Below, one piece after another: positions 1 through 64,000 of a DNA stretch of 64,000 nucleotides (the stretch's first letter is position 1; every line of letters starts with the position of its first letter). The translations under genes were made by a program, and so were the position numbers. The DNA is taken from the NCBI RefSeq assembly GCF_003056055.1, contig NZ_PYFP01000002.1, forward strand, positions 1,601,646 to 1,665,645, written 5' to 3'. This DNA is from Glaciimonas sp. PCH181 (GTDB lineage Bacteria; Pseudomonadota; Gammaproteobacteria; Burkholderiales; Burkholderiaceae_D). The notes under the pieces were generated by a model. It had not been told where the DNA came from and made no database searches. It saw nothing but the letters and a program-made list of their open reading frames with translations.

Positions 1-121
1 ACGAGCGTCAGCCCGCCAAGCCGCGCTGACTTAGCACCTCTTGGGCGGTCTTGGCTGCCGCTGCACGCGGCTTCGCGCCCGGCTTGCTGCACCGGGCGAT
101 GCGACCTCATCAGGGCGATAT
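1..121. other. GC-rich edge sequence, no gene assigned
   Basis: This stretch lies downstream of the gpmA stop codon and is visibly more GC-rich than the rest of the window. It holds a 7-bp inverted repeat (cgcccgg / ccgggcg, 76-98) with a 9-nt loop and no T-run, so it is a poor intrinsic terminator. No open frame gives a recognisable protein. It could be the edge of a neighbouring gene outside the window. Confidence 0.4.
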
Positions 122-868
122 TTATTTCGCTTTCCCCTGATTGGCAACTGCGTTCATTGCTGCGGCAATGGCAGCTTGATCGCCCAGATAGTAGCTCTTG
201 ATCGGCTTTAGATCAGCGTCTAGCTCATAGACGAGTGGCTGACCATTCGGGACATTCAGGCCGACGATGTCGTCGTCGCTGATGCCATCCAGCATTTTGA
301 TCAGCGCACGCAGGCTGTTGCCGTGGGCAGAGATGATGATGCGCTTACCTGATCGAATGGCTGGTGCAATGGTGTCGTTCCATGCTGGCAGCACGCGGGC
401 AACGGTGTCTTTCAGGCATTCGGTCAGCGGAATTTCTTCACGCGCCAGATTGGCGTAACGTGGATCGTCATACGAAGCGCGCGGATCGTTTTCATCCAGC
501 TTGAGCGGCGGCGTATCGTAGCTGCGGCGCCATACCATTACTTGTTCATCGCCATATTTAGCGGCTGTCTCAGCCTTGTTCAGCCCTTGCAGCGCGCCGT
601 AGTGGCGCTCATTCAAGCGCCAGTCATGTTGTACTGGCAGCCACATCAAGTCCATCTCATCAAGCGTGCCCCAGAGCGTACGGATGGCGCGCTTAAGCAC
701 CGAGGTGTACGCCAGATCGAACGTGAAACCGGCTTCCTTGAGCAGTTTGCCCGCTTGTTTGGCTTCAGCCAGTCCTTTTTCGGTCAGATCGACATCTACC
801 CAGCCGGTGAAGCGGTTAGCCAGATTCCAGGTGGATTCGCCGTGGCGCATCAATACAATTTTATACAT
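122..868 (-). CDS. gpmA: 2,3-bisphosphoglycerate-dependent phosphoglycerate mutase
   Basis: Interconverts 3- and 2-phosphoglycerate in glycolysis and gluconeogenesis in the cytoplasm. The 248-aa product has the usual length of the cofactor-dependent family. The N-terminus carries the phospho-histidine motif [10 protein letters not shown] (about residues 6-15), followed by [15 protein letters not shown]. The second catalytic histidine sits in [12 protein letters not shown] (about 180-191). It starts with ATG and faces away from the rhodanese gene across a 127-bp gap, the order seen in many Burkholderiales. Nothing is missing from the active site. Confidence 0.97.
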
Positions 869-995
869 AGGTGCAATAAGGGGAGTAGTGAAAAAAGGGT
901 CAGAAAAAAATCATTGCAGGCTAACCAATACGAATTGGGTGGCGCTTCAGCTTCTATTTTATAATGTCGCGATTAACTAATACCATTGGATCACT

Positions 996-1397
996 GTGAA
1001 ATTCTTGATTGATAATATTTTTGTGCTCGGATTGGTCATTTTGTCTGGCGGAGCACTGATTTTCCCGCTATTGCAACGACGCGGGAGCAAAGTAACAACA
1101 TTGCAAGCAACACAACTGATTAATCAAGGAAAGACGTTAGTCCTTGATGTACGCGATGCAGAGGGATTTTCTGCCGGTCATTTAATTGATTCGAAAAACA
1201 TCCCTTTGAAAGACCTGACTACCCGTTTGGTCGAAATTGAAAAATTCAAAGCCAAAAACGTTATTGTAGTGTGTCAGACAGGTACACAAGCATCTAAAGC
1301 CACTGCGCAACTTACTAAAGCTGGTTTCGCGCAGGTCTATAGCCTCGACGGTGGCATTGCAAGCTGGCAAACGCAAGGTCTGCCGACTATTAAATAA
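996..1397 (+). CDS. Membrane-anchored rhodanese-like protein
   Basis: A 133-aa protein with an N-terminal hydrophobic segment (about residues 5-25) followed by a single rhodanese domain. The domain is recognised by LVLDVRDAEGFSAGHL and a cysteine in the active-site loop VCQTGTQASKA, near residue 93. Rhodanese domains move sulfane sulfur through this cysteine; the substrate here cannot be told. The start is GTG at 996. It lies 16 bp before grxC and is probably cotranscribed with it, which suggests a role in thiol or sulfur handling at the inner membrane. The same gene pair sits next to secB in other betaproteobacteria. Confidence 0.88.
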   Translation: MKFLIDNIFVLGLVILSGGALIFPLLQRRGSKVTTLQATQLINQGKTLVLDVRDAEGFSAGHLIDSKNIPLKDLTTRLVEIEKFKAKNVIVVCQTGTQASKATAQLTKAGFAQVYSLDGGIASWQTQGLPTIK

Positions 1398-1413
1398 CGA
1401 CAAAGAGAACCCT

Positions 1414-1677
1414 ATGACGGCCCATGTTTTAATGTACAGCACCGCTGTTTGCCCTTATTGCATACGTGCAGAACAGCTGCTGAAATCCCGCGGCGTCGAC
1501 AATATCGAGAAGGTTCGTATTGATCTTGACCCGCAACAGCGCGACGAAATGATGAAAAAGACCGGACGTCGCACTGTTCCGCAAATTTATATCGGTGAAA
1601 CCCATGTCGGCGGCTTCGATGATTTGAGCGCGCTTGATCACGGAGGAAAATTACTGCCTCTGCTGCAAGGTCCTTAA
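1414..1677 (+). CDS. grxC: Glutaredoxin 3
   Basis: Small cytoplasmic glutathione-dependent disulfide reductase. The 87-aa product has the glutaredoxin fold signatures: active site CPYC (residues 14-17), the cis-proline motif TVPQIYIG, and the glutathione-binding GGFDDL near residues 67-72. An upstream in-frame ATG at 1351 would add 21 residues encoded inside the rhodanese gene; the ATG at 1414 follows AAAGAGAA and gives the normal family length, so it is preferred. Located between the rhodanese gene and secB. Confidence 0.95.
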   Translation: MTAHVLMYSTAVCPYCIRAEQLLKSRGVDNIEKVRIDLDPQQRDEMMKKTGRRTVPQIYIGETHVGGFDDLSALDHGGKLLPLLQGP

Positions 1678-1909
1678 GTTCTGAGCAAATTGTTGGGAAC
1701 CGATCTGATGTTTTATGGCCTGATGAATAACAAGCAAGTTTGAGGCGATGTAGCAATCCGGACATGCGCATTTTGCTTTGCTTGCTGTTTGGACCTTCGA
1801 AATAGCGAAGACCTCAATGGCAAACAGATTCCAGGGTCGTATTAATTGTTGCAATAACCATTCTATGGCTGGCACATACTAGCCATCTTACATTTACCGA
1901 AAGAGTTTT

Positions 1910-2425
1910 ATGGCCGACGAAATTATTCAAACAGCAACTACCGAGACAAACGATCAACCAGTATTTCAGATCCAACGTGTGTATCTGAAAGATTTGTCGC
2001 TTGAGCAGCCAAATTCCCCAGCTATTTTTCTTGAGCAAGATGCGCCGCAAATCGAAGTAGCGGTTGACGTTGGTGCTGAAGCATTGGCTGAAGGTATATT
2101 CGAATCGACGGTGACGATTACAGTCACTGCCAAGATCAAAGACAAAGTCGCGTTTCTGGTCGAAGGCAAGCAAGCTGGTATTTTTGAAGTACGCAACATC
2201 CCTGCTGAACAGCTAGATCCATTGTTAGGTATCGGTTGCCCGAATATTGTTTATCCTTATTTGCGCGCTAACATCGCCGATGCAATCACCCGTGCTGGTT
2301 TCCCACCGATTCATCTGGCGGAAATCAACTTTGAAGTGTTTTATCAGCAACGTACCCAAGCGCTGGCTGAGAACCAGGGAAGCAAAGACAGTATTGCGGT
2401 AGACGGCAGCAACACAATCAACTAA
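1910..2425 (+). CDS. secB: Protein-export chaperone SecB
   Basis: Tetrameric cytosolic chaperone that keeps preproteins unfolded and hands them to SecA. The 171-aa product shows the family motifs [17 protein letters not shown] near the N-terminus and the hydrophobic groove region [15 protein letters not shown] followed by the proline-rich [12 protein letters not shown]. The C-terminal tail lacks the short metal-binding SecA tail of some homologues, as is common in this class. It begins with ATG 232 bp after grxC. A GC-rich hairpin follows at 2453-2475. Confidence 0.97.
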
Positions 2426-2452
2426 GAGCAGGTTTTTTAGTATTAGTGTTAA

Positions 2453-2475
2453 GCCGCCCAGATAACGTGGGCGGC
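2453..2475 (+). terminator. GC-rich hairpin after secB
   Basis: Eight-bp perfect stem (gccgccca / tgggcggc) with a 7-nt loop, 27 nt after the secB stop codon. No T-run follows, so termination would be weak or Rho-assisted. Inference only. Confidence 0.4.
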
Positions 2476-2564
2476 GCGCTGCTGGCATTATTTGTCGCTT
2501 GCAAGAATAATGATGGTGGTTTGCCAGTTGTTCGGACGGACGCGCAGTAAGTGGAGACGATGGA

Positions 2565-3023
2565 ATGAAATGTATTCGCTTGACCAGTATGGTAATGGCG
2601 TCGGCGCTGGTGGTGTTAGGCACGGGTGGCACGGCACATGCGCTTGATTTCAAGGCAGTTGGCGCGGCACCGGTTGTGTTCTACGATGCTCCATCCGAAA
2701 AAGGCCGACGTGTAGCCGTAGCACCACGCGGCATGCCGGTCGAAGTTGTTCTGACCTATGGCGAGTGGACCAAAGTGCGTGATTCTAGCGGTGACTTATC
2801 GTGGGTGCAATCGAGTGGGCTGGTTGGCAAGCGTAACTTACAGGTTAAGGTCGCCAACGCCAAGATTCGGGCGAATCCGAACGATACCGCAGCGGAAGTA
2901 TTTAGCGCCGATAAAGGGGTTTTGCTGGAACTGGTCGAGCCTGGTGCATCCGGTTGGATCAAAGTGCGGCACCGCGACGGTCAGAGCGGCTATGTAAAAG
3001 CGACTGAAGTTTGGGGTAATTAA
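2565..3023 (+). CDS. Exported SH3-domain protein
   Basis: A 152-aa protein with a cleavable Sec signal peptide (about residues 1-26, hydrophobic core VMASALVVLGTG, ending TAHA). Two bacterial SH3-like repeats follow: one around residues 31-80 (VFYDAPSEKGRRVAV ... GEWTKVRDSSGDLSWV) and one around 88-148 (KIRANPNDTAAEVFS ... GWIKVRHRDGQSGYVK). Such modules bind peptidoglycan or act as periplasmic scaffolds. There is no catalytic domain, so the specific role is unknown. It sits between secB and gpsA on the same strand, as in related genomes. Confidence 0.88.
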   Translation: MKCIRLTSMVMASALVVLGTGGTAHALDFKAVGAAPVVFYDAPSEKGRRVAVAPRGMPVEVVLTYGEWTKVRDSSGDLSWVQSSGLVGKRNLQVKVANAKIRANPNDTAAEVFSADKGVLLELVEPGASGWIKVRHRDGQSGYVKATEVWGN

Positions 3024-3269
3024 GTAAGGCAAGTTCAGAAGCGAAGCGCTGGCTGAATTGCGAACGATGACCAACGATAGGACGGTTTTTATTTACCCCC
3101 GCGTTAGCTGATCGGCTTCGTCAACGCGGCGGAGTGGGTTATACCATTTGCTGTCGCTTCCGCCGACGTTGATATTCAACGATTTCGCGGCCGTATTTCT
3201 CGTTGTTCTTATTCCCCTCCCACCATTTTTATTAGACGATTGATCTCTGTGTCCGCTGATTCCACACCC

Positions 3270-4280
3270 ATGAATATCACGATCCTCGGCGCTGGCGCAT
3301 GGGGCTCTGCGCTGGCGATCGCGTTAGCGCAACGTCACAACGTATTGTTGTGGGGACGCAATGAAAAAATGATCGCGGCCGCGTCAGCGCAGCGCGAGAA
3401 TGTGATTTATCTACCCGGTTTACACTTGCCCGCCACATTGATTGTGACCGCTGATTTTGCGCAAGCTATCGATCATGTGAGTCCGCATGCTAATGCAAAT
3501 GATAGCCTGTTGATCGTTGCGTCATCCGTCGCTGGAATCCGGTCACTGGCGGAGCAATTGCGGGATTTACCGATACCGAATATCGTCTGGTTATGCAAAG
3601 GCTTTGAAGAACAAACGCGTTTGCTGCCGCATCAGATCGTCCGGCAAGTATTGGGAGACGCCATTCCTGCAGGTGCACTTTCTGGGCCGTCGTTTGCGCA
3701 GGAAGTTGCGCACGGAATGCCTTGCGCGTTGGCGATTGCAACCGATCATCCAGCGCTTTCCGAGCGCGTAGTGGCAGCGGTGCATGGCGGCAATATTCGC
3801 GTCTATTCAACCGATGATATGGTCGGTGTCGAAGTTGGCGGTGCGGTTAAAAATATCATGGCGATTGCCACCGGGATTGCCGATGGATTAAATCTCGGAC
3901 TAAATGCTCGTGCGGCCTTAATTACGCGTGGGCTTGCTGAAATTACGCGACTTGGTATCGCGCTGGGTGGGCGGAGCGAAACTTTTATGGGCTTGTCTGG
4001 CGTGGGGGATTTGATTCTTACCTGCACTGGCGATCTGTCGCGTAATCGCAAAGTCGGTCTCGGTTTAGCGCGCGGTAAAAGTCTGGCAGACGTCGTGGCA
4101 GAGTTAGGCCACGTAGCAGAAGGCGTGCGCTGCGCCGCTGCGGTACGTGCGTTAGCGCAGGAGCGTGGCGTCGATATGCCGATTACTAATGCGGTGGCGG
4201 GGGTGTTGTTTGACGGTGATGCGCCTGCGGCAATGGTGGAGTTGCTGCTTGCGCGGACTCCCCGTGAAGAGTCTGCCTAA
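3270..4280 (+). CDS. gpsA: Glycerol-3-phosphate dehydrogenase [NAD(P)+]
   Basis: Reduces dihydroxyacetone phosphate to sn-glycerol 3-phosphate, the backbone of phospholipids. The Rossmann motif [17 protein letters not shown] opens the protein. The conserved catalytic-lysine region [17 protein letters not shown] and the substrate-binding [16 protein letters not shown] with SRNRKVG follow in order. A TTG at 3240 and a GTG at 3249 lie upstream in frame; the ATG at 3270 is chosen because homologues begin MNIT/MKIT right before the Rossmann motif, giving 336 aa. The secB-gpsA linkage is typical of proteobacteria. Confidence 0.96.
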
Positions 4281-4415
4281 ATTCGGAGATGACTAATTGA
4301 AAATTGAAGCTATTTTTTTCATGTTGTGCCTGACTTGAGATTACTTCAGCGATATCTATTATTCCTAATCAGCCGATGACATGGCGGTTAATCTTTGTTT
4401 TTAATAGCGCAGAAA

Positions 4416-4460
4416 ATAAAACAGGATGCGATTGCAGCAATTGCAATCGCATCCTGTTTT
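4416..4460. terminator. Bidirectional intrinsic terminator between gpsA and hslU
   Basis: Near-perfect long stem with arms around aacaggatgcgattgc and gcaatcgcatcctgtt and a short loop, flanked by A-rich sequence on the left and TTTT on the right. It lies between the convergent genes gpsA (+) and hslU (-) and can stop transcription from both sides. Confidence 0.9.
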
Positions 4461-4479
4461 CTATTTGCCGCGTAGATTT

Positions 4480-5832
4480 TTACAGCACGTAACGCGATAA
4501 GTCCTCATTCACAGCCAGCGCGCCAAGTCTTAAATCGACATACGCAGCATCGATCTTCAAATGTTTTTCGCTGGTATTCGTGGCAGCGTACGATATCTCT
4601 TCGAGCATTTTTTCCATCACGGTATGCAGACGACGAGCACCGATATTCTCAGTTTTTTCGTTGACCGAAAAAGCGATTTCCGCCATCCGTGTAATGCCTT
4701 CAGCTACAAACTCCAACGTCACGCCTTCGGTGGCGAGCAATGCTTCATATTGCGTCGTCAGACAAGCATCGGTGCCAGTCAAAATGCGCTCAAAATCGGC
4801 AATCGATAGCGAGTCTAGTTCTACCCGAATCGGGAAGCGACCTTGTAGTTCCGGGATCAAATCAGATGGCTTAGCCAAGTGAAATGCACCCGATGCAATG
4901 AACAAAATATGATCGGTTTTGATCATCCCGTACTTGGTATTAACAGTCGTACCTTCCACCAGCGGCAACAGATCGCGTTGCACGCCAGCACGGGAAACAT
5001 CGGCACCGCCGTTTTGCGAGCGAGTGGCAATTTTATCGATCTCATCCAAAAATACGATACCGTTTTGCTCGACGTTAAAGATGGCTTTTTGTTTTAGCTC
5101 ATCTTCGTTGAGCAGTTTCGACGCTTCTTCTTCGATTAGCAGTTTAAGTGCATCCTTGATCTTGACCTTGCGGCTTTTCTTGCGGCTGTTACCCATGCCG
5201 GAGAACATCGACTTGATCTGCTCCGTCATTTCTTCCATGCCGGGCGGTGCCATGATCTCCATCTGTGGCGCGCTTTCTGCCAATTCGATTTCGATTTCAC
5301 GGTCATCAAGTGAGCCTTCGCGCAGACGTTTGCGGAATGTCTGGCGGGTGCTATTGCCTTTGTCCTTATTGTCGGTGTCGGTAGGCGTATCTTGCTCTGG
5401 ATGAAAACCAAAGTCGCGTGCTGGCGGAACCAGAATATCGATCACTCGATCTTCCGCAGCATCTTCGGCGCGTGATCTTAATTTAGCCATCTCGAATTCT
5501 CGGGTTTGCTTGATGCCGATATCGATCAGGTCACGAATGATGGTTTCGACGTCGCGACCCACATAGCCGACTTCGGTAAATTTGGTCGCTTCGACTTTGA
5601 TAAAGGGCGCATTGGCCAATTTTGCCAGACGTCGTGCGATTTCGGTTTTGCCGACGCCGGTAGGGCCGATCATCAAAATATTCTTCGGCGTGATTTCGTG
5701 GCGTAGCGGTTCGGCAACTTGCTGACGACGCCAGCGGTTACGCAGCGCAATCGCTACCGCGCGTTTGGCTTTATCTTGTCCGACTACATGTTTGTCGAGT
5801 TCAGAAACGATCTCTTGTGGGGTCATATTCAT
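4480..5832 (-). CDS. hslU: HslU, ATPase subunit of the HslVU protease
   Basis: AAA+ unfoldase that feeds substrates to HslV. Visible features: Walker [15 protein letters not shown] (about residue 55), the family-specific I-domain (about 110-240), Walker [13 protein letters not shown], sensor region [11 protein letters not shown], and the C-terminal tail SRYVL that docks into HslV and switches it on. An in-frame ATG at 5868 would add 12 residues; the start at 5832 (MNMTPQEIV) matches the family N-terminus and gives 450 aa. It follows hslV by 133 bp and should share its heat-shock promoter. Confidence 0.96.
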
Positions 5833-5965
5833 ATTTTTCGGTTCCGTGTAAGTGCCAATCCGTCGCATCTTTCATAGCTGCGTAATGTCGTCGCCTGGTC
5901 GTCGCTTCAATAGTGTCTATCGAAGGATATTGTTACGCCCAAGCGCATCATCTGGTCGGACGGAT

Positions 5966-6502
5966 TTAATTAAGGGTTTCGATAATGTGCGATTGGTTGG
6001 TATAAATACAAAGATCACCAGCAATCACGAGCGATTTTTTGACGATTTCTGGAGGCGTCAGATCAGTGTTGTCGTGCAAGGCTTTCGCAGCAGATTGCGC
6101 GAAAGTGCCGCCTGAACCAATCGCACCGATGCCGTCTGTCGGTTCCAGCACGTCGCCATTGCCGGTGATGACCAGAGTAGTATCGCGATCTGCGGTGAGT
6201 AGCATCGCTTCAAGTCGACGCAACATGCGATCGGTGCGCCATTCTTTGGCCAGATCGACCGAAGCGCGCATCAAATTGCCTTGATGCTTCTCTAATTTTG
6301 CTTCAAATAAATCCAGAAGAGTGAAGGCATCGGCAGTGCCGCCGGCAAATCCAACCAGTACTTTACCTTGATACAGCGTGCGCACTTTCCGCGCAGTACC
6401 TTTCATCACGACGTTACCGAGGGTGACCTGCCCATCTCCTCCTAATGCAACGGAATTCCCGCGTCGCACTGAAAGGATTGTGGTGCCATGAAATTGTTCC
6501 AT
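5966..6502 (-). CDS. hslV: HslV, peptidase subunit of the HslVU protease
   Basis: Proteasome-like threonine peptidase forming a double hexameric ring in the cytoplasm. The N-terminus [15 protein letters not shown] carries a short propeptide; autocleavage after Gly would expose the catalytic Thr of TTILSVRR. Also visible are the GDGQVTLG loop and the region [13 protein letters not shown]. Length is 178 aa, usual for the family. It is the first gene of the hslVU pair and is preceded by a sigma32-like promoter at 6638-6665. Confidence 0.97.
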
Positions 6503-6809
6503 TTTGTCTGCCTAAAAAAAGCGGACCGAGCGTGTTGCAGTTTGACAAACTGGACGAACGGACCAGCCATGCGGCGTCCGGATGTCGGACGTCGTCGCAT
6601 GTTTGCTAGCGCATAATAACGCGGCGCGTAGTTAAAAAAATGGGGGCGGCGGGCGTGATTACAAGCGTGTTTTTTTGCGAATTAAACCAGTTTTGTCGTT
6701 ACACAGGTCTACTTGTTAACGTCTGAATAATGTTGGTGCAACGATGCCATCTCTAGCGATGATAGCAACTATTTATGAAGGTAGTTTTAACGCTTTGCTG
6801 TCTAAATGC
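6503..6809. other. Intergenic region between STAS gene and hslV
   Basis: The space upstream of hslV holds the heat-shock promoter at 6638-6665 and GC-rich leader sequence with an inverted repeat around cggatgtcggacg. No frame with coding character was seen in it. Confidence 0.6.
6638..6665 (-). promoter_or_regulatory. Sigma32-type heat-shock promoter for hslVU
   Basis: Reading the minus strand, CTTGTAA (6659-6665) is followed after exactly 14 nt by CCCATTT (6638-6644), which itself follows more C residues. The known heat-shock consensus is CTTGAAA, 11-16 nt, CCCCATnT, so only one base of the -35 differs. It lies about 135 nt upstream of the hslV start codon. The A-run just downstream on the plus strand reads as T-rich early transcript. 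Confidence 0.8.
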
Positions 6810-8162
6810 TTAATTTTTTCGCGTATTAATGCTGACGATGTCGTGTAGTCCCATGACTTTAAAGAGCGCAGCAACCAGATGATTGACTTCATAAAATGCT
6901 ATTTTTCGGCCTTGCGCAGTAAGGGGCAACAAGCCATTTGCTAATTGTCCGGCGGCATTGAAATCAACTCTTACCAGACGTGAACAATCAATCAGCGCTG
7001 GATTGTGTTCGTGCGCGTGGGTTTTAATCTGCAATAACAAGTCATCAATCCGTCCTTCAATCAAAATCGGCATCCGTAGTTGTTGCTGATTCTTTAGCAT
7101 CGGTCCGACGCTGCCCGCATCGCCATCGTTTGCCGTGGTGACTTTGGTTACCGGTGAAATAAAGGGTGGCGGAGAGACTTCAAAAGTAATGCTGTAATCG
7201 ATACTAACGTCTTCAAAAGCTTGCTGATTATTTAATAAGTGCAAAATTTCAAGTAGCAATAACCACGGCGCAGTGGTTTCGTCGCGGCGGCCAACACATA
7301 AAATGGCGCGAATACTATCGCCCAATTCGTTGCTGCCGACCAGAATCAGATCGAGTCCGGCCTTTTGAAGTTTCTTTAGCATCCGCAACAGCAATCCGCA
7401 GCCGATCGAATCGACCGATGTAATACGTGTGAATTCAAGTCGTAAAGTCGCGTGCGTTAAGCTCAGTTTTTGGGCGCGCTCGATTTGTTTGATGATGTTA
7501 CCGTCGAGTTTGCCCGAAAATGCGATAGCTGTGATTGGGCTAGTTTTTTGGGCTAACTCGCTATTCGGACTGAGGGTGAGCTGTTTATCCCAGGTGGGAG
7601 GGGATGTTTCGAATTTATGTGCAAAATCGAGTGATAAATCGTCGAATTGGGTTTGTTTTCCACTGATCCGATAGAGGTCTAGCAACATCCACCAAACCAC
7701 GTTGCCAAGATCATTTTCCGCGATTGCTTGTAGCAGCACTTGCTCAGCGAGGTCGGATTGCGAATTGGCAAATAATACGGCCGCTTCTTCTACTACTGCG
7801 GGTGTGTCCGAGATGGCGACTTCGATATTGCCGCGCTTTGCGCTGCTCGGTGACGCGTTTATATCCTCTGCGATGAGTTTGGCAGCATTGGGCGAATTGG
7901 GGAGGAGCTTTTTTTCGGCAGCCGCCAGCTCCGACGGCATTGTATTGAGGATGTTGACGGGATAAATAAACTCCGTCGACATTTCAGATTCGATGGCGTC
8001 GATCTTCATTGCGGTGGTGTTGCGGCTAATATTATTTAGCCGCGGTGCGACAGTTTTCTGAGCAGTATTGTTTCCCGGCTGAGTAGCATCAGATGCGTTG
8101 CTCTCTTCAGCCGGCGTACCGACGGGGCGGGTATTTTTGCCAAATATCGAGAAAAGCCCCAC
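6810..8162 (-). CDS. Protein with two STAS-like domains
   Basis: A 450-aa cytoplasmic protein with no membrane segment. The N-terminal 110 residues are low-complexity and rich in Asn, Ala and Thr. A first STAS-like domain covers about 215-310 (IAFSGKLDGNI ... SVDSIGCGLLLRMLKKL), and a second the last 85 residues (LIEGRIDDLL ... DCSRLVRVDFNAAGQLANGL). STAS domains act in anti-sigma-factor antagonists and partner switching, but no kinase or phosphatase is adjacent, so the partner is unknown. The GTG at 8162 is preferred over an upstream TTG (8204) because TTAGGA precedes it by 5-6 nt and the product then starts MGLFSIFGK. Confidence 0.8.
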   Translation of the reverse strand: MGLFSIFGKNTRPVGTPAEESNASDATQPGNNTAQKTVAPRLNNISRNTTAMKIDAIESEMSTEFIYPVNILNTMPSELAAAEKKLLPNSPNAAKLIAEDINASPSSAKRGNIEVAISDTPAVVEEAAVLFANSQSDLAEQVLLQAIAENDLGNVVWWMLLDLYRISGKQTQFDDLSLDFAHKFETSPPTWDKQLTLSPNSELAQKTSPITAIAFSGKLDGNIIKQIERAQKLSLTHATLRLEFTRITSVDSIGCGLLLRMLKKLQKAGLDLILVGSNELGDSIRAILCVGRRDETTAPWLLLLEILHLLNNQQAFEDVSIDYSITFEVSPPPFISPVTKVTTANDGDAGSVGPMLKNQQQLRMPILIEGRIDDLLLQIKTHAHEHNPALIDCSRLVRVDFNAAGQLANGLLPLTAQGRKIAFYEVNHLVAALFKVMGLHDIVSINTRKN

Positions 8163-8696
8163 ATTGATCCTAAGCGGTGAGTTGATGATCGTTGAACGCG
8201 TCAATATCGATTGCTATGCTTAGTGTAGTCGGATATGTGCGCCTTTACACCAGACCCTTCCTCACTTTAAGTAAAAAGCTGATATCCGACTCTTGCTTTT
8301 GTGGTTCTTTTGCTGCTTTTTTAAGCGCTTGATTGGGGGAAGTTATCACCCTGTTGACGGTCGGATGAAACAGCTCTGCCTGCTTTTTTTAGTGAGTAAG
8401 TTTGATGCCTGAGGGATGCACCTTATTGAGCATATGGATGGGGAGTGCGCGTATTCCATGGCAGAAGAGATGCCAGCGGCGTCAGGCAAATACAGGCGAG
8501 AAAATGTTTCGCATTGCGCGTAAGTACAAACGAATCAGGATGTTTTCTTGTTAATGTAAATCAGACCAACGTTAATTTAAATTAATCTTTGCACATTGTA
8601 GGGGTGTCTGACTTCAGTTTTAGTCAGAAGTCCCTACGCGCCATAGAGAGCGGGCGCAGGGAGATGCAGCAGTGTGAACTAGCGTCGATGTGAGAA
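8163..8696. other. Intergenic region between STAS gene and dksA
   Basis: No convincing gene. It carries a perfect 9-bp inverted pair, gtcggatat (8228-8236) and atatccgac (8282-8290), 45 nt apart, and a small hairpin gacttc / gaagtc near 8609-8632. Neither is followed by a T-run on the minus strand. The STAS gene promoter should lie here. Confidence 0.5.
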
Positions 8697-9140
8697 TTAA
8701 TCGCCGTATAACTTCTGTTTCAGTTCACGTCGTTGTTGTGCTTCTAGTGACAGTGTTGCTGTTGGTCGTGCCAATAAACGGGGAATACCGATAGGCTCGC
8801 CAGTTTCTTCGCACCAGCCGTACTCGCCAGCATCAATCGAGGCGATTGATTGTTGTACTTTTTTCAGCAATTTGCGCTCACGGTCACGTGTGCGTAATTC
8901 CAGCGCATGTTCTTCTTCGATGGTGGCGCGATCTGCAGGGTCCGGGACAAGCACGGTTTCGCGCAGATGCTCAGTGGTTTCTCCGGCGTTTTTCAGCAGA
9001 TCAATTTCCAGCTGTTTTAAACGCGCTCTGAAGAAAGCCAGTTGTGCCTCATTCATGTAGTCCTGTTCGCTCATCGTAACGAGTTGCGCTTCGGTCAACA
9101 GGGGGACATCAGGGGTCGGTTTGGTTGTTTTGGTAGCCAC
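8697..9140 (-). CDS. dksA: RNA polymerase-binding transcription factor DksA
   Basis: Secondary-channel regulator of RNA polymerase that works with ppGpp on rRNA and amino-acid promoters. The globular/coiled-coil part runs through MNEAQLAFFRARLKQLE and ATIEEEHALELRTRDRERK, with the coiled-coil tip motif DPADRA. The C-terminal zinc-finger region keeps only one cysteine (GWCEETGEPIGIPRLLARP); the other three positions are not cysteine. The frame is open up to an ATG at 9287, but that adds 49 residues unlike the family; GTG at 9140 (MATKTTKP) gives a normal 147 aa. The exact start remains uncertain. Confidence 0.92.
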   Translation of the reverse strand: MATKTTKPTPDVPLLTEAQLVTMSEQDYMNEAQLAFFRARLKQLEIDLLKNAGETTEHLRETVLVPDPADRATIEEEHALELRTRDRERKLLKKVQQSIASIDAGEYGWCEETGEPIGIPRLLARPTATLSLEAQQRRELKQKLYGD

Positions 9141-9520
9141 TTCGCTTACTTTCGATACGACGTATGTTTCAATTTTATCCGTTAATTCAGTACGTGAGGA
9201 CAAGATGTTGACGATGTCCTGGTTGTAATTTGTACTGGATCTGGCCGTTTGGAGTTCTCTTTGAGGCAATGTCACTAGCTTTATCAAATGCTGTGCGAGA
9301 GTATCTTGTTAACAAGTCAAAATCGTTTTGTTGCCATTACGATCATTTTGTTGGTTGGTCAAGAATTTTACAACAGGTTTGATGCCAAAAACGTGCGGGT
9401 TTTCAATTGCGACAATGACGAAGGGAGTTTTTTATCTCCTTTTTCGTATTTATTATCATCCTGCTATCGTTAACATTTCGCATGGCCGACATATTTCCAG
9501 TAGTACAAAACTGCCATAGT

Positions 9521-10618
9521 TTATACCAGACATTGCTCCAAACCGCGAATAAAGATGTCTTTTGGCAGGTTCTTGCCGATGAATACCATTTTGCTGGTGC
9601 GGATTTCGTTATCCTCCCATTTTCCACCGATATCGCTCCCCATAATTTGATGCACGCCCTGAAATACAACTTTGCGGTCCGCGCCTTCCATTAACAATAT
9701 ACCTTTATAGCGCAGCATGCGCGGTCCATAAACTTGGACGATTCCACCTAAAAATTCATCCAGTTTGGCGGTGTTAAATGGGCGCTCGCTTTTGAAAACG
9801 AACGCTGCAATGTCATCTGCATGTTGGGCGTGATGGTGATTATGGTCGTGATCGTGGTGCTTTTCTGCCGCGTGGGCATGCTCGTCCTGATGCGATGGGT
9901 GGGCACAATCGCTGCCACTATGGTCGTGATCCGCATGCGTGGCGTGGTCGTGCATTTCCTCTGCGGCAAGAAAATCTGGATCGATTTCCAGTTTGGCGTT
10001 GAGGTTGAAGCCGCGAATATCCAGGATTTCGTCGATCGGGGTATGCGCCGGATCGAGTCTGATGATGGATGCGCGTGGATTGATTCTGGTGAGGCGTGCA
10101 GTTAAGGCCGCAATCTCGGGCGCGTCAACCAGATCAGTTTTGGACAACAACAATTTATCGGCAAAACCGACCTGGCGCTGGGCCTCTTCTTGTTGGTCGA
10201 GTTGTTGCATGGCGTGTTTGGCATCAACGACTGTAACGATGGCATCGAGCATGTAGTGCATCGCGACTTCTTCATCGACGAAGAAGGTTTGTGCGACCGG
10301 GCCGGGATTCGCCATGCCGGTGGTTTCGATGATGACATGGTCAAATTGCAATTCGCCAGCATCGCGCCGTCGCGCCAGTGCGCTCAGGGCAACAATTAAA
10401 TCGCCGCGTACTGTGCAGCAAATACAACCGTTATTCATTTCGATAATTTGTTCGGTGCTGTCTTGCACCAGGATTTCATTGTCGATATTTTCCTGGCCGA
10501 ATTCGTTCTCGATGATGGCAATTTTGTGGCCGTGCGGCTGTTGCAAAATGCGATTCAGGAGAGTGGTTTTGCCAGCGCCGAGAAAGCCGGTAAGAATAGT
10601 GGTGGGGATAAGTGCCAT
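9521..10618 (-). CDS. CobW/COG0523-family GTPase, probable zinc metallochaperone
   Basis: G3E-family P-loop GTPase. Walker A GFLGAGKTTLLNRIL is at residues 12-26, and the family metal motif CICC is in MNNGCICCTVRGDL near residue 65. The switch and base-recognition segments TTGMANPGP and SKTD are present. Around residues 215-270 there is a very histidine-rich linker, followed by the CobW C-terminal domain. The upstream neighbour is a Zur-type regulator, so delivery of zinc under zinc limitation is the likely job; the metal is inferred from context, not shown. Length 365 aa. Confidence 0.9.
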   Translation of the reverse strand: MALIPTTILTGFLGAGKTTLLNRILQQPHGHKIAIIENEFGQENIDNEILVQDSTEQIIEMNNGCICCTVRGDLIVALSALARRRDAGELQFDHVIIETTGMANPGPVAQTFFVDEEVAMHYMLDAIVTVVDAKHAMQQLDQQEEAQRQVGFADKLLLSKTDLVDAPEIAALTARLTRINPRASIIRLDPAHTPIDEILDIRGFNLNAKLEIDPDFLAAEEMHDHATHADHDHSGSDCAHPSHQDEHAHAAEKHHDHDHNHHHAQHADDIAAFVFKSERPFNTAKLDEFLGGIVQVYGPRMLRYKGILLMEGADRKVVFQGVHQIMGSDIGGKWEDNEIRTSKMVFIGKNLPKDIFIRGLEQCLV

Positions 10619-10702
10619 GGCGATAAAGTGAGTGAATGTGCGGGGTAAGAATGGGGGAATTGGGACTGCTATATTTGTGGCAATAAGCGGCTGGGTGTCA
10701 AA

Positions 10703-10721
10703 GGGCTAAGTGGCTTAGCCC
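10703..10721 (-). terminator. Hairpin between zur and the CobW gene
   Basis: Perfect 8-bp inverted repeat (gggctaag / cttagccc) with a 3-nt loop, directly after the zur stop. On the minus strand only TTT follows, so it may attenuate rather than end transcription into the CobW gene. Confidence 0.4.
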
Positions 10722-10732
10722 ATGCGCCCTAA

Positions 10733-11341
10733 CTAATGTGCGCAGTCAGCGCACCAGCCTTTAATGGTCAGTTCGATGTCATGGCCCTCAAAGCCTTTGC
10801 CGAGCGAATCCTGCAATGCCTGCTGTAAATGTCTGCGCAGCGTGGCCGGTGATGCTGTAGCAGACTCTTCGCCCTTCAGGTCAGTTTTGACTGGCGCTAA
10901 TACGTCGCCTAAAAAACCTGCCTCGCCGCTGCCATCCAGACAGAATACTTTGGCACAACGGGTGCATTTGAAATGCCCGTGCTGATGTTGCGCGTGGTGT
11001 TCCGGGTTTGCAAAAGTCGATTCAGTATGTTCTGCGCCTGCGCTGTACAAGAATACGCGGTCATCACCGGCAATTTTATGTGCCAGTCCAGCATCGGTCA
11101 GACAATCGAGTGCGCGATACAGCGTCACGCGATCCATCTCTACGAATAAATCCTGCATGTCCTGATGTGAAACCGCGCAACGCGCCTCTAGCAATGCCGT
11201 TAACACTTTTAGCCGGGCGCTGGTGATGCGCACCAATGCCGAGCGCAATTGCTCTGCTGCCAGTGTCGCTGCTTGCGAAAGTGTGGCCTGCTGGTTAGCC
11301 GCGAAGGTGGTGGTGGATTTAAGTTTGATGTCAGTGGTCAT
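10733..11341 (-). CDS. zur: Fur-family regulator, probable zinc uptake regulator Zur
   Basis: Winged-helix metal-sensing repressor, about 202 aa. The DNA-binding part is seen in LTALLEARCAVSHQDMQDLF and MDRVTLYRALDCLTDAGLAHK. A dimerisation domain follows with HAQHQHGHFKCTRCAKVFCLD, where CTRC forms half of a structural zinc site; GWCADCAH at the C-terminus supplies the second CxxC. The adjacent COG0523 GTPase argues for zinc rather than iron. ATG at 11341 is chosen over the ATG at 11353; neither has a clear ribosome binding site. Confidence 0.85.
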   Translation of the reverse strand: MTTDIKLKSTTTFAANQQATLSQAATLAAEQLRSALVRITSARLKVLTALLEARCAVSHQDMQDLFVEMDRVTLYRALDCLTDAGLAHKIAGDDRVFLYSAGAEHTESTFANPEHHAQHQHGHFKCTRCAKVFCLDGSGEAGFLGDVLAPVKTDLKGEESATASPATLRRHLQQALQDSLGKGFEGHDIELTIKGWCADCAH

Positions 11342-11449
11342 GCCAGGACACATAGAGGAGTGTGAGTGAGGACTAATTATGCCCCAAATTGCAATTGAGT
11401 TGCATATTTTGCGCAGATTTGAACCAGGTCATCTTTGCTCATGGCGAAA

Positions 11450-12451
11450 TTATTCTTTGGGTACTTTTTTCGCACGTGGATGCGCGGCATCGTAGACCTG
11501 CGCAAGACGCTGGAAATCGAGCGATGTATAGACTTGAGTTGAGGCAATTGAGGTGTGGCCGAGCATTTCCTGTACTGCTCTGAGATCGCCGGATCCTTGC
11601 AGCAGGTGCGACGCAAATGAATGGCGCAATACGTGCGGATGAACATCGGTCGGAATGTCGATTGCCTGTGCGTGCGCTTTTAGTCGGAGCTGAATCACGC
11701 GAGGCGACATGCGGCTGCCGCGCTCAGTCAGGAATAGTGCAAATGTGTCTTCGTGTTTTATTAAGGCATTCCGCAATATTAGCCAGTCCGCGATCGCTCG
11801 TAACGCGGGTTGTCCGACCGGAACGGAGCGCTTCTTATTACCTTTTCCGGTGACGGTGACTTCGGCGGCATCGCTATCGATCCAACCGGCGGAGGAATAC
11901 CCTGCGGTCGCTGTGTAACGGACATCCAGCCCGGCTAATTCGGACACACGTAATCCGCTTGAGTACAGTAATTCAAACATGGCGCGATTACAGGCGGTCA
12001 AGGTGGGGCTTTGCTCGCTGTGTTGATTGGCGCTGGTGACAAGCCGTATTGCATCGTCGGCTCCTAATGCTTTCGGTAAAGGTTTGGCGCGCTTGGGGGC
12101 TTTAACCCCTTCGACTGGGTTACTGGTTAGCGCAGTGTGCTCTCCCATCCAATTAAAAAATCCACGCCAGGCAGAAAGTTTGCGTGCAATTGAGCGCGCA
12201 TTTAGGCCATGGGAATGCAACTGTGCAGCAAATTTACGTATGTGGGCATGGGTGAGCAGCGTGAAGTCGATGTTGTCTTCAGCACTTTTGGCGAGCGCAC
12301 GGCTTAGCGAAAGTAATTCTGCCAGATCGCGTGAATAGCTGCTGACCGTATGAGGGGACAACTTGCGTTGATCAACCAGACTTTGTAGATAGGCTTCAAC
12401 GACCGCCGAAGAACGTTGATTTTGGGAGGGGGAGAGGCGGTCGGTGGACAT
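11450..12451 (-). CDS. xerC: Tyrosine recombinase XerC
   Basis: Site-specific recombinase that with XerD resolves chromosome dimers at dif. The N-terminal SAM-like DNA-binding domain (about 15-110) includes KLSPHTVSSYSRDL. The catalytic domain has the Arg of SSGLRVSELAGL, the Lys of TGKGNKKRSVPVG, the HVLRHSFASHLL motif, then LGHTSIASTQVYTSLDF with the nucleophilic tyrosine. All catalytic residues are present. Length is 333 aa. It lies 21 bp after the DUF484 gene, as in the dapF-DUF484-xerC operon of gammaproteobacteria. Confidence 0.95.
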   Translation of the reverse strand: MSTDRLSPSQNQRSSAVVEAYLQSLVDQRKLSPHTVSSYSRDLAELLSLSRALAKSAEDNIDFTLLTHAHIRKFAAQLHSHGLNARSIARKLSAWRGFFNWMGEHTALTSNPVEGVKAPKRAKPLPKALGADDAIRLVTSANQHSEQSPTLTACNRAMFELLYSSGLRVSELAGLDVRYTATAGYSSAGWIDSDAAEVTVTGKGNKKRSVPVGQPALRAIADWLILRNALIKHEDTFALFLTERGSRMSPRVIQLRLKAHAQAIDIPTDVHPHVLRHSFASHLLQGSGDLRAVQEMLGHTSIASTQVYTSLDFQRLAQVYDAAHPRAKKVPKE

Positions 12452-12472
12452 GACGATGTGACGTTTTAGTCT

Positions 12473-13141
12473 TTAGGCAAGCAGGCAGGCAAGCGCTGCG
12501 CTGGCGGTATCGCCGATTTTCTCAAGGAAATCGGTTGCCATGTCGGAGCTAAAACGGTCGACATCCGGCGAGCACAGGACTAACAATCCGAATGTGCTTT
12601 CGGCGCTATCTACGCGTAATGGGAGCATGGCGATAGATTGCATGTCAGCCGGATTTTCAAACCATGTGGCGGCCTCAAAATCATTATTAGCACCGCAAAA
12701 CGGGACGCTCAGACTATTCGCAAAAAGTTTGGAGTCGGCAGATGCTGGTGCGGCAAACCACGTATGTGAAAACGCCTCGGCGACGTTCCAGAGTCGCAGT
12801 GTGGCCTGAGGGACATTAAATATGGTTTGTAATCCGCTGACCAAGGTGTGCGGCATATCGACGTCGTTACGCGCCATTAGCAGACTGCGTGACCAGACTT
12901 GTAGTTTTTCGGCGATGGTGTCGTTCTCTTGTGCGTTACGTATCATGTCGGCGAGACGGAGGTCCTGGACTTTGATTTTTTCCCGCAATATTTCCATTTG
13001 CCGCTCTTGCAAGGAAATAGCGCGTCCCAACAATGGGCTCGTCAACTTGATTTTTCCTAAGAGCTCAGCATGCTCTTCAAAGAAGCGGGGCGTTTCGGCA
13101 AGATATTGTGCGACGGTGTCTGCGTCGAGATGGCTGCTCAT
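12473..13141 (-). CDS. DUF484 family protein
   Basis: A 222-aa cytoplasmic protein of the DUF484 family, conserved beside xerC. It starts MSSHLDADTVAQYLAETP, has a predicted coiled coil in LQERQMEILREKIKVQDLRL (about 45-65), and ends in a GAF-like sensor fold (LSVPFCGANND ... MLPLRVDSAESTFGLLVLCSPD). The function is unknown. An in-frame ATG at 13210 would add 23 atypical residues; the start at 13141 matches the family. Cotranscription with xerC is likely from the 21-bp gap. Confidence 0.88.
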   Translation of the reverse strand: MSSHLDADTVAQYLAETPRFFEEHAELLGKIKLTSPLLGRAISLQERQMEILREKIKVQDLRLADMIRNAQENDTIAEKLQVWSRSLLMARNDVDMPHTLVSGLQTIFNVPQATLRLWNVAEAFSHTWFAAPASADSKLFANSLSVPFCGANNDFEAATWFENPADMQSIAMLPLRVDSAESTFGLLVLCSPDVDRFSSDMATDFLEKIGDTASAALACLLA

Positions 13142-13248
13142 GGTGTAGGTGTCTTGAGACGAGTGAGAATGAATGACCGAGAGTATCACCGCTATGACAT
13201 TCAATGACAACTATTGCCGATATTGGGCATCGACATTTTGGCGCTGAA

Positions 13249-13286
13249 AAACAAAAGGCCCACATGAAGAATCATGTGGGCCTTTC
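13249..13286 (-). terminator. Intrinsic terminator of the porin gene
   Basis: Twelve-bp stem (aggcccacatga / tcatgtgggcct) with a 4-nt loop. On the minus strand it is followed by TTTTGTTTTT, the form expected for the terminator of the porin transcript. Confidence 0.9.
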
Positions 13287-13340
13287 GGATTTCTAGCTAA
13301 GTAGGCAATTCTGCGTTACCGCAGAACTGACTAACTTAAA

Positions 13341-14510
13341 TTAGAACTTGTGACGGATACCAACAGTAACAGCAGTTTGGTTGTTGCTGCCACCAGTAGT
13401 GTCGCCCAATATGCCTGGGTTGATAGCATCTTTAGCACGCAGGTACGAAGCAAAAGCATACAAGTCAGTACGCTTCGACAAGAAGTAGTCAGTACCCAAG
13501 TTGAATTGAGTCAGCTTACCTTTTTGTGAACCAGCATCAACGAAAGTCAATTTGCTGTACTGAACACTAGCCAGCAAATGCAAAGGTGCTGTCAAAGCGT
13601 AGTTAGTACCCAATTCGAAGATGTCAGCTTTGCTATTGTTGATACTACCAATAGTGAATGTGCCAGCTGGTACTAGGCCGCCAGGAACAGCGCCTGTAGT
13701 AGTTGCCAATGGCTGTTTAACACGTGACCAGTTACCGTACAGACGGGCTGGACCAACTTGATAGCTAGCACCAAGACTAAATGTCTTCAGAGCTGTGTCG
13801 CCTGGGTTGCCAGCAGTAAATACTGTAGCGTTAGTCAGGGATACATCGCTAGGTGTAGCGCCTTTTTTCGATTGGTAGTAAGTAGCGAACAAGCCCAATG
13901 GACCGTTAGCATATTGACCACCCAGACCGAACGATTGGCCAGCTGTAGTTTGACCAGCTGTTTCGCCGAAACCGTAGATCGCGCTAGCTGTGAAGCCAGA
14001 CAAGCTTGGTGTGTTGTAACGGATCGAATTTTGGGTACGTGTACCTTCCAAACGGTCCAGATTGTGGCCAACTGCACCAGTTACGCCACCGAAATCTTGA
14101 ACCGAAGTCCATTGGCTTACGTCATCAGTGATGTCAGTTTGACGACCTAGCAGGACTGTACCGAAGTTGTCACCGCTCAGACCAACAACTGATTTACGAC
14201 GGAAAAGATTTGTCGAACCTTTGTCGCCTTGCAATGCACCTGTGTCATTTGCAAAACCGGCTTCCAATTGGAACACTGCTTTCAAACCGCCGCCCAGATC
14301 TTCAACGCCTTTGAAACCCAGACGTGAACCTTGGATGTTGCCCGAAGTCAGAGCAAATTTGCTGCCAGTTTTGCCAGTTGTAGCGTTCAGTGCTTTGTTT
14401 GTATAAGTAACGCCAGTATCAACGATACCGTAGATTGTTACAGAGCTTTGAGCTTGTGCTGCACCTGCGATTGCGCCTAGTACGGCCAGTGCGATTAGTG
14501 ATTTCTTCAT
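13341..14510 (-). CDS. Gram-negative porin (outer membrane)
   Basis: A 389-aa trimeric-type porin of the betaproteobacterial OmpC/Omp38 class, forming a 16-strand beta barrel for passive solute uptake. It has a typical signal peptide (MKKSLIALAVLGAIAGAAQA) and then the family opening SSVTIYGIVDTGVTY. RLGFKGVEDLGGGLKAVFQL and VGLSGDNFGTVLLGRQ are conserved strands. The chain ends VGIRHKF with the terminal phenylalanine needed for BAM recognition. Codon use is strongly biased, consistent with high expression. AAGGACG precedes the ATG. Its specificity cannot be read from the sequence. Confidence 0.95.
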   Translation of the reverse strand: MKKSLIALAVLGAIAGAAQAQSSVTIYGIVDTGVTYTNKALNATTGKTGSKFALTSGNIQGSRLGFKGVEDLGGGLKAVFQLEAGFANDTGALQGDKGSTNLFRRKSVVGLSGDNFGTVLLGRQTDITDDVSQWTSVQDFGGVTGAVGHNLDRLEGTRTQNSIRYNTPSLSGFTASAIYGFGETAGQTTAGQSFGLGGQYANGPLGLFATYYQSKKGATPSDVSLTNATVFTAGNPGDTALKTFSLGASYQVGPARLYGNWSRVKQPLATTTGAVPGGLVPAGTFTIGSINNSKADIFELGTNYALTAPLHLLASVQYSKLTFVDAGSQKGKLTQFNLGTDYFLSKRTDLYAFASYLRAKDAINPGILGDTTGGSNNQTAVTVGIRHKF

Positions 14511-15157
14511 TTGACGTCCTTTATTTGGAAAGCCTGCTTTAAGGATCCGTACATCTGTCGGATGGGAGAACAGTAATAGGTCCGGCTGCGTGCGCCGGTG
14601 GTTTGGTCTTCTGTCGCGCTATAAATTGGTCGAAATTGGGTCGGGTTGATGATTCTGTTGTATTTTTGTGACACAAAGCAGGCTCAGGACCGTTTGAGTT
14701 GTTCATTTTCTGCCCACATTCGAATCAGACTTCTGGCGCAGATCGGTGTTAAATCGCGGGGAAGTCAGCGCTTTAGATGTAGATCGAATATGTTGTCATT
14801 TATTAAAGTGTTGGCATGTGCTGGACGTCAAACTCCATGAACGCGTCGCAAAAATAAAAGTGGACCTATTAGTTTCTGCGGCAATTCCTTAAAAGGTTTT
14901 TTGAGGAAAAGTAATAAGTTGCCTAAATTTTGTTTCTAGTTGGAATGCGTTGGCGATAGATAAGATTTTTTGGTGCATTTTCGGCGAACTATGCCGTGTT
15001 TCTCACTATTTCTGGCGCGCCAAAATGGTGAATCTTTAAGAATGTCAAAAAAATACAATATGTTGTATTAAAGATGCGAACTTAATTGGAATTCAGTATC
15101 AAATAAAGGATTCTTAATTTATCGGAGATAATTTACGCTTTTGCGTGATGGGTGTTT
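14511..15157. other. Long intergenic region between porin and Sel1 gene
   Basis: About 650 bp without a convincing gene. The left part is porin promoter and leader, the right part (14870-15130) is AT-rich and holds the palindrome at 15052-15069. Short open frames here lack a ribosome binding site and protein-like composition. Confidence 0.6.
15052..15069. promoter_or_regulatory. Candidate operator palindrome upstream of Sel1 gene
   Basis: Perfect inverted repeat aatacaa-N4-ttgtatt, 18 bp in all, about 90 nt before the Sel1-repeat gene. The size and symmetry suit a dimeric regulator; which one is not known. Confidence 0.4.
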
Positions 15158-16858
15158 ATGGCTAAACGGGAAGACTTGGCGATTATTCGTGCTGCGCGGG
15201 CTGGGCAGGGCGCAGCTCAGCTTGCGCTGGGAAAGCGTTACCTGTTTGGTGGCAACGGATTGCCGCAGAGCTTTCCTACTGCTTTGCACTGGCTGGATCG
15301 CGCCGCACAGCAGCAGGAAGCGGATGCATGGATATTAATTGGCAGTCATATCCCGTTGGATGTTGCACTTGGTGCAAGTAATCAACACGATATCTGCGCA
15401 TGGTATGAGCGCGCGTTTGACGCTGGCGTGATGCAAGCGGGGTTGATTCTGGCCCAATTAGTATTACGCGATAGCGAGGCACTTCAAAGCGCGGCGTTCC
15501 GTGACTTTGGCGCGAAGGCATTAAAAGCGCTGGAAACGGCGGCGCATGCTGGCATTCCGGAAGCGCAGTGGTTGCTGGCCCAATATGCTGCGAGATCCAA
15601 GGTGGCGACGTCGCTACATCCGGCAGAATACAACGGCAATGCTGTTAATAAGAGTAAGGATGAACTTGTTGGAAGTAATAGCGCTGCGCGGGGGCTATTC
15701 CAGCCTCAGACGATGTCAGTTGAGAGCGATACCAGCGGCATGACGCTTGAGTGGACGGCAAGGGCGGCTGATGCTGGCGTCATGCAAGCCCAACATGCGT
15801 TGGCGCAAATCGCCTGGGATAATCAGGACTGGCCTGTATTTTTAGAGCGCGGTTTGCCGCTCGCACGTGCAGTAGCGCAACAATACGGTGGAGATTTAGC
15901 GCAATTGCATGCCCCTTCAGAGGCATTGGCACGGCGCTTGGGTGAGGCAAATCTGTTGCTGCTAACGCGTTGTGCCCGCGCCTTGATGATGACCACGGAC
16001 TTTGACGTCAACGAAGTTCAGCAATTTTTAGAGCTGGCAGCGTCCGCTGATGACAAATCGGCTCAGCTGGATTTGGGATTATGGTACGCCCGCATGGATA
16101 GCGACGGAGAGCGGATTGTTGTTGGTGCAGGTTCCGCCAATTATAAAAAAGCGATCCGCTGGCTGACGCAGGCGGGTGAGCGTGGTTTGTCTGAAGCCTG
16201 GTATGCGTTGTCGCGAATATATTTAAAGTCCGAATTTTCTCAGCGTAATTTGAACGATATGCAGCGCCATCTGGAGCACGCCGCTGAAATGGGCCATCGC
16301 GCCGCTCAGCTGGAATGCGGCGTCAGTGCCTGGCGCAATCGACGTGAAAAACTGACCAACGATGTACAAGCGGTGTATTGGCTGCAAAAAGCCGCGATTC
16401 AGGGAAGTGATGTTGCGCAGACATTATTGTCAAAAATTGCCGATAGGGCCCGTCCGAAGACTTGGGCATTGGCCGCGAAAGAGCAATTAACGCGCGAGTT
16501 GGTGGCCAGCCATCCATTTTTGGCGGCGCGGATCGAACTTGCGCTGCTATTTGGTTTAAGCCGCCCCGAAGCGTTACTGCTGGATTTGAATCAGGCGGAT
16601 TGCGGCCATTGTCTGGTGGTGGATATTCGTATGTCTTACGCGCGCAGCAAACGTCGGTTGGTATTGATTGAAACTGGCGACGAACGGCAGGCATTGAATC
16701 GTCTGGCGAGATTGTTTGAAGATGTGGATTGTGGTCCGCACGGTCCCGAGGGAAATTATCGCCAGCGCCTGTATCGTTTTAAGACCGCGCTACCGGCAGC
16801 GGCGTTGACCGACGTCGGGACTGATGAAGATGAAGATGCTGCTGAGTTGAGTAGCTAG
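15158..16858 (+). CDS. Sel1-repeat (TPR-like) protein
   Basis: A roughly 566-aa protein without signal peptide. It is built from Sel1-like helical repeats: GQGAAQLALGKRYLFGG (residues 15-32), AHAGIPEAQWLLAQYA, ADAGVMQAQHALAQIAW, ERGLSEAWYALSRIYL, EMGHRAAQLECGVSAW and IQGSDVAQTLLSKIA. The last 130 residues form a non-repeat domain ending in an acidic tail. Sel1 repeats serve as protein-protein scaffolds. The start is the ATG at 15158 (a GTG lies 6 nt upstream). It sits on the opposite strand between porin and dapF and so interrupts the usual dapF-DUF484-xerC order. Confidence 0.85.
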   Translation: MAKREDLAIIRAARAGQGAAQLALGKRYLFGGNGLPQSFPTALHWLDRAAQQQEADAWILIGSHIPLDVALGASNQHDICAWYERAFDAGVMQAGLILAQLVLRDSEALQSAAFRDFGAKALKALETAAHAGIPEAQWLLAQYAARSKVATSLHPAEYNGNAVNKSKDELVGSNSAARGLFQPQTMSVESDTSGMTLEWTARAADAGVMQAQHALAQIAWDNQDWPVFLERGLPLARAVAQQYGGDLAQLHAPSEALARRLGEANLLLLTRCARALMMTTDFDVNEVQQFLELAASADDKSAQLDLGLWYARMDSDGERIVVGAGSANYKKAIRWLTQAGERGLSEAWYALSRIYLKSEFSQRNLNDMQRHLEHAAEMGHRAAQLECGVSAWRNRREKLTNDVQAVYWLQKAAIQGSDVAQTLLSKIADRARPKTWALAAKEQLTRELVASHPFLAARIELALLFGLSRPEALLLDLNQADCGHCLVVDIRMSYARSKRRLVLIETGDERQALNRLARLFEDVDCGPHGPEGNYRQRLYRFKTALPAAALTDVGTDEDEDAAELSS

Positions 16859-16993
16859 CGCATGCCTGGGATTTTAAGGGCAAGCTTAAGCAGAGTTCAC
16901 ACCGTTGCTTAAGTTGTTGCCGGCAAAACGGCTATTTTTCGGCAGCTTCATACTCTATTAGTACTAAATCAACTGACTAAGCAGTAGTGTTAA

Positions 16994-17021
16994 CTAAGCA
17001 CTAAGCACTAAGCACTAAGCA
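16994..17021. repeat. Four tandem copies of a 7-bp unit (ctaagca)
   Basis: Four exact copies of ctaagca in a row. The array begins downstream of dapF and runs over its stop codon, which lies in the last copy (17015-17017). Confidence 0.9.
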
Positions 17022-17872
17022 CCCATCTCAATTTCGCCCTCAAACACTGTCACCGCAGGACCGGTGAGTTTGACTGGCTGATCAATACCATTCCACGTTA
17101 TCGATAACGCGCCGCCATGGGTTTCCACTTTTACCGGGGAATCTAACAAGCCGCGTTGGATACCTGCGACGACAGCGGCACACGCGCCAGTTCCGCAGGC
17201 CAGTGTTTCGCCAGCACCGCGTTCAAATACCCGCAACTTAATTTGATGGCGGTCAACAATTTGCATAAATCCGGCATTTACCCGTCTAGGGAAGCGCGGA
17301 TGATGCTCAATAAGCGGACCATCTACGTTTACCGGTGCTGCTTCGGCATCGCTGACGATTTGAATCGCATGCGGATTGCCCATTGATACCACTGAAAACA
17401 AAGCACGCTTGCCGTTAATATCGAGAGGCCATAAATTGTCCGCCCCTTCTTGCGTGGCTTGCAATCCGCTGGCGTCGAACGGCACCGATGCGGGCGTCAA
17501 AACCGGCGCGCCCATATCAACGCTGATGCTGCCATCGGCTTCCAGCATAGGCTCGATCACGCCGCACATGGTTTCGACTTTGATGGTGCGTTTGTCGGTC
17601 AGCCTTTTTTCGGTCACGAACTTGACGAACGCGCGTGCGCCGTTGCCGCATTGCTCAACTTCGCCGCCATCTGCGTTATAAATCCGATAGCGAAAATCGA
17701 CGCCTGCCGCTTGTGGTTTTTCGACCACCAACATTTGATCCGCGCCTATGCCAAAGCGACGGTCAGCCAATGCCTGCCATTGCGCTGAGGTGAAATCGAT
17801 ATGCTGGCTGATCGCATCAATCACGATGAAATCGTTGCCGGCGCCGTGCATTTTGGTAAATTTGAGTTTCAT
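17015..17872 (-). CDS. dapF: Diaminopimelate epimerase
   Basis: Converts LL- to meso-diaminopimelate for lysine and peptidoglycan synthesis, without cofactor, using two cysteines. Both are visible: [11 protein letters not shown] (about residue 80) and [14 protein letters not shown] (about residue 225). The N-terminus [19 protein letters not shown] is canonical. An ATG at 17899 is in frame but adds nine atypical residues, so 17872 is chosen, giving 285 aa. The stop codon lies inside a 7-bp tandem repeat. It follows the two acyltransferase genes on the same strand, 63 bp downstream. Confidence 0.96.
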
Positions 17873-17935
17873 TGCGTGATTATAGAACTGCCAGAACAAA
17901 TGGGTATTGTGAATTTCAACCTGTCAATTTGCGAA

Positions 17936-18805
17936 CTAGTAAGGACTAGGTTCGCCCTCTGGCCTGGTCTTGAAGCGTTTATGTGCCCAGAAATACTCTG
18001 CCGGTGCTTCTAAGACACGCGCTTCGATGAAGGCATTCATGCGTCGCGTGGCTTCGGAGATGTCATCGCCGGGATAGTTTTCCCAAGCAGGATAAAAGGT
18101 GACTTTCCAGCCTTGGTAGCGTGGCAAAAAGGTGGCGATCATCGGCACTACGCTGGCTTTGGTGGCGGCGGCAATTCTGGCGGTCGCTGTCAGTGTTGCT
18201 GCGGGAATACCAAAAAAAGGCACGAACTCGGCATCTTTGGTGCCGAAATCCATATCCGGCAGCATGATGAATGGAAAACCTTCACGCATGGCGCGGATGA
18301 TCGGTTTCACGCCCTGTTCACGCGTGAATAGTTTTACCGGGCGAAAGCGCGAACGGCCTTTTAATAAAGCGGCATCCACGACTTGATCTTGCTGCCTTGA
18401 GTAAATAGTGCAAATTGACAACGATGAATTCAGCACTAACGCAATACCGGGGATTTCCAGGCAAACGAAATGCGGGCATAACAAAATGGTCGGACCTGCG
18501 CTAAGCGTCTCAAGCGGCAACGCGGAATCGATTTTGATCAATCTTTTGAGACGCGCCTCGGATGCCCACCACAGCACGCTCCGTTCAAGCGCGCTGCGCG
18601 AATAGGCTTGGAAATGACGTCGTGCCAGTGCGATACGCTCTGTTTCGGGCATGTCAGGAAAGCACAGCCGCAGATTGGTCAACGTGATCTTGCGACGCGG
18701 TTTCATGATAATGAACAACAGTGATCCAAGCGCTTCGCCGAGAGGGCCGAGAATCCACAGCGGCAGCCAATGCGTCAGCCACAATAAAAAAATCAACGCC
18801 TTCAT
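17936..18805 (-). CDS. LpxL/HtrB-family lysophospholipid acyltransferase
   Basis: Inner-membrane acyltransferase of the lipid A late acyltransferase family, 289 aa. One N-terminal hydrophobic segment (FLLWLTHWLPLWILGPLG) anchors it. The family HX4(D/E) motif is altered: the conserved stretch is TILLCPHFVCLEIPGIAL, with His followed four residues later by Glu, which fits. Further conserved blocks are ICTIYSRQQDQVVD, FIMLPDMDFGTKD and FVPFFGIPAATLTATARIA. It overlaps the upstream acyltransferase gene by 4 nt. The acyl chain and position added are unknown. Confidence 0.88.
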   Translation of the reverse strand: MKALIFLLWLTHWLPLWILGPLGEALGSLLFIIMKPRRKITLTNLRLCFPDMPETERIALARRHFQAYSRSALERSVLWWASEARLKRLIKIDSALPLETLSAGPTILLCPHFVCLEIPGIALVLNSSLSICTIYSRQQDQVVDAALLKGRSRFRPVKLFTREQGVKPIIRAMREGFPFIMLPDMDFGTKDAEFVPFFGIPAATLTATARIAAATKASVVPMIATFLPRYQGWKVTFYPAWENYPGDDISEATRRMNAFIEARVLEAPAEYFWAHKRFKTRPEGEPSPY

Positions 18806-19668
18806 GCTTGTCCCTGATTGTCGGCAGAGGGCGCGTTGGGGGCGCTCACGCCGGGCGGCGTCTTATAGCGGTTATAACTCCATATATATTGGGCCGGGCA
18901 ACGTGCAATGAGTTTTTCCATCGCGATATTGATCGCTTCAGCTTGTTGTTGCGGCGTCGTGCCCAACTCTTCTTCAAACGGCACAAAACGAATCACGAAA
19001 CCGCGGCCAAATGAAAGTCGCTCTGCGTACGACAAAATAATCGGCGCGCCGCTCATTTGGTGCAATTTAGCCGATAAGGTCATTGTGTAAGCCGGTTTGC
19101 CAAAAAAATTAGCCCATACGCCCTCGCCATTTTGCGGTACCTGATCCGGTAACAAACCAATAGCCTGACCTTTTTTGAGCGCTTTTAGCAATGCGCGAAC
19201 TCCCGTCAGATTCGCAGGCGCAAGATGCAAATTGCGACGTGCGCGGGCGCCTTCAATCAATGGTTTTAACGCAGCTTTACGGGGTGGGCGATACAGTGCT
19301 GTAAGCGGGGTTTTTTCGGCAATGGCCTGCGCAATAATTTCAAAACATCCTAAGTGCGGCGTGAGTAATATCACGCCGGTATTGGCGTCAAGAGCGGCTT
19401 GCACCAAGTCCCAGTTTTCGATTCGGGCAGTGCGCAACACTTTTTCTGGCGAGGCACACCAGACGAAGGGAAGCTCGAACATACTCTTCCCCGACTCGCG
19501 GATCGCTTGCGATAGCTGGCGCTGATAGCCAGCCCTCCCCAAGTTGTCTTTTAATTTGCGCCGATAAGAGGGCGACAGCAGATACACCAGCCAGCCGACC
19601 GAAGCGCCAATCGCGTGCAACGCAGATAGCGGTAATCCAGATAACAATTTAAAGAGAGCAACAAGCAT
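18802..19668 (-). CDS. LpxL/HtrB-family lipid A acyltransferase
   Basis: Second member of the pair, 288 aa from the ATG at 19668. An in-frame ATG at 19722 would add 18 residues unlike the family. The active-site motif is in ILLTPHLGCFEIIAQAI (His, then Glu four residues on). ALYRPPRKAALKPLIEGAR, GLLPDQVPQNGEGVWANFFG and AYTMTLSAKLHQM are the other family blocks. The C-terminus is Pro/Ala-rich. It probably acylates lipid A precursors at the inner membrane. The gene is divergent from metK, as in many betaproteobacteria. Confidence 0.9.
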   Translation of the reverse strand: MLVALFKLLSGLPLSALHAIGASVGWLVYLLSPSYRRKLKDNLGRAGYQRQLSQAIRESGKSMFELPFVWCASPEKVLRTARIENWDLVQAALDANTGVILLTPHLGCFEIIAQAIAEKTPLTALYRPPRKAALKPLIEGARARRNLHLAPANLTGVRALLKALKKGQAIGLLPDQVPQNGEGVWANFFGKPAYTMTLSAKLHQMSGAPIILSYAERLSFGRGFVIRFVPFEEELGTTPQQQAEAINIAMEKLIARCPAQYIWSYNRYKTPPGVSAPNAPSADNQGQA

Positions 19669-19978
19669 TGGAGGAGACCGGAGGCGTTTTGCCGAAATGT
19701 TGTAAAAGGCGTAAAATACCACAACGCTGCACTGTCAAAATGACTGTGTGGCAAGTAATACCTCTGTTGTAATGCATTTTTTATAATGATGGTGTCGCTG
19801 GATGCAATTTAATATTCACGATATTATTATTTATAGCTGGTCCAAGTTTCATCATATTCATCCGCCGAGTTAATAGACAACTTGCGAAGCGGTATACAAA
19901 TTTCGCTAAAGCGTCGCAGGCTCTACAGTAGGACTGCGGCATGGTCACCACTGTATTTCTTTTTAGCAGGAGCCTGTC

Positions 19979-21136
19979 ATGACACACGAATACCTCTTCA
20001 CCTCTGAATCCGTTTCTGAGGGCCATCCCGACAAAGTCGCGGATCAAATTTCCGACGCTATCCTTGATGCTATTTTGGCCCAAGATCCGTTTGCGCGTGT
20101 CGCTGCGGAAACATTAGTCAATACCGGTCTGGTTGTTTTAGCTGGCGAAGTTACCACCAACGCCAATGTCGATTACATCAATGTCGCACGTGAGACCATC
20201 AAACGCATCGGCTACGACAATGCCGATTATGGCATCGACTACAAAAGCTGCGCAGTACTGGTGGCCTATGACAAGCAATCGCCGGATATCGCCCAAGGCG
20301 TCGACGAAGGTCGAGGGATTGATCTTGATCAGGGCGCTGGCGATCAAGGCTTGATGTTCGGTTATGCTTGCGACGAAACGCCTGAATTAATGCCCGCCGC
20401 GATTTATTACGCGCACCGCATCGTTGAGCGCCAGTCTCAATTACGCCGTGATGGCCGTTTGCCTTGGCTTCGTCCAGATGCAAAATCCCAAATCACCTTG
20501 AAATATGTCGATGGCGTTCCGGTTGGTATCGACACCATCGTATTGTCGACACAACACGCACCAGAAATGCAGCACAAGGCGATCGAAGAAGCTGCCATTG
20601 AAGAGATCATTAAGCCGGTGGTGCCGAAGGAATGGCTGCAAAACACCCGTTATCTGGTGAATCCTACCGGCCGTTTTGTGATCGGCGGTCCGCAAGGCGA
20701 TTGCGGTCTGACCGGACGTAAAATTATTGTGGATACATACGGCGGTGCTGCGCCCCACGGCGGTGGTGCTTTTTCCGGTAAAGACCCGTCTAAAGTCGAC
20801 CGTTCTGCCGCTTACGCTGGTCGCTATGTCGCCAAGAATATCGTTGCCGCCGGTCTTGCCAGCCGTTGCCAGATTCAAGTGTCGTACGCGATCGGCATCG
20901 CTAAACCAACATCGGTGATGGTGACTACTTTCGGCACAGGCAAAATCAGTGACGAAAAGCTGGCGCAATTGGTATTGGAACATTTCGACCTGCGTCCAAA
21001 GGGTATTGTGCAGATGCTGGATCTGTTACGGCCGATCTATGAAAAAACTGCTGCATACGGTCACTTTGGCCGCGAAGAGCCGGAGTTTAGCTGGGAGCGG
21101 ACCGATAAAGCTGCTGCGTTGAAAGCAGCTTTGTAA
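19979..21136 (+). CDS. metK: S-adenosylmethionine synthetase
   Basis: Makes SAM from ATP and methionine. The 385-aa product shows the expected order: [21 protein letters not shown] at the N-terminus (His of HPDK), [20 protein letters not shown] with the GAGDQG ATP motif, and [16 protein letters not shown], the phosphate-binding loop. It starts with ATG preceded by AGCAGGAG. The gene is alone on this strand before a strong terminator at 21172-21227. Together with ahcY and metF it covers much of the methyl cycle. Confidence 0.98.
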
Positions 21137-21171
21137 TTTCCCGCGTAACTGCTTGACGGCCTGAAAATAGG

Positions 21172-21227
21172 AAACGTGAGACGGACTTTTACCGTAAATC
21201 GGTGAAGTCTGTTCTCACGTTTTTTTA
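21172..21227 (+). terminator. Intrinsic terminator after metK
   Basis: Extended hairpin whose outer stem is aaacgtgaga / tctcacgttt, with further pairing inside, followed by a run of seven Ts. It begins 36 nt after the metK stop codon. Confidence 0.92.
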
Positions 21228-21366
21228 CGTCTGTCGGTCGCTATCGATGCATATCGATTGATATCGGTTGAAAATACGAACACAGACCGAATGTCTGTTC
21301 AAAATCGTTCTTTGCTGCCGCGCAAGGACTTGCTACACTGAGTTGTTCCGTTACCAACGGACATTG

Positions 21367-21525
21367 ATGGCACATGCAGCACCGGTATTTCCTCTGGTGT
21401 TGATTGTGCTGATTGTGTTTTCAGCGCTCCGGTTAATCCTCTATGGCCTCGTCCAAATCTTCTGCAAGTCAGGCGTCCGTTCCGCGCCGTCCGTTACCAC
21501 CCAGACTGCGTCCGGTGACGAGTAA
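21367..21525 (+). CDS. Possible 52-aa single-span membrane peptide
   Basis: Short frame starting MAHAAPVFPLVLIVLIVFSA, which is a good single membrane helix, then a polar tail. It overlaps the start of the AI-2E transporter gene in another frame by 83 nt. ACGGACATTG precedes the ATG. No family is recognised; it may be chance, since the upstream region is GC-rich and open. Low confidence. Confidence 0.25.
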   Translation: MAHAAPVFPLVLIVLIVFSALRLILYGLVQIFCKSGVRSAPSVTTQTASGDE

Positions 21526-22522
21526 CGTGTCCCCATTTCGTATTACTGCATGGTTGATTTCGATACTTGGGTTGGTGTTAGTGCTGACCTTGCATTTGCT
21601 GACGGCGCTATTGGCCGGATTGTTGGTGTATCAATTAGTACGCTCTTTGACACCGTTAATTCAGCGTCGGTTAACAAGCGAGCGCTCACATCTGATCGCG
21701 GTGGTGCTGTTATCGGCGGTGATTATTGGGGCGTTGACTGGCATCATTCTGGGATTGGTCGCCTTCTTTCACGGTGGACCGGATCGGATGCTAGTCATTC
21801 AGACCAAGCTGATGGAGGTCATCGATCAGGCGCGGACCCAAGTGCCAACGATGTTGCAGGGATATTTGCCCGACGATATCGCTGGCACCCGGCAGATGGT
21901 GACGGAATGGATAGAGTCGCACAACGGTGAATTGACGCTGGCGGGAAAAGAGGCGATCCAAGTCTTTATCCATATTTTGATCGGGATGGTATTGGGCGCG
22001 ATGGTGGCGTTGAATGCCGAGCATCCGATGCCAATATTGCAGCCATTATCGTCAGAGTTGCTAGGCCGGGTGCAATTGCTGGCCGATGCATTTCGTCGCG
22101 TGGTCTTCGCTCAGATCAAAATATCCTTGCTCAACACAACACTAACAGCAATATTCCTGTTGGTGATATTGCGTTTGGCGGGCGTACATTTGCCGTTGAC
22201 CAAAACCATGATTATCGTCACGTTTTTGGCTGGTTTACTGCCGGTGATTGGCAACCTGATTTCAAATTCGCTGATCGTTTTAGTCGCGCTGTCGGTCTCT
22301 TTATACGTAGCACTGGGGGCGTTGCTATTTTTAATCGTGATTCACAAACTCGAATATTTTTTGAATGCGCGCATCGTCGGTTCTCAAATTAACGCTCGTA
22401 GCTGGGAATTGTTGCTGGCGATGGTGTTGACCGAAGCCGCGTTTGGCTTACCCGGTTTGGTTGCGGCGCCGGTGTATTACGCTTATATCAAGAGCGAACT
22501 TTACGAGATGGGTTGGGTTTGA
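21443..22522 (+). CDS. AI-2E (PerM/TqsA) family transporter
   Basis: Polytopic inner-membrane protein, 359 aa, of the AI-2E transporter superfamily. After a basic 30-residue N-terminus come about seven hydrophobic segments: ITAWLISILGLVLVLTLHLL, LIAVVLLSAVIIGALTGI, then VFIHILIGMVLGAMVALN, and a C-terminal block with GLLPVIGNLISNSLIVLVAL and AAFGLPGLVAAPVYYAYI. The superfamily includes AI-2 exporters and sodium/proton antiporters, so the substrate cannot be given. The gene lies between metK and ahcY on the same strand, an arrangement that may only reflect local conservation. Confidence 0.87.
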   Translation: MASSKSSASQASVPRRPLPPRLRPVTSNVSPFRITAWLISILGLVLVLTLHLLTALLAGLLVYQLVRSLTPLIQRRLTSERSHLIAVVLLSAVIIGALTGIILGLVAFFHGGPDRMLVIQTKLMEVIDQARTQVPTMLQGYLPDDIAGTRQMVTEWIESHNGELTLAGKEAIQVFIHILIGMVLGAMVALNAEHPMPILQPLSSELLGRVQLLADAFRRVVFAQIKISLLNTTLTAIFLLVILRLAGVHLPLTKTMIIVTFLAGLLPVIGNLISNSLIVLVALSVSLYVALGALLFLIVIHKLEYFLNARIVGSQINARSWELLLAMVLTEAAFGLPGLVAAPVYYAYIKSELYEMGWV

Positions 22523-22696
22523 TGGCTGATTTCGTCGCAAAATAGAGACAAAATAAAGACACATTCGAGACAAATTCGAGAAAAGTGCCTCAAGGCAACG
22601 CCCTAAATGCCGCTCAAAATCGCGCTTTTTATGTTTTGGACGGCGCAAATCGTAAAGCGCTGAAAGCGATGGCAATTTGATTTAGAATACTGACTT

Positions 22697-22775
22697 CGTG
22701 CCAAGGAGCGTTGCGACAGACATCCACATAGTCTGCCAGGCTTGGCATCGCTGTAGTATGCAACCGCGCTCACGT
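22697..22775 (+). promoter_or_regulatory. S-adenosylhomocysteine (SAH) riboswitch
   Basis: Conserved SAH-aptamer blocks appear in order: ccaaggagcgttgcgaca, then a small hairpin (cagac / gtctg), then gccaggcttggca, and finally gcaaccgcgctcac. Stem P1 pairs tgccaag with cttggca, and gagcgttgc can pair with gcaaccgcgctc as the pseudoknot stem. It ends about 30 nt before ahcY. The known class binds SAH and switches on ahcY, which removes SAH. Confidence 0.92.
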
Positions 22776-22804
22776 TTCTTTTTTTCTAACGAAAGGAGGG
22801 CGTG

Positions 22805-24268
22805 ATGAACGCCGCTGTAATGACTTCCATCTCTAGTTCTAGTTCTTCCTCAACTTCTCACTCTAGCTCCGCTGCATTTTCAGATTATGTTGTTGCCGAT
22901 ATCAGCTTGTCTGGTTGGGGCGATAAAGAAATCCGTATTGCTGAAACCGAAATGCCCGGCCTGATTGCTATTCGGCAAGAATTCGCTGCTGCTCAGCCTC
23001 TCAAAGGTGCGCGCATCACCGGTTCGATTCACATGACGATTCAAACTGCAGTCTTGATCCAAACATTGGAGGCGTTAGGCGCCCAAGTGCGTTGGGCGTC
23101 CTGCAATATCTACTCAACCCAAGATCACGCTGCCGCTGCAATCGCTGCTGCCGGTACGCCGGTTTTTGCTTTTAAAGGCGAATCGCTGGATGAGTATTGG
23201 GATTTCACTCATCGGATTTTTGAATGGCCGGGTGAAGAGCAAGCCAACATGATTCTCGATGACGGTGGTGATGCCACGTTGTTGTTGCATCTGGGGACAC
23301 GCGCTGAAAAAGATGCATCGGTATTGAACGACCCAACTTCTGAAGAAGAAATTTGCTTGTTCAACGCCATCAAGAAAAAACTGACTACTTCGCCAAACTG
23401 GTATTCGACACGTCTGGCGCAAATCAAAGGCGTGACCGAAGAAACGACCACCGGCGTGCATCGTTTGTACCAGATGCACAAAGAAGGAAAATTGGCCTTC
23501 CCTGCGATTAACGTCAACGATTCCGTGACTAAATCCAAGTTTGATAATTTGTACGGTTGCCGTGAATCATTAGTCGATGGCATCAAGCGTGCTACCGACG
23601 TTATGATCGCTGGTAAAGTCGCCGTTATTGCTGGTTACGGCGATGTCGGCAAGGGTTCGGCGCAAGCAATGCGCGCATTGTCGGCGCAAGTTTGGGTGAC
23701 GGAAGTCGATCCAATTTGCGCTTTGCAAGCAGCGATGGAAGGTTATCGCGTCGTGACGATGGATTACGCGGCAGAGCACGGCGATATTTTTGTTACTTGT
23801 ACCGGTAACTATCATGTCATCACCCACGCGCACATGGCGAAGATGAAGGATCAGGCGATTGTTTGTAATATCGGCCATTTCGACAATGAAATTGAAGTCG
23901 CCGCGCTCAAGCAATACACTTGGGAAAACATCAAACCGCAAGTTGACCATATTATTTTCCCTGATGGCAAACGCATCATCCTGCTGGCAGAAGGTCGCTT
24001 GGTGAATCTGGGTTGCGGTACAGGCCATCCTTCGTATGTTATGAGCTCATCGTTTGCCAATCAAACCATCGCGCAAATCGAATTGTTCGCCAATACCAAG
24101 GCTTATTCAATCGGCGTATATACATTGCCGAAACATTTGGACGAGAAAGTCGCACGTCTGCAATTGAAAAAACTGAATGCGCAATTGAGCGTGCTGACAG
24201 AAGAGCAGGCCGCGTACATTGGTGTGAAGCAAACCGGACCTTACAAGCCGGACCAATACCGTTATTAA
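22805..24268 (+). CDS. ahcY: Adenosylhomocysteinase
   Basis: Hydrolyses SAH to adenosine and homocysteine, relieving product inhibition of methyltransferases. The 487-aa product has the NAD-binding motif [17 protein letters not shown] (about 275), the substrate region [12 protein letters not shown], and the C-terminal KPDQYRY with the tyrosine and lysine that reach into the partner subunit. The bacterial insertion around residue 180 is present. Before the core (DYVVADISL) is an odd N-terminal tail rich in serine. ATG at 22805 follows GAAAGGAGG; a GTG lies 3 nt upstream. Controlled by the SAH riboswitch. Confidence 0.98.
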
Positions 24269-24304
24269 TACGCGTAAAAATAGTGTTTAGATAGTATGTA
24301 AATT

Positions 24305-24345
24305 GTGCGTCGGATGTCGCTGCTGTAAATGCATCCGACGCACTT
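24305..24345 (+). terminator. Hairpin after ahcY
   Basis: Twelve-bp stem, gtgcgtcggatg / catccgacgcac, with a loop of about 15 nt, 38 nt after the ahcY stop. The following bases (ttaat) are a poor T-run, so it may be partial, letting some transcription reach the holin-like gene and metF. Confidence 0.6.
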
Positions 24346-24419
24346 AATACGATATAAAACTAACGGGTTTTACCTGAACAAGTTTTACAAGTTTGTAAGT
24401 TGATCAAGGGGAGAAACGC

Positions 24420-24764
24420 ATGCGGTTACTGGTTACGTGGTTGATTAATGCGCTGGCGCTGCTGGCAGTCCCATATTTGTTGCACTCGGTGTCCGTGGAT
24501 AGTTTTGGTGCGGCATTGATTGCTGCTTTAATCCTCGGTTTTGTGAATACGCTGATTCGCCCGATATTGCTGGTATTGACGTTGCCCGCCACTGTTTTGA
24601 CACTTGGCTTGTTCATTTTTATCATTAATGGCCTGATGTTCTGGGTAGTGGCGCAACTGGTCGGTGGCTTTCATGTTGCCAGCTTCTGGGCAGCCGTATT
24701 TGGCGCTATTTTGTACAGTATTGTGTCGTGGGCTTTATCGACCTTGTTATTGAAAAAAAATTAA
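24420..24764 (+). CDS. Phage-holin-superfamily-IV membrane protein
   Basis: A 114-aa protein made almost entirely of four hydrophobic helices: LLVTWLINALALLAVPYLL, FGAALIAALILGFVNTLI, ILLVLTLPATVLTLGLFIFI and WAAVFGAILYSIVSWALS. This is the Mycobacterial-type four-TMS holin superfamily, which is widespread on chromosomes and mostly not phage-linked. The function is unknown. GGGGAGA precedes the ATG. Its stop codon touches the metF start, so the two are translationally coupled. Confidence 0.85.
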   Translation: MRLLVTWLINALALLAVPYLLHSVSVDSFGAALIAALILGFVNTLIRPILLVLTLPATVLTLGLFIFIINGLMFWVVAQLVGGFHVASFWAAVFGAILYSIVSWALSTLLLKKN

Positions 24765-25604
24765 ATGTCTCCACAAAATTTCAGCATTGAGTTTTTCCCG
24801 CCAAAGACGCCGGAAGGCGCCGAAAAATTACGCGTGACGCGGGCCAAGTTGGCTGAGCTGCATCCGAAATATTTTTCGGTTACGTTTGGGGCTGGCGGCT
24901 CGACCCAAAAAGGTACGCTGGATACGGTCCTGGAAATTCGTCGCGAAGGCCATGACGCCGCGCCACATTTATCTTGTCTGGGGAGTTCACGCGAGTCATT
25001 GCGGGAGATCCTCACCCAATATAAAGAGAACGGTATCAAACGTCTGGTCGCATTGCGGGGCGATGCACCTAGTGGTTATGGTGCGATGGATTTTTCTTCC
25101 AGTGAGTTTCGTTATGCGAACGAATTGGTAGAGTTTATCCGCACCGAAACCGGTGACTGGTTTCATATCGAAGTCGGCGCTTATCCTGAAATGCATCCGC
25201 AGGCAAAATCGCCGCAAGATGACGTACAGCGTTTCGCAGCGAAGATAAAAGCGGGTGCCAATGGCGCTATCACACAGTATTTTTATAATACCGACGCGTA
25301 CTTCCGTTTTGTCGAGGAAGCCCAAAAACTGGGCGTTGCAGTGCCGATAATTGCCGGGATTATGCCGATTACCAACTATTCTCAGTTAATGCGCTTTTCG
25401 GATATGTGCGGCACGGAAATTCCGCGCTGGATACGTCTGAAACTGGCCGCCTTTGGCGACGATACCGAGTCAATCCGCGCATTTGGTTTAGATGTCGTGA
25501 CGCAATTGTGTGAACGCTTGTTAGCTGGCGGTGCGCCGGGGTTGCATTTTTACACCCTTAATAATGCTGCTGCGACGACCGCGATCTGGCAGCGTTTGAA
25601 GTAA
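24765..25604 (+). CDS. metF: Methylenetetrahydrofolate reductase
   Basis: Flavoprotein that reduces 5,10-methylene-THF to 5-methyl-THF, the methyl donor for methionine synthesis. The 279-aa single-domain product is the usual bacterial size. FSIEFFPPKTPEG carries the catalytic glutamate; FGAGGSTQKGTLD, LVALRGDAPSGYG and GAITQYFYNTDAYFRF are the other family blocks. It follows the membrane-protein gene with no spacer and, with ahcY upstream, connects folate and methyl cycles. Confidence 0.97.
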   Translation: MSPQNFSIEFFPPKTPEGAEKLRVTRAKLAELHPKYFSVTFGAGGSTQKGTLDTVLEIRREGHDAAPHLSCLGSSRESLREILTQYKENGIKRLVALRGDAPSGYGAMDFSSSEFRYANELVEFIRTETGDWFHIEVGAYPEMHPQAKSPQDDVQRFAAKIKAGANGAITQYFYNTDAYFRFVEEAQKLGVAVPIIAGIMPITNYSQLMRFSDMCGTEIPRWIRLKLAAFGDDTESIRAFGLDVVTQLCERLLAGGAPGLHFYTLNNAAATTAIWQRLK

Positions 25605-25656
25605 ATTAAAGCCTGTCAAAAGATTTGATCGCCGTTACAGGGAAAGCCGTAACGTG

Positions 25657-25716
25657 AATAAGGATGGGATTGCCAGCATCGCAGCAAGGTGTCAGGCGAT
25701 GCCCATCCTTTTTCGG
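25657..25716 (+). terminator. Intrinsic terminator after metF
   Basis: Arms ggatgggattgcc and ggcgatgcccatcc pair with one bulge across a loop of about 20 nt, followed by TTTTT. A smaller hairpin (cgttac / gtaacg) lies just upstream near 25632-25655. It sits between convergent genes. Confidence 0.75.
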
Positions 25717-25717
25717 T

Positions 25718-26404
25718 TTATAGATGCCCCGTCTCGGTCAATATCAAATCCAAAGCAATATCGTGGGCCGCGCCTTCAAACTCTGCCAATCCGTTTGCAT
25801 AGCCAATTCCGACTGTTGTCGGGCGCGGCGCAATCGCCAGTGTCCGGTCATAAAATCCCCCGCCATAGCCCAGTCGTAGCCGCTCCCGGTTAAAGCCGAC
25901 GCATGGGATTAGCAATGCTTGCGGATTAACTATCGTCTGATTAGCGGGGATGGCGACGCCGAAGCTGTCTTTCAGCATTGCGTCGCCCGGCGTCCAGCGG
26001 ACAAAGCGCAGCGGTACGTCTTTGTCTACCACCACAGGCAGCGCCAGTTGCACGCCTTGTGCGATCAACGCGGCATAGGTCGGGCGTAAATCTGGCTCGT
26101 TGCGTATCGGCCAATACACCCCTATCACTATTTCAGGATGGTGCGCCACCAATGACGTGGCCCACGCAATCACTTGGTCGCCAATAGCCGTATTGAAGGC
26201 GCTTCGGTCATCATCGGACATGGCTTTGCGGGCCTGTAATAATGCGCTACGTAATTGTGATTTATCGTGGGGCTGATCACGTGACTTATCGTGTGGCTTA
26301 TCGCGCGCTTTCTTCTGTGCCTTATCGAGACCCGACTCCAACCCGCTTTCTATAGCGCTTTCAGGCCTTGAATCGGGGGCGTCGCATGCTATGCTAGGCG
26401 TCAT
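25718..26404 (-). CDS. 5-formyltetrahydrofolate cyclo-ligase
   Basis: Converts 5-formyl-THF to 5,10-methenyl-THF with ATP, recovering stored folate. Key motifs: QLRSALLQARKAMSDDDR with basic substrate residues near the N-terminus of the core, VIGVYWPIRNEPDLR, and near the C-terminus LGYGGGFYDRTLA, the nucleotide-binding loop. Before the core is a repetitive, charged linker of about 35 residues (short repeats such as DKPHDKS and ESGLESGL). The frame runs past the slt start; ATG at 26404 avoids this and is chosen. Divergent from slt with a 33-bp gap. Confidence 0.93.
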   Translation of the reverse strand: MTPSIACDAPDSRPESAIESGLESGLDKAQKKARDKPHDKSRDQPHDKSQLRSALLQARKAMSDDDRSAFNTAIGDQVIAWATSLVAHHPEIVIGVYWPIRNEPDLRPTYAALIAQGVQLALPVVVDKDVPLRFVRWTPGDAMLKDSFGVAIPANQTIVNPQALLIPCVGFNRERLRLGYGGGFYDRTLAIAPRPTTVGIGYANGLAEFEGAAHDIALDLILTETGHL

Positions 26405-26437
26405 TATTCGTACTCGCAAATAGAGGATTGTTAAGGT

Positions 26438-28423
26438 ATGTATAGAGCAAAATTCGCAACAAAATTGGCCGTTGGTATGTTGTTTTCCGTTGCTGCGTCG
26501 GTCATTGCATTGCCCGCAGCGGTCGCCCAAACGCGCCTCACCAATGCGAGCAATGTCGTTAATTATGCCGGTCAGGACGACGCGTTCCTGGCCTTGCGCA
26601 ATGCGTCTCGTGCTAACAAGGCGGATATGGTCGATGGACTGGCATCTGTTTTGAGCAATTATGATATCCCTTCTTACGTAGATTACTACCGCTTGAAGCC
26701 GCGGATCAAGGACCTGATCGCGCCGGAATCCGAAATTCGTGATTATCTGACGCGCTATGACGGCACCGCGATTGCAGACCGTTTGCGCAATGACTGGTTG
26801 TTAGAACTGGGCAAGGCGGGAATATGGACCACTTTCGACCAACAATATCCGTTGTTTGCACTGGACGACGATACCCAACTTAAATGCTACGCGCTGACAT
26901 CGAAAGCGTTAAAAGGCGGCAATGTTGCCGATGATGCGCGGGCGTTGCTGACGAATCCAAAGGATTACGGTCAGGGCTGCACTGATTTGATTGGTACTCT
27001 GGCGCAAAATAACCAATTCACGCAGGCAGATGTCTGGTTTCAGTTGCGGCTGGCGGTCGAATCCGGCTATGGCAACGTCGGCCGTCGTCTGGCCCCATTT
27101 TTAGATGCGACTGACGCCCAGATAGCGCAAGCGATTGACCGTTCATCCATCGTGGTGGCACGTGGCCCCGGCGCTGATCGGGCCGGTCATGAGCTATTTA
27201 TTGTGGCCCTGGGCCGGCTGGCGAAAAATGATCCATCTCAGGCTGCCGCTGCATTAACCGGGGCGGCTGATCAATTAAAACCTTCCGAGCGTGCTTTAGG
27301 TTGGGGGCAGATTGCATTGCAGGCGTCATTGAAGCTTGATCCGATGTCTGCTGATTATTGGCGCGCCGCGCAAGGCGCAATGCTCTCCTCGGATGGCTAT
27401 GAATGGCGGGTACGCGCTGCGTTACGCGCCGGTGATTGGCGTATGGTGAAGAGTAGTATCGAGGCCATGCCATCAGCGTTGCGGGACGATCCGACCTGGA
27501 TTTATTGGCTGGGCCGGTCGTTGCTGGCTGACGGGCGCAAGACTCAGGCGCATAAGCTATTTCAGTCGATTGCCGAACAGACTAATTTTTATGGTCAGCT
27601 GGCATTGGAAGAACTAGGCCAAAAAATCGTCGCCTTCTCAGCGCCATCCGTCATTACACCGCTTGAATTGGCGCCGATGCAAAAGAACGAGGGCTTTCGC
27701 CGCGCTTTCCGCTTTTTTGATATGGGTTTACGCTTCGAAGGCACGCGTGAATGGAACTGGGAACTGCGCAAAATGACGGATCGTCAGTTATTGGCCGCGG
27801 CCGAATTTGCCCGTCAGAGCGACGTGCTGGATCGGATGGTTAATACATCTGATCGGACCAAGTATGAAGTCGACTATACCCAACGCTTTCCATCGCCGCA
27901 TCGCGACGTGATGAGCAACAATACGCAGGCGCTTGGGCTGGATATGGCATGGGTGTACGGTGTGATTCGTCAAGAATCGCGTTTTGTTAAAACTGCGCGC
28001 TCAAATGTTGGCGCATCCGGGCTGATGCAATTAATGCCTGCGACGGCAAAGTATGTTGCGAAGAAAGTGGGATTCAGCGGTTTCACGCCCGATCAGGTGA
28101 ATGACGTGAACACGAACATTTTGCTCGGCACCAATTATTTGAGCATGGTGCTCAATGATCTGGATGGTTCGTTGCCAATGGCAACCGCCGCGTATAACGC
28201 CGGACCGGGACGGCCACGCGCATGGCGCGCAACGCTACCGGGCAATGTTGAAGGGGCGATTTTTGCGGAGTCGATTCCCTTCAATGAAACCCGTGGCTAT
28301 GTTAAAAATGTGCTTTCTAATGCGACCTATTATGCGGCGCTGTTTGATGGTCGGCCCCAATCATTGAAAGCGCGTTTGGGTTACGTGGCCCCGAAAAACT
28401 TTACGGCATCGGCATTGCCATAA
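26438..28423 (+). CDS. slt: Soluble lytic murein transglycosylase
   Basis: Periplasmic enzyme that cleaves peptidoglycan glycan strands to 1,6-anhydro-muropeptides. The 661-aa product has a signal peptide (residues 1-31, ending AAVAQ), a long alpha-helical superhelical U/L domain, and a C-terminal goose-lysozyme-like domain from about residue 505. The catalytic Glu is in VYGVIRQESRFVKTA, followed by SGLMQLMPATA and the AYNAGPGRP motif. All catalytic parts are intact. It lies divergent from the cyclo-ligase gene. Confidence 0.94.
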   Translation: MYRAKFATKLAVGMLFSVAASVIALPAAVAQTRLTNASNVVNYAGQDDAFLALRNASRANKADMVDGLASVLSNYDIPSYVDYYRLKPRIKDLIAPESEIRDYLTRYDGTAIADRLRNDWLLELGKAGIWTTFDQQYPLFALDDDTQLKCYALTSKALKGGNVADDARALLTNPKDYGQGCTDLIGTLAQNNQFTQADVWFQLRLAVESGYGNVGRRLAPFLDATDAQIAQAIDRSSIVVARGPGADRAGHELFIVALGRLAKNDPSQAAAALTGAADQLKPSERALGWGQIALQASLKLDPMSADYWRAAQGAMLSSDGYEWRVRAALRAGDWRMVKSSIEAMPSALRDDPTWIYWLGRSLLADGRKTQAHKLFQSIAEQTNFYGQLALEELGQKIVAFSAPSVITPLELAPMQKNEGFRRAFRFFDMGLRFEGTREWNWELRKMTDRQLLAAAEFARQSDVLDRMVNTSDRTKYEVDYTQRFPSPHRDVMSNNTQALGLDMAWVYGVIRQESRFVKTARSNVGASGLMQLMPATAKYVAKKVGFSGFTPDQVNDVNTNILLGTNYLSMVLNDLDGSLPMATAAYNAGPGRPRAWRATLPGNVEGAIFAESIPFNETRGYVKNVLSNATYYAALFDGRPQSLKARLGYVAPKNFTASALP

Positions 28424-28473
28424 GGAGCGTCGTAATAGTAATGTTTAACTATTCCATTTTAAGAAGATAACTT

Positions 28474-29175
28474 ATGCAAACTATAGAACCCGATGCAACG
28501 CTGTCAGAGGTATTGAAGAATGCAGGCAAACCAGGCTTGACCCTGGTGATCGGCAATAAGAATTATTCTTCATGGTCGATGCGGCCATGGGTCGCTTTAA
28601 CAGCATTCGGTATTCCGTTTAATGAAGTCCGTATTTTGCTCGATCAACCGACGACATCAACGGATATTTCTCACTATTCAGCGGCTGGAAAAGTGCCGGT
28701 GCTGTTGGTCGGCGATCTGCATATTTGGGATTCTCTGGCGATTTGTGAATATCTGGCGGAGCAATTCCCAGATGCTGGCCTATGGCCTAAGGATGTGGCG
28801 GCACGGGCGATTGCTCGCTCAGTTTGCGCCGAAATGCATTCGGGATTTATGGGGATTCGTTCGGCGATGTCGATGGATATTCGCGCTAGCCATCCGGGGC
28901 AGGGGCGTACGCCGCAGGCCCAAGGAGATATCGGACGGATTAGCGAAATTTGGGAAAATTGCTTGTCGGAATTCGGTCATCATCGCTTCCTGTTCGGCGA
29001 TTTTTCGATTGCCGATGCCTTCTTCGCGCCAGTCGTTATGCGCTTCCGTATTTTCGGTGTCTCATTGGCACCGGCGCTGCAAGCTTATGTCGAGCGCGTC
29101 CAAGCTCATCCGGCGGTTGCCAAATGGGTACGCGAAGCACTCGCAGAGGTAGAAATTTTGCCGGATCATGGGTAA
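28474..29175 (+). CDS. Glutathione S-transferase family protein
   Basis: A 233-aa protein with a thioredoxin-like N-terminal domain (LVIGNKNYSSWSMRPWVAL) whose serine pair is the likely glutathione-activating site. GKVPVLLVGDLHIWDSLAICEYL is the conserved cis-Pro/Asp-Ser glutathione-binding segment, and an all-helical C-terminal domain holds FGDFSIADAFFAPVVMRF. This arrangement is typical of a bacterial GST subgroup. The substrate is unknown. It follows slt by 50 bp and precedes cca. Confidence 0.9.
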   Translation: MQTIEPDATLSEVLKNAGKPGLTLVIGNKNYSSWSMRPWVALTAFGIPFNEVRILLDQPTTSTDISHYSAAGKVPVLLVGDLHIWDSLAICEYLAEQFPDAGLWPKDVAARAIARSVCAEMHSGFMGIRSAMSMDIRASHPGQGRTPQAQGDIGRISEIWENCLSEFGHHRFLFGDFSIADAFFAPVVMRFRIFGVSLAPALQAYVERVQAHPAVAKWVREALAEVEILPDHG

Positions 29176-29257
29176 TGGTATGTTGCTGGAATGTGTGCTG
29201 CATCGGTATAGGGTATAGCGTCGGACTATTCTTGCAGCCCACAAAAATGATTAATTT

Positions 29258-30553
29258 ATGCCGATGAAAATCTACGTTGTGGGCGGTGCGGTGCGCGACG
29301 CGTTGCTTGGTCTGCCCGTAAAAGATCGTGATTTCGTGGTGGTTGGCGCTACCCCGGAGGAAATGCTTGCGCGCGGTTTTCGGCCTGTTGGTAAAGATTT
29401 TCCGGTGTTTTTGCATCCCGATACGCAAGAAGAATATGCATTGGCGCGGACCGAGCGCAAGACCGCGCCCGGTTACCGCGGCTTTGTGTTTCATGCGGCG
29501 TCCGATGTCACGCTGGAGCAAGATTTAATCCGCCGCGATTTGACCATTAACGCGATTGCACGCGCTGACGACGGCACACTGGTGGATCCGTTCGGCGGCC
29601 AGCAAGACTTGCAGGCGCGCGTGTTTCGGCACGTATCGGCGGCTTTTTCAGAAGATCCTGTGCGGGTTTTACGGATCGCCAGATTTGCTGCGCGCTTCAC
29701 TGATTTTTCGGTCGCGCCGGAAACCAACGCGCTGATGCAGCAGATGGTGGCGGCGGGCGAAGTTGATGCATTAGTGCCGGAACGGGTTTGGCAAGAGTTG
29801 TCACGCGGCTTGATGGAAGCACACCCGTCACGCATGTTTGAGGTGTTGCGCAACTGTGGCGCATTGGCGAGAATTTTGCCTGAACTGGACGTTTTGTGGG
29901 GCGTCCCGCAACCGGCAGAATATCATCCAGAAATCGATACCGGCGTGCATGCAATGATGGTGATCGATACCGCCGCAAAAGAAAATTTCGCGCTGCCGGT
30001 ACGCTTTGCCGCATTGATGCATGACCTTGGCAAGGGCGTTACACCGACTGCCGAATGGCCTGCGCATCATGGACATGAAGCGTTGGGCGTTAAGTTGGTT
30101 GAGCAGGTTTGTCAGCGGCTAAAAGTACCTGGCGAAGTGCGCGATCTGGCGCTAATGACGACGCGTGAACATGGCAATATTGGTCGTGCGTTGGCGCTCA
30201 AGGCGAGCACGCTCGTGACGCTGTTTGGACGTTGCGATGCGTTTCGCAAACCGCAGCGCTTTATTGCCATGGTGGAAGCGACCGAATGCGATTATCGCGG
30301 CAGAACTGGCTATGAAGAGCGCGCATTTTCGCAGCGTGCTTATTTAGAAGCCACGCTGGCCGCAGCGCAATCGGTCAATGCTGGCGTGATTGCAGGGATG
30401 TTTTCTCAACAGCCGCAACGGATACCGGAGGCCATTTATGCAGCGCGGATTTCTGCGGTTGACGTATTGGTGCAGGCGCAACGCGCAGCAGCTAATCAAG
30501 TTGATGATATTAATAAAAGTGCCGAAAAGCCGCAGAATAAAACAATTGAATAA
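29258..30553 (+). CDS. cca: Multifunctional CCA-adding tRNA nucleotidyltransferase
   Basis: Adds or repairs the 3' CCA of tRNA. The 431-aa class II enzyme opens with YVVGGAVRDALLG and KDRDFVVVGATPEEM, which hold the metal-binding Asp residues. RRDLTINAIA and EDPVRVLRIARFAARF follow as nucleotide and RNA binding motifs. The C-terminal HD domain, with MHDLGKGVTP, gives the phosphatase/phosphodiesterase function of the multifunctional form. The tail is low-complexity and polar. The ATG at 29264 is an equally possible start. Confidence 0.96.
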   Translation: MPMKIYVVGGAVRDALLGLPVKDRDFVVVGATPEEMLARGFRPVGKDFPVFLHPDTQEEYALARTERKTAPGYRGFVFHAASDVTLEQDLIRRDLTINAIARADDGTLVDPFGGQQDLQARVFRHVSAAFSEDPVRVLRIARFAARFTDFSVAPETNALMQQMVAAGEVDALVPERVWQELSRGLMEAHPSRMFEVLRNCGALARILPELDVLWGVPQPAEYHPEIDTGVHAMMVIDTAAKENFALPVRFAALMHDLGKGVTPTAEWPAHHGHEALGVKLVEQVCQRLKVPGEVRDLALMTTREHGNIGRALALKASTLVTLFGRCDAFRKPQRFIAMVEATECDYRGRTGYEERAFSQRAYLEATLAAAQSVNAGVIAGMFSQQPQRIPEAIYAARISAVDVLVQAQRAAANQVDDINKSAEKPQNKTIE

Positions 30554-30650
30554 TACTTGCTTGATCGCCGCTAAACCTTATTTATAAAGTCCGCCTTTCG
30601 TACCAGTCTGGCGTCCGCGATGCACGTTTTTGCTATAGAGAGAATGCAAC

Positions 30651-31379
30651 ATGACATCGAGCGATGGCGCGACGCCTTCCAGTATCAGCGGCTCCGACAA
30701 ATCTATTGGCGGTATGCCGATTAAGCCGATCACGCCGCTCCAGATACCGACGATTTTTGTCAAAGAATTGTCGCGACATGCGCGCAAGCGCTTGTTGCGG
30801 CATTTTTTAGCATTGGATAGTGGCGATCGGCTATTGCGTTTTGGTTCGGTGTTGCCAGACCAATTGGTGGCGCGTTACGTTGAGAATTTGGATTTTTCCC
30901 GCGATACCGTTTTCGGTGTTTACGACAGAAAATTGCGATTGCTTGGCGTGGGCCATCTGGCATTCGCACCACGTGAGGCGCTACCTTCGATGCGTGCCGC
31001 GACGACCAAAGAGCGGGTCGCCGAATTTGGTGTTTCGGTCTCTGCTATCGCACGTGGTATGGGTGTCGGTACGCGTTTGTTTGCGCGTGCCGGGATTCAT
31101 TGCCGCAATGCCGATATCGATACTTTGTACATGCATTGTTTATCGTCAAATAAGGTCATGATGCATATTGCCAAAAAAGCGGGCATGACGATTCATCGCG
31201 ACTATGGCGAGGCCGACGCCTATCTTAAATTATTGCCTGCCAGTGCCGCGACTCTAATGCAGGAAGCTATGCAGGAACAAGCGGCTACGCTGGATTACAC
31301 GCTCAAGGCGAACGTGCGGGCAGCCTTAAAATGGTTGAGTAATTTGCCAGGAATTAAACGTGATAAAGGCGGCGTATAG
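30651..31379 (+). CDS. GNAT-family N-acetyltransferase
   Basis: A 242-aa protein with a disordered N-terminus (first 30 residues rich in Ser, Gly and Pro) and a central GNAT fold. The acetyl-CoA loop is probably VSAIARGMGVGTRLFARA (about 135-152), and HCLSSNKVMMHIAKKAGM is a typical C-terminal GNAT motif. The substrate is unknown. A helical extension of about 40 residues follows the fold. It lies 97 bp after cca and just before phhA on the same strand. Confidence 0.8.
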   Translation: MTSSDGATPSSISGSDKSIGGMPIKPITPLQIPTIFVKELSRHARKRLLRHFLALDSGDRLLRFGSVLPDQLVARYVENLDFSRDTVFGVYDRKLRLLGVGHLAFAPREALPSMRAATTKERVAEFGVSVSAIARGMGVGTRLFARAGIHCRNADIDTLYMHCLSSNKVMMHIAKKAGMTIHRDYGEADAYLKLLPASAATLMQEAMQEQAATLDYTLKANVRAALKWLSNLPGIKRDKGGV

Positions 31380-31413
31380 TTGAGCCGTGTAGTTGATTTT
31401 TAGGATAATGAGA

Positions 31414-32322
31414 ATGAATAAGCAGGACAGTAGTGCAGTGAACATCGATGATTTTTTTGCCACCGTTGCCGAGAAATCGGACGGGGCCGGGCTGCGCGGC
31501 GACTATAGCAAAATCGACGCCCAATATGTTGTGGAGCAGGAATGGGAAGCTTATACGCCTGAGCAACATGCTTTGTGGCGGCGCTTATATCAGCGGCAGG
31601 CCAAGTTGATCCCCGGGCGCGCCTGCGATGTCTTTATCGACAGTCTGGAACGCTTGAATATTGCCGATGGCATTCCGCATTTCGAGCGCAGTTCTGACTT
31701 GCTATTCAAGGCAACCGGCTGGCGTTTGGTTGCTGTGCCGGGTTTGGTGCCGGATCATACATTTTTTGATCATCTGGCAAATCGCCGCTTTCCGGTGACA
31801 GTCTGGTTACGCGAGCCGGAAGAGTTTGACTATATCGTCGAGCCAGATGTTTTTCACGATTTTTTTGGCCACGTGCCGCTGTTATTTAATCCAATTTTTG
31901 CGGACCATTTACAGGAATATGGCAAAGGTGGATTGAAGGCATTGAAAGTCGATGGACTGGCGCTGTTGGCACGTCTGTATTGGTACACGATTGAATTCGG
32001 GCTGATTGAAAGTCCGCAAGGCTTACGGGTGTATGGGGCCGGCATTTTGTCTTCGGGCGGAGAGATTGAGCACTGCCTGACTAGTCCTGCGCCGCGTCGG
32101 ATTCCGTTTAATCTGGAACGCGTGATGCGCACCTTGTATAAAATTGATTCTTATCAGGAGACCTATTTTGTCATTCGCGATTTTCAGCAATTATTCACCG
32201 ATACTGCGCCAGACTTTTTGCCGCTTTATCAAAAGTTGGCATCATTGACGCCCTTACCCGCGAATGAATTACAGCTCGGCGAGATCAATTTTCCGGCAAA
32301 TGAAATTGCCCAAGAATTGTAA
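31414..32322 (+). CDS. phhA: Phenylalanine 4-monooxygenase
   Basis: Pterin- and iron-dependent hydroxylase that turns phenylalanine into tyrosine. The 302-aa product lacks a regulatory ACT domain, as bacterial forms do. Iron ligands are visible: the two histidines in EPDVFHDFFGHVPLLF and the glutamate of YWYTIEFGLIE. The pterin/substrate segment RRFPVTVWLREPEEFDYI precedes them. ATG at 31414 is chosen because AGGAT lies 7 nt upstream; an in-frame TTG (31393) and ATG (31408) are weaker. Next to an indolepyruvate oxidoreductase, which suggests aromatic amino-acid turnover. Confidence 0.95.
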   Translation: MNKQDSSAVNIDDFFATVAEKSDGAGLRGDYSKIDAQYVVEQEWEAYTPEQHALWRRLYQRQAKLIPGRACDVFIDSLERLNIADGIPHFERSSDLLFKATGWRLVAVPGLVPDHTFFDHLANRRFPVTVWLREPEEFDYIVEPDVFHDFFGHVPLLFNPIFADHLQEYGKGGLKALKVDGLALLARLYWYTIEFGLIESPQGLRVYGAGILSSGGEIEHCLTSPAPRRIPFNLERVMRTLYKIDSYQETYFVIRDFQQLFTDTAPDFLPLYQKLASLTPLPANELQLGEINFPANEIAQEL

Positions 32323-32782
32323 TCGGCAGTAAAGATTTGTGGAAAAGCCCATAGCATCGGGCAAAAAAAAAGCGGATTCTGCCGGGGAGAGCAGAATCCG
32401 CAACTAGTGATTAATGGGAACACTAGAGGGAGGGATGCATGAAGCAGCTGGTCCAGGGGAGGTCATCAACCGCTTCAAGCAAGTCTCTATTACACCCGTT
32501 GGGCCGCTGGTTTTCCATCTGACTTACGCCTTGTTACAGTTGTTACGCAAACGCAATTCTGGGCAGAGTGCGATGGGCGGTCTGGTTCGTGCGCTGTTGC
32601 GAGGATTGGCTTATTATTAGTTGCAGGAATCAGCTGTATATCAGTTTCAGAAACAACCGCAGCAAAAGTAGCGTTGAACATACAAAAAAGAACGATTTAC
32701 TCACAAAGTAACACCGTTTTAATCGTGCGGGTGACCCCACTCGCAGTGCATGCAAAAACATAATTTTTGGCACGGAGACTGA
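32323..32782. other. Intergenic region between phhA and the oxidoreductase
   Basis: 460 bp holding the minus-strand terminator at 32363-32401 and then sequence with no clear protein gene. A 68-codon plus-strand frame at 32414-32620 has an SD-like GAGGGAGGG near its inner start but no recognisable family. The oxidoreductase promoter must lie at the right end. Confidence 0.5.
32363..32401 (-). terminator. Minus-strand terminator with no gene in front of it
   Basis: Eleven-bp perfect stem (gcggattctgc / gcagaatccgc, 8-nt loop). The nine As on its left read as nine Ts after the hairpin on the minus strand, so it is a minus-strand terminator. No annotated minus-strand gene ends here. Confidence 0.8.
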
Positions 32783-35700
32783 ATGAACGCACCACTCTCG
32801 GCACAATTGCTGCCAACCGACTCGCCTGATTCTGAGGCAACATCCCCTGACATTGCCCCTATTTCGCTGGACGATAAATTTTCGTTGGAGCATGGGCGCG
32901 CTTTTATGACCGGCACGCAGGCGATCATACGATTGCCGATGTTGCAACATCAGCGCGATGTGATGGCGGGATTGAACACCGCTGGATTTATTACCGGTTA
33001 TCGCGGTTCGCCATTGGGCAGCGTCGATCTGACGGCGGCCAAGGCAAAAAAATATCTCGACGCTCAAAATATCAAATTCCATCCCGGCATGAATGAGGAT
33101 CTGGCCGCGACCAGTGTTTGGGGTACGCAGCAGGTTAACTTATTCCCTGGCGCGCAGTACGATGGCGTGTTCGGGTTGTGGTACGGCAAAGGCCCCGGCG
33201 TGGACCGCTGCGGCGACGTGTTTAAGCATGCGAATATGGCCGGCACGTCTAAACATGGCGGCGTTCTGGTATTGGCTGGCGATGATCACGCTGCCAAATC
33301 ATCGACCACCGCGCATCAGAGTGAGCATATTTTAAAGGCCTGCGGGATTCCTGTGCTGTATCCGTCTTCGGTGCAGGAATATCTGGATTACGGGATGCAT
33401 GGCTGGGCGATGAGTCGCTATACCGGTTTGTGGGTGGCGATGAAATGCGTAACCGATTTGGTGGAATCCGGCGCTTCGGTCGAACTCGACCCGGGCCGGG
33501 TGCAAATTGTTTTGCCGACAGATTTTGAAATGCCTGCGGATGGTTTAAATATCCGTTTGCCAGATACTGTGCTGGGGCAAGAAGCACGGATGAACAACTA
33601 CAAATGGTATGCCGCGCTCGCCTATGCGCGGGCCAACAAGTTAAATAAGATTATTTGGGACAGCCCGCACGCCAAAATTGGCATCATCACCGCTGGTAAA
33701 TCGTACCTCGATACACGGCAAGCGTTGGCCGATCTGGGGATTGATGAAGAGATTGCGCGTGATATCGGGATTCGCTTGTTCAAAGTCGGTATGACCTGGC
33801 CGCTGGAAGCTGAAGGTGTGCGGGAATTTGCACAAGGTTTGGAAGAAATTCTGGTGGTGGAAGAAAAACGTCAAATTCTGGAGTATCAACTCAAGGAAGA
33901 ATTATATAACTGGCGCGATGACGTCCGTCCGCGTGTGGTCGGCAAATTTGATGATACGGGCGAGTGGAGCAATCATGGCGCTGGTCATGGCGATTGGTTG
34001 TTGCCTGCGACGTATGAACTGAATCCGGCGCAAATCGCGCGCGCAATAGCGACGCGGATTTCGAAGTATTTTGAAGGCCATCCGGTCGCAAAAAGGGTGC
34101 AGGAGCGCGTCGCCTATCTGGAGGCGAAAGAAACCCTGCTCAATATCAGCAGCAAGCCTGACCCAAACAAAGATCGCGTGCCGCATTTTTGCTCCGGTTG
34201 TCCGCATAATACCTCGACCAAATTGCCTGAAGGCAGCCGTGGGCTGGCGGGTATCGGTTGCCATTACATGGTGCTGTGGATGGATCGCGAAACATCGACA
34301 TTCACGCATATGGGCGGAGAAGGCGTGAATTGGATCGGTCAGGCGCCTTTCACCAGCGAAAAACATGTGTTTGCTAATCTGGGCGATGGTACTTATTTCC
34401 ACTCGGGTTTGCTGGCGATTCGCGCTTCGGTGGCGGCCAAGGTCAATATTACCTACAAGATTTTATATAACGACGCTGTAGCGATGACCGGCGGCCAGGC
34501 TTTTGATGGCCCACTTGATCCGGCGATGATTTCGCGCCAGATTGCGGCCGAAGGCGTATCGCCGATTATTGTTGTGACCGATGAGCCGGATAAATATCCA
34601 TCATCGACCAACTGGGCACCCGGCGTGACGATTCGTCACCGCAGCGAACTGGATGCCGTCCAGCGCGAGCTGCGCGAAATCGTTGGTACGTCTGCGATGA
34701 TTTATGACCAGACTTGTGCGTCAGAAAAACGTCGCCGTCGGAAACGTAATGAATATCCGGATCCTGCCAAACGTGCAGTGATTAATGAGGCTGTCTGCGA
34801 AGGTTGTGGCGACTGTAGCGTGCAATCGAATTGCCTGTCGGTGGAGCCGTTAGAAACCGAATTTGGTCGTAAGCGCCAGATAAATCAATCGTCTTGTAAT
34901 AAGGATTTTTCGTGCGTGACCGGATTTTGTCCGAGTTTTGTCACTGTGGAGGGGGGCAATCTGAAAAAGCCGCCTAAAATCGCGAGCAAACCGAGCACAG
35001 CCAATGTGACGAATCCAGCTGGCGAACCGGCGGTAAGCTTACCAACACCGATTTTGCCAACGACTGAAAAGCCTTACGGCATTCTGGTGACTGGTATCGG
35101 TGGCACTGGCGTGGTCACGATTGGACAGATTCTGGCGATGGCGGCGCATGTGGAGGGCAAGGGTTGCTCGGTGCTCGACATGAGCGGGCTTGCGCAAAAG
35201 GGCGGGCCGGTGATGTCGCATGTACGCTTGGCGGATCACCCTGATGATATCTACTCCACTCGCGTCGGTACGGGCGATGCTGATCTGGTGATCGGTTGCG
35301 ATGCAATTGTCACGGCCAGTCGCGATGCGTTGTCCCGTATGGGCGAAGGGCGCACGTTTGCGGCAATAAATTCTACGCCTACACCAACGGCTGCGTTTGT
35401 GAAAAATCCAGACTGGCAGTCGCCGGATGCGGCAGCCGAGAAGGATATCCGCACGGCCTGTGGGAATGATCGGGTTGAGTTTATTGATGCAGGCAGAATC
35501 GCCACGACTTTAATGGGTGATGGGATTGCTACCAATATGTTCATGCTCGGGTATGCATGGCAAAAAGGCTGGGTGCCATTGGCCGAAGCGTCGTTGTTGC
35601 GCGCAATTGAATTGAATGCTTTGCAAGTTAGCTTCAATAAACAGGCTTTTTCGTGGGGACGCACGGCAGCCTGTGATCCGATCGGCATAGATCAGCGCAC

Positions 35701-36436
35701 ACGTTCGACCAATAATCCGGCGCAAGTGATAACGTTTAAGCGGACGCCAACACTGGATGAGGTGATCAAGCGCCGTGTGGCTTTTTTGACGGCGTATCAG
35801 AATGCTGCCTACGCTGAGCAATATCGCGCTTTTGTTACTCGGGTACAAAATGCTGAGCAAGAGATAAAACGGCATTTGCCTGCGGAGGATGGGGCGCGTG
35901 CGCCATCGCGATTAAGTATGGCGGTGGCAACGTATTTGTTTAAGTTGATGGCTTACAAAGACGAATATGAAGTAGCGCGGTTATATACCGACGGTGCTTT
36001 CAACGCCAAAATTGCGGGCATGTTTGAAGGCGATTACAAGCTTAAATTTCATTTGGCACCACCGTTGTTTTCCAAGCGCGATGCTAAAGGACATTTAATC
36101 AAGCAAGAGTTTGGGCCGTGGATGATGCGCGCTTTTGGGATACTGGCTAAAGGCAAGTTCCTGCGCGGGAGCAAGCTGGATATTTTTGGCTATACCGCAG
36201 AGCGCAAGGAGGAGCGGGAGCTAATCGTGCATTACCGTCAAACGATTGAGGCCTTGTTGCCGCGATTAACTTCTGAAAATGTGGCGCGCGCAGTCGCTAT
36301 TGCCAGTATTCCGGAGGAAATTCGGGGTTATGGCCACATTAAGGATCGGCATTTGGTGGCTGCGCGGCTGAAAGAAAAACAGTTGATAAGCGAATTTGAT
36401 CATCCATCGCCGGTATCGCATTCGATTGCTGCGTAA
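32783..36436 (+). CDS. Fused indolepyruvate ferredoxin oxidoreductase
   Basis: Single-chain, 1217-aa version of the IorAB enzyme, which decarboxylates aryl pyruvates (from Phe, Tyr, Trp) to aryl-acetyl-CoA with ferredoxin. Order: N-terminal pyrimidine-type domain (GFITGYRGSPLGSVD); TPP domain with FCSGCPHNTST and GDGTYFHSG ... NDAVAMTGGQ; a cysteine-rich iron-sulfur segment (VCEGCGDCSVQSNC, then SCNKDFSCVTGFCPS, about 675-715); the gamma domain (LVTGIGGTGVVTIGQIL); and a C-terminal domain of unknown role. Its substrate range is inferred from family and from phhA next door. Confidence 0.92.
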   Translation: MNAPLSAQLLPTDSPDSEATSPDIAPISLDDKFSLEHGRAFMTGTQAIIRLPMLQHQRDVMAGLNTAGFITGYRGSPLGSVDLTAAKAKKYLDAQNIKFHPGMNEDLAATSVWGTQQVNLFPGAQYDGVFGLWYGKGPGVDRCGDVFKHANMAGTSKHGGVLVLAGDDHAAKSSTTAHQSEHILKACGIPVLYPSSVQEYLDYGMHGWAMSRYTGLWVAMKCVTDLVESGASVELDPGRVQIVLPTDFEMPADGLNIRLPDTVLGQEARMNNYKWYAALAYARANKLNKIIWDSPHAKIGIITAGKSYLDTRQALADLGIDEEIARDIGIRLFKVGMTWPLEAEGVREFAQGLEEILVVEEKRQILEYQLKEELYNWRDDVRPRVVGKFDDTGEWSNHGAGHGDWLLPATYELNPAQIARAIATRISKYFEGHPVAKRVQERVAYLEAKETLLNISSKPDPNKDRVPHFCSGCPHNTSTKLPEGSRGLAGIGCHYMVLWMDRETSTFTHMGGEGVNWIGQAPFTSEKHVFANLGDGTYFHSGLLAIRASVAAKVNITYKILYNDAVAMTGGQAFDGPLDPAMISRQIAAEGVSPIIVVTDEPDKYPSSTNWAPGVTIRHRSELDAVQRELREIVGTSAMIYDQTCASEKRRRRKRNEYPDPAKRAVINEAVCEGCGDCSVQSNCLSVEPLETEFGRKRQINQSSCNKDFSCVTGFCPSFVTVEGGNLKKPPKIASKPSTANVTNPAGEPAVSLPTPILPTTEKPYGILVTGIGGTGVVTIGQILAMAAHVEGKGCSVLDMSGLAQKGGPVMSHVRLADHPDDIYSTRVGTGDADLVIGCDAIVTASRDALSRMGEGRTFAAINSTPTPTAAFVKNPDWQSPDAAAEKDIRTACGNDRVEFIDAGRIATTLMGDGIATNMFMLGYAWQKGWVPLAEASLLRAIELNALQVSFNKQAFSWGRTAACDPIGIDQRTRSTNNPAQVITFKRTPTLDEVIKRRVAFLTAYQNAAYAEQYRAFVTRVQNAEQEIKRHLPAEDGARAPSRLSMAVATYLFKLMAYKDEYEVARLYTDGAFNAKIAGMFEGDYKLKFHLAPPLFSKRDAKGHLIKQEFGPWMMRAFGILAKGKFLRGSKLDIFGYTAERKEERELIVHYRQTIEALLPRLTSENVARAVAIASIPEEIRGYGHIKDRHLVAARLKEKQLISEFDHPSPVSHSIAA

Positions 36437-36465
36437 GTTTCCGTACTACTTGAAGCGTATTTGTG

Positions 36466-36497
36466 AAAAAAATGGCCGAATATATTCGGCCATTTTT
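36466..36497. terminator. Bidirectional terminator
   Basis: Near-perfect palindrome with arms aaaatggccgaata / tattcggccatttt, A-run before and T-run after, between the convergent oxidoreductase and Wzz-like genes. Confidence 0.93.
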
Positions 36498-36535
36498 CTT
36501 TTTCGATGCTAACTAGGTCAGCGCGATCAATGTGT

Positions 36536-37759
36536 TTATATCAAGTTAGGAATAACTTTTTCTATTGTCAGCTCAACGGCTGGCTGAGGTGATGGCAGTA
36601 TTTTGGGCTTGGACACAAAATATCTGATAAGCGCAAGTCCAGAACCAATGATCAACCCCAATATTAACCCGAGTGAGCCCGACTTTAATAACCCTGGTGT
36701 CGCTTTTTGAGGCAGCAATGGCGATGCAATGAAGGATGTTTTTTCAACGTATAAGGCATGCGCTTTGAGATCGTCTATCGAAATATTGTTATAGACGCTC
36801 CGATCAATTTCATCTTCCTGATTTAAATTGAGTGCCTTCTTTATGGTCGGCAGGGAGGCCAGGAAAGTATTACCTGAAGTGCTCTTATTTAAAAAATCCT
36901 GAAGCTGCTCGTAATAACGTAAATTAATCGTATTAATTTTTTGATCACGAATAATGCGAGGCAAGTCGCGTCCTTTATCTGCAATATCAGTTTCGATAGC
37001 CACCAACTGTGTGACAGGTGAGAGAAAGCGTTCATTGCCGTCTGTGATCGTGACAGGCTGCCGATTTTCCAAGCGCGCCGAATCTGGATACTCACGCAAG
37101 ATGCTCTGCATGGATGCTTTTTTGATTTTTAATTGTTCAAGGTCATACCTGGCGGTAATGGCGTCATTGTCGAACTTTTGCGCAAAGCCACGATGGTCGG
37201 TATAGCGTTTACGCACCACGTCTCGGTAATTCAGCAGGATTACGGTATCGCGCAGAAAATCACCCAATACCAGCACGCCCTGTTGTGCCAGCATAGGCGT
37301 CGCTGCGTGGTAGGAAATTTTTAAACCCGAAATGTCAGCACCTTCATTTTTCAGCGCCGTATTCGGGATATCTTTCATTTCAGATCGGGTGACTGGATAT
37401 ATCGGCTCAATCAAAGATGCCAATTGTCGGGGGCTACGGAAGTTTTCTTCGCGGATAGTCGCTAACTGTTCTTTGTTTAACGTTTTAGCAAAATCTTGCC
37501 AGCGTGCGGGCGCTGAAATCGCGGTTTGAAGACGTTTGAAATCTGCAAAGGACATTTCCATTTGGAAATAACCTTCACTTTTATAACTGCTGATTGCCCA
37601 TCCAAATAAGACGGCTAGAGACGTCACGATTGTGGCTATGAGCAGAATTATGCGTTTGCTTTGCCATATGACGCTAGCAATTTCCTGAATATCGACCGTG
37701 CCGACAGGATTATTATTTTGTGGATAGTTGTTAATTTGAAACCCCAGGAATGTATCCAA
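36536..37759 (-). CDS. Wzz-like polysaccharide chain-length determinant protein
   Basis: A 407-aa inner-membrane protein of the Wzz/FepE/Etk type. It has an N-terminal helix (IILLIATIVTSLAVLFGWAI, about 35-54), a long periplasmic coiled-coil-rich domain, and a C-terminal helix (LGLILGLIIGSGLALIRYFV) preceded by the family's proline-glycine segment (PLLPQKATPGLLKSG). Such proteins set O-antigen or capsule chain length. No glycosyltransferase, flippase or polymerase is nearby, so it is an orphan. The start is TTG at 37759, with GCAGGA just upstream; no better ATG is close. Confidence 0.85.
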   Translation of the reverse strand: MDTFLGFQINNYPQNNNPVGTVDIQEIASVIWQSKRIILLIATIVTSLAVLFGWAISSYKSEGYFQMEMSFADFKRLQTAISAPARWQDFAKTLNKEQLATIREENFRSPRQLASLIEPIYPVTRSEMKDIPNTALKNEGADISGLKISYHAATPMLAQQGVLVLGDFLRDTVILLNYRDVVRKRYTDHRGFAQKFDNDAITARYDLEQLKIKKASMQSILREYPDSARLENRQPVTITDGNERFLSPVTQLVAIETDIADKGRDLPRIIRDQKINTINLRYYEQLQDFLNKSTSGNTFLASLPTIKKALNLNQEDEIDRSVYNNISIDDLKAHALYVEKTSFIASPLLPQKATPGLLKSGSLGLILGLIIGSGLALIRYFVSKPKILPSPQPAVELTIEKVIPNLI

Positions 37760-37928
37760 CTATCCTGCGTTAATGTGGATGGTGTGAAAGAAGTTAATAC
37801 GCTAATTATTGAGAAGTATGGTTGCCGAAATGCAATAGCGCAATAACTTTATAATCTACAGAATATTCTTTAAATAAAGAAAATAGTATTAGCTTATAAA
37901 ACAACTAAAAATTTGAGAATATTAAAAT

Positions 37929-38630
37929 TTAACTAGACGCAAATTGTTGATAACCGCGAGCTCGTAATGCGCAAGCCGGACAGGTTCCGCAACCATAGCC
38001 CCAATCATGCAACATGCCGCGATCACCTAAATAACAAGTGTGCGTATCAGCGCGAATCAAATCGACCAGAGCGTCGCCGCCCAAGTCTTGCGCCATCTTC
38101 CATGTTTCCGATTTATCGATCCACATCAAAGGTGTTTCTAACTTGAGGCGCGTCGCCATGCCCAGATTGAGCGCGACTTGGAGCGCTTTCATCGTATCGT
38201 CGCGGCAGTCTGGATAACCGGAAAAGTCGGTTTCGCACATCCCGCCGACCAGTACGTCTAGCCCTCGTCGGTATGCCACTGTGGCTGCTACGGTCATGAA
38301 TAACAGATTGCGACCGGGAACAAAGGTGTTTGGTAGTCCATTCTCTTGCATGACGATTTCGACATCTTCTGTCATCGCGGTCGATGATATTTTCGAAATG
38401 ATAGACAAATCAATAACGTGATCTTCATCAAGCTTTTCGTCCCATTCGGCGGACTGGGACCGTAATTTTTCCAATAATATCGGCCGTTGTGTTAATTCGA
38501 TGGCATGACGTTGACCATAATCGAAACCAATCGTTTCAACGCGGTCATAGCGGGACAAAGCCCATGCCAGACATGTCGTGGAATCCTGTCCGCCGCTAAA
38601 AAGAACTAATGCACCGCTAGAGATAGTCAT
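37929..38630 (-). CDS. queC: 7-cyano-7-deazaguanine synthase
   Basis: Makes preQ0 from 7-carboxy-7-deazaguanine and ammonia with ATP, in queuosine synthesis. The 233-aa product has the PP-loop [16 protein letters not shown] near residue 9 and the C-terminal zinc cysteines in [10 protein letters not shown] and [12 protein letters not shown]. It also shows [14 protein letters not shown]. All expected residues are present. No other queuosine gene is in the window. No preQ1 riboswitch was recognised in the leader. Confidence 0.97.
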
Positions 38631-38793
38631 ATAAATATTTTCTATAAAAATAGTAATGGAACCGACATTGGTTTTCTCATAGGAGAAATGGTAAGGCCTG
38701 CCAAATGCCGCAAAAAACAGGGATAGCTATCGCTTAAATTATGACATCGTCGTTACCGAACAAACTTATTTCAGGGGTGCCAATCACTGCTAT

Positions 38794-39576
38794 TTATTTA
38801 ATGATTTTGTCGAGTGTCTGATCGACAAAATCATTATTCGGGTCAGTGAAACGCACGCGGATTGGATACCACTCAAGCGACGGCGCTAGCCAGATATCCA
38901 GGCGTTGTCCGGGATCGTCCGGGGGCGGGGCTCTGAAAACATGTACAGCGTCGATTTCACCCATTCCGGTAGTGATTTTTTCTTGATTAATGACTTTAAA
39001 CGACCATGGCTCGGCGTCGCGTTGGCCTGCTACGAAGAACGCCCAGTCTGAACCGGGCTTAAATTGTTTCGCTGCCGCACGTGCAACGGCGACTAATTGC
39101 CAGACGATGCTAGTGCGATCTTGTTCGCCGCCTTTTATCGGATAGGAGGCGTCGGATTGAGAGAAAGTAATGGTGCCGCCTGCACCTTTACCGGCATCGC
39201 GATTGAAGGTCGTGGTCGTACTATTTTTATGAAAGCGTTTATCGATGAATTGCGCTGGTGCCAAGCCGTAATCATCGATCTTTCCATCGCTTTTTGCTTC
39301 CAGAATTTTGCCAAATATCATTGCGCGGGTGATGGCCTCGACACTAAATTCCCGACCGTCCGTTTGCCATTTGACGACAGCGTCGCCATTAATGGAAAGG
39401 CCACTTTGTCGCGCTCTGATCGCATAATTTAATTCGGCCGAGGGCGGTAAATCAAATTGTCGTTTAATCGTAAGGCGTTCTGCTGACGTCGGAGCTGCTG
39501 CGGACACGCCAACGCATGCGCCGCAAAGAAGGGCTGCTATAGATATACGTGCAATCGAGTGCAAGGTTTTTTTCAT
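38794..39576 (-). CDS. DUF3108 domain exported protein
   Basis: A 260-aa protein with a signal peptide (about 1-27, ISIAALLCGACVGVSA) and then a DUF3108 domain (about 45-258): a beta-rich fold with the marks GLSINGDAVVKWQTDGREF, ITRAMIFGKILEAKSDG and WLAPSLEWYPIRVRFTD. It probably acts in the periplasm. The function is unknown. It shares clear blocks with the DUF3108 protein upstream on the same strand (for example GGEQDRTSIVWQL vs GGEQDRASIVWQL), so the two look like a tandem duplication. Confidence 0.85.
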   Translation of the reverse strand: MKKTLHSIARISIAALLCGACVGVSAAAPTSAERLTIKRQFDLPPSAELNYAIRARQSGLSINGDAVVKWQTDGREFSVEAITRAMIFGKILEAKSDGKIDDYGLAPAQFIDKRFHKNSTTTTFNRDAGKGAGGTITFSQSDASYPIKGGEQDRTSIVWQLVAVARAAAKQFKPGSDWAFFVAGQRDAEPWSFKVINQEKITTGMGEIDAVHVFRAPPPDDPGQRLDIWLAPSLEWYPIRVRFTDPNNDFVDQTLDKIIK

Positions 39577-39653
39577 ATTGTCATTTTAAAATAATGCCCG
39601 GCGAAAACCGCGCTTTGCAGTCTTTTCAGGTAGGGGATATTGCTTACGAATAC

Positions 39654-40814
39654 TCAACCGGGAGTGGCTGGCGCATCAAGCTGTTTAAGCTTGGACAACG
39701 ACATGTCCAAATAGTCCCCATCGCTTTCGGTAAAGCGTAATTTGACCGGATACCATTGCTGTTGGGGGGCAAACCAGATATCCAGAGTTTTTTCATAAGA
39801 GCCTTGTTGCGGCTTACGCGCCAGATGCCAGGTTGCTACAGTACCCGCGCCCACTGTAATTTGTTCTTGGCCGACGACTTGAAAACGCCATGTTTCTGCG
39901 TCTTTGTCGCCGGCTACAAATAAATCAATGACGCCGCCTGGAACGATTTTTCCGGCATCGCCTCTGGCAATACTGGCCAACTGCCAGACGATACTGGCGC
40001 GATCTTGCTCGCCCCCGGTACGCGGATAGCTATTGGCAGAGGCTGAAAAAGTAATCGTACTGGGCGTGCGTTGAAAGCGCGTGTTGGTAGCCGGTTTGCG
40101 GAATTTCTTTTCCGTATACAGCGCCGGTGAGACGCCGAAATCATTGATTTCGCCTTCGCTTTTAAAATCGAGCGCGCTAATAAACAGTGCTCCGGCTTCG
40201 CCATTGATGGTGTAGTTGTGCCCGTCAGTTTGCCAGGTGATTTTTCCACTGCCATGGAAAGTCTGCCCTTTTTTCAGTGCTTCTACCGAATATTTCAATT
40301 CCACCGATGGCGGTGGTTTAGTCTCGTAATGGACGCCTGTTGGCGCGACTGGTGCATTCTCCGGGAGCGCTGTCGTATTCGTGCTGCTGGTCGTAGTCTG
40401 AGGCGGTTTATCGCTATCCGAATCCAGACTGGTGACGGTATCTGTGGGCGTAATCGGTGTAATGGGCGTTCTCGTTTCTCGGATAGGCGTATCGAGTACT
40501 TCAGGTTCCGGCGGTGGCGGAGGAGCTGCGATTTTTCGTGGCTCTTTGCGGGCAACGAGTGCTGGTTTATTGGGTTTTGGTATCAGAACGGGCTTCGCTA
40601 CCGGTGGTAGTGGTTTCAGTTCGGCGGTGACAATGGTCGGTTGCGGCGAGGCTGGCTGGGGTATGCCGATCTTGTTGCTGCCCCAATTGATCAGCAGAAT
40701 ATGCAGTAAAAACGAGACCGCGAGCAGAATTAGCCAGCGTCTTGAGGCTGCGCGTTTAGGTTTTGTGGGCTGAGCGTGCGCGGCTCTGATTGCGTTTGAG
40801 GTAACCATCGTCAT
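39654..40814 (-). CDS. DUF3108 protein with TonB-like N-terminus
   Basis: A 386-aa protein. An N-terminal transmembrane helix (WLILLAVSFLLHILLINWG, about 27-45) is followed by a proline-rich linker (about 50-155: PLPPVAKPVLIPKP, APPPPPEPEVLDTP) that could span the periplasm, and then a C-terminal DUF3108 domain (about 170-380). The overall shape is that of TonB-like proteins, but the C-terminal domain is not TonB. It is 77 bp from the second DUF3108 gene, which has a signal peptide instead. The function is unknown. Confidence 0.82.
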   Translation of the reverse strand: MTMVTSNAIRAAHAQPTKPKRAASRRWLILLAVSFLLHILLINWGSNKIGIPQPASPQPTIVTAELKPLPPVAKPVLIPKPNKPALVARKEPRKIAAPPPPPEPEVLDTPIRETRTPITPITPTDTVTSLDSDSDKPPQTTTSSTNTTALPENAPVAPTGVHYETKPPPSVELKYSVEALKKGQTFHGSGKITWQTDGHNYTINGEAGALFISALDFKSEGEINDFGVSPALYTEKKFRKPATNTRFQRTPSTITFSASANSYPRTGGEQDRASIVWQLASIARGDAGKIVPGGVIDLFVAGDKDAETWRFQVVGQEQITVGAGTVATWHLARKPQQGSYEKTLDIWFAPQQQWYPVKLRFTESDGDYLDMSLSKLKQLDAPATPG

Positions 40815-41136
40815 GGCGCTAGTGTAAACGTAACGCTGGTTATCGTCCCATTCTGTAGGATGCCTCCCACGAAAATTGGGATATTTTCAGGCTGTCAGCT
40901 GCCTTTTGTCAGAATCCAGATAGTATCTTTTGTGAGTGAAACATTGATGTCGAGTAGTAATCTACAGCGTCATATTGGTAAAAACGATGCTGATCGTCGT
41001 CGCCCATTGCCTCTTAACAATCGCGCTTACAAAATAAATTGCGGATTCCTCGCGCTACCGTCACCTAGCGATTGTGCGTGGGTATAGTATGCGAAGTAAC
41101 CAAAAAATGTGCAGCATCTCTCTTAAGGAGATTTGT
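40815..41136. other. Divergent promoter region, DUF3108 / phaM
   Basis: 322 bp between divergent genes. An open frame at 40860-41087 has no recognisable family and no ribosome binding site. AAGGAG lies 6 nt before the phaM start codon. Confidence 0.5.
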
Positions 41137-41967
41137 ATGAGTAATCCTAATTTTCCCGGGGTAAATGTAATGTCGGACAGCGTTGATTTCATCAAAAAAA
41201 TGTGGGGTGGGATGAGTATTCCGGGCATGCCGGGGATGGTAGTACCGACTCTTTCAGTCGAGGAAATCGATAAAAAAGTCGCAGATTTGAAGGCGGTTGA
41301 AGGCTGGCTCAGTTTGAATTTGAATATGCTGCGCGGCACGATACAGGGGCTTGAAGTGCAAAGCGCCACATTGTCGGCGCTAAAGTCGATCGTTGCTATT
41401 AGCATGCCAACCGCAGATACCAAATCAGCGCCAAATTTTGGGGGGACATCAGCTGCTGACAGTGCAACCGGCGGCGCAGCTGCGTGGGCGGCGATGGCTT
41501 CGCAATTCCCTTTCTCGTTTATGCCCGACAAGGCCAAGGCTTCGGAGGAAAGTACGCCACAACCGGCGGCTGCGTTCACTTTCTCGCCACCGCCGCCACC
41601 GCAAGCGGAGGTTAGTCCCGCCGCTGAGAGCGCACCTTTAGCGAGCGATTCGGCTGCCGGTCAGAATGCCGCTAATCCGCAAGCCTCGCCGACCACTGCC
41701 TGGTGGGACGTCTTGCAAAATCAGTTTCAGCAAGTAGTCAGCGGTGTGATGGCAGCTGAGGCCAAAACTGCGAAAGAGGCAGCAGAGGAAGCGAAAGCCG
41801 CACCGAAGCCAAAAAGTAGCCCGCAGAGTAAAGGCGCCACGGTGAAGGCGGATGCTAAAACAAGTATTAAAGCCAGTCCAAAAACTAGCACTACTCCTAA
41901 AGCGAGGGTTAGTGGGGCTGCTAAAACCACCCCAACTACGCGGAAAAAAAAGGCAGTCACCAAGTAA
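41137..41967 (+). CDS. phaM: PhaM-like polyhydroxyalkanoate granule protein
   Basis: Granule-associated protein that in Ralstonia activates PHA synthase and ties granules to DNA. The N-terminal half matches PhaM: SVDFIKKMWGGMSIPGMPGM with the PGM repeat, then LSVEEIDKKVADLKAVEGW and LNLNMLRGTIQGLEVQSATL, an amphipathic helical region. The middle is Ala/Pro-rich. The C-terminus (about 205-276) is a Lys/Ala/Pro-rich, histone-like tail with KKKAVTK, suited to DNA binding. ATG at 41137 is chosen for AAGGAG 6 nt upstream; upstream residues in the frame have no homology. No phaC or phaP is in the window. Confidence 0.85.
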   Translation: MSNPNFPGVNVMSDSVDFIKKMWGGMSIPGMPGMVVPTLSVEEIDKKVADLKAVEGWLSLNLNMLRGTIQGLEVQSATLSALKSIVAISMPTADTKSAPNFGGTSAADSATGGAAAWAAMASQFPFSFMPDKAKASEESTPQPAAAFTFSPPPPPQAEVSPAAESAPLASDSAAGQNAANPQASPTTAWWDVLQNQFQQVVSGVMAAEAKTAKEAAEEAKAAPKPKSSPQSKGATVKADAKTSIKASPKTSTTPKARVSGAAKTTPTTRKKKAVTK

Positions 41968-42036
41968 TCGTGTAATTAACGAGGCTAATTGCCGTCGTTG
42001 TCGTAGATTTCAGCGTACCTATCTGCGTACTCTGCA

Positions 42037-42080
42037 TTCCCATCCTTCAGTTTGTAGAGAAGGATGGGAAGATAATTTTT
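42037..42080. terminator. Terminator between phaM and SnoaL-like gene
   Basis: Eleven-bp stem (ttcccatcctt / aaggatgggaa) with an 11-12 nt loop; a T-rich stretch (ataattttt) follows on the plus strand. It sits between convergent genes. Confidence 0.75.
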
Positions 42081-42093
42081 GCCCATTTTTTAC

Positions 42094-42552
42094 CTATTTT
42101 CGGGCTGCGCGTTTCAAAATCCTCATGAAACCGCCTAATACCGGCAATTTTTCATACAGTTCTTCTGCGGCATCCCAATAATCGCGATGATAAATGACAT
42201 AGCCCTCGCTGTCGAAGCGACAGTGCGTTGCGCCTCGGATGCATTGCTCAGCAGCGGAAAAACGTTTCATGCGAAAGTAAAAATCCCACGTCAAAAAAGC
42301 TGAATCATCCTGTCGCATATGATGCGTCACGACGAAACGCGGCCCGTCAACTTGCACAAACATGTGCGCAAATAGTTGCTTGATCGCGGGCAGGCCGGTA
42401 ACTTCGTTGAACGGATCCTTAAACCATGCATCTTGCGCGTAAACCAGCGGGATCAACTCAAGATTGACGGTTGATAAGGTTTCAAAGAAGGCGACCAGAC
42501 GTAATAGCGCTTGTTGCTGATTCTCTAATTTTTGGGGAGTATCGCGGCTCAT
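42094..42552 (-). CDS. SnoaL/NTF2-like protein
   Basis: A 152-aa cytoplasmic protein with a single NTF2-like cone fold: LVAFFETLSTVNLELIPLVY, DAWFKDPFNEVTGL, a central helix, then the beta sheet FLTWDFYFRMKRF and the typical end VIYHRDYWDAAEELYEKLP. Members of the family are enzymes or ligand-binding proteins; the role here is unknown. Its start overlaps the SDR stop by 4 nt, and it is the last gene of the fatty-acid-type operon. Confidence 0.85.
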   Translation of the reverse strand: MSRDTPQKLENQQQALLRLVAFFETLSTVNLELIPLVYAQDAWFKDPFNEVTGLPAIKQLFAHMFVQVDGPRFVVTHHMRQDDSAFLTWDFYFRMKRFSAAEQCIRGATHCRFDSEGYVIYHRDYWDAAEELYEKLPVLGGFMRILKRAARK

Positions 42553-43325
42553 AACCCGGTCACCTTATGTATCAATGCAAAATAGGCACGATAGGGTAGT
42601 AGGCGGGCGAATCGCAGCCAGTTAGTGAATCGTTTGGGAAAGTGTATATGGAAATGTCCGCGCTCAATACCCGAGATGAGTTTTTCTGCAGCGTTGGTCG
42701 GCGAGATCAGCGCAGGCATCGGAAAGTCGTTACCTGCGGTCAATGGGGTATCGACAAAGCCGGGGTTAATCAGATAAACGCCGATCCCGCGCGGTCGTAA
42801 GTCGAGATAAAGACATTCTGATAAATTGATCAGCGCCGCCTTGGTTGCCCCATACGCCATCGCTTTTGGCAGGCCGCTATAACCAGCGACAGAAGCCACA
42901 ATACCAATGGCACCGCTACCCTGTTTGAGCAAGATTGGCAATGTAGCATCAAGGCAATGCATTACTCCCCGAAGATTTAGATCGATTAAGCGATTGGCGA
43001 GCTTAAGATCAAAGCTATCGGCGCGCATTTCACCGTAACCACCGGCGACGACCAATATCAGATCGATGCCTTCCCATGCTTCGAGAATTTGGTCGCGCGC
43101 AGCGATCACGGTCGCGTGATCAGTAATATCGAGCACGCAGGTCAAGGCGTTGGGCAGGCCTGCTGCGATGTTGTGCAATCCGGCAGCAGTGCGCGCGGAT
43201 AACGCCACGCGCGCCCCCTTTGCCAATAGTTGTCGGGCGGTTTCTGCACCGATGCCGCTGGAGGCACCGATGATCCAGACACGTTGTTGCTGCCAGTTGA
43301 CGATCATTGGATTCATTGACTTCAT
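42549..43325 (-). CDS. Short-chain dehydrogenase/reductase
   Basis: A 258-aa NAD(P)-dependent oxidoreductase of the classical SDR family. The cofactor motif is VWIIGASSGIGAETARQL (TGxxxGxG type, with Ala for Thr), the active serine is in GIVASVAGYSG and the YxxxK pair in MAYGATKAALINLSE. VYLINPGFVDTPLT follows. The last 40 residues are hydrophobic and basic, possibly membrane-associated. It is the seventh gene of the operon; its substrate is unknown but lipid-related is plausible. Later ATGs at codons 4 and 7 are possible starts. Confidence 0.9.
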   Translation of the reverse strand: MKSMNPMIVNWQQQRVWIIGASSGIGAETARQLLAKGARVALSARTAAGLHNIAAGLPNALTCVLDITDHATVIAARDQILEAWEGIDLILVVAGGYGEMRADSFDLKLANRLIDLNLRGVMHCLDATLPILLKQGSGAIGIVASVAGYSGLPKAMAYGATKAALINLSECLYLDLRPRGIGVYLINPGFVDTPLTAGNDFPMPALISPTNAAEKLISGIERGHFHIHFPKRFTNWLRFARLLPYRAYFALIHKVTGL

Positions 43326-43383
43326 AGAATGACATTCATCTTTCCGATAGAGAGCCAGTATCTTCGGCTTTAAGCTGTTTACA

Positions 43384-43920
43384 TTAAGGGCGTTTAGTAA
43401 ACGACAGACTGATATCGCCCAATTTCACGCCAAATTTGCTCATTACGGCATGGTTGAGCATTACGCGCTGATCCATTTGCACCATTAAGTCATCGAGACT
43501 GACATTGATAATACGGCCATCGACCGGCAATGCCAGCACATATTTCCAGCGCAGCGTATTGCCGTCGGTAATGCCGATTGCTTCACCGACGATATCAGCC
43601 GCTGTGCCGATGAATTTGTTTGGCGCGACTTTTTTCAAGGTCCAGATACGGCGTTGTTTGGTGCCATCCGAATAGGTAAAGTTTTCATCTAGCGTCCCGG
43701 TGTCGCCATGCCATTGACAGTCGATGACGACCGTGAAGCGTTTCACCACTTTGCCGGAGCGATCCTGAAACATGCCCCACGCATCCAGGGTGCCATTGAA
43801 ATATTCCGGCAAACTGAGCGTCGGTTTTTGGTCGGCGTAACCGTCAGGTTCGGATGTCGTGCTACATCCACTTAACAAAATTGCGAGACTAATGAGTAGA
43901 AATTTCAGAAACGTTTTCAT
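43384..43920 (-). CDS. DUF3833 family lipoprotein
   Basis: A 178-aa protein with a lipoprotein signal peptide: FLLISLAILLSGCSTTSEPDG has the lipobox LSGC near residue 19. The rest is the DUF3833 domain: LPEYFNGTLDAWGMFQDRSG, VVIDCQWHGDTGTLDE, and at the end DLMVQMDQRVMLNHAVMSKF. The family is found with CFA-type genes in other proteobacteria and is of unknown function; it would sit on the inner or outer membrane. Spacing to neighbours is 56-58 bp. Confidence 0.88.
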   Translation of the reverse strand: MKTFLKFLLISLAILLSGCSTTSEPDGYADQKPTLSLPEYFNGTLDAWGMFQDRSGKVVKRFTVVIDCQWHGDTGTLDENFTYSDGTKQRRIWTLKKVAPNKFIGTAADIVGEAIGITDGNTLRWKYVLALPVDGRIINVSLDDLMVQMDQRVMLNHAVMSKFGVKLGDISLSFTKRP

Positions 43921-43976
43921 GTAGGACTCCGAAAGTGTGAGTGCTTAAGATGGTTTAAAAGGGCATGTCGATGGCC

Positions 43977-45233
43977 TTAGATATTCCGCAAAGGTGCCTT
44001 CCACAAAATCGCCGCCGCTACCAGTTTCAGCACACAGGGTAAAACGGCATAGCCAATTGCCAATGCCTGCGCGCCTTGCTGGTTCACAAGATGCGGGTGA
44101 TAGCCAAGATAGGCCAGTAATGGCAAAGAAATACCTGCGGCAAGCGCCAGATTGATTTTGGTCGCCCAGTTCCAGATGCCAAAATAAGCGCCTTCTTTTT
44201 GATGGCTATGGCCGCCGTTTGCGATGACTGCCGCAAGTAGCGCTGGCGGCAATAAAAGGTCGGCACCCAGCGCGAAGCCGGACATGATGCAGATTACGGA
44301 AAAGGGCAGCATATCGCCCGCAGATAAACCGTAAGCCCAGACGAAAGCGACGATCGCCAACAGCATCGCGCCAAACCAGACCCGTGCTTCGCCATAGCGT
44401 CGGGCCAATACCGCCCAGCCCGGCATGGATACCGCGCCAGCTAAGAAATACAGCATCAAAAACAAGCCGCCGTATTTGCCTAGTTGCAACTGATCATCGA
44501 CAAAAAAAAGAAACAACGTAGCGGGGATCGCCGCGGCTATGCCATTGACCACAAAGATAATGAAAAGCCAGCAAAAGCGCGGATTAAGAAACGGCAGCAG
44601 CACGCTGTGTTCAGTGGGTTTGTTTGCCTGTTCTGGAGATTGCTGCGTTGCCATTGCTGGCCGTGGCGCGATCTGTAATAACAGTGCTGTAGCAAACAAT
44701 AAAACGATAAAAACCGGTGGCAATAATCGCATCCCTAGCAGTCCGGGCAGAACCGCTGCGAGTACAACGCCAAGCAAGCCGCAGGCCTCGCGTGTTGCAG
44801 TTAGCCGCGCGCGTTGGTCCTGCGCCTGGGTCAATGCTGCGCCCCAACTTTGATGCGCGATTGTGGCAATACTAAAACCAACATACACCACCAGCAGTGC
44901 CAATACTAACCAGACTATCGGTAACGATTGGACGAATGTGGGCGGCAAAAATAGTGCACTGAAACCGATGGCTAATAATGGTGCTGCAATCCAGATAGCC
45001 GTTTTGTATTTGTCCTTGATGGTGGCGCGGTCAAGGCAGCGACCAATTGCGGGATCAATGAAGGCGTCGAACAAGCGCGTTACCAGCAAAACGAGGCCAA
45101 TTAACGACAGTGAAATGCCAAATCGATCCGCATAAAAGGCGGGAATGTAGACATATACCGGCAACGCGACGAGTGCCAACGGCAATCCGAACAGCCCATA
45201 TTTCAGGAGAGCGGGGAAGGCTAGCTTAGTCAT
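43977..45233 (-). CDS. MFS transporter of the GPH/MelB-like type
   Basis: A 418-aa inner-membrane protein with about 12 hydrophobic segments. It opens KYGLFGLPLALVALPVYVYIPAFYADRFGISL and has LFDAFIDPAIGRCLDRA, the acidic motif of the glycoside-pentoside-hexuronide/MelB branch (D in DAFIDPAIG). The substrate is unlikely to be a sugar just because of this relation. Its start overlaps the chalcone-isomerase-like stop by 4 nt. The operon context suggests lipid or lipid-precursor export, which is inference. Confidence 0.87.
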   Translation of the reverse strand: MTKLAFPALLKYGLFGLPLALVALPVYVYIPAFYADRFGISLSLIGLVLLVTRLFDAFIDPAIGRCLDRATIKDKYKTAIWIAAPLLAIGFSALFLPPTFVQSLPIVWLVLALLVVYVGFSIATIAHQSWGAALTQAQDQRARLTATREACGLLGVVLAAVLPGLLGMRLLPPVFIVLLFATALLLQIAPRPAMATQQSPEQANKPTEHSVLLPFLNPRFCWLFIIFVVNGIAAAIPATLFLFFVDDQLQLGKYGGLFLMLYFLAGAVSMPGWAVLARRYGEARVWFGAMLLAIVAFVWAYGLSAGDMLPFSVICIMSGFALGADLLLPPALLAAVIANGGHSHQKEGAYFGIWNWATKINLALAAGISLPLLAYLGYHPHLVNQQGAQALAIGYAVLPCVLKLVAAAILWKAPLRNI

Positions 45234-45868
45234 TGTCGCGGTGTTGCTGTCGATGTCGGTGCCGGTGCCGTTGTTGGTGCCGCATCAGTCAACAATTTTT
45301 TGCGCAATGAGGCGTCAGTTGTTTTTGGCGATAACCAGATACCGAAAAAGGCTTGGGCGAATTTTGGATCGGCGATTTCTCCCACCGTTTTTCCGTTGAA
45401 ATAGAAACGTGCGCCGATGCCAGGCAGAAAGACGCCGGTAATGTGCGATCCTTCGACGACGTTAGGAAAAATGGCTTTCATTTGCGTTAACCACGGGCCG
45501 TAATCGGCTTCACTGCCGCTGCCGATTTTCCGCATCTGATCGATGCTGCTTTCGGCAATCTTGGCTCCCTCAAATGCGCGGGCATAACGCAAGTCGAGCG
45601 CATAACTGGCGGCATCGGGCGTCGACGTTTGATAGCCTTTATCGCCGACCCAAAGTTGTGCGTCATAAATGGATAAACCAAACCAGCGAAAACGTCCTTC
45701 CCCCGCTAAGCGCGCGTTGGCGATGGCGTGCTGAATATGCGGGGGCGCGCTGATTACTGTATCGGCTGCGCGAGCATGATTGAGCATGGCCAACATCAGC
45801 GCGCAGCCTAATAAATAGCGCGTCCATTGTAGAAATGAACTGTGTGGCAGGACGCTTGCCCGTATCAT
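45230..45868 (-). CDS. Chalcone isomerase-like family protein (exported)
   Basis: A 212-aa protein with a signal peptide (about 1-34, LLGCALMLAMLNHARAAD). The mature part is a chalcone-isomerase-fold domain: EGRFRWFGLSIYDAQLWVG, ALDLRYARAFEGAKIAESS, YFNGKTVGEIADPKFAQAFF. Bacterial members are of unknown function; plant FAP relatives of this fold bind fatty acids. ATG at 45868 overlaps the CFA gene stop by 4 nt; upstream residues in the frame have no homology. It probably acts in the periplasm on a lipid. Confidence 0.84.
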   Translation of the reverse strand: MIRASVLPHSSFLQWTRYLLGCALMLAMLNHARAADTVISAPPHIQHAIANARLAGEGRFRWFGLSIYDAQLWVGDKGYQTSTPDAASYALDLRYARAFEGAKIAESSIDQMRKIGSGSEADYGPWLTQMKAIFPNVVEGSHITGVFLPGIGARFYFNGKTVGEIADPKFAQAFFGIWLSPKTTDASLRKKLLTDAAPTTAPAPTSTATPRQ

Positions 45869-47118
45869 ATTTTTTGAAGCGTAATTTGCGCGACATTGAT
45901 ACTGCCAGCCAGGAATCCGGCTTCGCAATACGCCAGATAGAAATCCCATGTACGCAAGAAACGGTCGTCAAAACCTTGTGCGCGAACACGCGGCAAATGC
46001 TCTTTAAAAGCGCGACGCCATTCAACTAGCGTACGTGCATAATCGTGACCGAACGACAGACTATCGACGACGCGTAAGCCGTGTTTCTCTGCCTGTATGC
46101 GAAATGCGGAAGGCGATGGCAGCATGCCGCCGGGGAAAATGTATTGCTGGATAAAGTCAGTGCCGCGACGATAGCGCTCGAACAATTCGTCGGCAATCAC
46201 AATCGTCTGAATGCATGCACGACCGCCGGTTTTCAGATTGCGGGAGACGCAAGCGAAATAACTCGGCCAGTATTTTTCACCGACGGCTTCGAACATCTCG
46301 ATAGAAGCTATGCCGTCGAACTTGCCATCGACGTCGCGATAGTCTTGCAGTAGCAGTTCTACTTGGTCAACGATGCCGACTTCTTGCAATCGTTGGTTAG
46401 CAAAATTGAGTTGTTCGGTGGAGAGCGTCAGTCCGGTAACATGGGCTTTTCCTTCGCGCACGGCAATCTCGGCAAAGCCCCCCCAACCGCAGCCGATTTC
46501 TAACACGCGGGCGTTATCGGAGAGGTGTAGCTGATTGAGGATGCGGCGATATTTTGCGTCTTGCCCCTGCTGCAAATTTTCGACATGATCGTCTGAAAAT
46601 AGGGCGCTGGAATACGTCATCGAAGGATCGAGCCAGAGCTGATAAAAGTCATTCCCGATATCGTAATGCGCGTGAATATTTTTACGACTGCCGTGCTTAC
46701 TATTACGGTTGAATAGATGCTTGACGCGATACAGCAAATTGCCCCACCAGGTGCCGTAAATGACCGACTCAATGACTTGCCGGTTGCGAATGAACAATTC
46801 TATTAATCCCGGCAGATTGTCGGTGCTCCAATGTCCGTCGATGAAGGTTTCGGCAAAGCCGATGTCGCCCGATTTTAGCGCAGCGTGGAACACATCCCAA
46901 TTCGTCAGCGTCATGGTGATCGGACGTACTCGCTTATCGTTGACATTGCCGTAAGTGGCAGACTGTCCGTCTGGAAAATGCATGACCAATATGCCATGCT
47001 CCAGCTTGCGCAACAACGTCAGAATGAACTGTACCTGAGGAGGAAAATTTTGGGTCGAGATGCGACTATTGTCTTGCGCAAAATCGAACGCACTGCTGCG
47101 GGTAGAGTTAGTATTCAT
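45865..47118 (-). CDS. Cyclopropane-fatty-acyl-phospholipid synthase-type methyltransferase
   Basis: SAM-dependent methyltransferase of the Cfa family, 417 aa. The SAM motif is VLEIGCGWGGFAEIAV (about residue 185), followed by HVTGLTLSTEQLNFANQRL. The catalytic region has SIEMFEAVGEKYW and the C-terminal FPGGMLPSPSAF. The N-terminal 100-residue domain is the smaller lipid-binding domain of this family. It is in an operon with a flavin oxidoreductase and DUF1365, as are UfaM-type enzymes that methylate unusual fatty acids, so it need not make cyclopropanes. Its start overlaps the DUF1365 gene stop by 4 nt. Confidence 0.9.
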   Translation of the reverse strand: MNTNSTRSSAFDFAQDNSRISTQNFPPQVQFILTLLRKLEHGILVMHFPDGQSATYGNVNDKRVRPITMTLTNWDVFHAALKSGDIGFAETFIDGHWSTDNLPGLIELFIRNRQVIESVIYGTWWGNLLYRVKHLFNRNSKHGSRKNIHAHYDIGNDFYQLWLDPSMTYSSALFSDDHVENLQQGQDAKYRRILNQLHLSDNARVLEIGCGWGGFAEIAVREGKAHVTGLTLSTEQLNFANQRLQEVGIVDQVELLLQDYRDVDGKFDGIASIEMFEAVGEKYWPSYFACVSRNLKTGGRACIQTIVIADELFERYRRGTDFIQQYIFPGGMLPSPSAFRIQAEKHGLRVVDSLSFGHDYARTLVEWRRAFKEHLPRVRAQGFDDRFLRTWDFYLAYCEAGFLAGSINVAQITLQKI

Positions 47119-47954
47119 CTTGATATCTCGCTCGAAGGGGGATGAGGTTTGCTGTAAAAAGGAAGCCGCTTACGCCATAGTTTTAGCGCTTGCCAATGGA
47201 TACGAAGAATGATGCCGACGGTCATCATCGGATACTGAAAAAATGCACGTGCGATAGCACGATTTGACAGCGATTGCGGTAGCGCGGCGGTGCCGGAAAC
47301 ACTGGTCAGTAATAGTGGACCGGTGGCATCGTCGTATTCGATGCGGGCGGTCGTACATTCGACTAGTTGCGCGCCACCGTTAGCGCCGTGTGTCTCGCCA
47401 TTGCTATTTTCCGCGCGCATGAATCGAAAACGATACGTTCCTGCTACTTCGCAGAACGGTGAGACATGAAATACTTTATCGGCATGTAGTTCGATGCCGA
47501 AGCCGATTTGGCCGTTTTCTTGCGTGCTGCCGTCCAGCAAATAACTATGATGCTCACCAAAAGTGTTTCGAACTTCGCACAATACTGCACGCAGACTACC
47601 GTCGCGACGATGACAAAACCAAAACGAGACAGGATTGAAAACATAGCCCAGCACACGGGGAAATGTTTGCAGCCAGATTTCTCCATCGGCGTCGCTGATC
47701 CCCTGTTGTAACAACATGCCTTCGATCCAGGCCAGAGGGGTTTGTTGGCCATCGCCATAGTCGCGATCATGAAACGACAGAAAATTGAGTTTATTGCGTG
47801 AGAAAAAACGACTCTTAAAGCCCGATTGCGCCAGTGTGCGTAACGGCAGGCGCAGGTAATACACGCCATACGTAAATGCATGGTGGATTGGACGCAAGCG
47901 CGTATGGCGAACTGTGCCAAAACATAGCTGGACTTGATTGGCTGAGGAGGGCAT
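47115..47954 (-). CDS. DUF1365 domain protein
   Basis: A 279-aa protein of the DUF1365 family, which nearly always sits with a CFA gene and an amine-oxidase-like flavoprotein. Family blocks: LCFGTVRHTRLRPIHHAFTY at the start, LPRVLGYVFNPVSFWFCHR (with FNPVSFW), and VFHVSPFCEVAGTYRFRF. No catalytic residue is established. There is no signal peptide. It lies 15 bp after the flavoprotein gene and ends in the CFA start (4-nt overlap). It likely takes part in the fatty-acid modification, which is inference. Confidence 0.9.
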   Translation of the reverse strand: MPSSANQVQLCFGTVRHTRLRPIHHAFTYGVYYLRLPLRTLAQSGFKSRFFSRNKLNFLSFHDRDYGDGQQTPLAWIEGMLLQQGISDADGEIWLQTFPRVLGYVFNPVSFWFCHRRDGSLRAVLCEVRNTFGEHHSYLLDGSTQENGQIGFGIELHADKVFHVSPFCEVAGTYRFRFMRAENSNGETHGANGGAQLVECTTARIEYDDATGPLLLTSVSGTAALPQSLSNRAIARAFFQYPMMTVGIILRIHWQALKLWRKRLPFYSKPHPPSSEISR

Positions 47955-47969
47955 GTTTTCGCTCCGGCC

Positions 47970-49307
47970 TTAAGCTGTAACGCTCTCGATGGCGGAAGCG
48001 CGCATCGGCATAGTTTGTGGGGCGAAATGGGGCAGATTCTGAATCGCATTGGCTACTGCCAATCCAGAGGTCAGACCGTCTTCGTGAAATCCATAACCCA
48101 GCCATGCACCGGCGAACCAGGTATTGTTTTTACCTTGCATGTTGGCAAACTGCGGTTGGGCTTCAATCGCGGCGGCATCGAATATCGGATGGGCGTAATC
48201 GAAGCGCTGTATCACGGTGTGCGGCTTGGGTTGTTCGATCGGATTGAGCGAAACAATCAACGGCGTTTTGAACGGTAACGGCTGCAATTGATTCAGCAAA
48301 TAGTGCACGCACACCTGCGGATCGCTGCCGTTCTGACTTTGATAATTCCAGGCGGCCCACGCTTTGCGGTTGTTTGGTAGCAGGCTGTAATCGGTGTGGA
48401 GTACGGCATGATTCGGCTGATACTGAATCGCTGATAATAGCCGTTTCTCCTTTTCAGTAGGATCATCCAGCAACTGTAAACTTTGGTCACTATGCCCGGC
48501 CATGACGACGTGATCATAGCGATGCGCGCCGTTAAGGGTTTGAATCATCACCTGACGCCGACCCTCGTAGTAAAGGCGACGCACGCCCGTTACGGGTGTT
48601 CGCAGGTATTTATTAGGAATTCCGGCGAGTAATTTGTCCACATAATGCTTAGCTCCGCCTTTTACGGTCCGCCATTGCGGCCGATCGCTGACTTGTAATA
48701 GACCATGGTTATGACAAAAGCGGATGAAGCTGGCGACAGGAAAAGCCAGCATTTGCGCAGTTGGGCAGGACCAGATGCAACCGGCCATCGGCAATAAGTA
48801 CCAGTTTTTGAACGCATCGCTATAGCGGTTACGTGACAAAAAATCGCCTAACGACAGGTTTGCAAGGGGTGATTCACTGTTATTGGCGATCTCGGTTGCT
48901 TGCTTATTAAAGCGCAGGATGTCGCGAAGCATCCACAGATATTGCGGGCTGAGCAAATTGCGGCGTTGCGTAAATACACTGTCCAGATTCGTGCCAGACC
49001 ATTCCAGCGTGCGCTTGCCGAACCGTCCATTGACAGGTATTTTTGCCGAAAATGACATGTCGGTGGCGGCAGTGTCCACCCCTAACTCGGCAAATAGATG
49101 GACTAATTTGGGGTAAGTACGATGATTGAACACGAGAAACCCCGTGTCTACGCCGTAGGTATGTCCCTCAAGTGTGACGTCAACGGTATTTGTATGGCCG
49201 CCAAAATAGTTATTCGCCTCATAAAGGGAGACTTGATGACCGCCTTGCGTCAAGCGGTAGGCGCTGGAGAGGCCGGAAATGCCGGAACCGATAATTGCGA
49301 TTTTCAT
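47970..49307 (-). CDS. FAD-dependent amine-oxidase-family oxidoreductase
   Basis: A 445-aa flavoprotein with the ADP-binding motif MKIAIIGSGISGLSSAYRLTQ and LYEANNYFGGHTNTV, continuing GVDTGFLVFNHRTYP. The C-terminal FAD motif is WFAGAWLGYGFHEDGLTSGL. The family includes carotene desaturases and the UfaD-type fatty acid desaturase. It is the first gene of the operon; ATG at 49307 follows AGGGAG, while an upstream ATG (49364) adds 19 residues before the Rossmann motif. Likely substrate is a membrane fatty acyl chain, inferred from its neighbours. Confidence 0.9.
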   Translation of the reverse strand: MKIAIIGSGISGLSSAYRLTQGGHQVSLYEANNYFGGHTNTVDVTLEGHTYGVDTGFLVFNHRTYPKLVHLFAELGVDTAATDMSFSAKIPVNGRFGKRTLEWSGTNLDSVFTQRRNLLSPQYLWMLRDILRFNKQATEIANNSESPLANLSLGDFLSRNRYSDAFKNWYLLPMAGCIWSCPTAQMLAFPVASFIRFCHNHGLLQVSDRPQWRTVKGGAKHYVDKLLAGIPNKYLRTPVTGVRRLYYEGRRQVMIQTLNGAHRYDHVVMAGHSDQSLQLLDDPTEKEKRLLSAIQYQPNHAVLHTDYSLLPNNRKAWAAWNYQSQNGSDPQVCVHYLLNQLQPLPFKTPLIVSLNPIEQPKPHTVIQRFDYAHPIFDAAAIEAQPQFANMQGKNNTWFAGAWLGYGFHEDGLTSGLAVANAIQNLPHFAPQTMPMRASAIESVTA

Positions 49308-49662
49308 CTGCTTGGTACTCCCTGGAGCCGTGTTAATTCTTTTATATAGACGCCCTGACTGCACAATTGGTAATGCAGATTAAGGTCATACGTAGCGTTG
49401 AGGCAATTGGATTCAAAAATAAATTAGTGATATTTTTGGCAATATTTTTTTGGGTCGAATCTAAAACGGCGGTCCCAACGTATATAGAATGAGAAGTTAG
49501 AACGAGAAGTCGATGAAAAGCGACATTCATGGTCGGAAGTGGCCCAGAACGGGCAATATTTCCTCAATGTCTTATGAAAACTGATTGCCCTAAAGCTTAT
49601 AAATAGGTTGCCAAGGCAATTCTTGGTAAAATCAGGGACTTAACTCAACTTGTAAGGTATGT
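49308..49662. other. Divergent promoter region upstream of the operon
   Basis: 355 bp between the FAD oxidoreductase (-) and the di-iron protein (+). A minus-strand -10-like tatataaa lies near 49339-49346. I saw no clear match to the extracytoplasmic sigma promoter expected for such operons, and no gene in it. Confidence 0.5.
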
Positions 49663-50529
49663 ATGCTGTATCCAGAATTGTTTAAATCGCTGGAACAAGT
49701 CCGATGGAACATGGAGACTGACATTCCGTGGGACAAGTTCGATGCTTCCCAACTTTCCGACGAGCAGGCTCAGACGATTCGCATGAATGCGATTACAGAA
49801 TGGTCAGCATTGCCTGCAACAGAGATGTTTTTGCGCGATAACCATGGCGATAGCGATTTCTGCGCTTTCATGTCGGTTTGGTTTTTTGAAGAGCAAAAGC
49901 ATTCGCTGGTGTTGATGGAATATCTGCGTCGTTTCCGTCCAGAACTGGTGCCGACAGAAGAAGAGTTGGACAATGTTCGCTTCGAATTCGACCCTGCGCC
50001 GCCGCTAGAAACCCTGACGATGCACTTTTGCGGTGAAATTCGCCTCAATCATTGGTATCGCTGCGCATCCGATTGGCATACCGAGCCTGTTATCAAGCAT
50101 ATTTATAAAATCATCAGCCAGGATGAAGCCCGTCATGGCGGCGCTTATTTGCGCTACATGAAAAAGGCTTTGGTTGAAGTTGGCGATAGCGCTTCAGCTG
50201 CATTCGCCAAGATTGGTGTTTTGATGGCTTCTGCTCGCCGTACCGAGAAACCCTTGCATCCGACAAATCTGCACGTAAACAAAATGTTGTTCCCGAACGA
50301 CACGGTCCAAAGCCGTTTGCCTGACCCTGAATGGTTAGAGCGTTGGTTGGATGAGCAGATTAAGTTTGATGGCGTCTGGGAAAAGAAAGTAGTTGATCGG
50401 ATTCTGCATAACATGTCGCTGCTGTTCGAGCGTAGCTTCGGGACCGTGCAGGAATTGAACCGATATCGTAAAGAAATTGTTGCACGACTAGCTGCCGCGG
50501 CTGTTGTACCGCCAGTCGTCATCGGTTAA
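49663..50529 (+). CDS. Di-iron ferritin-like / acyl-ACP desaturase-like protein
   Basis: A 288-aa all-helical protein with two metal-ligand pairs: WFFEEQKHSLVLMEYL (EExxH, about 80-88) and SQDEARHGGAYLRYM (DExxH, about 158-164), as in ferritin-like carboxylate-bridged di-iron enzymes. Further possible ligands are in TEWSALPATEMFL. It resembles soluble acyl-ACP desaturases and related di-iron proteins. It is divergent from the fatty-acid operon by about 355 bp, which makes a lipid role attractive but unproven. It starts with ATG after a weak TAAGG. A terminator follows at 50626. Confidence 0.85.
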   Translation: MLYPELFKSLEQVRWNMETDIPWDKFDASQLSDEQAQTIRMNAITEWSALPATEMFLRDNHGDSDFCAFMSVWFFEEQKHSLVLMEYLRRFRPELVPTEEELDNVRFEFDPAPPLETLTMHFCGEIRLNHWYRCASDWHTEPVIKHIYKIISQDEARHGGAYLRYMKKALVEVGDSASAAFAKIGVLMASARRTEKPLHPTNLHVNKMLFPNDTVQSRLPDPEWLERWLDEQIKFDGVWEKKVVDRILHNMSLLFERSFGTVQELNRYRKEIVARLAAAAVVPPVVIG

Positions 50530-50625
50530 GCGTTTTATTTCTGTTGAGTGTGGCGTTGCCGTTGTTGAATGTGCAAGACTAAAGCAGCATCGCTCATTGA
50601 AATTAACACTTAAACCAGATCCATT

Positions 50626-50653
50626 AAAAGCCGCAATTTATTGCGGCTTTTTT
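50626..50653 (+). terminator. Intrinsic terminator after the di-iron gene
   Basis: Stem aaaagccgcaa / ttgcggctttt with a short loop, followed by TTTT, about 100 nt after the stop codon and just before hldE-type gene. Confidence 0.9.
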
Positions 50654-50675
50654 ACACCTCATTCTGAAGCGCACT

Positions 50676-51155
50676 ATGGTCAAATTCGAACAAAAAATCT
50701 CGACGCGGGCTGAATTACGGTCGAGGATGGCCGCTTTGCCGCAACCAGTAGTGCTAACAAATGGTGTTTTTGACATCCTGCATCGCGGCCATGTCACCTA
50801 TTTGGCGCAAGCGCGTGAGCAGGGGGCGTCTTTGGTAGTGGCAGTAAATACCGATGCGTCTGTCAAACGCCTGGGCAAGGGCGATGATCGGCCGATCAAT
50901 AATTGCGCTGATCGTATGGCAGTATTGGCGGCACTCGAAGCGGTCAGTCTGGTGCTGGAATTTGATGAAGATACGGCGCTGGAAGTGGTGCAAGAAGGTT
51001 TGCCCGGCGTGTATGTCAAAGGGGGCGATTACCAGATGGATGCCATTCCGGAAGGAAAGGCCGTTCTGGCATATGGCGGGAAAGTGGTCGCTATCCCGTT
51101 TGAGCATGATCGTTCAACTACTAAATTATTATCGAAAGTCCGTCAGCAATCTTGA
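50676..51155 (+). CDS. rfaE2: D-glycero-beta-D-manno-heptose 1-phosphate adenylyltransferase
   Basis: Cytidylyltransferase-fold enzyme that makes ADP-heptose for the LPS inner core. The 159-aa product is the stand-alone form of the HldE C-terminal domain. TNGVFDILHRGHVTYLAQA contains the HxGH nucleotide motif, VAVNTDASVKRLGKG follows, and PFEHDRSTTKLLSKVR holds the late conserved STT motif. The kinase half (HldE N-terminus) must be a separate gene, as is usual in betaproteobacteria. Together with the two LpxL-type genes it points to normal LPS synthesis. Confidence 0.94.
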   Translation: MVKFEQKISTRAELRSRMAALPQPVVLTNGVFDILHRGHVTYLAQAREQGASLVVAVNTDASVKRLGKGDDRPINNCADRMAVLAALEAVSLVLEFDEDTALEVVQEGLPGVYVKGGDYQMDAIPEGKAVLAYGGKVVAIPFEHDRSTTKLLSKVRQQS

Positions 51156-51205
51156 TTTTCGTAGCCGGGCGTTTGTATTGCTGGTGCGAGTTGTTGCTCT
51201 GAGAT

Positions 51206-51248
51206 AAAAAAGGGGAAGGCCAGCCGATTGCTGTTCTTCCCCTTTTTA
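51206..51248. terminator. Bidirectional terminator
   Basis: Twelve-bp stem (aaaaaggggaag / cttccccttttt) with a loop of about 17 nt between the convergent rfaE2 and copper chaperone genes; A-run and T-run flank it. Confidence 0.9.
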
Positions 51249-51254
51249 ATACGA

Positions 51255-51728
51255 TTAATGTTGATGCGCAGCGTCAGTCGGCTTGTTCTTTATATCATCG
51301 ACAGAGACGGAAACTTCAATTTTCCCCGCCTTTTGAAAGGTCAGGGTCATCGGAAATTTGTCGCCCGCCTTGAGGGGTTTGGTCAATCCCATCAGCATAA
51401 TGTGATATCCGCCGCCCGGTGTCATCACGACGGTACTCATTGGCCGCAATTCAATTTCACCGACTTCACGCATTTTCATAATATTGCCGTCCATTTTCAT
51501 GTCATGGATTTCTGCTGATTTCGCGGCGGGCGAGGCAACATTCAACAATTTATCAGCTTCTTTCCCCGTGTTTTCTATACTCAGATAAGCGCCACCGCTC
51601 GGTTGGCCGGGCATCGTCGCGCGCGCATAGGGATGATCGATTTTTAACGCGCCGACTTTATAGTCGTGAGCGTACGCGGTTGCGCTGAGTGCCAGTGTTA
51701 AAAGCGAAATGGTAATGCGTGAAAACAT
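51255..51728 (-). CDS. Periplasmic copper chaperone PCu(A)C
   Basis: A 157-aa exported protein that carries Cu(I), as in copper delivery to cytochrome oxidase. It has a signal peptide (MFSRITISLLTLALSATAYA) and the metal site HDMKMDGNIMKMREV (His-Met-Met) then GGYHIMLMGL, fitting the family H-M-X10-M-X21-H-X-M pattern. A second His-rich end AAHQH is also present. The ATG at 51728 is chosen over 51776, which would add 16 non-signal residues. It is alone on this strand. Confidence 0.92.
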   Translation of the reverse strand: MFSRITISLLTLALSATAYAHDYKVGALKIDHPYARATMPGQPSGGAYLSIENTGKEADKLLNVASPAAKSAEIHDMKMDGNIMKMREVGEIELRPMSTVVMTPGGGYHIMLMGLTKPLKAGDKFPMTLTFQKAGKIEVSVSVDDIKNKPTDAAHQH

Positions 51729-51831
51729 GATGATCCTTTGATTAAATGCTGAGAAGCTGAGAAACAGTGTACTCATTAATTAATGTGACGCGGGGCACAA
51801 GGGGTACGGATAGGGCGCGGGCGCTTTGCTG

Positions 51832-52314
51832 TCAGGCACCTCCGGCAAAGCCATTTTGACGCCATGCTTCATAGACCACAACTGCGACGGTATTGGACAG
51901 ATTCAGGCTTCGATTGTCTGGGCGCATCGGTAGTCGGATCCGTTGTGTGGTTGGAAAAGACTCGCGCAAGGCCGGGGCTAGGCCTTTGGTCTCCGATCCA
52001 AATACAAATATATCGCCGGGTTGAAAGGCGATTGTCGCAAATGGCGTGCTGCCGTGAGTCGTCAGCGCGAACATCCTTGCTGGATCAAATGCTGCCTCAT
52101 TTTTCATCGATTCTATGAAGGCATCCCAATTAGGATGCACTTTCATAGTTGCATAGTCATGGTAATCGAGCCCCGCACGGCGCATCTTTGCGTCGTCCAG
52201 CGGAAAGCCGAGCGGCTCGATTAAGTGCAATTGGGCACCGGTATTGGCGCAAAGGCGAATAATATTACCAGTGTTTGGCGGGATTTCAGGCTCAACTAAT
52301 ACGACGTGAAACAA
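51832..52314 (-). CDS. trmL: tRNA (cytidine/uridine-2'-O-)-methyltransferase TrmL
   Basis: SPOUT-family methyltransferase that 2'-O-methylates the wobble base 34 of tRNA-Leu. FHVVLVEPEIPPNTGNIIRLCANTG opens the protein, and the C-terminal trefoil knot has VFGSETKGLAPALRE, QRIRLPMRPDNRSLNLSNTVAVV. A TTG start at 52314 is chosen: AAAGGAG lies 6-7 nt upstream and the product then begins with the family N-terminus. The ATG at 52350 lies inside the comF-like gene. Length is 160 aa. Confidence 0.93.
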   Translation of the reverse strand: MFHVVLVEPEIPPNTGNIIRLCANTGAQLHLIEPLGFPLDDAKMRRAGLDYHDYATMKVHPNWDAFIESMKNEAAFDPARMFALTTHGSTPFATIAFQPGDIFVFGSETKGLAPALRESFPTTQRIRLPMRPDNRSLNLSNTVAVVVYEAWRQNGFAGGA

Positions 52315-52327
52315 CGTTGCTCTCCTT

Positions 52328-53170
52328 TTATTTAGGTAATGTCCGGGCAAAGACGAAATTGGTGACGCGAGCAGCCCCGCAGCGCTTTAGCGTACGTGCG
52401 AGTTCGTTTAGTGTTTCGCCGGTCGTCATAACATCATCGACGATGCCGATATGACGTCCGTGAATCTGGGTCAGCGCTTGCGGTGGAACGATAAAAGCCT
52501 TTCTTAAATTTTGACGCCGCTCTTGGGGCGAAAGTTTTGCTTGTTGGAGCGTATCGTGCTGGCGCTTTATCAGCGTTGGCTGCAGCGGAATATTTAACAG
52601 GCGCGAGAGCGGTTTAGCGATTTCCAGGGCCTGATTAAAGCCACGTTCGGTTAATCGTCCCGGGCCGAGTGGCACTGCCGTCACGATATCGGGCAAGTTA
52701 TTGGTAATAATCGGGTTTCGTAGTACTGCATCGCGCAGTTTTCGGGCGAATATGGGCGCCAACGCCAGCTGACTACCAAATTTTAGGGACAGTACTAATT
52801 GATCGACCGGCGCGGCATAGTCAATCGCCACTATTGATGCGTCAAAGGCGCGCCGCTGCTTCAGGCAATCTCCGCATGTGAGGGCCGCGTCGTTTGCGAT
52901 AGCGAGTAATGGGTTCGCGCACTGCTGGCAACGCGTTCTCTCATGGGAAAGATAGGCCTGGTCGCATGCGCTACAAATGGCATGTCGACCAACATGACCG
53001 CATAACGCGCAGCAAGACGGAATACCTGTAAGTAATAGAGCAGGTATTTTTTGCGACCAGCGGAATAGAGGGGCGAGGATCAATGAAATAAAGTAAATAA
53101 GGTTGAAACGGTTGGAAGGCGCGGACATATCTGCGCGCGGATTCGTTATCTTGGCTTGCGCGCCGTACAT
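52328..53170 (-). CDS. ComF family phosphoribosyltransferase-like protein
   Basis: A 280-aa protein of the ComF family, involved in natural-competence DNA uptake in some bacteria and otherwise of unknown role. After a hydrophobic stretch comes a zinc region with cysteine pairs CCALCGH, ICSACDQ, CQQCAN and CGDCLKQ. The C-terminal PRTase motif is GIVDDVMTTGETLNELA. The phosphate loop is visible. An alternative start is the ATG at 53128. It is followed by trmL with a 13-bp gap. Confidence 0.9.
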   Translation of the reverse strand: MYGAQAKITNPRADMSAPSNRFNLIYFISLILAPLFRWSQKIPALLLTGIPSCCALCGHVGRHAICSACDQAYLSHERTRCQQCANPLLAIANDAALTCGDCLKQRRAFDASIVAIDYAAPVDQLVLSLKFGSQLALAPIFARKLRDAVLRNPIITNNLPDIVTAVPLGPGRLTERGFNQALEIAKPLSRLLNIPLQPTLIKRQHDTLQQAKLSPQERRQNLRKAFIVPPQALTQIHGRHIGIVDDVMTTGETLNELARTLKRCGAARVTNFVFARTLPK

Positions 53171-53233
53171 TTAGCAACGGTGTAAACTACGCAGCTAGCC
53201 GATTATCGCACTTCATTTGACTGTCTAATTTTA

Positions 53234-54196
53234 ATGCCAATCTTATCTTCATCGAATACGCCTGCGTCTAATGGTAACAATGATGCCGCCCTGAGCGCGC
53301 CGATAGACCTTAAACGGGTACGCGAATTGTTCGCAGAGCCTGCGCGCGTCAGGGAATCCGAATTTCTGCGTCGCGAGATTTCAACAAGGATGCATGAACG
53401 TCTGGCGCTAGTGAAGATATTGCCGCAACGAGTGTTGGATGCCGGATGTGGTGATGGTCCGGATATATATACATTGCAGCAGCGCTTCGCCGATGCGCGG
53501 ATAGTCGGGCTGGATGCGTCCTTCGGTATGTTATCTGCCGCGCAGGATCAGCAAAAGGCAGCACAGTCTTCCGTAAATCGTCTATTAAAGAAGTGGTTGC
53601 CTATTAAGAGTAAGGGGCTGGACTCCGATTTGCTCTGCGGGGACTTCGCTGCGTTACCGTTTGCGCGGGATTCGATTGATCTGGTCTGGTCAAATCTGGC
53701 GTTGCATTGGCATCCCCAGCCGGATCGTGTCTTTGCTGAGTGGCGGCGAGTACTGCGCGTTGATGGATTGCTGATGTTTTCTTGCTTTGGCCCGGACACG
53801 TTTAAAGAATTGCGTAGCGGGTTTGCTGCCGCCGACGATGCCCCGCATATGTTACCTTTTGTTGATATGCATGATTTTGGCGACATGCTCGTCAATGTCG
53901 GCTTTTCTACTCCGGTGATGGATATGGAAACGATCACCGTGACCTATGACTCTATAGAGAAGCTGCTTGCCGAGGCGAAGGCTTTCGGCGGTAATCCATT
54001 AGTTACACGCAGCCGCGCTTTGCTAGGCCGGGCGGCGTGGGGGCGTTTGGTTGATACCTTGGAAGCGACGCGCAGACCTGATGGAAAATTACCGCTAACA
54101 TTCGAAATTATCTATGGGCACGCCTTCCGCCCAGCGCCTAGAAAGACGGCTAGCGGCGAGTCCGTGGTGCGTTGGGATCTGGATAAAAAAAGATAA
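53234..54196 (+). CDS. bioC: BioC-like malonyl-ACP O-methyltransferase
   Basis: A 320-aa SAM-dependent methyltransferase of the BioC family, which starts pimeloyl synthesis for biotin. The SAM motif is RVLDAGCGDGPDIYTL (about residue 75), followed by RIVGLDASFGMLSAA, and the post-motif DLVWSNLALHWHPQPDRVF. FSCFGPDTFKELRSGFA matches BioC. The 30 residues at the N-terminus are disordered. No other biotin gene is in the window. It precedes the rrn promoters on the same strand. Confidence 0.85.
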   Translation: MPILSSSNTPASNGNNDAALSAPIDLKRVRELFAEPARVRESEFLRREISTRMHERLALVKILPQRVLDAGCGDGPDIYTLQQRFADARIVGLDASFGMLSAAQDQQKAAQSSVNRLLKKWLPIKSKGLDSDLLCGDFAALPFARDSIDLVWSNLALHWHPQPDRVFAEWRRVLRVDGLLMFSCFGPDTFKELRSGFAAADDAPHMLPFVDMHDFGDMLVNVGFSTPVMDMETITVTYDSIEKLLAEAKAFGGNPLVTRSRALLGRAAWGRLVDTLEATRRPDGKLPLTFEIIYGHAFRPAPRKTASGESVVRWDLDKKR

Positions 54197-54218
54197 TTTA
54201 ATTATTTCGAGATATTTC

Positions 54219-54247
54219 TTGCCAGCATAAGAATGTGTTGCTATAGT
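54219..54247 (+). promoter_or_regulatory. rrn promoter P1
   Basis: TTGCCA (54219-54224), exactly 17 nt, then TATAGT (54242-54247), with AT-rich sequence upstream (ataatttaattatttcg) suited to a UP element. It lies about 480 nt before 16S. Likely the upstream rrn promoter. Confidence 0.75.
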
Positions 54248-54406
54248 TCGGCCTCTGTTGAAAACGACGCGCAATAAACGACACGGTGCAAGCGGTGTTG
54301 GGGGCGAAGTTGGGGATGGAACGGGGTTGTAAATGTGGGTGATTTTAAGTAGTCATAAAGTAGTTGGATCGGATTTAAATTGTTGTTAAAACGGTTTAAA
54401 AAAGAG

Positions 54407-54435
54407 TTGACGAAAAGCTTGAAGCGCCCCATAAT
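54407..54435 (+). promoter_or_regulatory. rrn promoter P2
   Basis: TTGACG (54407-54412), 17-nt spacer, CATAAT (54430-54435), with an A/T-rich stretch (gttaaaacggtttaaaaaag) just upstream. It lies about 290 nt before 16S. Confidence 0.8.
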
Positions 54436-54512
54436 CTCATCTCTCTGCTGCTGACAAACAAAACGATTTGTTGGTGCTGCGAACACTGCGGTGTGACGCA
54501 AAACAGAGGACA

Positions 54513-54524
54513 GTTCTTTAACAA
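54513..54524 (+). promoter_or_regulatory. rrn leader boxA antitermination site
   Basis: gttctttaacaa matches the boxA core (TGCTCTTTAACA) and sits about 200 nt before 16S, as expected for NusB/NusE-dependent antitermination. Confidence 0.75.
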
Positions 54525-54723
54525 TTAACAGCCGATAAGTGTGGGCGTTTAATGAAAGTGCAGCGTAAATTACTTCGGTAGTTTGCGTATAACTTAAAAC
54601 ATTAAATGTTCACAAAAGAAGAAAATAGGATATTTCGCAAGGTCAAACTTGGGGAGTAGCCTGTCAGTATTTTGAGTGAGCGATAGCAGCGATGCTAGGC
54701 AGCAATGCCACAAAACAGAGATT

Positions 54724-56259
<1,536 letters not shown>

Positions 56260-56387
56260 GAGTTTGTACGGACATTAAGCGTCCACACTTATCGGTGTGT
56301 TAGTTAAAAGAAGAACAGTTATAGGTAGAGCGCGGTGCGCGTGCGATAGAGGGTTTATCGTTGACTACTGAAGTACTGATCCAAAGC

Positions 56388-56464
56388 GGGTCTGTAGCTC
56401 AGTTGGTTAGAGCACCGTGTTGATAACGCGGGGGTCGTTGGTTCGAGCCCAACCAGACCCACCA
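56388..56464 (+). tRNA. tRNA-Ile(GAU)
   Basis: 77-nt cloverleaf with CCA encoded. Acceptor gggtctg pairs with cagaccc; the anticodon loop ttgataa gives GAT. The tRNA-Ile/tRNA-Ala pair is the usual content of the 16S-23S spacer. Confidence 0.97.
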
Positions 56465-56473
56465 CAAGTTTAT

Positions 56474-56549
56474 GGGGGCTTAGCTCAGCTGGGAGAGCAC
56501 CTGCTTTGCAAGCAGGGGGTCATCGGTTCGATCCCGTTAGCCTCCACCA
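56474..56549 (+). tRNA. tRNA-Ala(UGC)
   Basis: 76-nt cloverleaf, acceptor gggggct pairing with agcctcc (one G-U wobble), anticodon loop tttgcaa with anticodon TGC, CCA encoded. It follows tRNA-Ile by 9 nt. Confidence 0.97.
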
Positions 56550-56676
56550 TATTGTTTGATTCCCAGAGCGGGGGTTGAGCGTGGTGAAATATCAAACCTA
56601 AGTCAGGTATTACGCAGGGTAAGACAGCGTGATGCGGCGCGATTTAGGTTTGATCTTTTTAAGATCATTGGCTGTT

Positions 56677-56689
56677 TGTTCTTTAACAA
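56677..56689 (+). promoter_or_regulatory. Spacer boxA antitermination site
   Basis: tgttctttaacaa, the same core as the leader boxA, in the 16S-23S spacer upstream of 23S. It supports antitermination through the long rrn transcript. Confidence 0.75.
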
Positions 56690-56898
56690 TTTAGAAGAAG
56701 TAAAGATTCGTCCGCAGTGCGACAGCATTGTGGATGGGTATGATTGTATCAAATCAAAAAGTATTAAAAGAGTTCTCAAAAGAGCATACGAGAGTATGCA
56801 ACTGCGAAAACACTTTGGATACGGCAAACGCTAAAGTAATACTCATAAGTAATATCCTATAACCGGTTTTTAGACGTGAACGCGTCTAGAGGCTAACG

Positions 56899-59785
<2,887 letters not shown>

Positions 59786-59847
59786 CTTAGCAGGTTATAT
59801 ATAAGCTAATGAGATATGTGTTTGCCTGAAAAGTGCAATCATACCCA

Positions 59848-59882
59848 GTGTTGGGGTAACGAAACCCTCGTTACCCCAACAC
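59848..59882. repeat. Perfect 14-bp hairpin in the 23S-5S spacer
   Basis: gtgttggggtaacg and its exact complement flank a 7-nt loop. Every base of the stem pairs. No T-run follows. In the transcript this would be a stable stem between 23S and 5S, probably a processing signal. Confidence 0.85.
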
Positions 59883-59955
59883 ATGAAACAAAACTTTACT
59901 TCTTCTAGATTGCGTTGTGTGTTGCCCGATTGGGAACATATGACACTACAGTTTA

Positions 59956-60071
59956 TGCCTGATGACCATAGCGAGTTGGTACCACCCCTTCCCATCCCGA
60001 ACAGGACCGTGAAACGACTTTGCGCCGATGATAGTGCTGCAACCAGTGTGAAAGTAGGTCATCGTCAGGCT
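59956..60071 (+). rRNA. rrf: 5S ribosomal RNA
   Basis: About 116 nt, starting tgcctgatgacc and ending gtcatcgtcaggct, whose ends pair as helix I. It has the conserved cccatcccgaac and the gccgatgatagtg segment. Standard last gene of the rrn operon. Confidence 0.97.
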
Positions 60072-60080
60072 TTTATTAGA

Positions 60081-60113
60081 AAACCCTCCCAGAGAAATCT
60101 GGGAGGGTTTTTG
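60081..60113 (+). terminator. rrn operon terminator
   Basis: Twelve-bp stem (aaaccctcccag / ctgggagggttt) with a short loop, followed by TT then tttgctttg, 10 nt after 5S. Confidence 0.93.
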
Positions 60114-60176
60114 CTTTGGGCAATCGAAATCGAATCGAAATCGGATCGATAGTCCCGGTACCACCATTCTTCATAT

Positions 60177-60198
60177 GTAAGCGTCGTTCAAAGGCCGT
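60177..60198. repeat. IS66 left inverted repeat
   Basis: gtaagcgtcgttcaaagg begins the element; the first seven bases are the family consensus. The matching right end is at 62643-62664. Confidence 0.85.
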
Positions 60199-60222
60199 AT
60201 TGACAGCCCCGCATTTCAGCGG

Positions 60223-61800
60223 CTATTGCTTTGGCGCAGATATGATCGCCAGCCTAGATGCCAGATTCCAAGGCAGGAAGTCATCAATTTGATTGACGGG
60301 ATGATCGGCAATATGCGTCAGGACGTAGCGCAACCATGCTGCCGGATCGACGCCATTGAGTTTAGCCGTCCCAATGAGCGAGTAGATAGCGGCGGCACGT
60401 TCGCCGCCATTGTCGGAGCCTGCAAACAGATAATTACGTCGTCCAATGGCGATACCGCGCAATGCGCGTTCGGCGGCCGAATTATCGATCTCGATGCTGC
60501 CATCGTCGCAATAGCGGGTTAATGCTGGCCATAAATTGAGGGCGTACAGGATCGCCGCAGTAGTATCGGATTTGCGCGACAGCGTCAACAAACTTGCCCG
60601 CAGCCAGCTTTCCAACGCATCAATGAGCGGGCGCGACTGCGCCTGGCGCACTGCCTGTCTTACCTGTGGCGGTTTGCCACGTATGCTTGCTTCGATCTCA
60701 TACAATGCGCCGATGCGGCGCAAGGCTTCAGTGGTGATTGGCGAGGCCCGTGCTGCATGCAAGTCGAAGAATTTGCGTCGCGCGTGCGCCCAGCACGCAG
60801 CCTCCTGTACACGACCGGTTGCATAAATCGCGTTGAATCCGGCATACGCATCGGCCTGCAGAACGCCGGCGAATTTCGCCAGATGGGTCTGAGGATGGAT
60901 ACCTTTGCGGTCCGGCGTGTAAGCGAACCAGACTGCCGGGGCATCGGTTGATCCCGATGGCCGGTCGTCGCGGACATACGTCCACAGTCTGGCTGTTTTG
61001 GTCTTGCCATTGCCGGGTGCCAGTACCGGGATCGGGGTGTCGTCGGCATGTAATTTGGTCGTTGCCATCACATGACGGCGTACCGCATCGACCAGCGGTC
61101 GCAGCAGGCTGCTGGCAGCACCGACCCAGTCTGCCAATAATCCCCGATCCAGTTCCACACCTTCCCGGGCATAGATGACCGATTGCCGGTAGAGCGGAAG
61201 ATGATCAGCGAACTTGCTCACCAGAATATGGGCGAGTAATCCGGGCCCCGCCAGACCGCGTGCAATCGGACGGCTGGGTGCCGGCGCCTGGACGATGCAG
61301 TCGCAGCAGGTGCAAGCGAGTTTGGGACGCACATGCCGGATGACCCGAAAGCTGGCCGGGACGAATTCAAGTTGCTCGGCAACGTCACTGCCGAGATGAC
61401 GCAAATCGCCACCGCAATCGGGGCAGGCGGCATGCTCTGGCGTATAGATCTTCTCGTCCCGGGGCAAATGGGGCGGTAGCGGTTTGCGTGGTATCTTCGG
61501 ACGCACTGGCTTCGTTGCCGGGGCAGCGCTGGCAACGTCACTTTCTTCTGTCTGCAAATCTTCTAACCGTAATTCGAGTTGTTCAATTTGCCGGTCCAGC
61601 TTCTCGGATTTGCGGCCGAACTGCAGCCGTTTGAGTTTGGCGATGAAGAGCTTGAGGTGTTCGATTTCGATGCGATGTGAGGACAGTGCGTCCTGTAGCT
61701 GCGCCACCGTTTCCCCGTGCAACGCAATGACCGCATCACGATCGGTAATCATCGCTTTTAAAGCGCTGATATCGTCGGGAAGGTGGGGCGGCGTTGACAT
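60223..61800 (-). CDS. tnpC: IS66 transposase TnpC
   Basis: A 525-aa DDE transposase. The N-terminal coiled-coil leucine-rich region (about 1-90) includes [21 protein letters not shown] zinc-binding stretch has PDCGGDL and CTCCDC. The catalytic DDE residues are in [27 protein letters not shown] and [20 protein letters not shown]. The C-terminus has [23 protein letters not shown]. Frame and catalytic residues are intact, so it may still move. Confidence 0.96.
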
Positions 61801-61829
61801 GCCCGTAGTTTACCGAATGACGTCGATGT

Positions 61830-62177
61830 TTACAAGCCTGACAGGGGCCGTTGCGTGCGCTCGGGACGTCGCCAATCGATCCCTTCCAGCAACATTGACA
61901 GTTGCGCTTGCGACAGACAAACCGCGCCTTCGCTTGCCTGCGGCCAGATGAAGCGGCCGCGTTCCAGCCGTTTGGCCAGCAGACACAGCCCGTCGCCGGT
62001 CCACCACAAGATCTTCAAAATATCGCCACGTCGGCCACGAAACACGAAGACGTGACCGCTAAACGGGTCATCGGCCAATGCCGTTTGCACCTTGGCTGCC
62101 AACCCATTAAAACCGCAACGCATATCGGTCACGCCTGCTGCGATCCAGATCCGCGTTCCTGCTGGCAAACCGATCAT
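61830..62177 (-). CDS. tnpB: IS66 accessory protein TnpB
   Basis: A 115-aa IS66 ORF2-type protein, needed for transposition but without known enzyme activity. It shows the family blocks [44 protein letters not shown] and RFIWP. Its start overlaps the tnpA stop by 4 nt, as usual in IS66 elements. Confidence 0.95.
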
Positions 62178-62569
62178 GCCAGCAACCGGGCCAGCACCAT
62201 GGAAAGCATAGACGGATCCACCACGCCCTCGACTCGAAGTCGCGCCTTACCTATTTCCAGGACCATCACGCCGGTCGGTGTAACGGCCGTGGTGAAGACT
62301 GGCTTGGCAGGGGATGGTTGCCGAGGGTCGCCAAGAACTACTGGCAGCAATTTGACGGACTTGCCTGAGGCAATCTCATAGGCTCCTGCACGAAACAATT
62401 TACGCCAGGTAAATACCTGGTTCGCATTCACATCGTGGGCCCGCGCCACCCGCGACACCGAGGCCCCAGCCATCAAGGATTGTTCGACCACCATGCGTTT
62501 GAAATCAATCGAATGTTGCCGATAACCACTGCGCTTAGAGGGAGTAACCGACTCAATATTTGTGTCCAT
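62174..62569 (-). CDS. tnpA: IS66 accessory protein TnpA
   Basis: A 131-aa IS66 ORF1-type protein with a helix-turn-helix of the IS3/IS66 OrfA kind: [37 protein letters not shown]. It binds DNA in the family. The start is set at 62569 ([15 protein letters not shown]); an upstream ATG at 62617 adds 16 residues without homology. Translationally coupled to tnpB by a 4-nt overlap. Confidence 0.92.
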
Positions 62570-62642
62570 AATTTGAAGTTGTGGGCACAATCGATTTGTA
62601 CCCTCCAACGCAATCATGCGGACATTTGAGGATTAGGTATAG

Positions 62643-62664
62643 ACGGTTTTGAGCGCACGCTTAC
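62643..62664. repeat. IS66 right inverted repeat
   Basis: Reverse complement reads gtaagcgtgcgctcaaaa, an imperfect copy of the left end. It is followed at once by the second IS66 copy. Confidence 0.85.
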
Positions 62665-64000
62665 TAAGCGACCAGCGAAGTCACCTTGACAGCTACGACG
62701 TTTAATCATGTCAGCTATGAGATGGCTGGCCGATCAGGGTTCCAGCGGTGCGGCAAAAGGGAGGATATGTCGCTGGCTTTTTGGGTAGGCAAACGCGTGA
62801 GCACGTCTTTAAGATAAAGATACGGATCGTGACCATTGAGCTTGGCGGATTGAATCAAACTCATGATCGCTGCGGCGCGTTTCCCGGCACGCAGGGAGCC
62901 AACAAATAACCAGTTTCCTCTCCCAATTGCCACCGGTCTTATTTGGTTCTCGATCCAATTGTTATCGATGGGAAGGTGGCCATTGTCCAAGAAGCGAACG
63001 AGCGCATTCCAGCGTTTGAGATTGTAGTCCAGTGCCTTGGCAATCGCGGAACCCTCCAGTACCAGGTGGCGTTGATTCTGCATCCACGCGTGCAACATGT
63101 CGGCAATCGGTTTTGCGCGCGTCATACGAATTTGCCGCCGTTCTTCGGGCGTGAACGTGAGAGCCTCCCGCTCAATATCGTAGAGGGCCGTAAAGAATTT
63201 CAAGGCTTGCTCGGCAATCTGGCTTTTATTGGCAATATGCAGATCAAAGAATTTTCGGCGTGCGTGTGCCATGCAGCCAATTTCCAGAATGCCTTGCTGG
63301 AACCCTTTTTTGTAACCACCATAATCGTCGCAAATCAGACTGCCATTCCAGTCCCCGAGGAAATTTCTGGCGTGTTCTCCTGCCCGACTCTCGGCAAAGT
63401 CATAAACGACGACCGCAGGGAAGAGAAACGTGTGCTTGCATATGCCCACAGATAGCCACGGTGGGTCTTCTTATTTCCCGGACTTAACATGGGCAGCGGT
63501 GTTTCATCGGCATGAAGAACTTCCTCGCGCAGCATTTCAGCGCGCAGCGCATCCACCAGTGGCTGCAAGCGCAATCCGCAAAATACCTACCCAGGCACCC
63601 AGCGTCGAAACGTGGCAACGATAAACCGGTGCGTCCGAAGATACTGACTTGACGGTATAAAGGGGTGTGGTCGGCATACTTGGCCACCAGCACCTGAGCC
63701 AGCAGCGCTGCAGTGGGAATACCCTTGTCAATCACTTGCGCCGGGACTGGTGCCTGGAATCAATGTTTCACAGATCGCGCAAGCCCATTTGCCGCGAACA
63801 TGGCGTTCGACGCTGAACACGCCTGGCGTAGAGTCGAGTTTTCTCACTGATGTCTTCGCCAATGCGTTGCAGCTGGCAGCCACAGCGACAGGTCAAATTA
63901 TCTGGCTCATGGCAAATGTCAATGCGCGGCAATTGCGGTGGAAGCGATGCACGTTTGGGCTGTTTGCGCTCCCTGCCGGAGGGCCCGTTCGCACTCAGCT
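62665..64000. mobile_element. Second, diverged IS66-family copy, running off the window
   Basis: Directly abuts the first element. It codes a different IS66 tnpC (about half-similar in its visible motifs), also on the minus strand. The left end reads taagcgaccagcg, which may be an IS66 end with its first base lost. The right end and tnpA/tnpB lie outside the window. Confidence 0.75.
62715..64000 (-). pseudogene. Broken IS66 tnpC, several frameshifts
   Basis: Only the last part (62715 to about 63430) is one long frame: VVYDFAESRAGEHARNFLGD, LICDDYGGYKKGF and DNNWIENQIRPVAIGRGNW, which hold the second D and the E of DDE. The rest is in pieces: LLAQVLVAKYADHTPLYRQ, LQPLVDALRAEMLREEVLHADETPLPML and, upstream, QLPRIDICHEPDNLTC. 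Joining them needs single-base changes near 63432, 63582, 63609, 63756 and 63840. The N-terminus is beyond the window. Confidence 0.8.

What the first reader, a model, noticed from the sequence alone, without database searches (positions are those of the whole stretch)
42094..50529. Eight-gene lipid-modification-type operon with CHI-like, MFS and di-iron partners
FAD amine-oxidase-type, DUF1365 and CFA-type genes are packed with a chalcone-isomerase-like exported protein, an MFS transporter, a DUF3833 lipoprotein, an SDR and a SnoaL-like protein; four junctions overlap by 4 nt, so they act as one unit. Known relatives make unusual (furan) fatty acids or belong to singlet-oxygen regulons. Here the rpoE-chrR sigma pair is missing nearby, and a divergent di-iron desaturase-like gene may be a ninth member. 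The combination suggests a membrane fatty acid is desaturated, methylated, and then oxidised or exported.
Basis: partly seen in the sequence, partly recalled or inferred. Interest (0 to 1): 0.75.

Follow-up and report, generated by a model that had tools for sequence, protein, structure and literature searches.

The report
Sigma-K-controlled furan fatty acid operon
A nine-gene set in an Oxalobacteraceae bacterium probably makes furan-containing membrane fatty acids that protect against reactive oxygen, and its promoters suggest that a SigK-type sigma factor, rather than the regulators known for such genes, switches it on.

Summary
In detail: eight co-directional genes, four 4-nt overlaps, plus a divergent di-iron gene. 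UfaD (FAD), UfaO (DUF1365) and UfaM (CMAS-type) fit the furan-fatty-acid pathway; UfaM carries Ser/Ala/Gln where true cyclopropane synthases carry Cys/His/His, and the genome holds a separate true Cfa. The operon is common in Betaproteobacteria (colinear in 57 of 57 loci examined), so its gene content is not new. Its wiring is. The genome shows no LitR and no above-cut-off ChrR. Divergent GAATCY-N16-CGTAT promoters face the operon and the di-iron gene; both recur in all four genomes of the genus (this one included) with the orthologous operon, while spacers diverged. The motif also precedes a fasciclin and an alpha/beta-hydrolase gene, and occurs 47 times in 80 relatives' sigK-rskA loci (permuted controls: mean 0.3). 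A SigK-RskA pair, whose signal and role are called unknown in mycobacteria, is therefore the likely regulator; in Tsukamurella and Caballeronia it sits beside ufaD-ufaO-ufaM. This genome's own sigK locus lacks the motif, and a second SigK pair was not tested. The di-iron protein has an acyl-ACP-desaturase-like fold and is often linked to the operon; its reaction is unknown. Nothing here is experimental.

The parts
42094..42552 (-). SnoaL_2/NTF2-like protein, last gene of operon
   Evidence: PF12680 46.4 bits; present in 49 of 57 ufaD loci
42549..43325 (-). SDR oxidoreductase (counterpart of RSP1087)
   Evidence: PF00106; 50 of 57 loci; RSP1087 named SDR in PMC7074977
43384..43920 (-). DUF3833 lipoprotein-like protein (likely counterpart of RSP1088 by position)
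   Evidence: PF12915 213 bits; 51 of 57 loci
43977..45233 (-). MFS_2 / GPH-symporter-like transporter (counterpart of RSP1089)
   Evidence: PF13347 223 bits; TIGR00792 gph 110.6 bits, below cut-off; 46 of 57 loci
45230..45868 (-). Chalcone-isomerase-like protein, probably exported (signal-peptide-like N terminus)
   Evidence: PF16036 60.4 bits; 51 of 57 loci; export inferred from sequence only
45865..47118 (-). ufaM: CMAS-type fatty-acyl methyltransferase with Ser171/Ala278/Gln304 in place of Cys139/His240/His266 of E. coli Cfa
47115..47954 (-). ufaO: DUF1365 protein, predicted furan-forming oxygenase
   Evidence: PF07103 268 bits; UfaO carries DUF1365 (PMC7380195)
47970..49307 (-). ufaD: FAD amine-oxidase-type protein, predicted desaturase of the 11-methyl acyl chain; first gene of operon
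   Evidence: PF01593 64.9 bits
49388..49414 (-). ECF-type promoter GAATCC-N16-CGTAT facing the operon
49457..49483 (+). ECF-type promoter GAATCT-N16-CGTAT facing the di-iron gene
49620..49632 (+). TTCTTGGTAAAAT, extended-minus-10-like element 30 nt before the di-iron gene, possibly a second, basal promoter
   Evidence: exact in this genome, three congeners and the ufaD-less relative G006 (L152)
49663..50529 (+). Di-iron protein with soluble acyl-ACP-desaturase-like fold; proposed ninth member
   Evidence: PF03405; ligand set invariant; nearest solved folds stearoyl-ACP desaturases; linkage

Best explanation
The operon makes 11-methyl furan fatty acids on membrane phospholipids. UfaM methylates cis-vaccenoyl chains (SAM), UfaD desaturates the product to a conjugated methyl-diene, and UfaO inserts an O2-derived oxygen to close the furan ring (steps shown by others in R. 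sphaeroides and R. palustris, inferred here by family, order and active-site residues). The other five genes are accessory: probably handling or repair of modified or oxidised lipids (inferred). Transcription of the operon, and additional transcription of the divergent di-iron gene, starts from GAATCY-N16-CGTAT promoters recognised by a SigK-type ECF sigma factor (most likely C6:24247, held by an RskA anti-sigma), together with a fasciclin and an alpha/beta-hydrolase gene. Release of SigK by oxidative or membrane stress (its two redox-type cysteines are conserved) would raise furan fatty acids, which scavenge singlet oxygen and radicals. The di-iron protein probably performs an extra O2-dependent step on acyl chains or maintains the supply of unsaturated chains (inferred, weakest step).
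For: Pathway: functions of UfaM, UfaD and UfaO in PMC7380195 (passages); the same three families adjacent here. UfaM signature: Ala278 and Gln304 in 54 of 54 order relatives and in 7 of 7 named plasmid homologues (six in ufaD-ufaO clusters, Roseicitreum alone), against Cys/His/His in an E. coli Cfa and the genome's own Cfa; tree keeps 24 UfaM-type proteins apart from 3 others (local support 0.80). Same eight genes in order in Azoarcus and Cupriavidus plasmids. Promoters: paired divergent motif in 4 of 4 genomes of the genus (this one and three congeners) with the orthologous operon, boxes 10-11 of 11 identical while spacers share 2-9 of 16; also at ufaD of G671; same motif at fasciclin 4 of 4 and hydrolase 4 of 4, and at 4 of the 5 fetched fasciclin genes with 65% identity or more (own included; 0 of 25 more distant ones). 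Sigma: 47 motifs in 39 of 80 sigK loci; spacings 10, 12, 14, 15, 17 and 18 give 0, spacings 20 and 22 give 3 and 4, 40 permuted versions a mean of 0.3 (maximum 3). They precede sigK itself (3), DUF3034 (8), fasciclin (1); 33 others were not labelled by my queries, two of them scanned as DUF4331 and a TonB receptor. Nearest solved relative of the sigma is M. tuberculosis SigK (78.2 bits), R. sphaeroides RpoE next (71.3); Cys137/Cys187 in 80 of 80. sigK-rskA adjoin ufaD-ufaO-ufaM in Tsukamurella and Caballeronia (RskA_C in both), with CCATCC-N16-CGAA and GCATCC-N16-CGTA sites found by a permissive pattern without control. No sigma-70-like promoter of the scan falls in the intergenic region.
Against: No experiment. 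This genome's two sigK loci (6 kb each) and the G. immobilis sigK locus carry no exact motif, so the link is by orthology. The second SigK-RskA pair (C1:2399843) was not tested in the same way and could be the true partner. 41 of 80 sigK loci show no exact motif. The motif was noticed by eye before it was tested; the genus-wide and sigK-locus tests came after. Many relatives have LitR in the locus and no such site. R. capsulatus has a SigK/RskA-like pair induced by singlet oxygen but, by that paper, no homologues of RSP1087-1091 (PMC7074977), so the sigma does not need this operon. The di-iron gene occurs without ufaD (41 of 127 genomes), has its own conserved proximal element and lacks the motif in the four fetched loci without an adjacent operon. 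R. sphaeroides deletions show three accessory genes dispensable for furan synthesis.
Confidence: 0.7

Rival explanations
1. The operon is light-controlled through LitR, as reported for Pseudomonas and likely in many Burkholderiales, and the GAATC motif is incidental.
For: A LitR-like hit lies in the fetched stretch of 34 of 57 ufaD loci, often between the di-iron gene and ufaD; the query has MerR and B12-binding domains; Pseudomonas ufaM is light-induced next to a LitR gene (PMC9758184, passages).
Against: No LitR homologue in this genome at E 0.001 with one query; paired motifs conserved in 4 of 4 genomes of the genus with the orthologous operon.
Confidence: 0.07
2. A different ECF sigma (the second SigK-RskA pair, C1:2399843, or another) reads the motif.
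For: Both pairs have RskA_C anti-sigmas and SigK as best solved relative; this genome's C6 sigK locus lacks the motif.
Against: Strong enrichment at 80 loci encoding relatives of the C6 sigma; no comparable test was made for the other pair.
Confidence: 0.2
3. The CFA-type gene is an ordinary cyclopropane synthase and the operon only adjusts membrane fluidity.
For: CMAS family; the Cfa equivalog models give high scores, though below their cut-offs.
Against: Substituted active-site residues, separate Cfa with the usual residues at C2:554439, adjacency to ufaD and ufaO.
Confidence: 0.05
4. The di-iron gene is only a syntenic neighbour (an rfaE2-linked gene) and no part of the system.
For: In the four fetched loci without an adjacent operon (two genomes without ufaD, two with it elsewhere) it lies near rfaE2 and a phasin-like gene; 41 of 127 genomes have it without ufaD; own proximal element.
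Against: Linked within 15 kb in 57 of 86 genomes that have both, in two arrangements (43 divergent, 14 same strand); of the 29 others, 22 have the genes on different contigs. 11 of 40 linked loci lack rfaE2. SigK-type motif at the gene in 4 of 4 genomes of the genus with the operon.
Confidence: 0.35
5. The transporter, DUF3833 and CHI-like proteins export or traffic the modified lipid.
For: Signal-peptide-like and lipoprotein-like N termini, conserved order.
Against: RSP1087-1089 deletions do not change cellular fatty acids, though export was not measured in the passages seen.
Confidence: 0.2

Closest known systems
R. sphaeroides RSP1091-1087 operon with ufaM (RSP2144), ECF11 RpoE-ChrR regulon
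   Same: ufaD, ufaO, GPH-type symporter, RSP1088, SDR in the same order; regulon also holds a fasciclin gene and folE2
   Different: There ufaM is elsewhere and rpoE-chrR adjoins; here ufaM, CHI and SnoaL genes are in the operon, no above-cut-off ChrR in the genome, promoter GAATCY not TGATCC
LitR-linked ufa cluster (Azoarcus KH32C pAZKH; Pseudomonas)
   Same: Azoarcus has the identical eight genes in order
   Different: Divergent MerR with B12-binding domains there; none found here
SigK-RskA regulon (M. tuberculosis; mpt83-sigK-rskA cassette of Yersinia)
   Same: SigK/RskA pair, fasciclin target, cysteine pair; M. tuberculosis sigK is autoregulated from the Rv0449c promoter (PMC7509140; PMC5547695)
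   Different: Here sigK is unlinked to these targets; motif is GAATCY-N16-CGTAT; targets include the di-iron gene. That Rv0449c-Rv0447c are UfaD/UfaO/UfaM-like is recalled, not tested
Soluble acyl-ACP desaturases (PF03405)
   Different: About 15% identity, shorter, nearly confined to the order; R2-like oxidases score within 2 Z units

Membership tests
Furan fatty acid operon (UfaD-UfaO-UfaM) | FAD oxidoreductase, DUF1365 and CMAS-type genes adjacent and co-directional | tested here: met
   genes present are colinear in 57 of 57 loci
Furan fatty acid operon (UfaD-UfaO-UfaM) | Produces 11Me-12t-18:1, methyl-diene and 9M5-FuFA | not testable with these tools
   needs GC-MS
UfaM rather than Cfa | Departure from the Cys/His/His active-site set of Cfa | tested here: met
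   Ser171, Ala278, Gln304; Ala278 and Gln304 in 54 of 54 relatives, residue 171 Ser 40, Ala 13, Cys 1. Not checked on an experimentally verified UfaM
ECF11 RpoE-ChrR regulon | ChrR anti-sigma in the genome | tested here: not met
   no match over cut-off, best E 0.03
ECF11 RpoE-ChrR regulon | TGATCC-N16-CGTA promoter | tested here: not met
   GAATCC/T instead; TGATCC sites found as controls in Azospirillum (both directions), Rhizobium (sigma side only) and Qingshengfaniella (three sites)
LitR regulon | LitR/MerR-B12 regulator in the genome | tested here: not met
   no match at E 0.001 with one query
SigK-RskA regulon | SigK and RskA_C pair in the genome | tested here: met
   two pairs
SigK-RskA regulon | Promoter motif shared with sigK loci | tested here: met
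   47 in 39 of 80 relatives' sigK loci, permuted controls mean 0.3; absent from this genome's own sigK loci
SigK-RskA regulon | Fasciclin (MPT83-type) target | tested here: met
SigK-RskA regulon | SigK dependence of transcription | not testable with these tools
   needs mutant or in vitro transcription
Soluble acyl-ACP desaturase (PF03405) | Pfam model over cut-off and ExxH di-iron pattern | tested here: met
   32.1 bits; E54, E77, H80, E125, E155, H158 invariant in 27 aligned
Soluble acyl-ACP desaturase (PF03405) | Desaturase activity on acyl-ACP | not testable with these tools
   needs enzymology

The most novel reading that the evidence does not exclude
SigK-RskA is, across Actinobacteria and Betaproteobacteria, a membrane photo-oxidation sigma system one of whose core outputs is furan fatty acids; in Oxalobacteraceae it has also recruited an order-specific di-iron desaturase-fold enzyme that performs an undescribed further step, giving a new furan or related lipid. 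This would give the SigK regulon a purpose and predict singlet oxygen as its signal.
Probability: 0.3. Interest if true: 0.8.

Novelty: new variant of a known kind. Interest (0 to 1): 0.57.

Why it matters
Passages seen here state that the signal of SigK-RskA is unknown (PMC7509140) and that little is known of the role of the SigK regulon (PMC5547695). Finding furan fatty acid genes as conserved SigK-type targets, with an exact promoter motif and conserved cysteines, turns that into a simple test with light, singlet oxygen and GC-MS in a soil bacterium. It also shows the same lipid defence placed under three kinds of regulator (ChrR-type, LitR, SigK-type), and names a di-iron protein family as a candidate oxygen-dependent partner.

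Tried and rejected

Paper searches that used SigK as a term. None of the listed papers, in what I saw (listings, and passages of PMC7074977, PMC7509140, PMC9861118, PMC5547695 and PMC4821874), joins SigK with furan fatty acids; PMC7074977 holds both words. Other searches: (no paper for Glaciimonas with furan). Subscription papers are mostly not held; Veyrier 2008 was not held.

The 57 ufaD loci are the window plus 56 fetched loci, not a random sample: 40 were chosen because the di-iron gene is linked, and some are cut by contig ends. Co-occurrence assumes that searches drew the same 300 genomes (handles agree). Of 26 motif sites in four congeners I fetched 23. One search found 118 relatives and kept the best 80.
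Full report
What is there. Eight minus-strand genes run from 49307 down to 42094, with a plus-strand gene at 49663-50529 beyond a 355-nt intergenic region. Pfam assigns an FAD amine-oxidase-type protein, DUF1365, CMAS, Chalcone_3, MFS_2, DUF3833, SDR and SnoaL_2, and the divergent protein to FA_desaturase_2. Four junctions overlap by 4 nt. The window belongs to G000:C2:1601646-1665645. Its genus is most likely Glaciimonas: the congener G665 shares two contig lengths (71775 and 358436) with Glaciimonas immobilis.

What the core does. In R. sphaeroides, UfaM (CFA-like), UfaD (FAD, RSP1091) and UfaO (RSP1090, a DUF1365 protein) convert cis-vaccenate chains to 11Me-12t-18:1, then a methyl-diene, then the furan 9M5-FuFA with an oxygen from O2; R. 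palustris RPA2571-2569 are needed for the same lipid there (PMC7380195, passages). RSP1091-1087 continue with a GPH-family symporter, a hypothetical protein and an SDR (table in PMC7074977), the order found here, with ufaM, a CHI-like gene and a SnoaL gene added. Deleting RSP1087, 1088 or 1089 did not change the fatty acid profile, so the corresponding genes are probably accessory.

UfaM, not Cfa. Aligned with a Cfa from an E. coli plasmid record, the window protein has Ser171, Ala278 and Gln304 at Cys139, His240 and His266, and keeps Glu277, Ile306 and Tyr360; the role of several of these residues as the bicarbonate site of Cfa is recalled. Among 54 order relatives Ala278 and Gln304 are present in all, and residue 171 is Ser in 40, Ala in 13 and Cys in 1. 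Seven of seven named plasmid homologues (six in ufaD-ufaO clusters, Roseicitreum alone) show Ser/Ala/Gln, while the E. coli Cfa and this genome's own Cfa (C2:554439) show Cys/His/His. Four further clusters keep the Ala and Gln motifs, Cupriavidus having Ala for Ser. A small tree of 27 keeps 24 UfaM-type proteins together (local support 0.80). I could not include an experimentally verified UfaM.

How common the operon is. In 300 genomes of the order, ufaD-like proteins (E 1e-60) occur in 144 and the di-iron protein (E 1e-20) in 127. In 57 ufaD loci (the window and 56 fetched, not a random sample), the operon genes present are colinear on one strand in 57, and all eight are present in 44; ufaO is found in 56, ufaM 55, CHI 51, DUF3833 51, SDR 50, SnoaL 49, MFS 46, LitR-like 34, FolE2-like 20. 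Azoarcus KH32C and Cupriavidus pinatubonensis carry the same eight genes in order. The gene content is therefore ordinary for Betaproteobacteria.

The regulator. Elsewhere these genes are tied to RpoE-ChrR (PMC5507510, PMC3818230, PMC6852236, passages) or to LitR (PMC9758184, passages). This genome has no ChrR over the cut-off and no LitR match with the one query used. The intergenic region contains two divergent sites, GAATCC-N16-CGTAT towards the operon and GAATCT-N16-CGTAT towards the di-iron gene. They resemble the ECF11 site TGATCC-N16-CGTA, which my controls recover in Azospirillum (both directions), Rhizobium (sigma side only) and Qingshengfaniella (three sites). In the three congeners with the orthologous operon the pair recurs; over the four genomes the boxes are 10-11 of 11 identical and the 16-nt spacers 2-9 of 16. 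The same exact motif precedes a fasciclin gene (4 of 4) and an alpha/beta-hydrolase gene (4 of 4), and a DUF3034 gene in the three congeners but not, as an exact site, in this genome. A fourth congener, G667, has a different operon copy (55% ufaD identity); the 15 kb fetched there hold neither the motif nor the di-iron gene. A sigma-70 scan lists nothing in the intergenic region.

Which sigma. Ten genes pass the sigma70-ECF model in this genome; by my reading three are housekeeping-type and seven ECF. Two are followed by RskA_C anti-sigmas, C6:24247 and C1:2399843, and both have M. tuberculosis SigK as nearest solved relative, with R. sphaeroides RpoE second. Eighty loci encoding relatives of the C6 sigma (56-91% identity, best 80 of 118, all with an RskA match) contain the exact motif 47 times in 1.62 Mb, in 39 loci. 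Spacings of 10, 12, 14, 15, 17 and 18 give none, 20 and 22 give 3 and 4, and 40 permuted versions give a mean of 0.3, maximum 3. The sites precede sigK itself (3), DUF3034 (8) and fasciclin (1); 33 precede genes my queries did not label, two of which scan as DUF4331 and a TonB receptor; 2 have no ORF close by. So the motif behaves as a SigK-type promoter. The sigma keeps both cysteines, 50 residues apart, in 80 of 80, matching the pair mutated in M. tuberculosis SigK (C133, C183; PMC7509140; redox role cited in PMC5547695). Independent support comes from Tsukamurella, where ufaD-ufaO-ufaM-lipocalin-sigK-rskA form one run, and Caballeronia NK8, where sigK-rskA-DUF1295-CMAS-lipocalin-ufaD-ufaO-ufaM do, with NNATCC-N16-CG(T/A)A sites found by a permissive, uncontrolled pattern. 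R. capsulatus RpoE/ChrR, induced by singlet oxygen, are described as SigK/RskA-like, but that species is said to lack RSP1087-1091 homologues; fasciclin genes with putative SigK sites are light-induced in M. kansasii (PMC9861118). Against: this genome's sigK loci have no exact motif near them, 41 of 80 relatives show none, and the second SigK type was not tested.

Verdict. The enzyme core fits a known furan fatty acid pathway; the SigK-type wiring and the di-iron partner make it a new variant. Every functional step in this organism is inferred.

Noticed in passing
window 49339-49355 (minus strand, 5' leader of ufaD): GGGCGTCTATATAAAAG just upstream of ufaD is nearly conserved in the three congeners, beyond the promoter boxes; possible leader or regulator site.
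   Followed up: no
L251, L256, L265 and G000:C2:826693: An alpha/beta-hydrolase gene shares the SigK-type motif in this genome and three congeners; Streptomyces and Rhodococcus ufa clusters also contain an alpha/beta hydrolase.
   Followed up: partly
L306-L356: DUF4331-type and TonB-receptor-type genes recur beside the motif at sigK loci of Duganella and Massilia; one of each was scanned.
   Followed up: partly
G667:C1:758924-760174 (L272): A congener carries a different, 55%-identical ufa operon; the 15 kb fetched hold no di-iron gene and no motif, which may point to horizontal replacement.
   Followed up: no
[not shown]
   Followed up: partly
L106-L151: Many ufa loci of the order also hold LitR-, FolE2-, photolyase-related and glutathione-peroxidase-like genes, like a photo-oxidative stress island (LitR checked by Pfam, the other names recalled from sequence).
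   Followed up: partly
window 42039-42068: Hairpin CCCATCCTTC/GAAGGATGGG (10-nt loop) followed by T-rich DNA on the plus strand, possibly the terminator of the phasin-like gene 41074-41967 (read; not listed, whose loop limit is 8).
   Followed up: no
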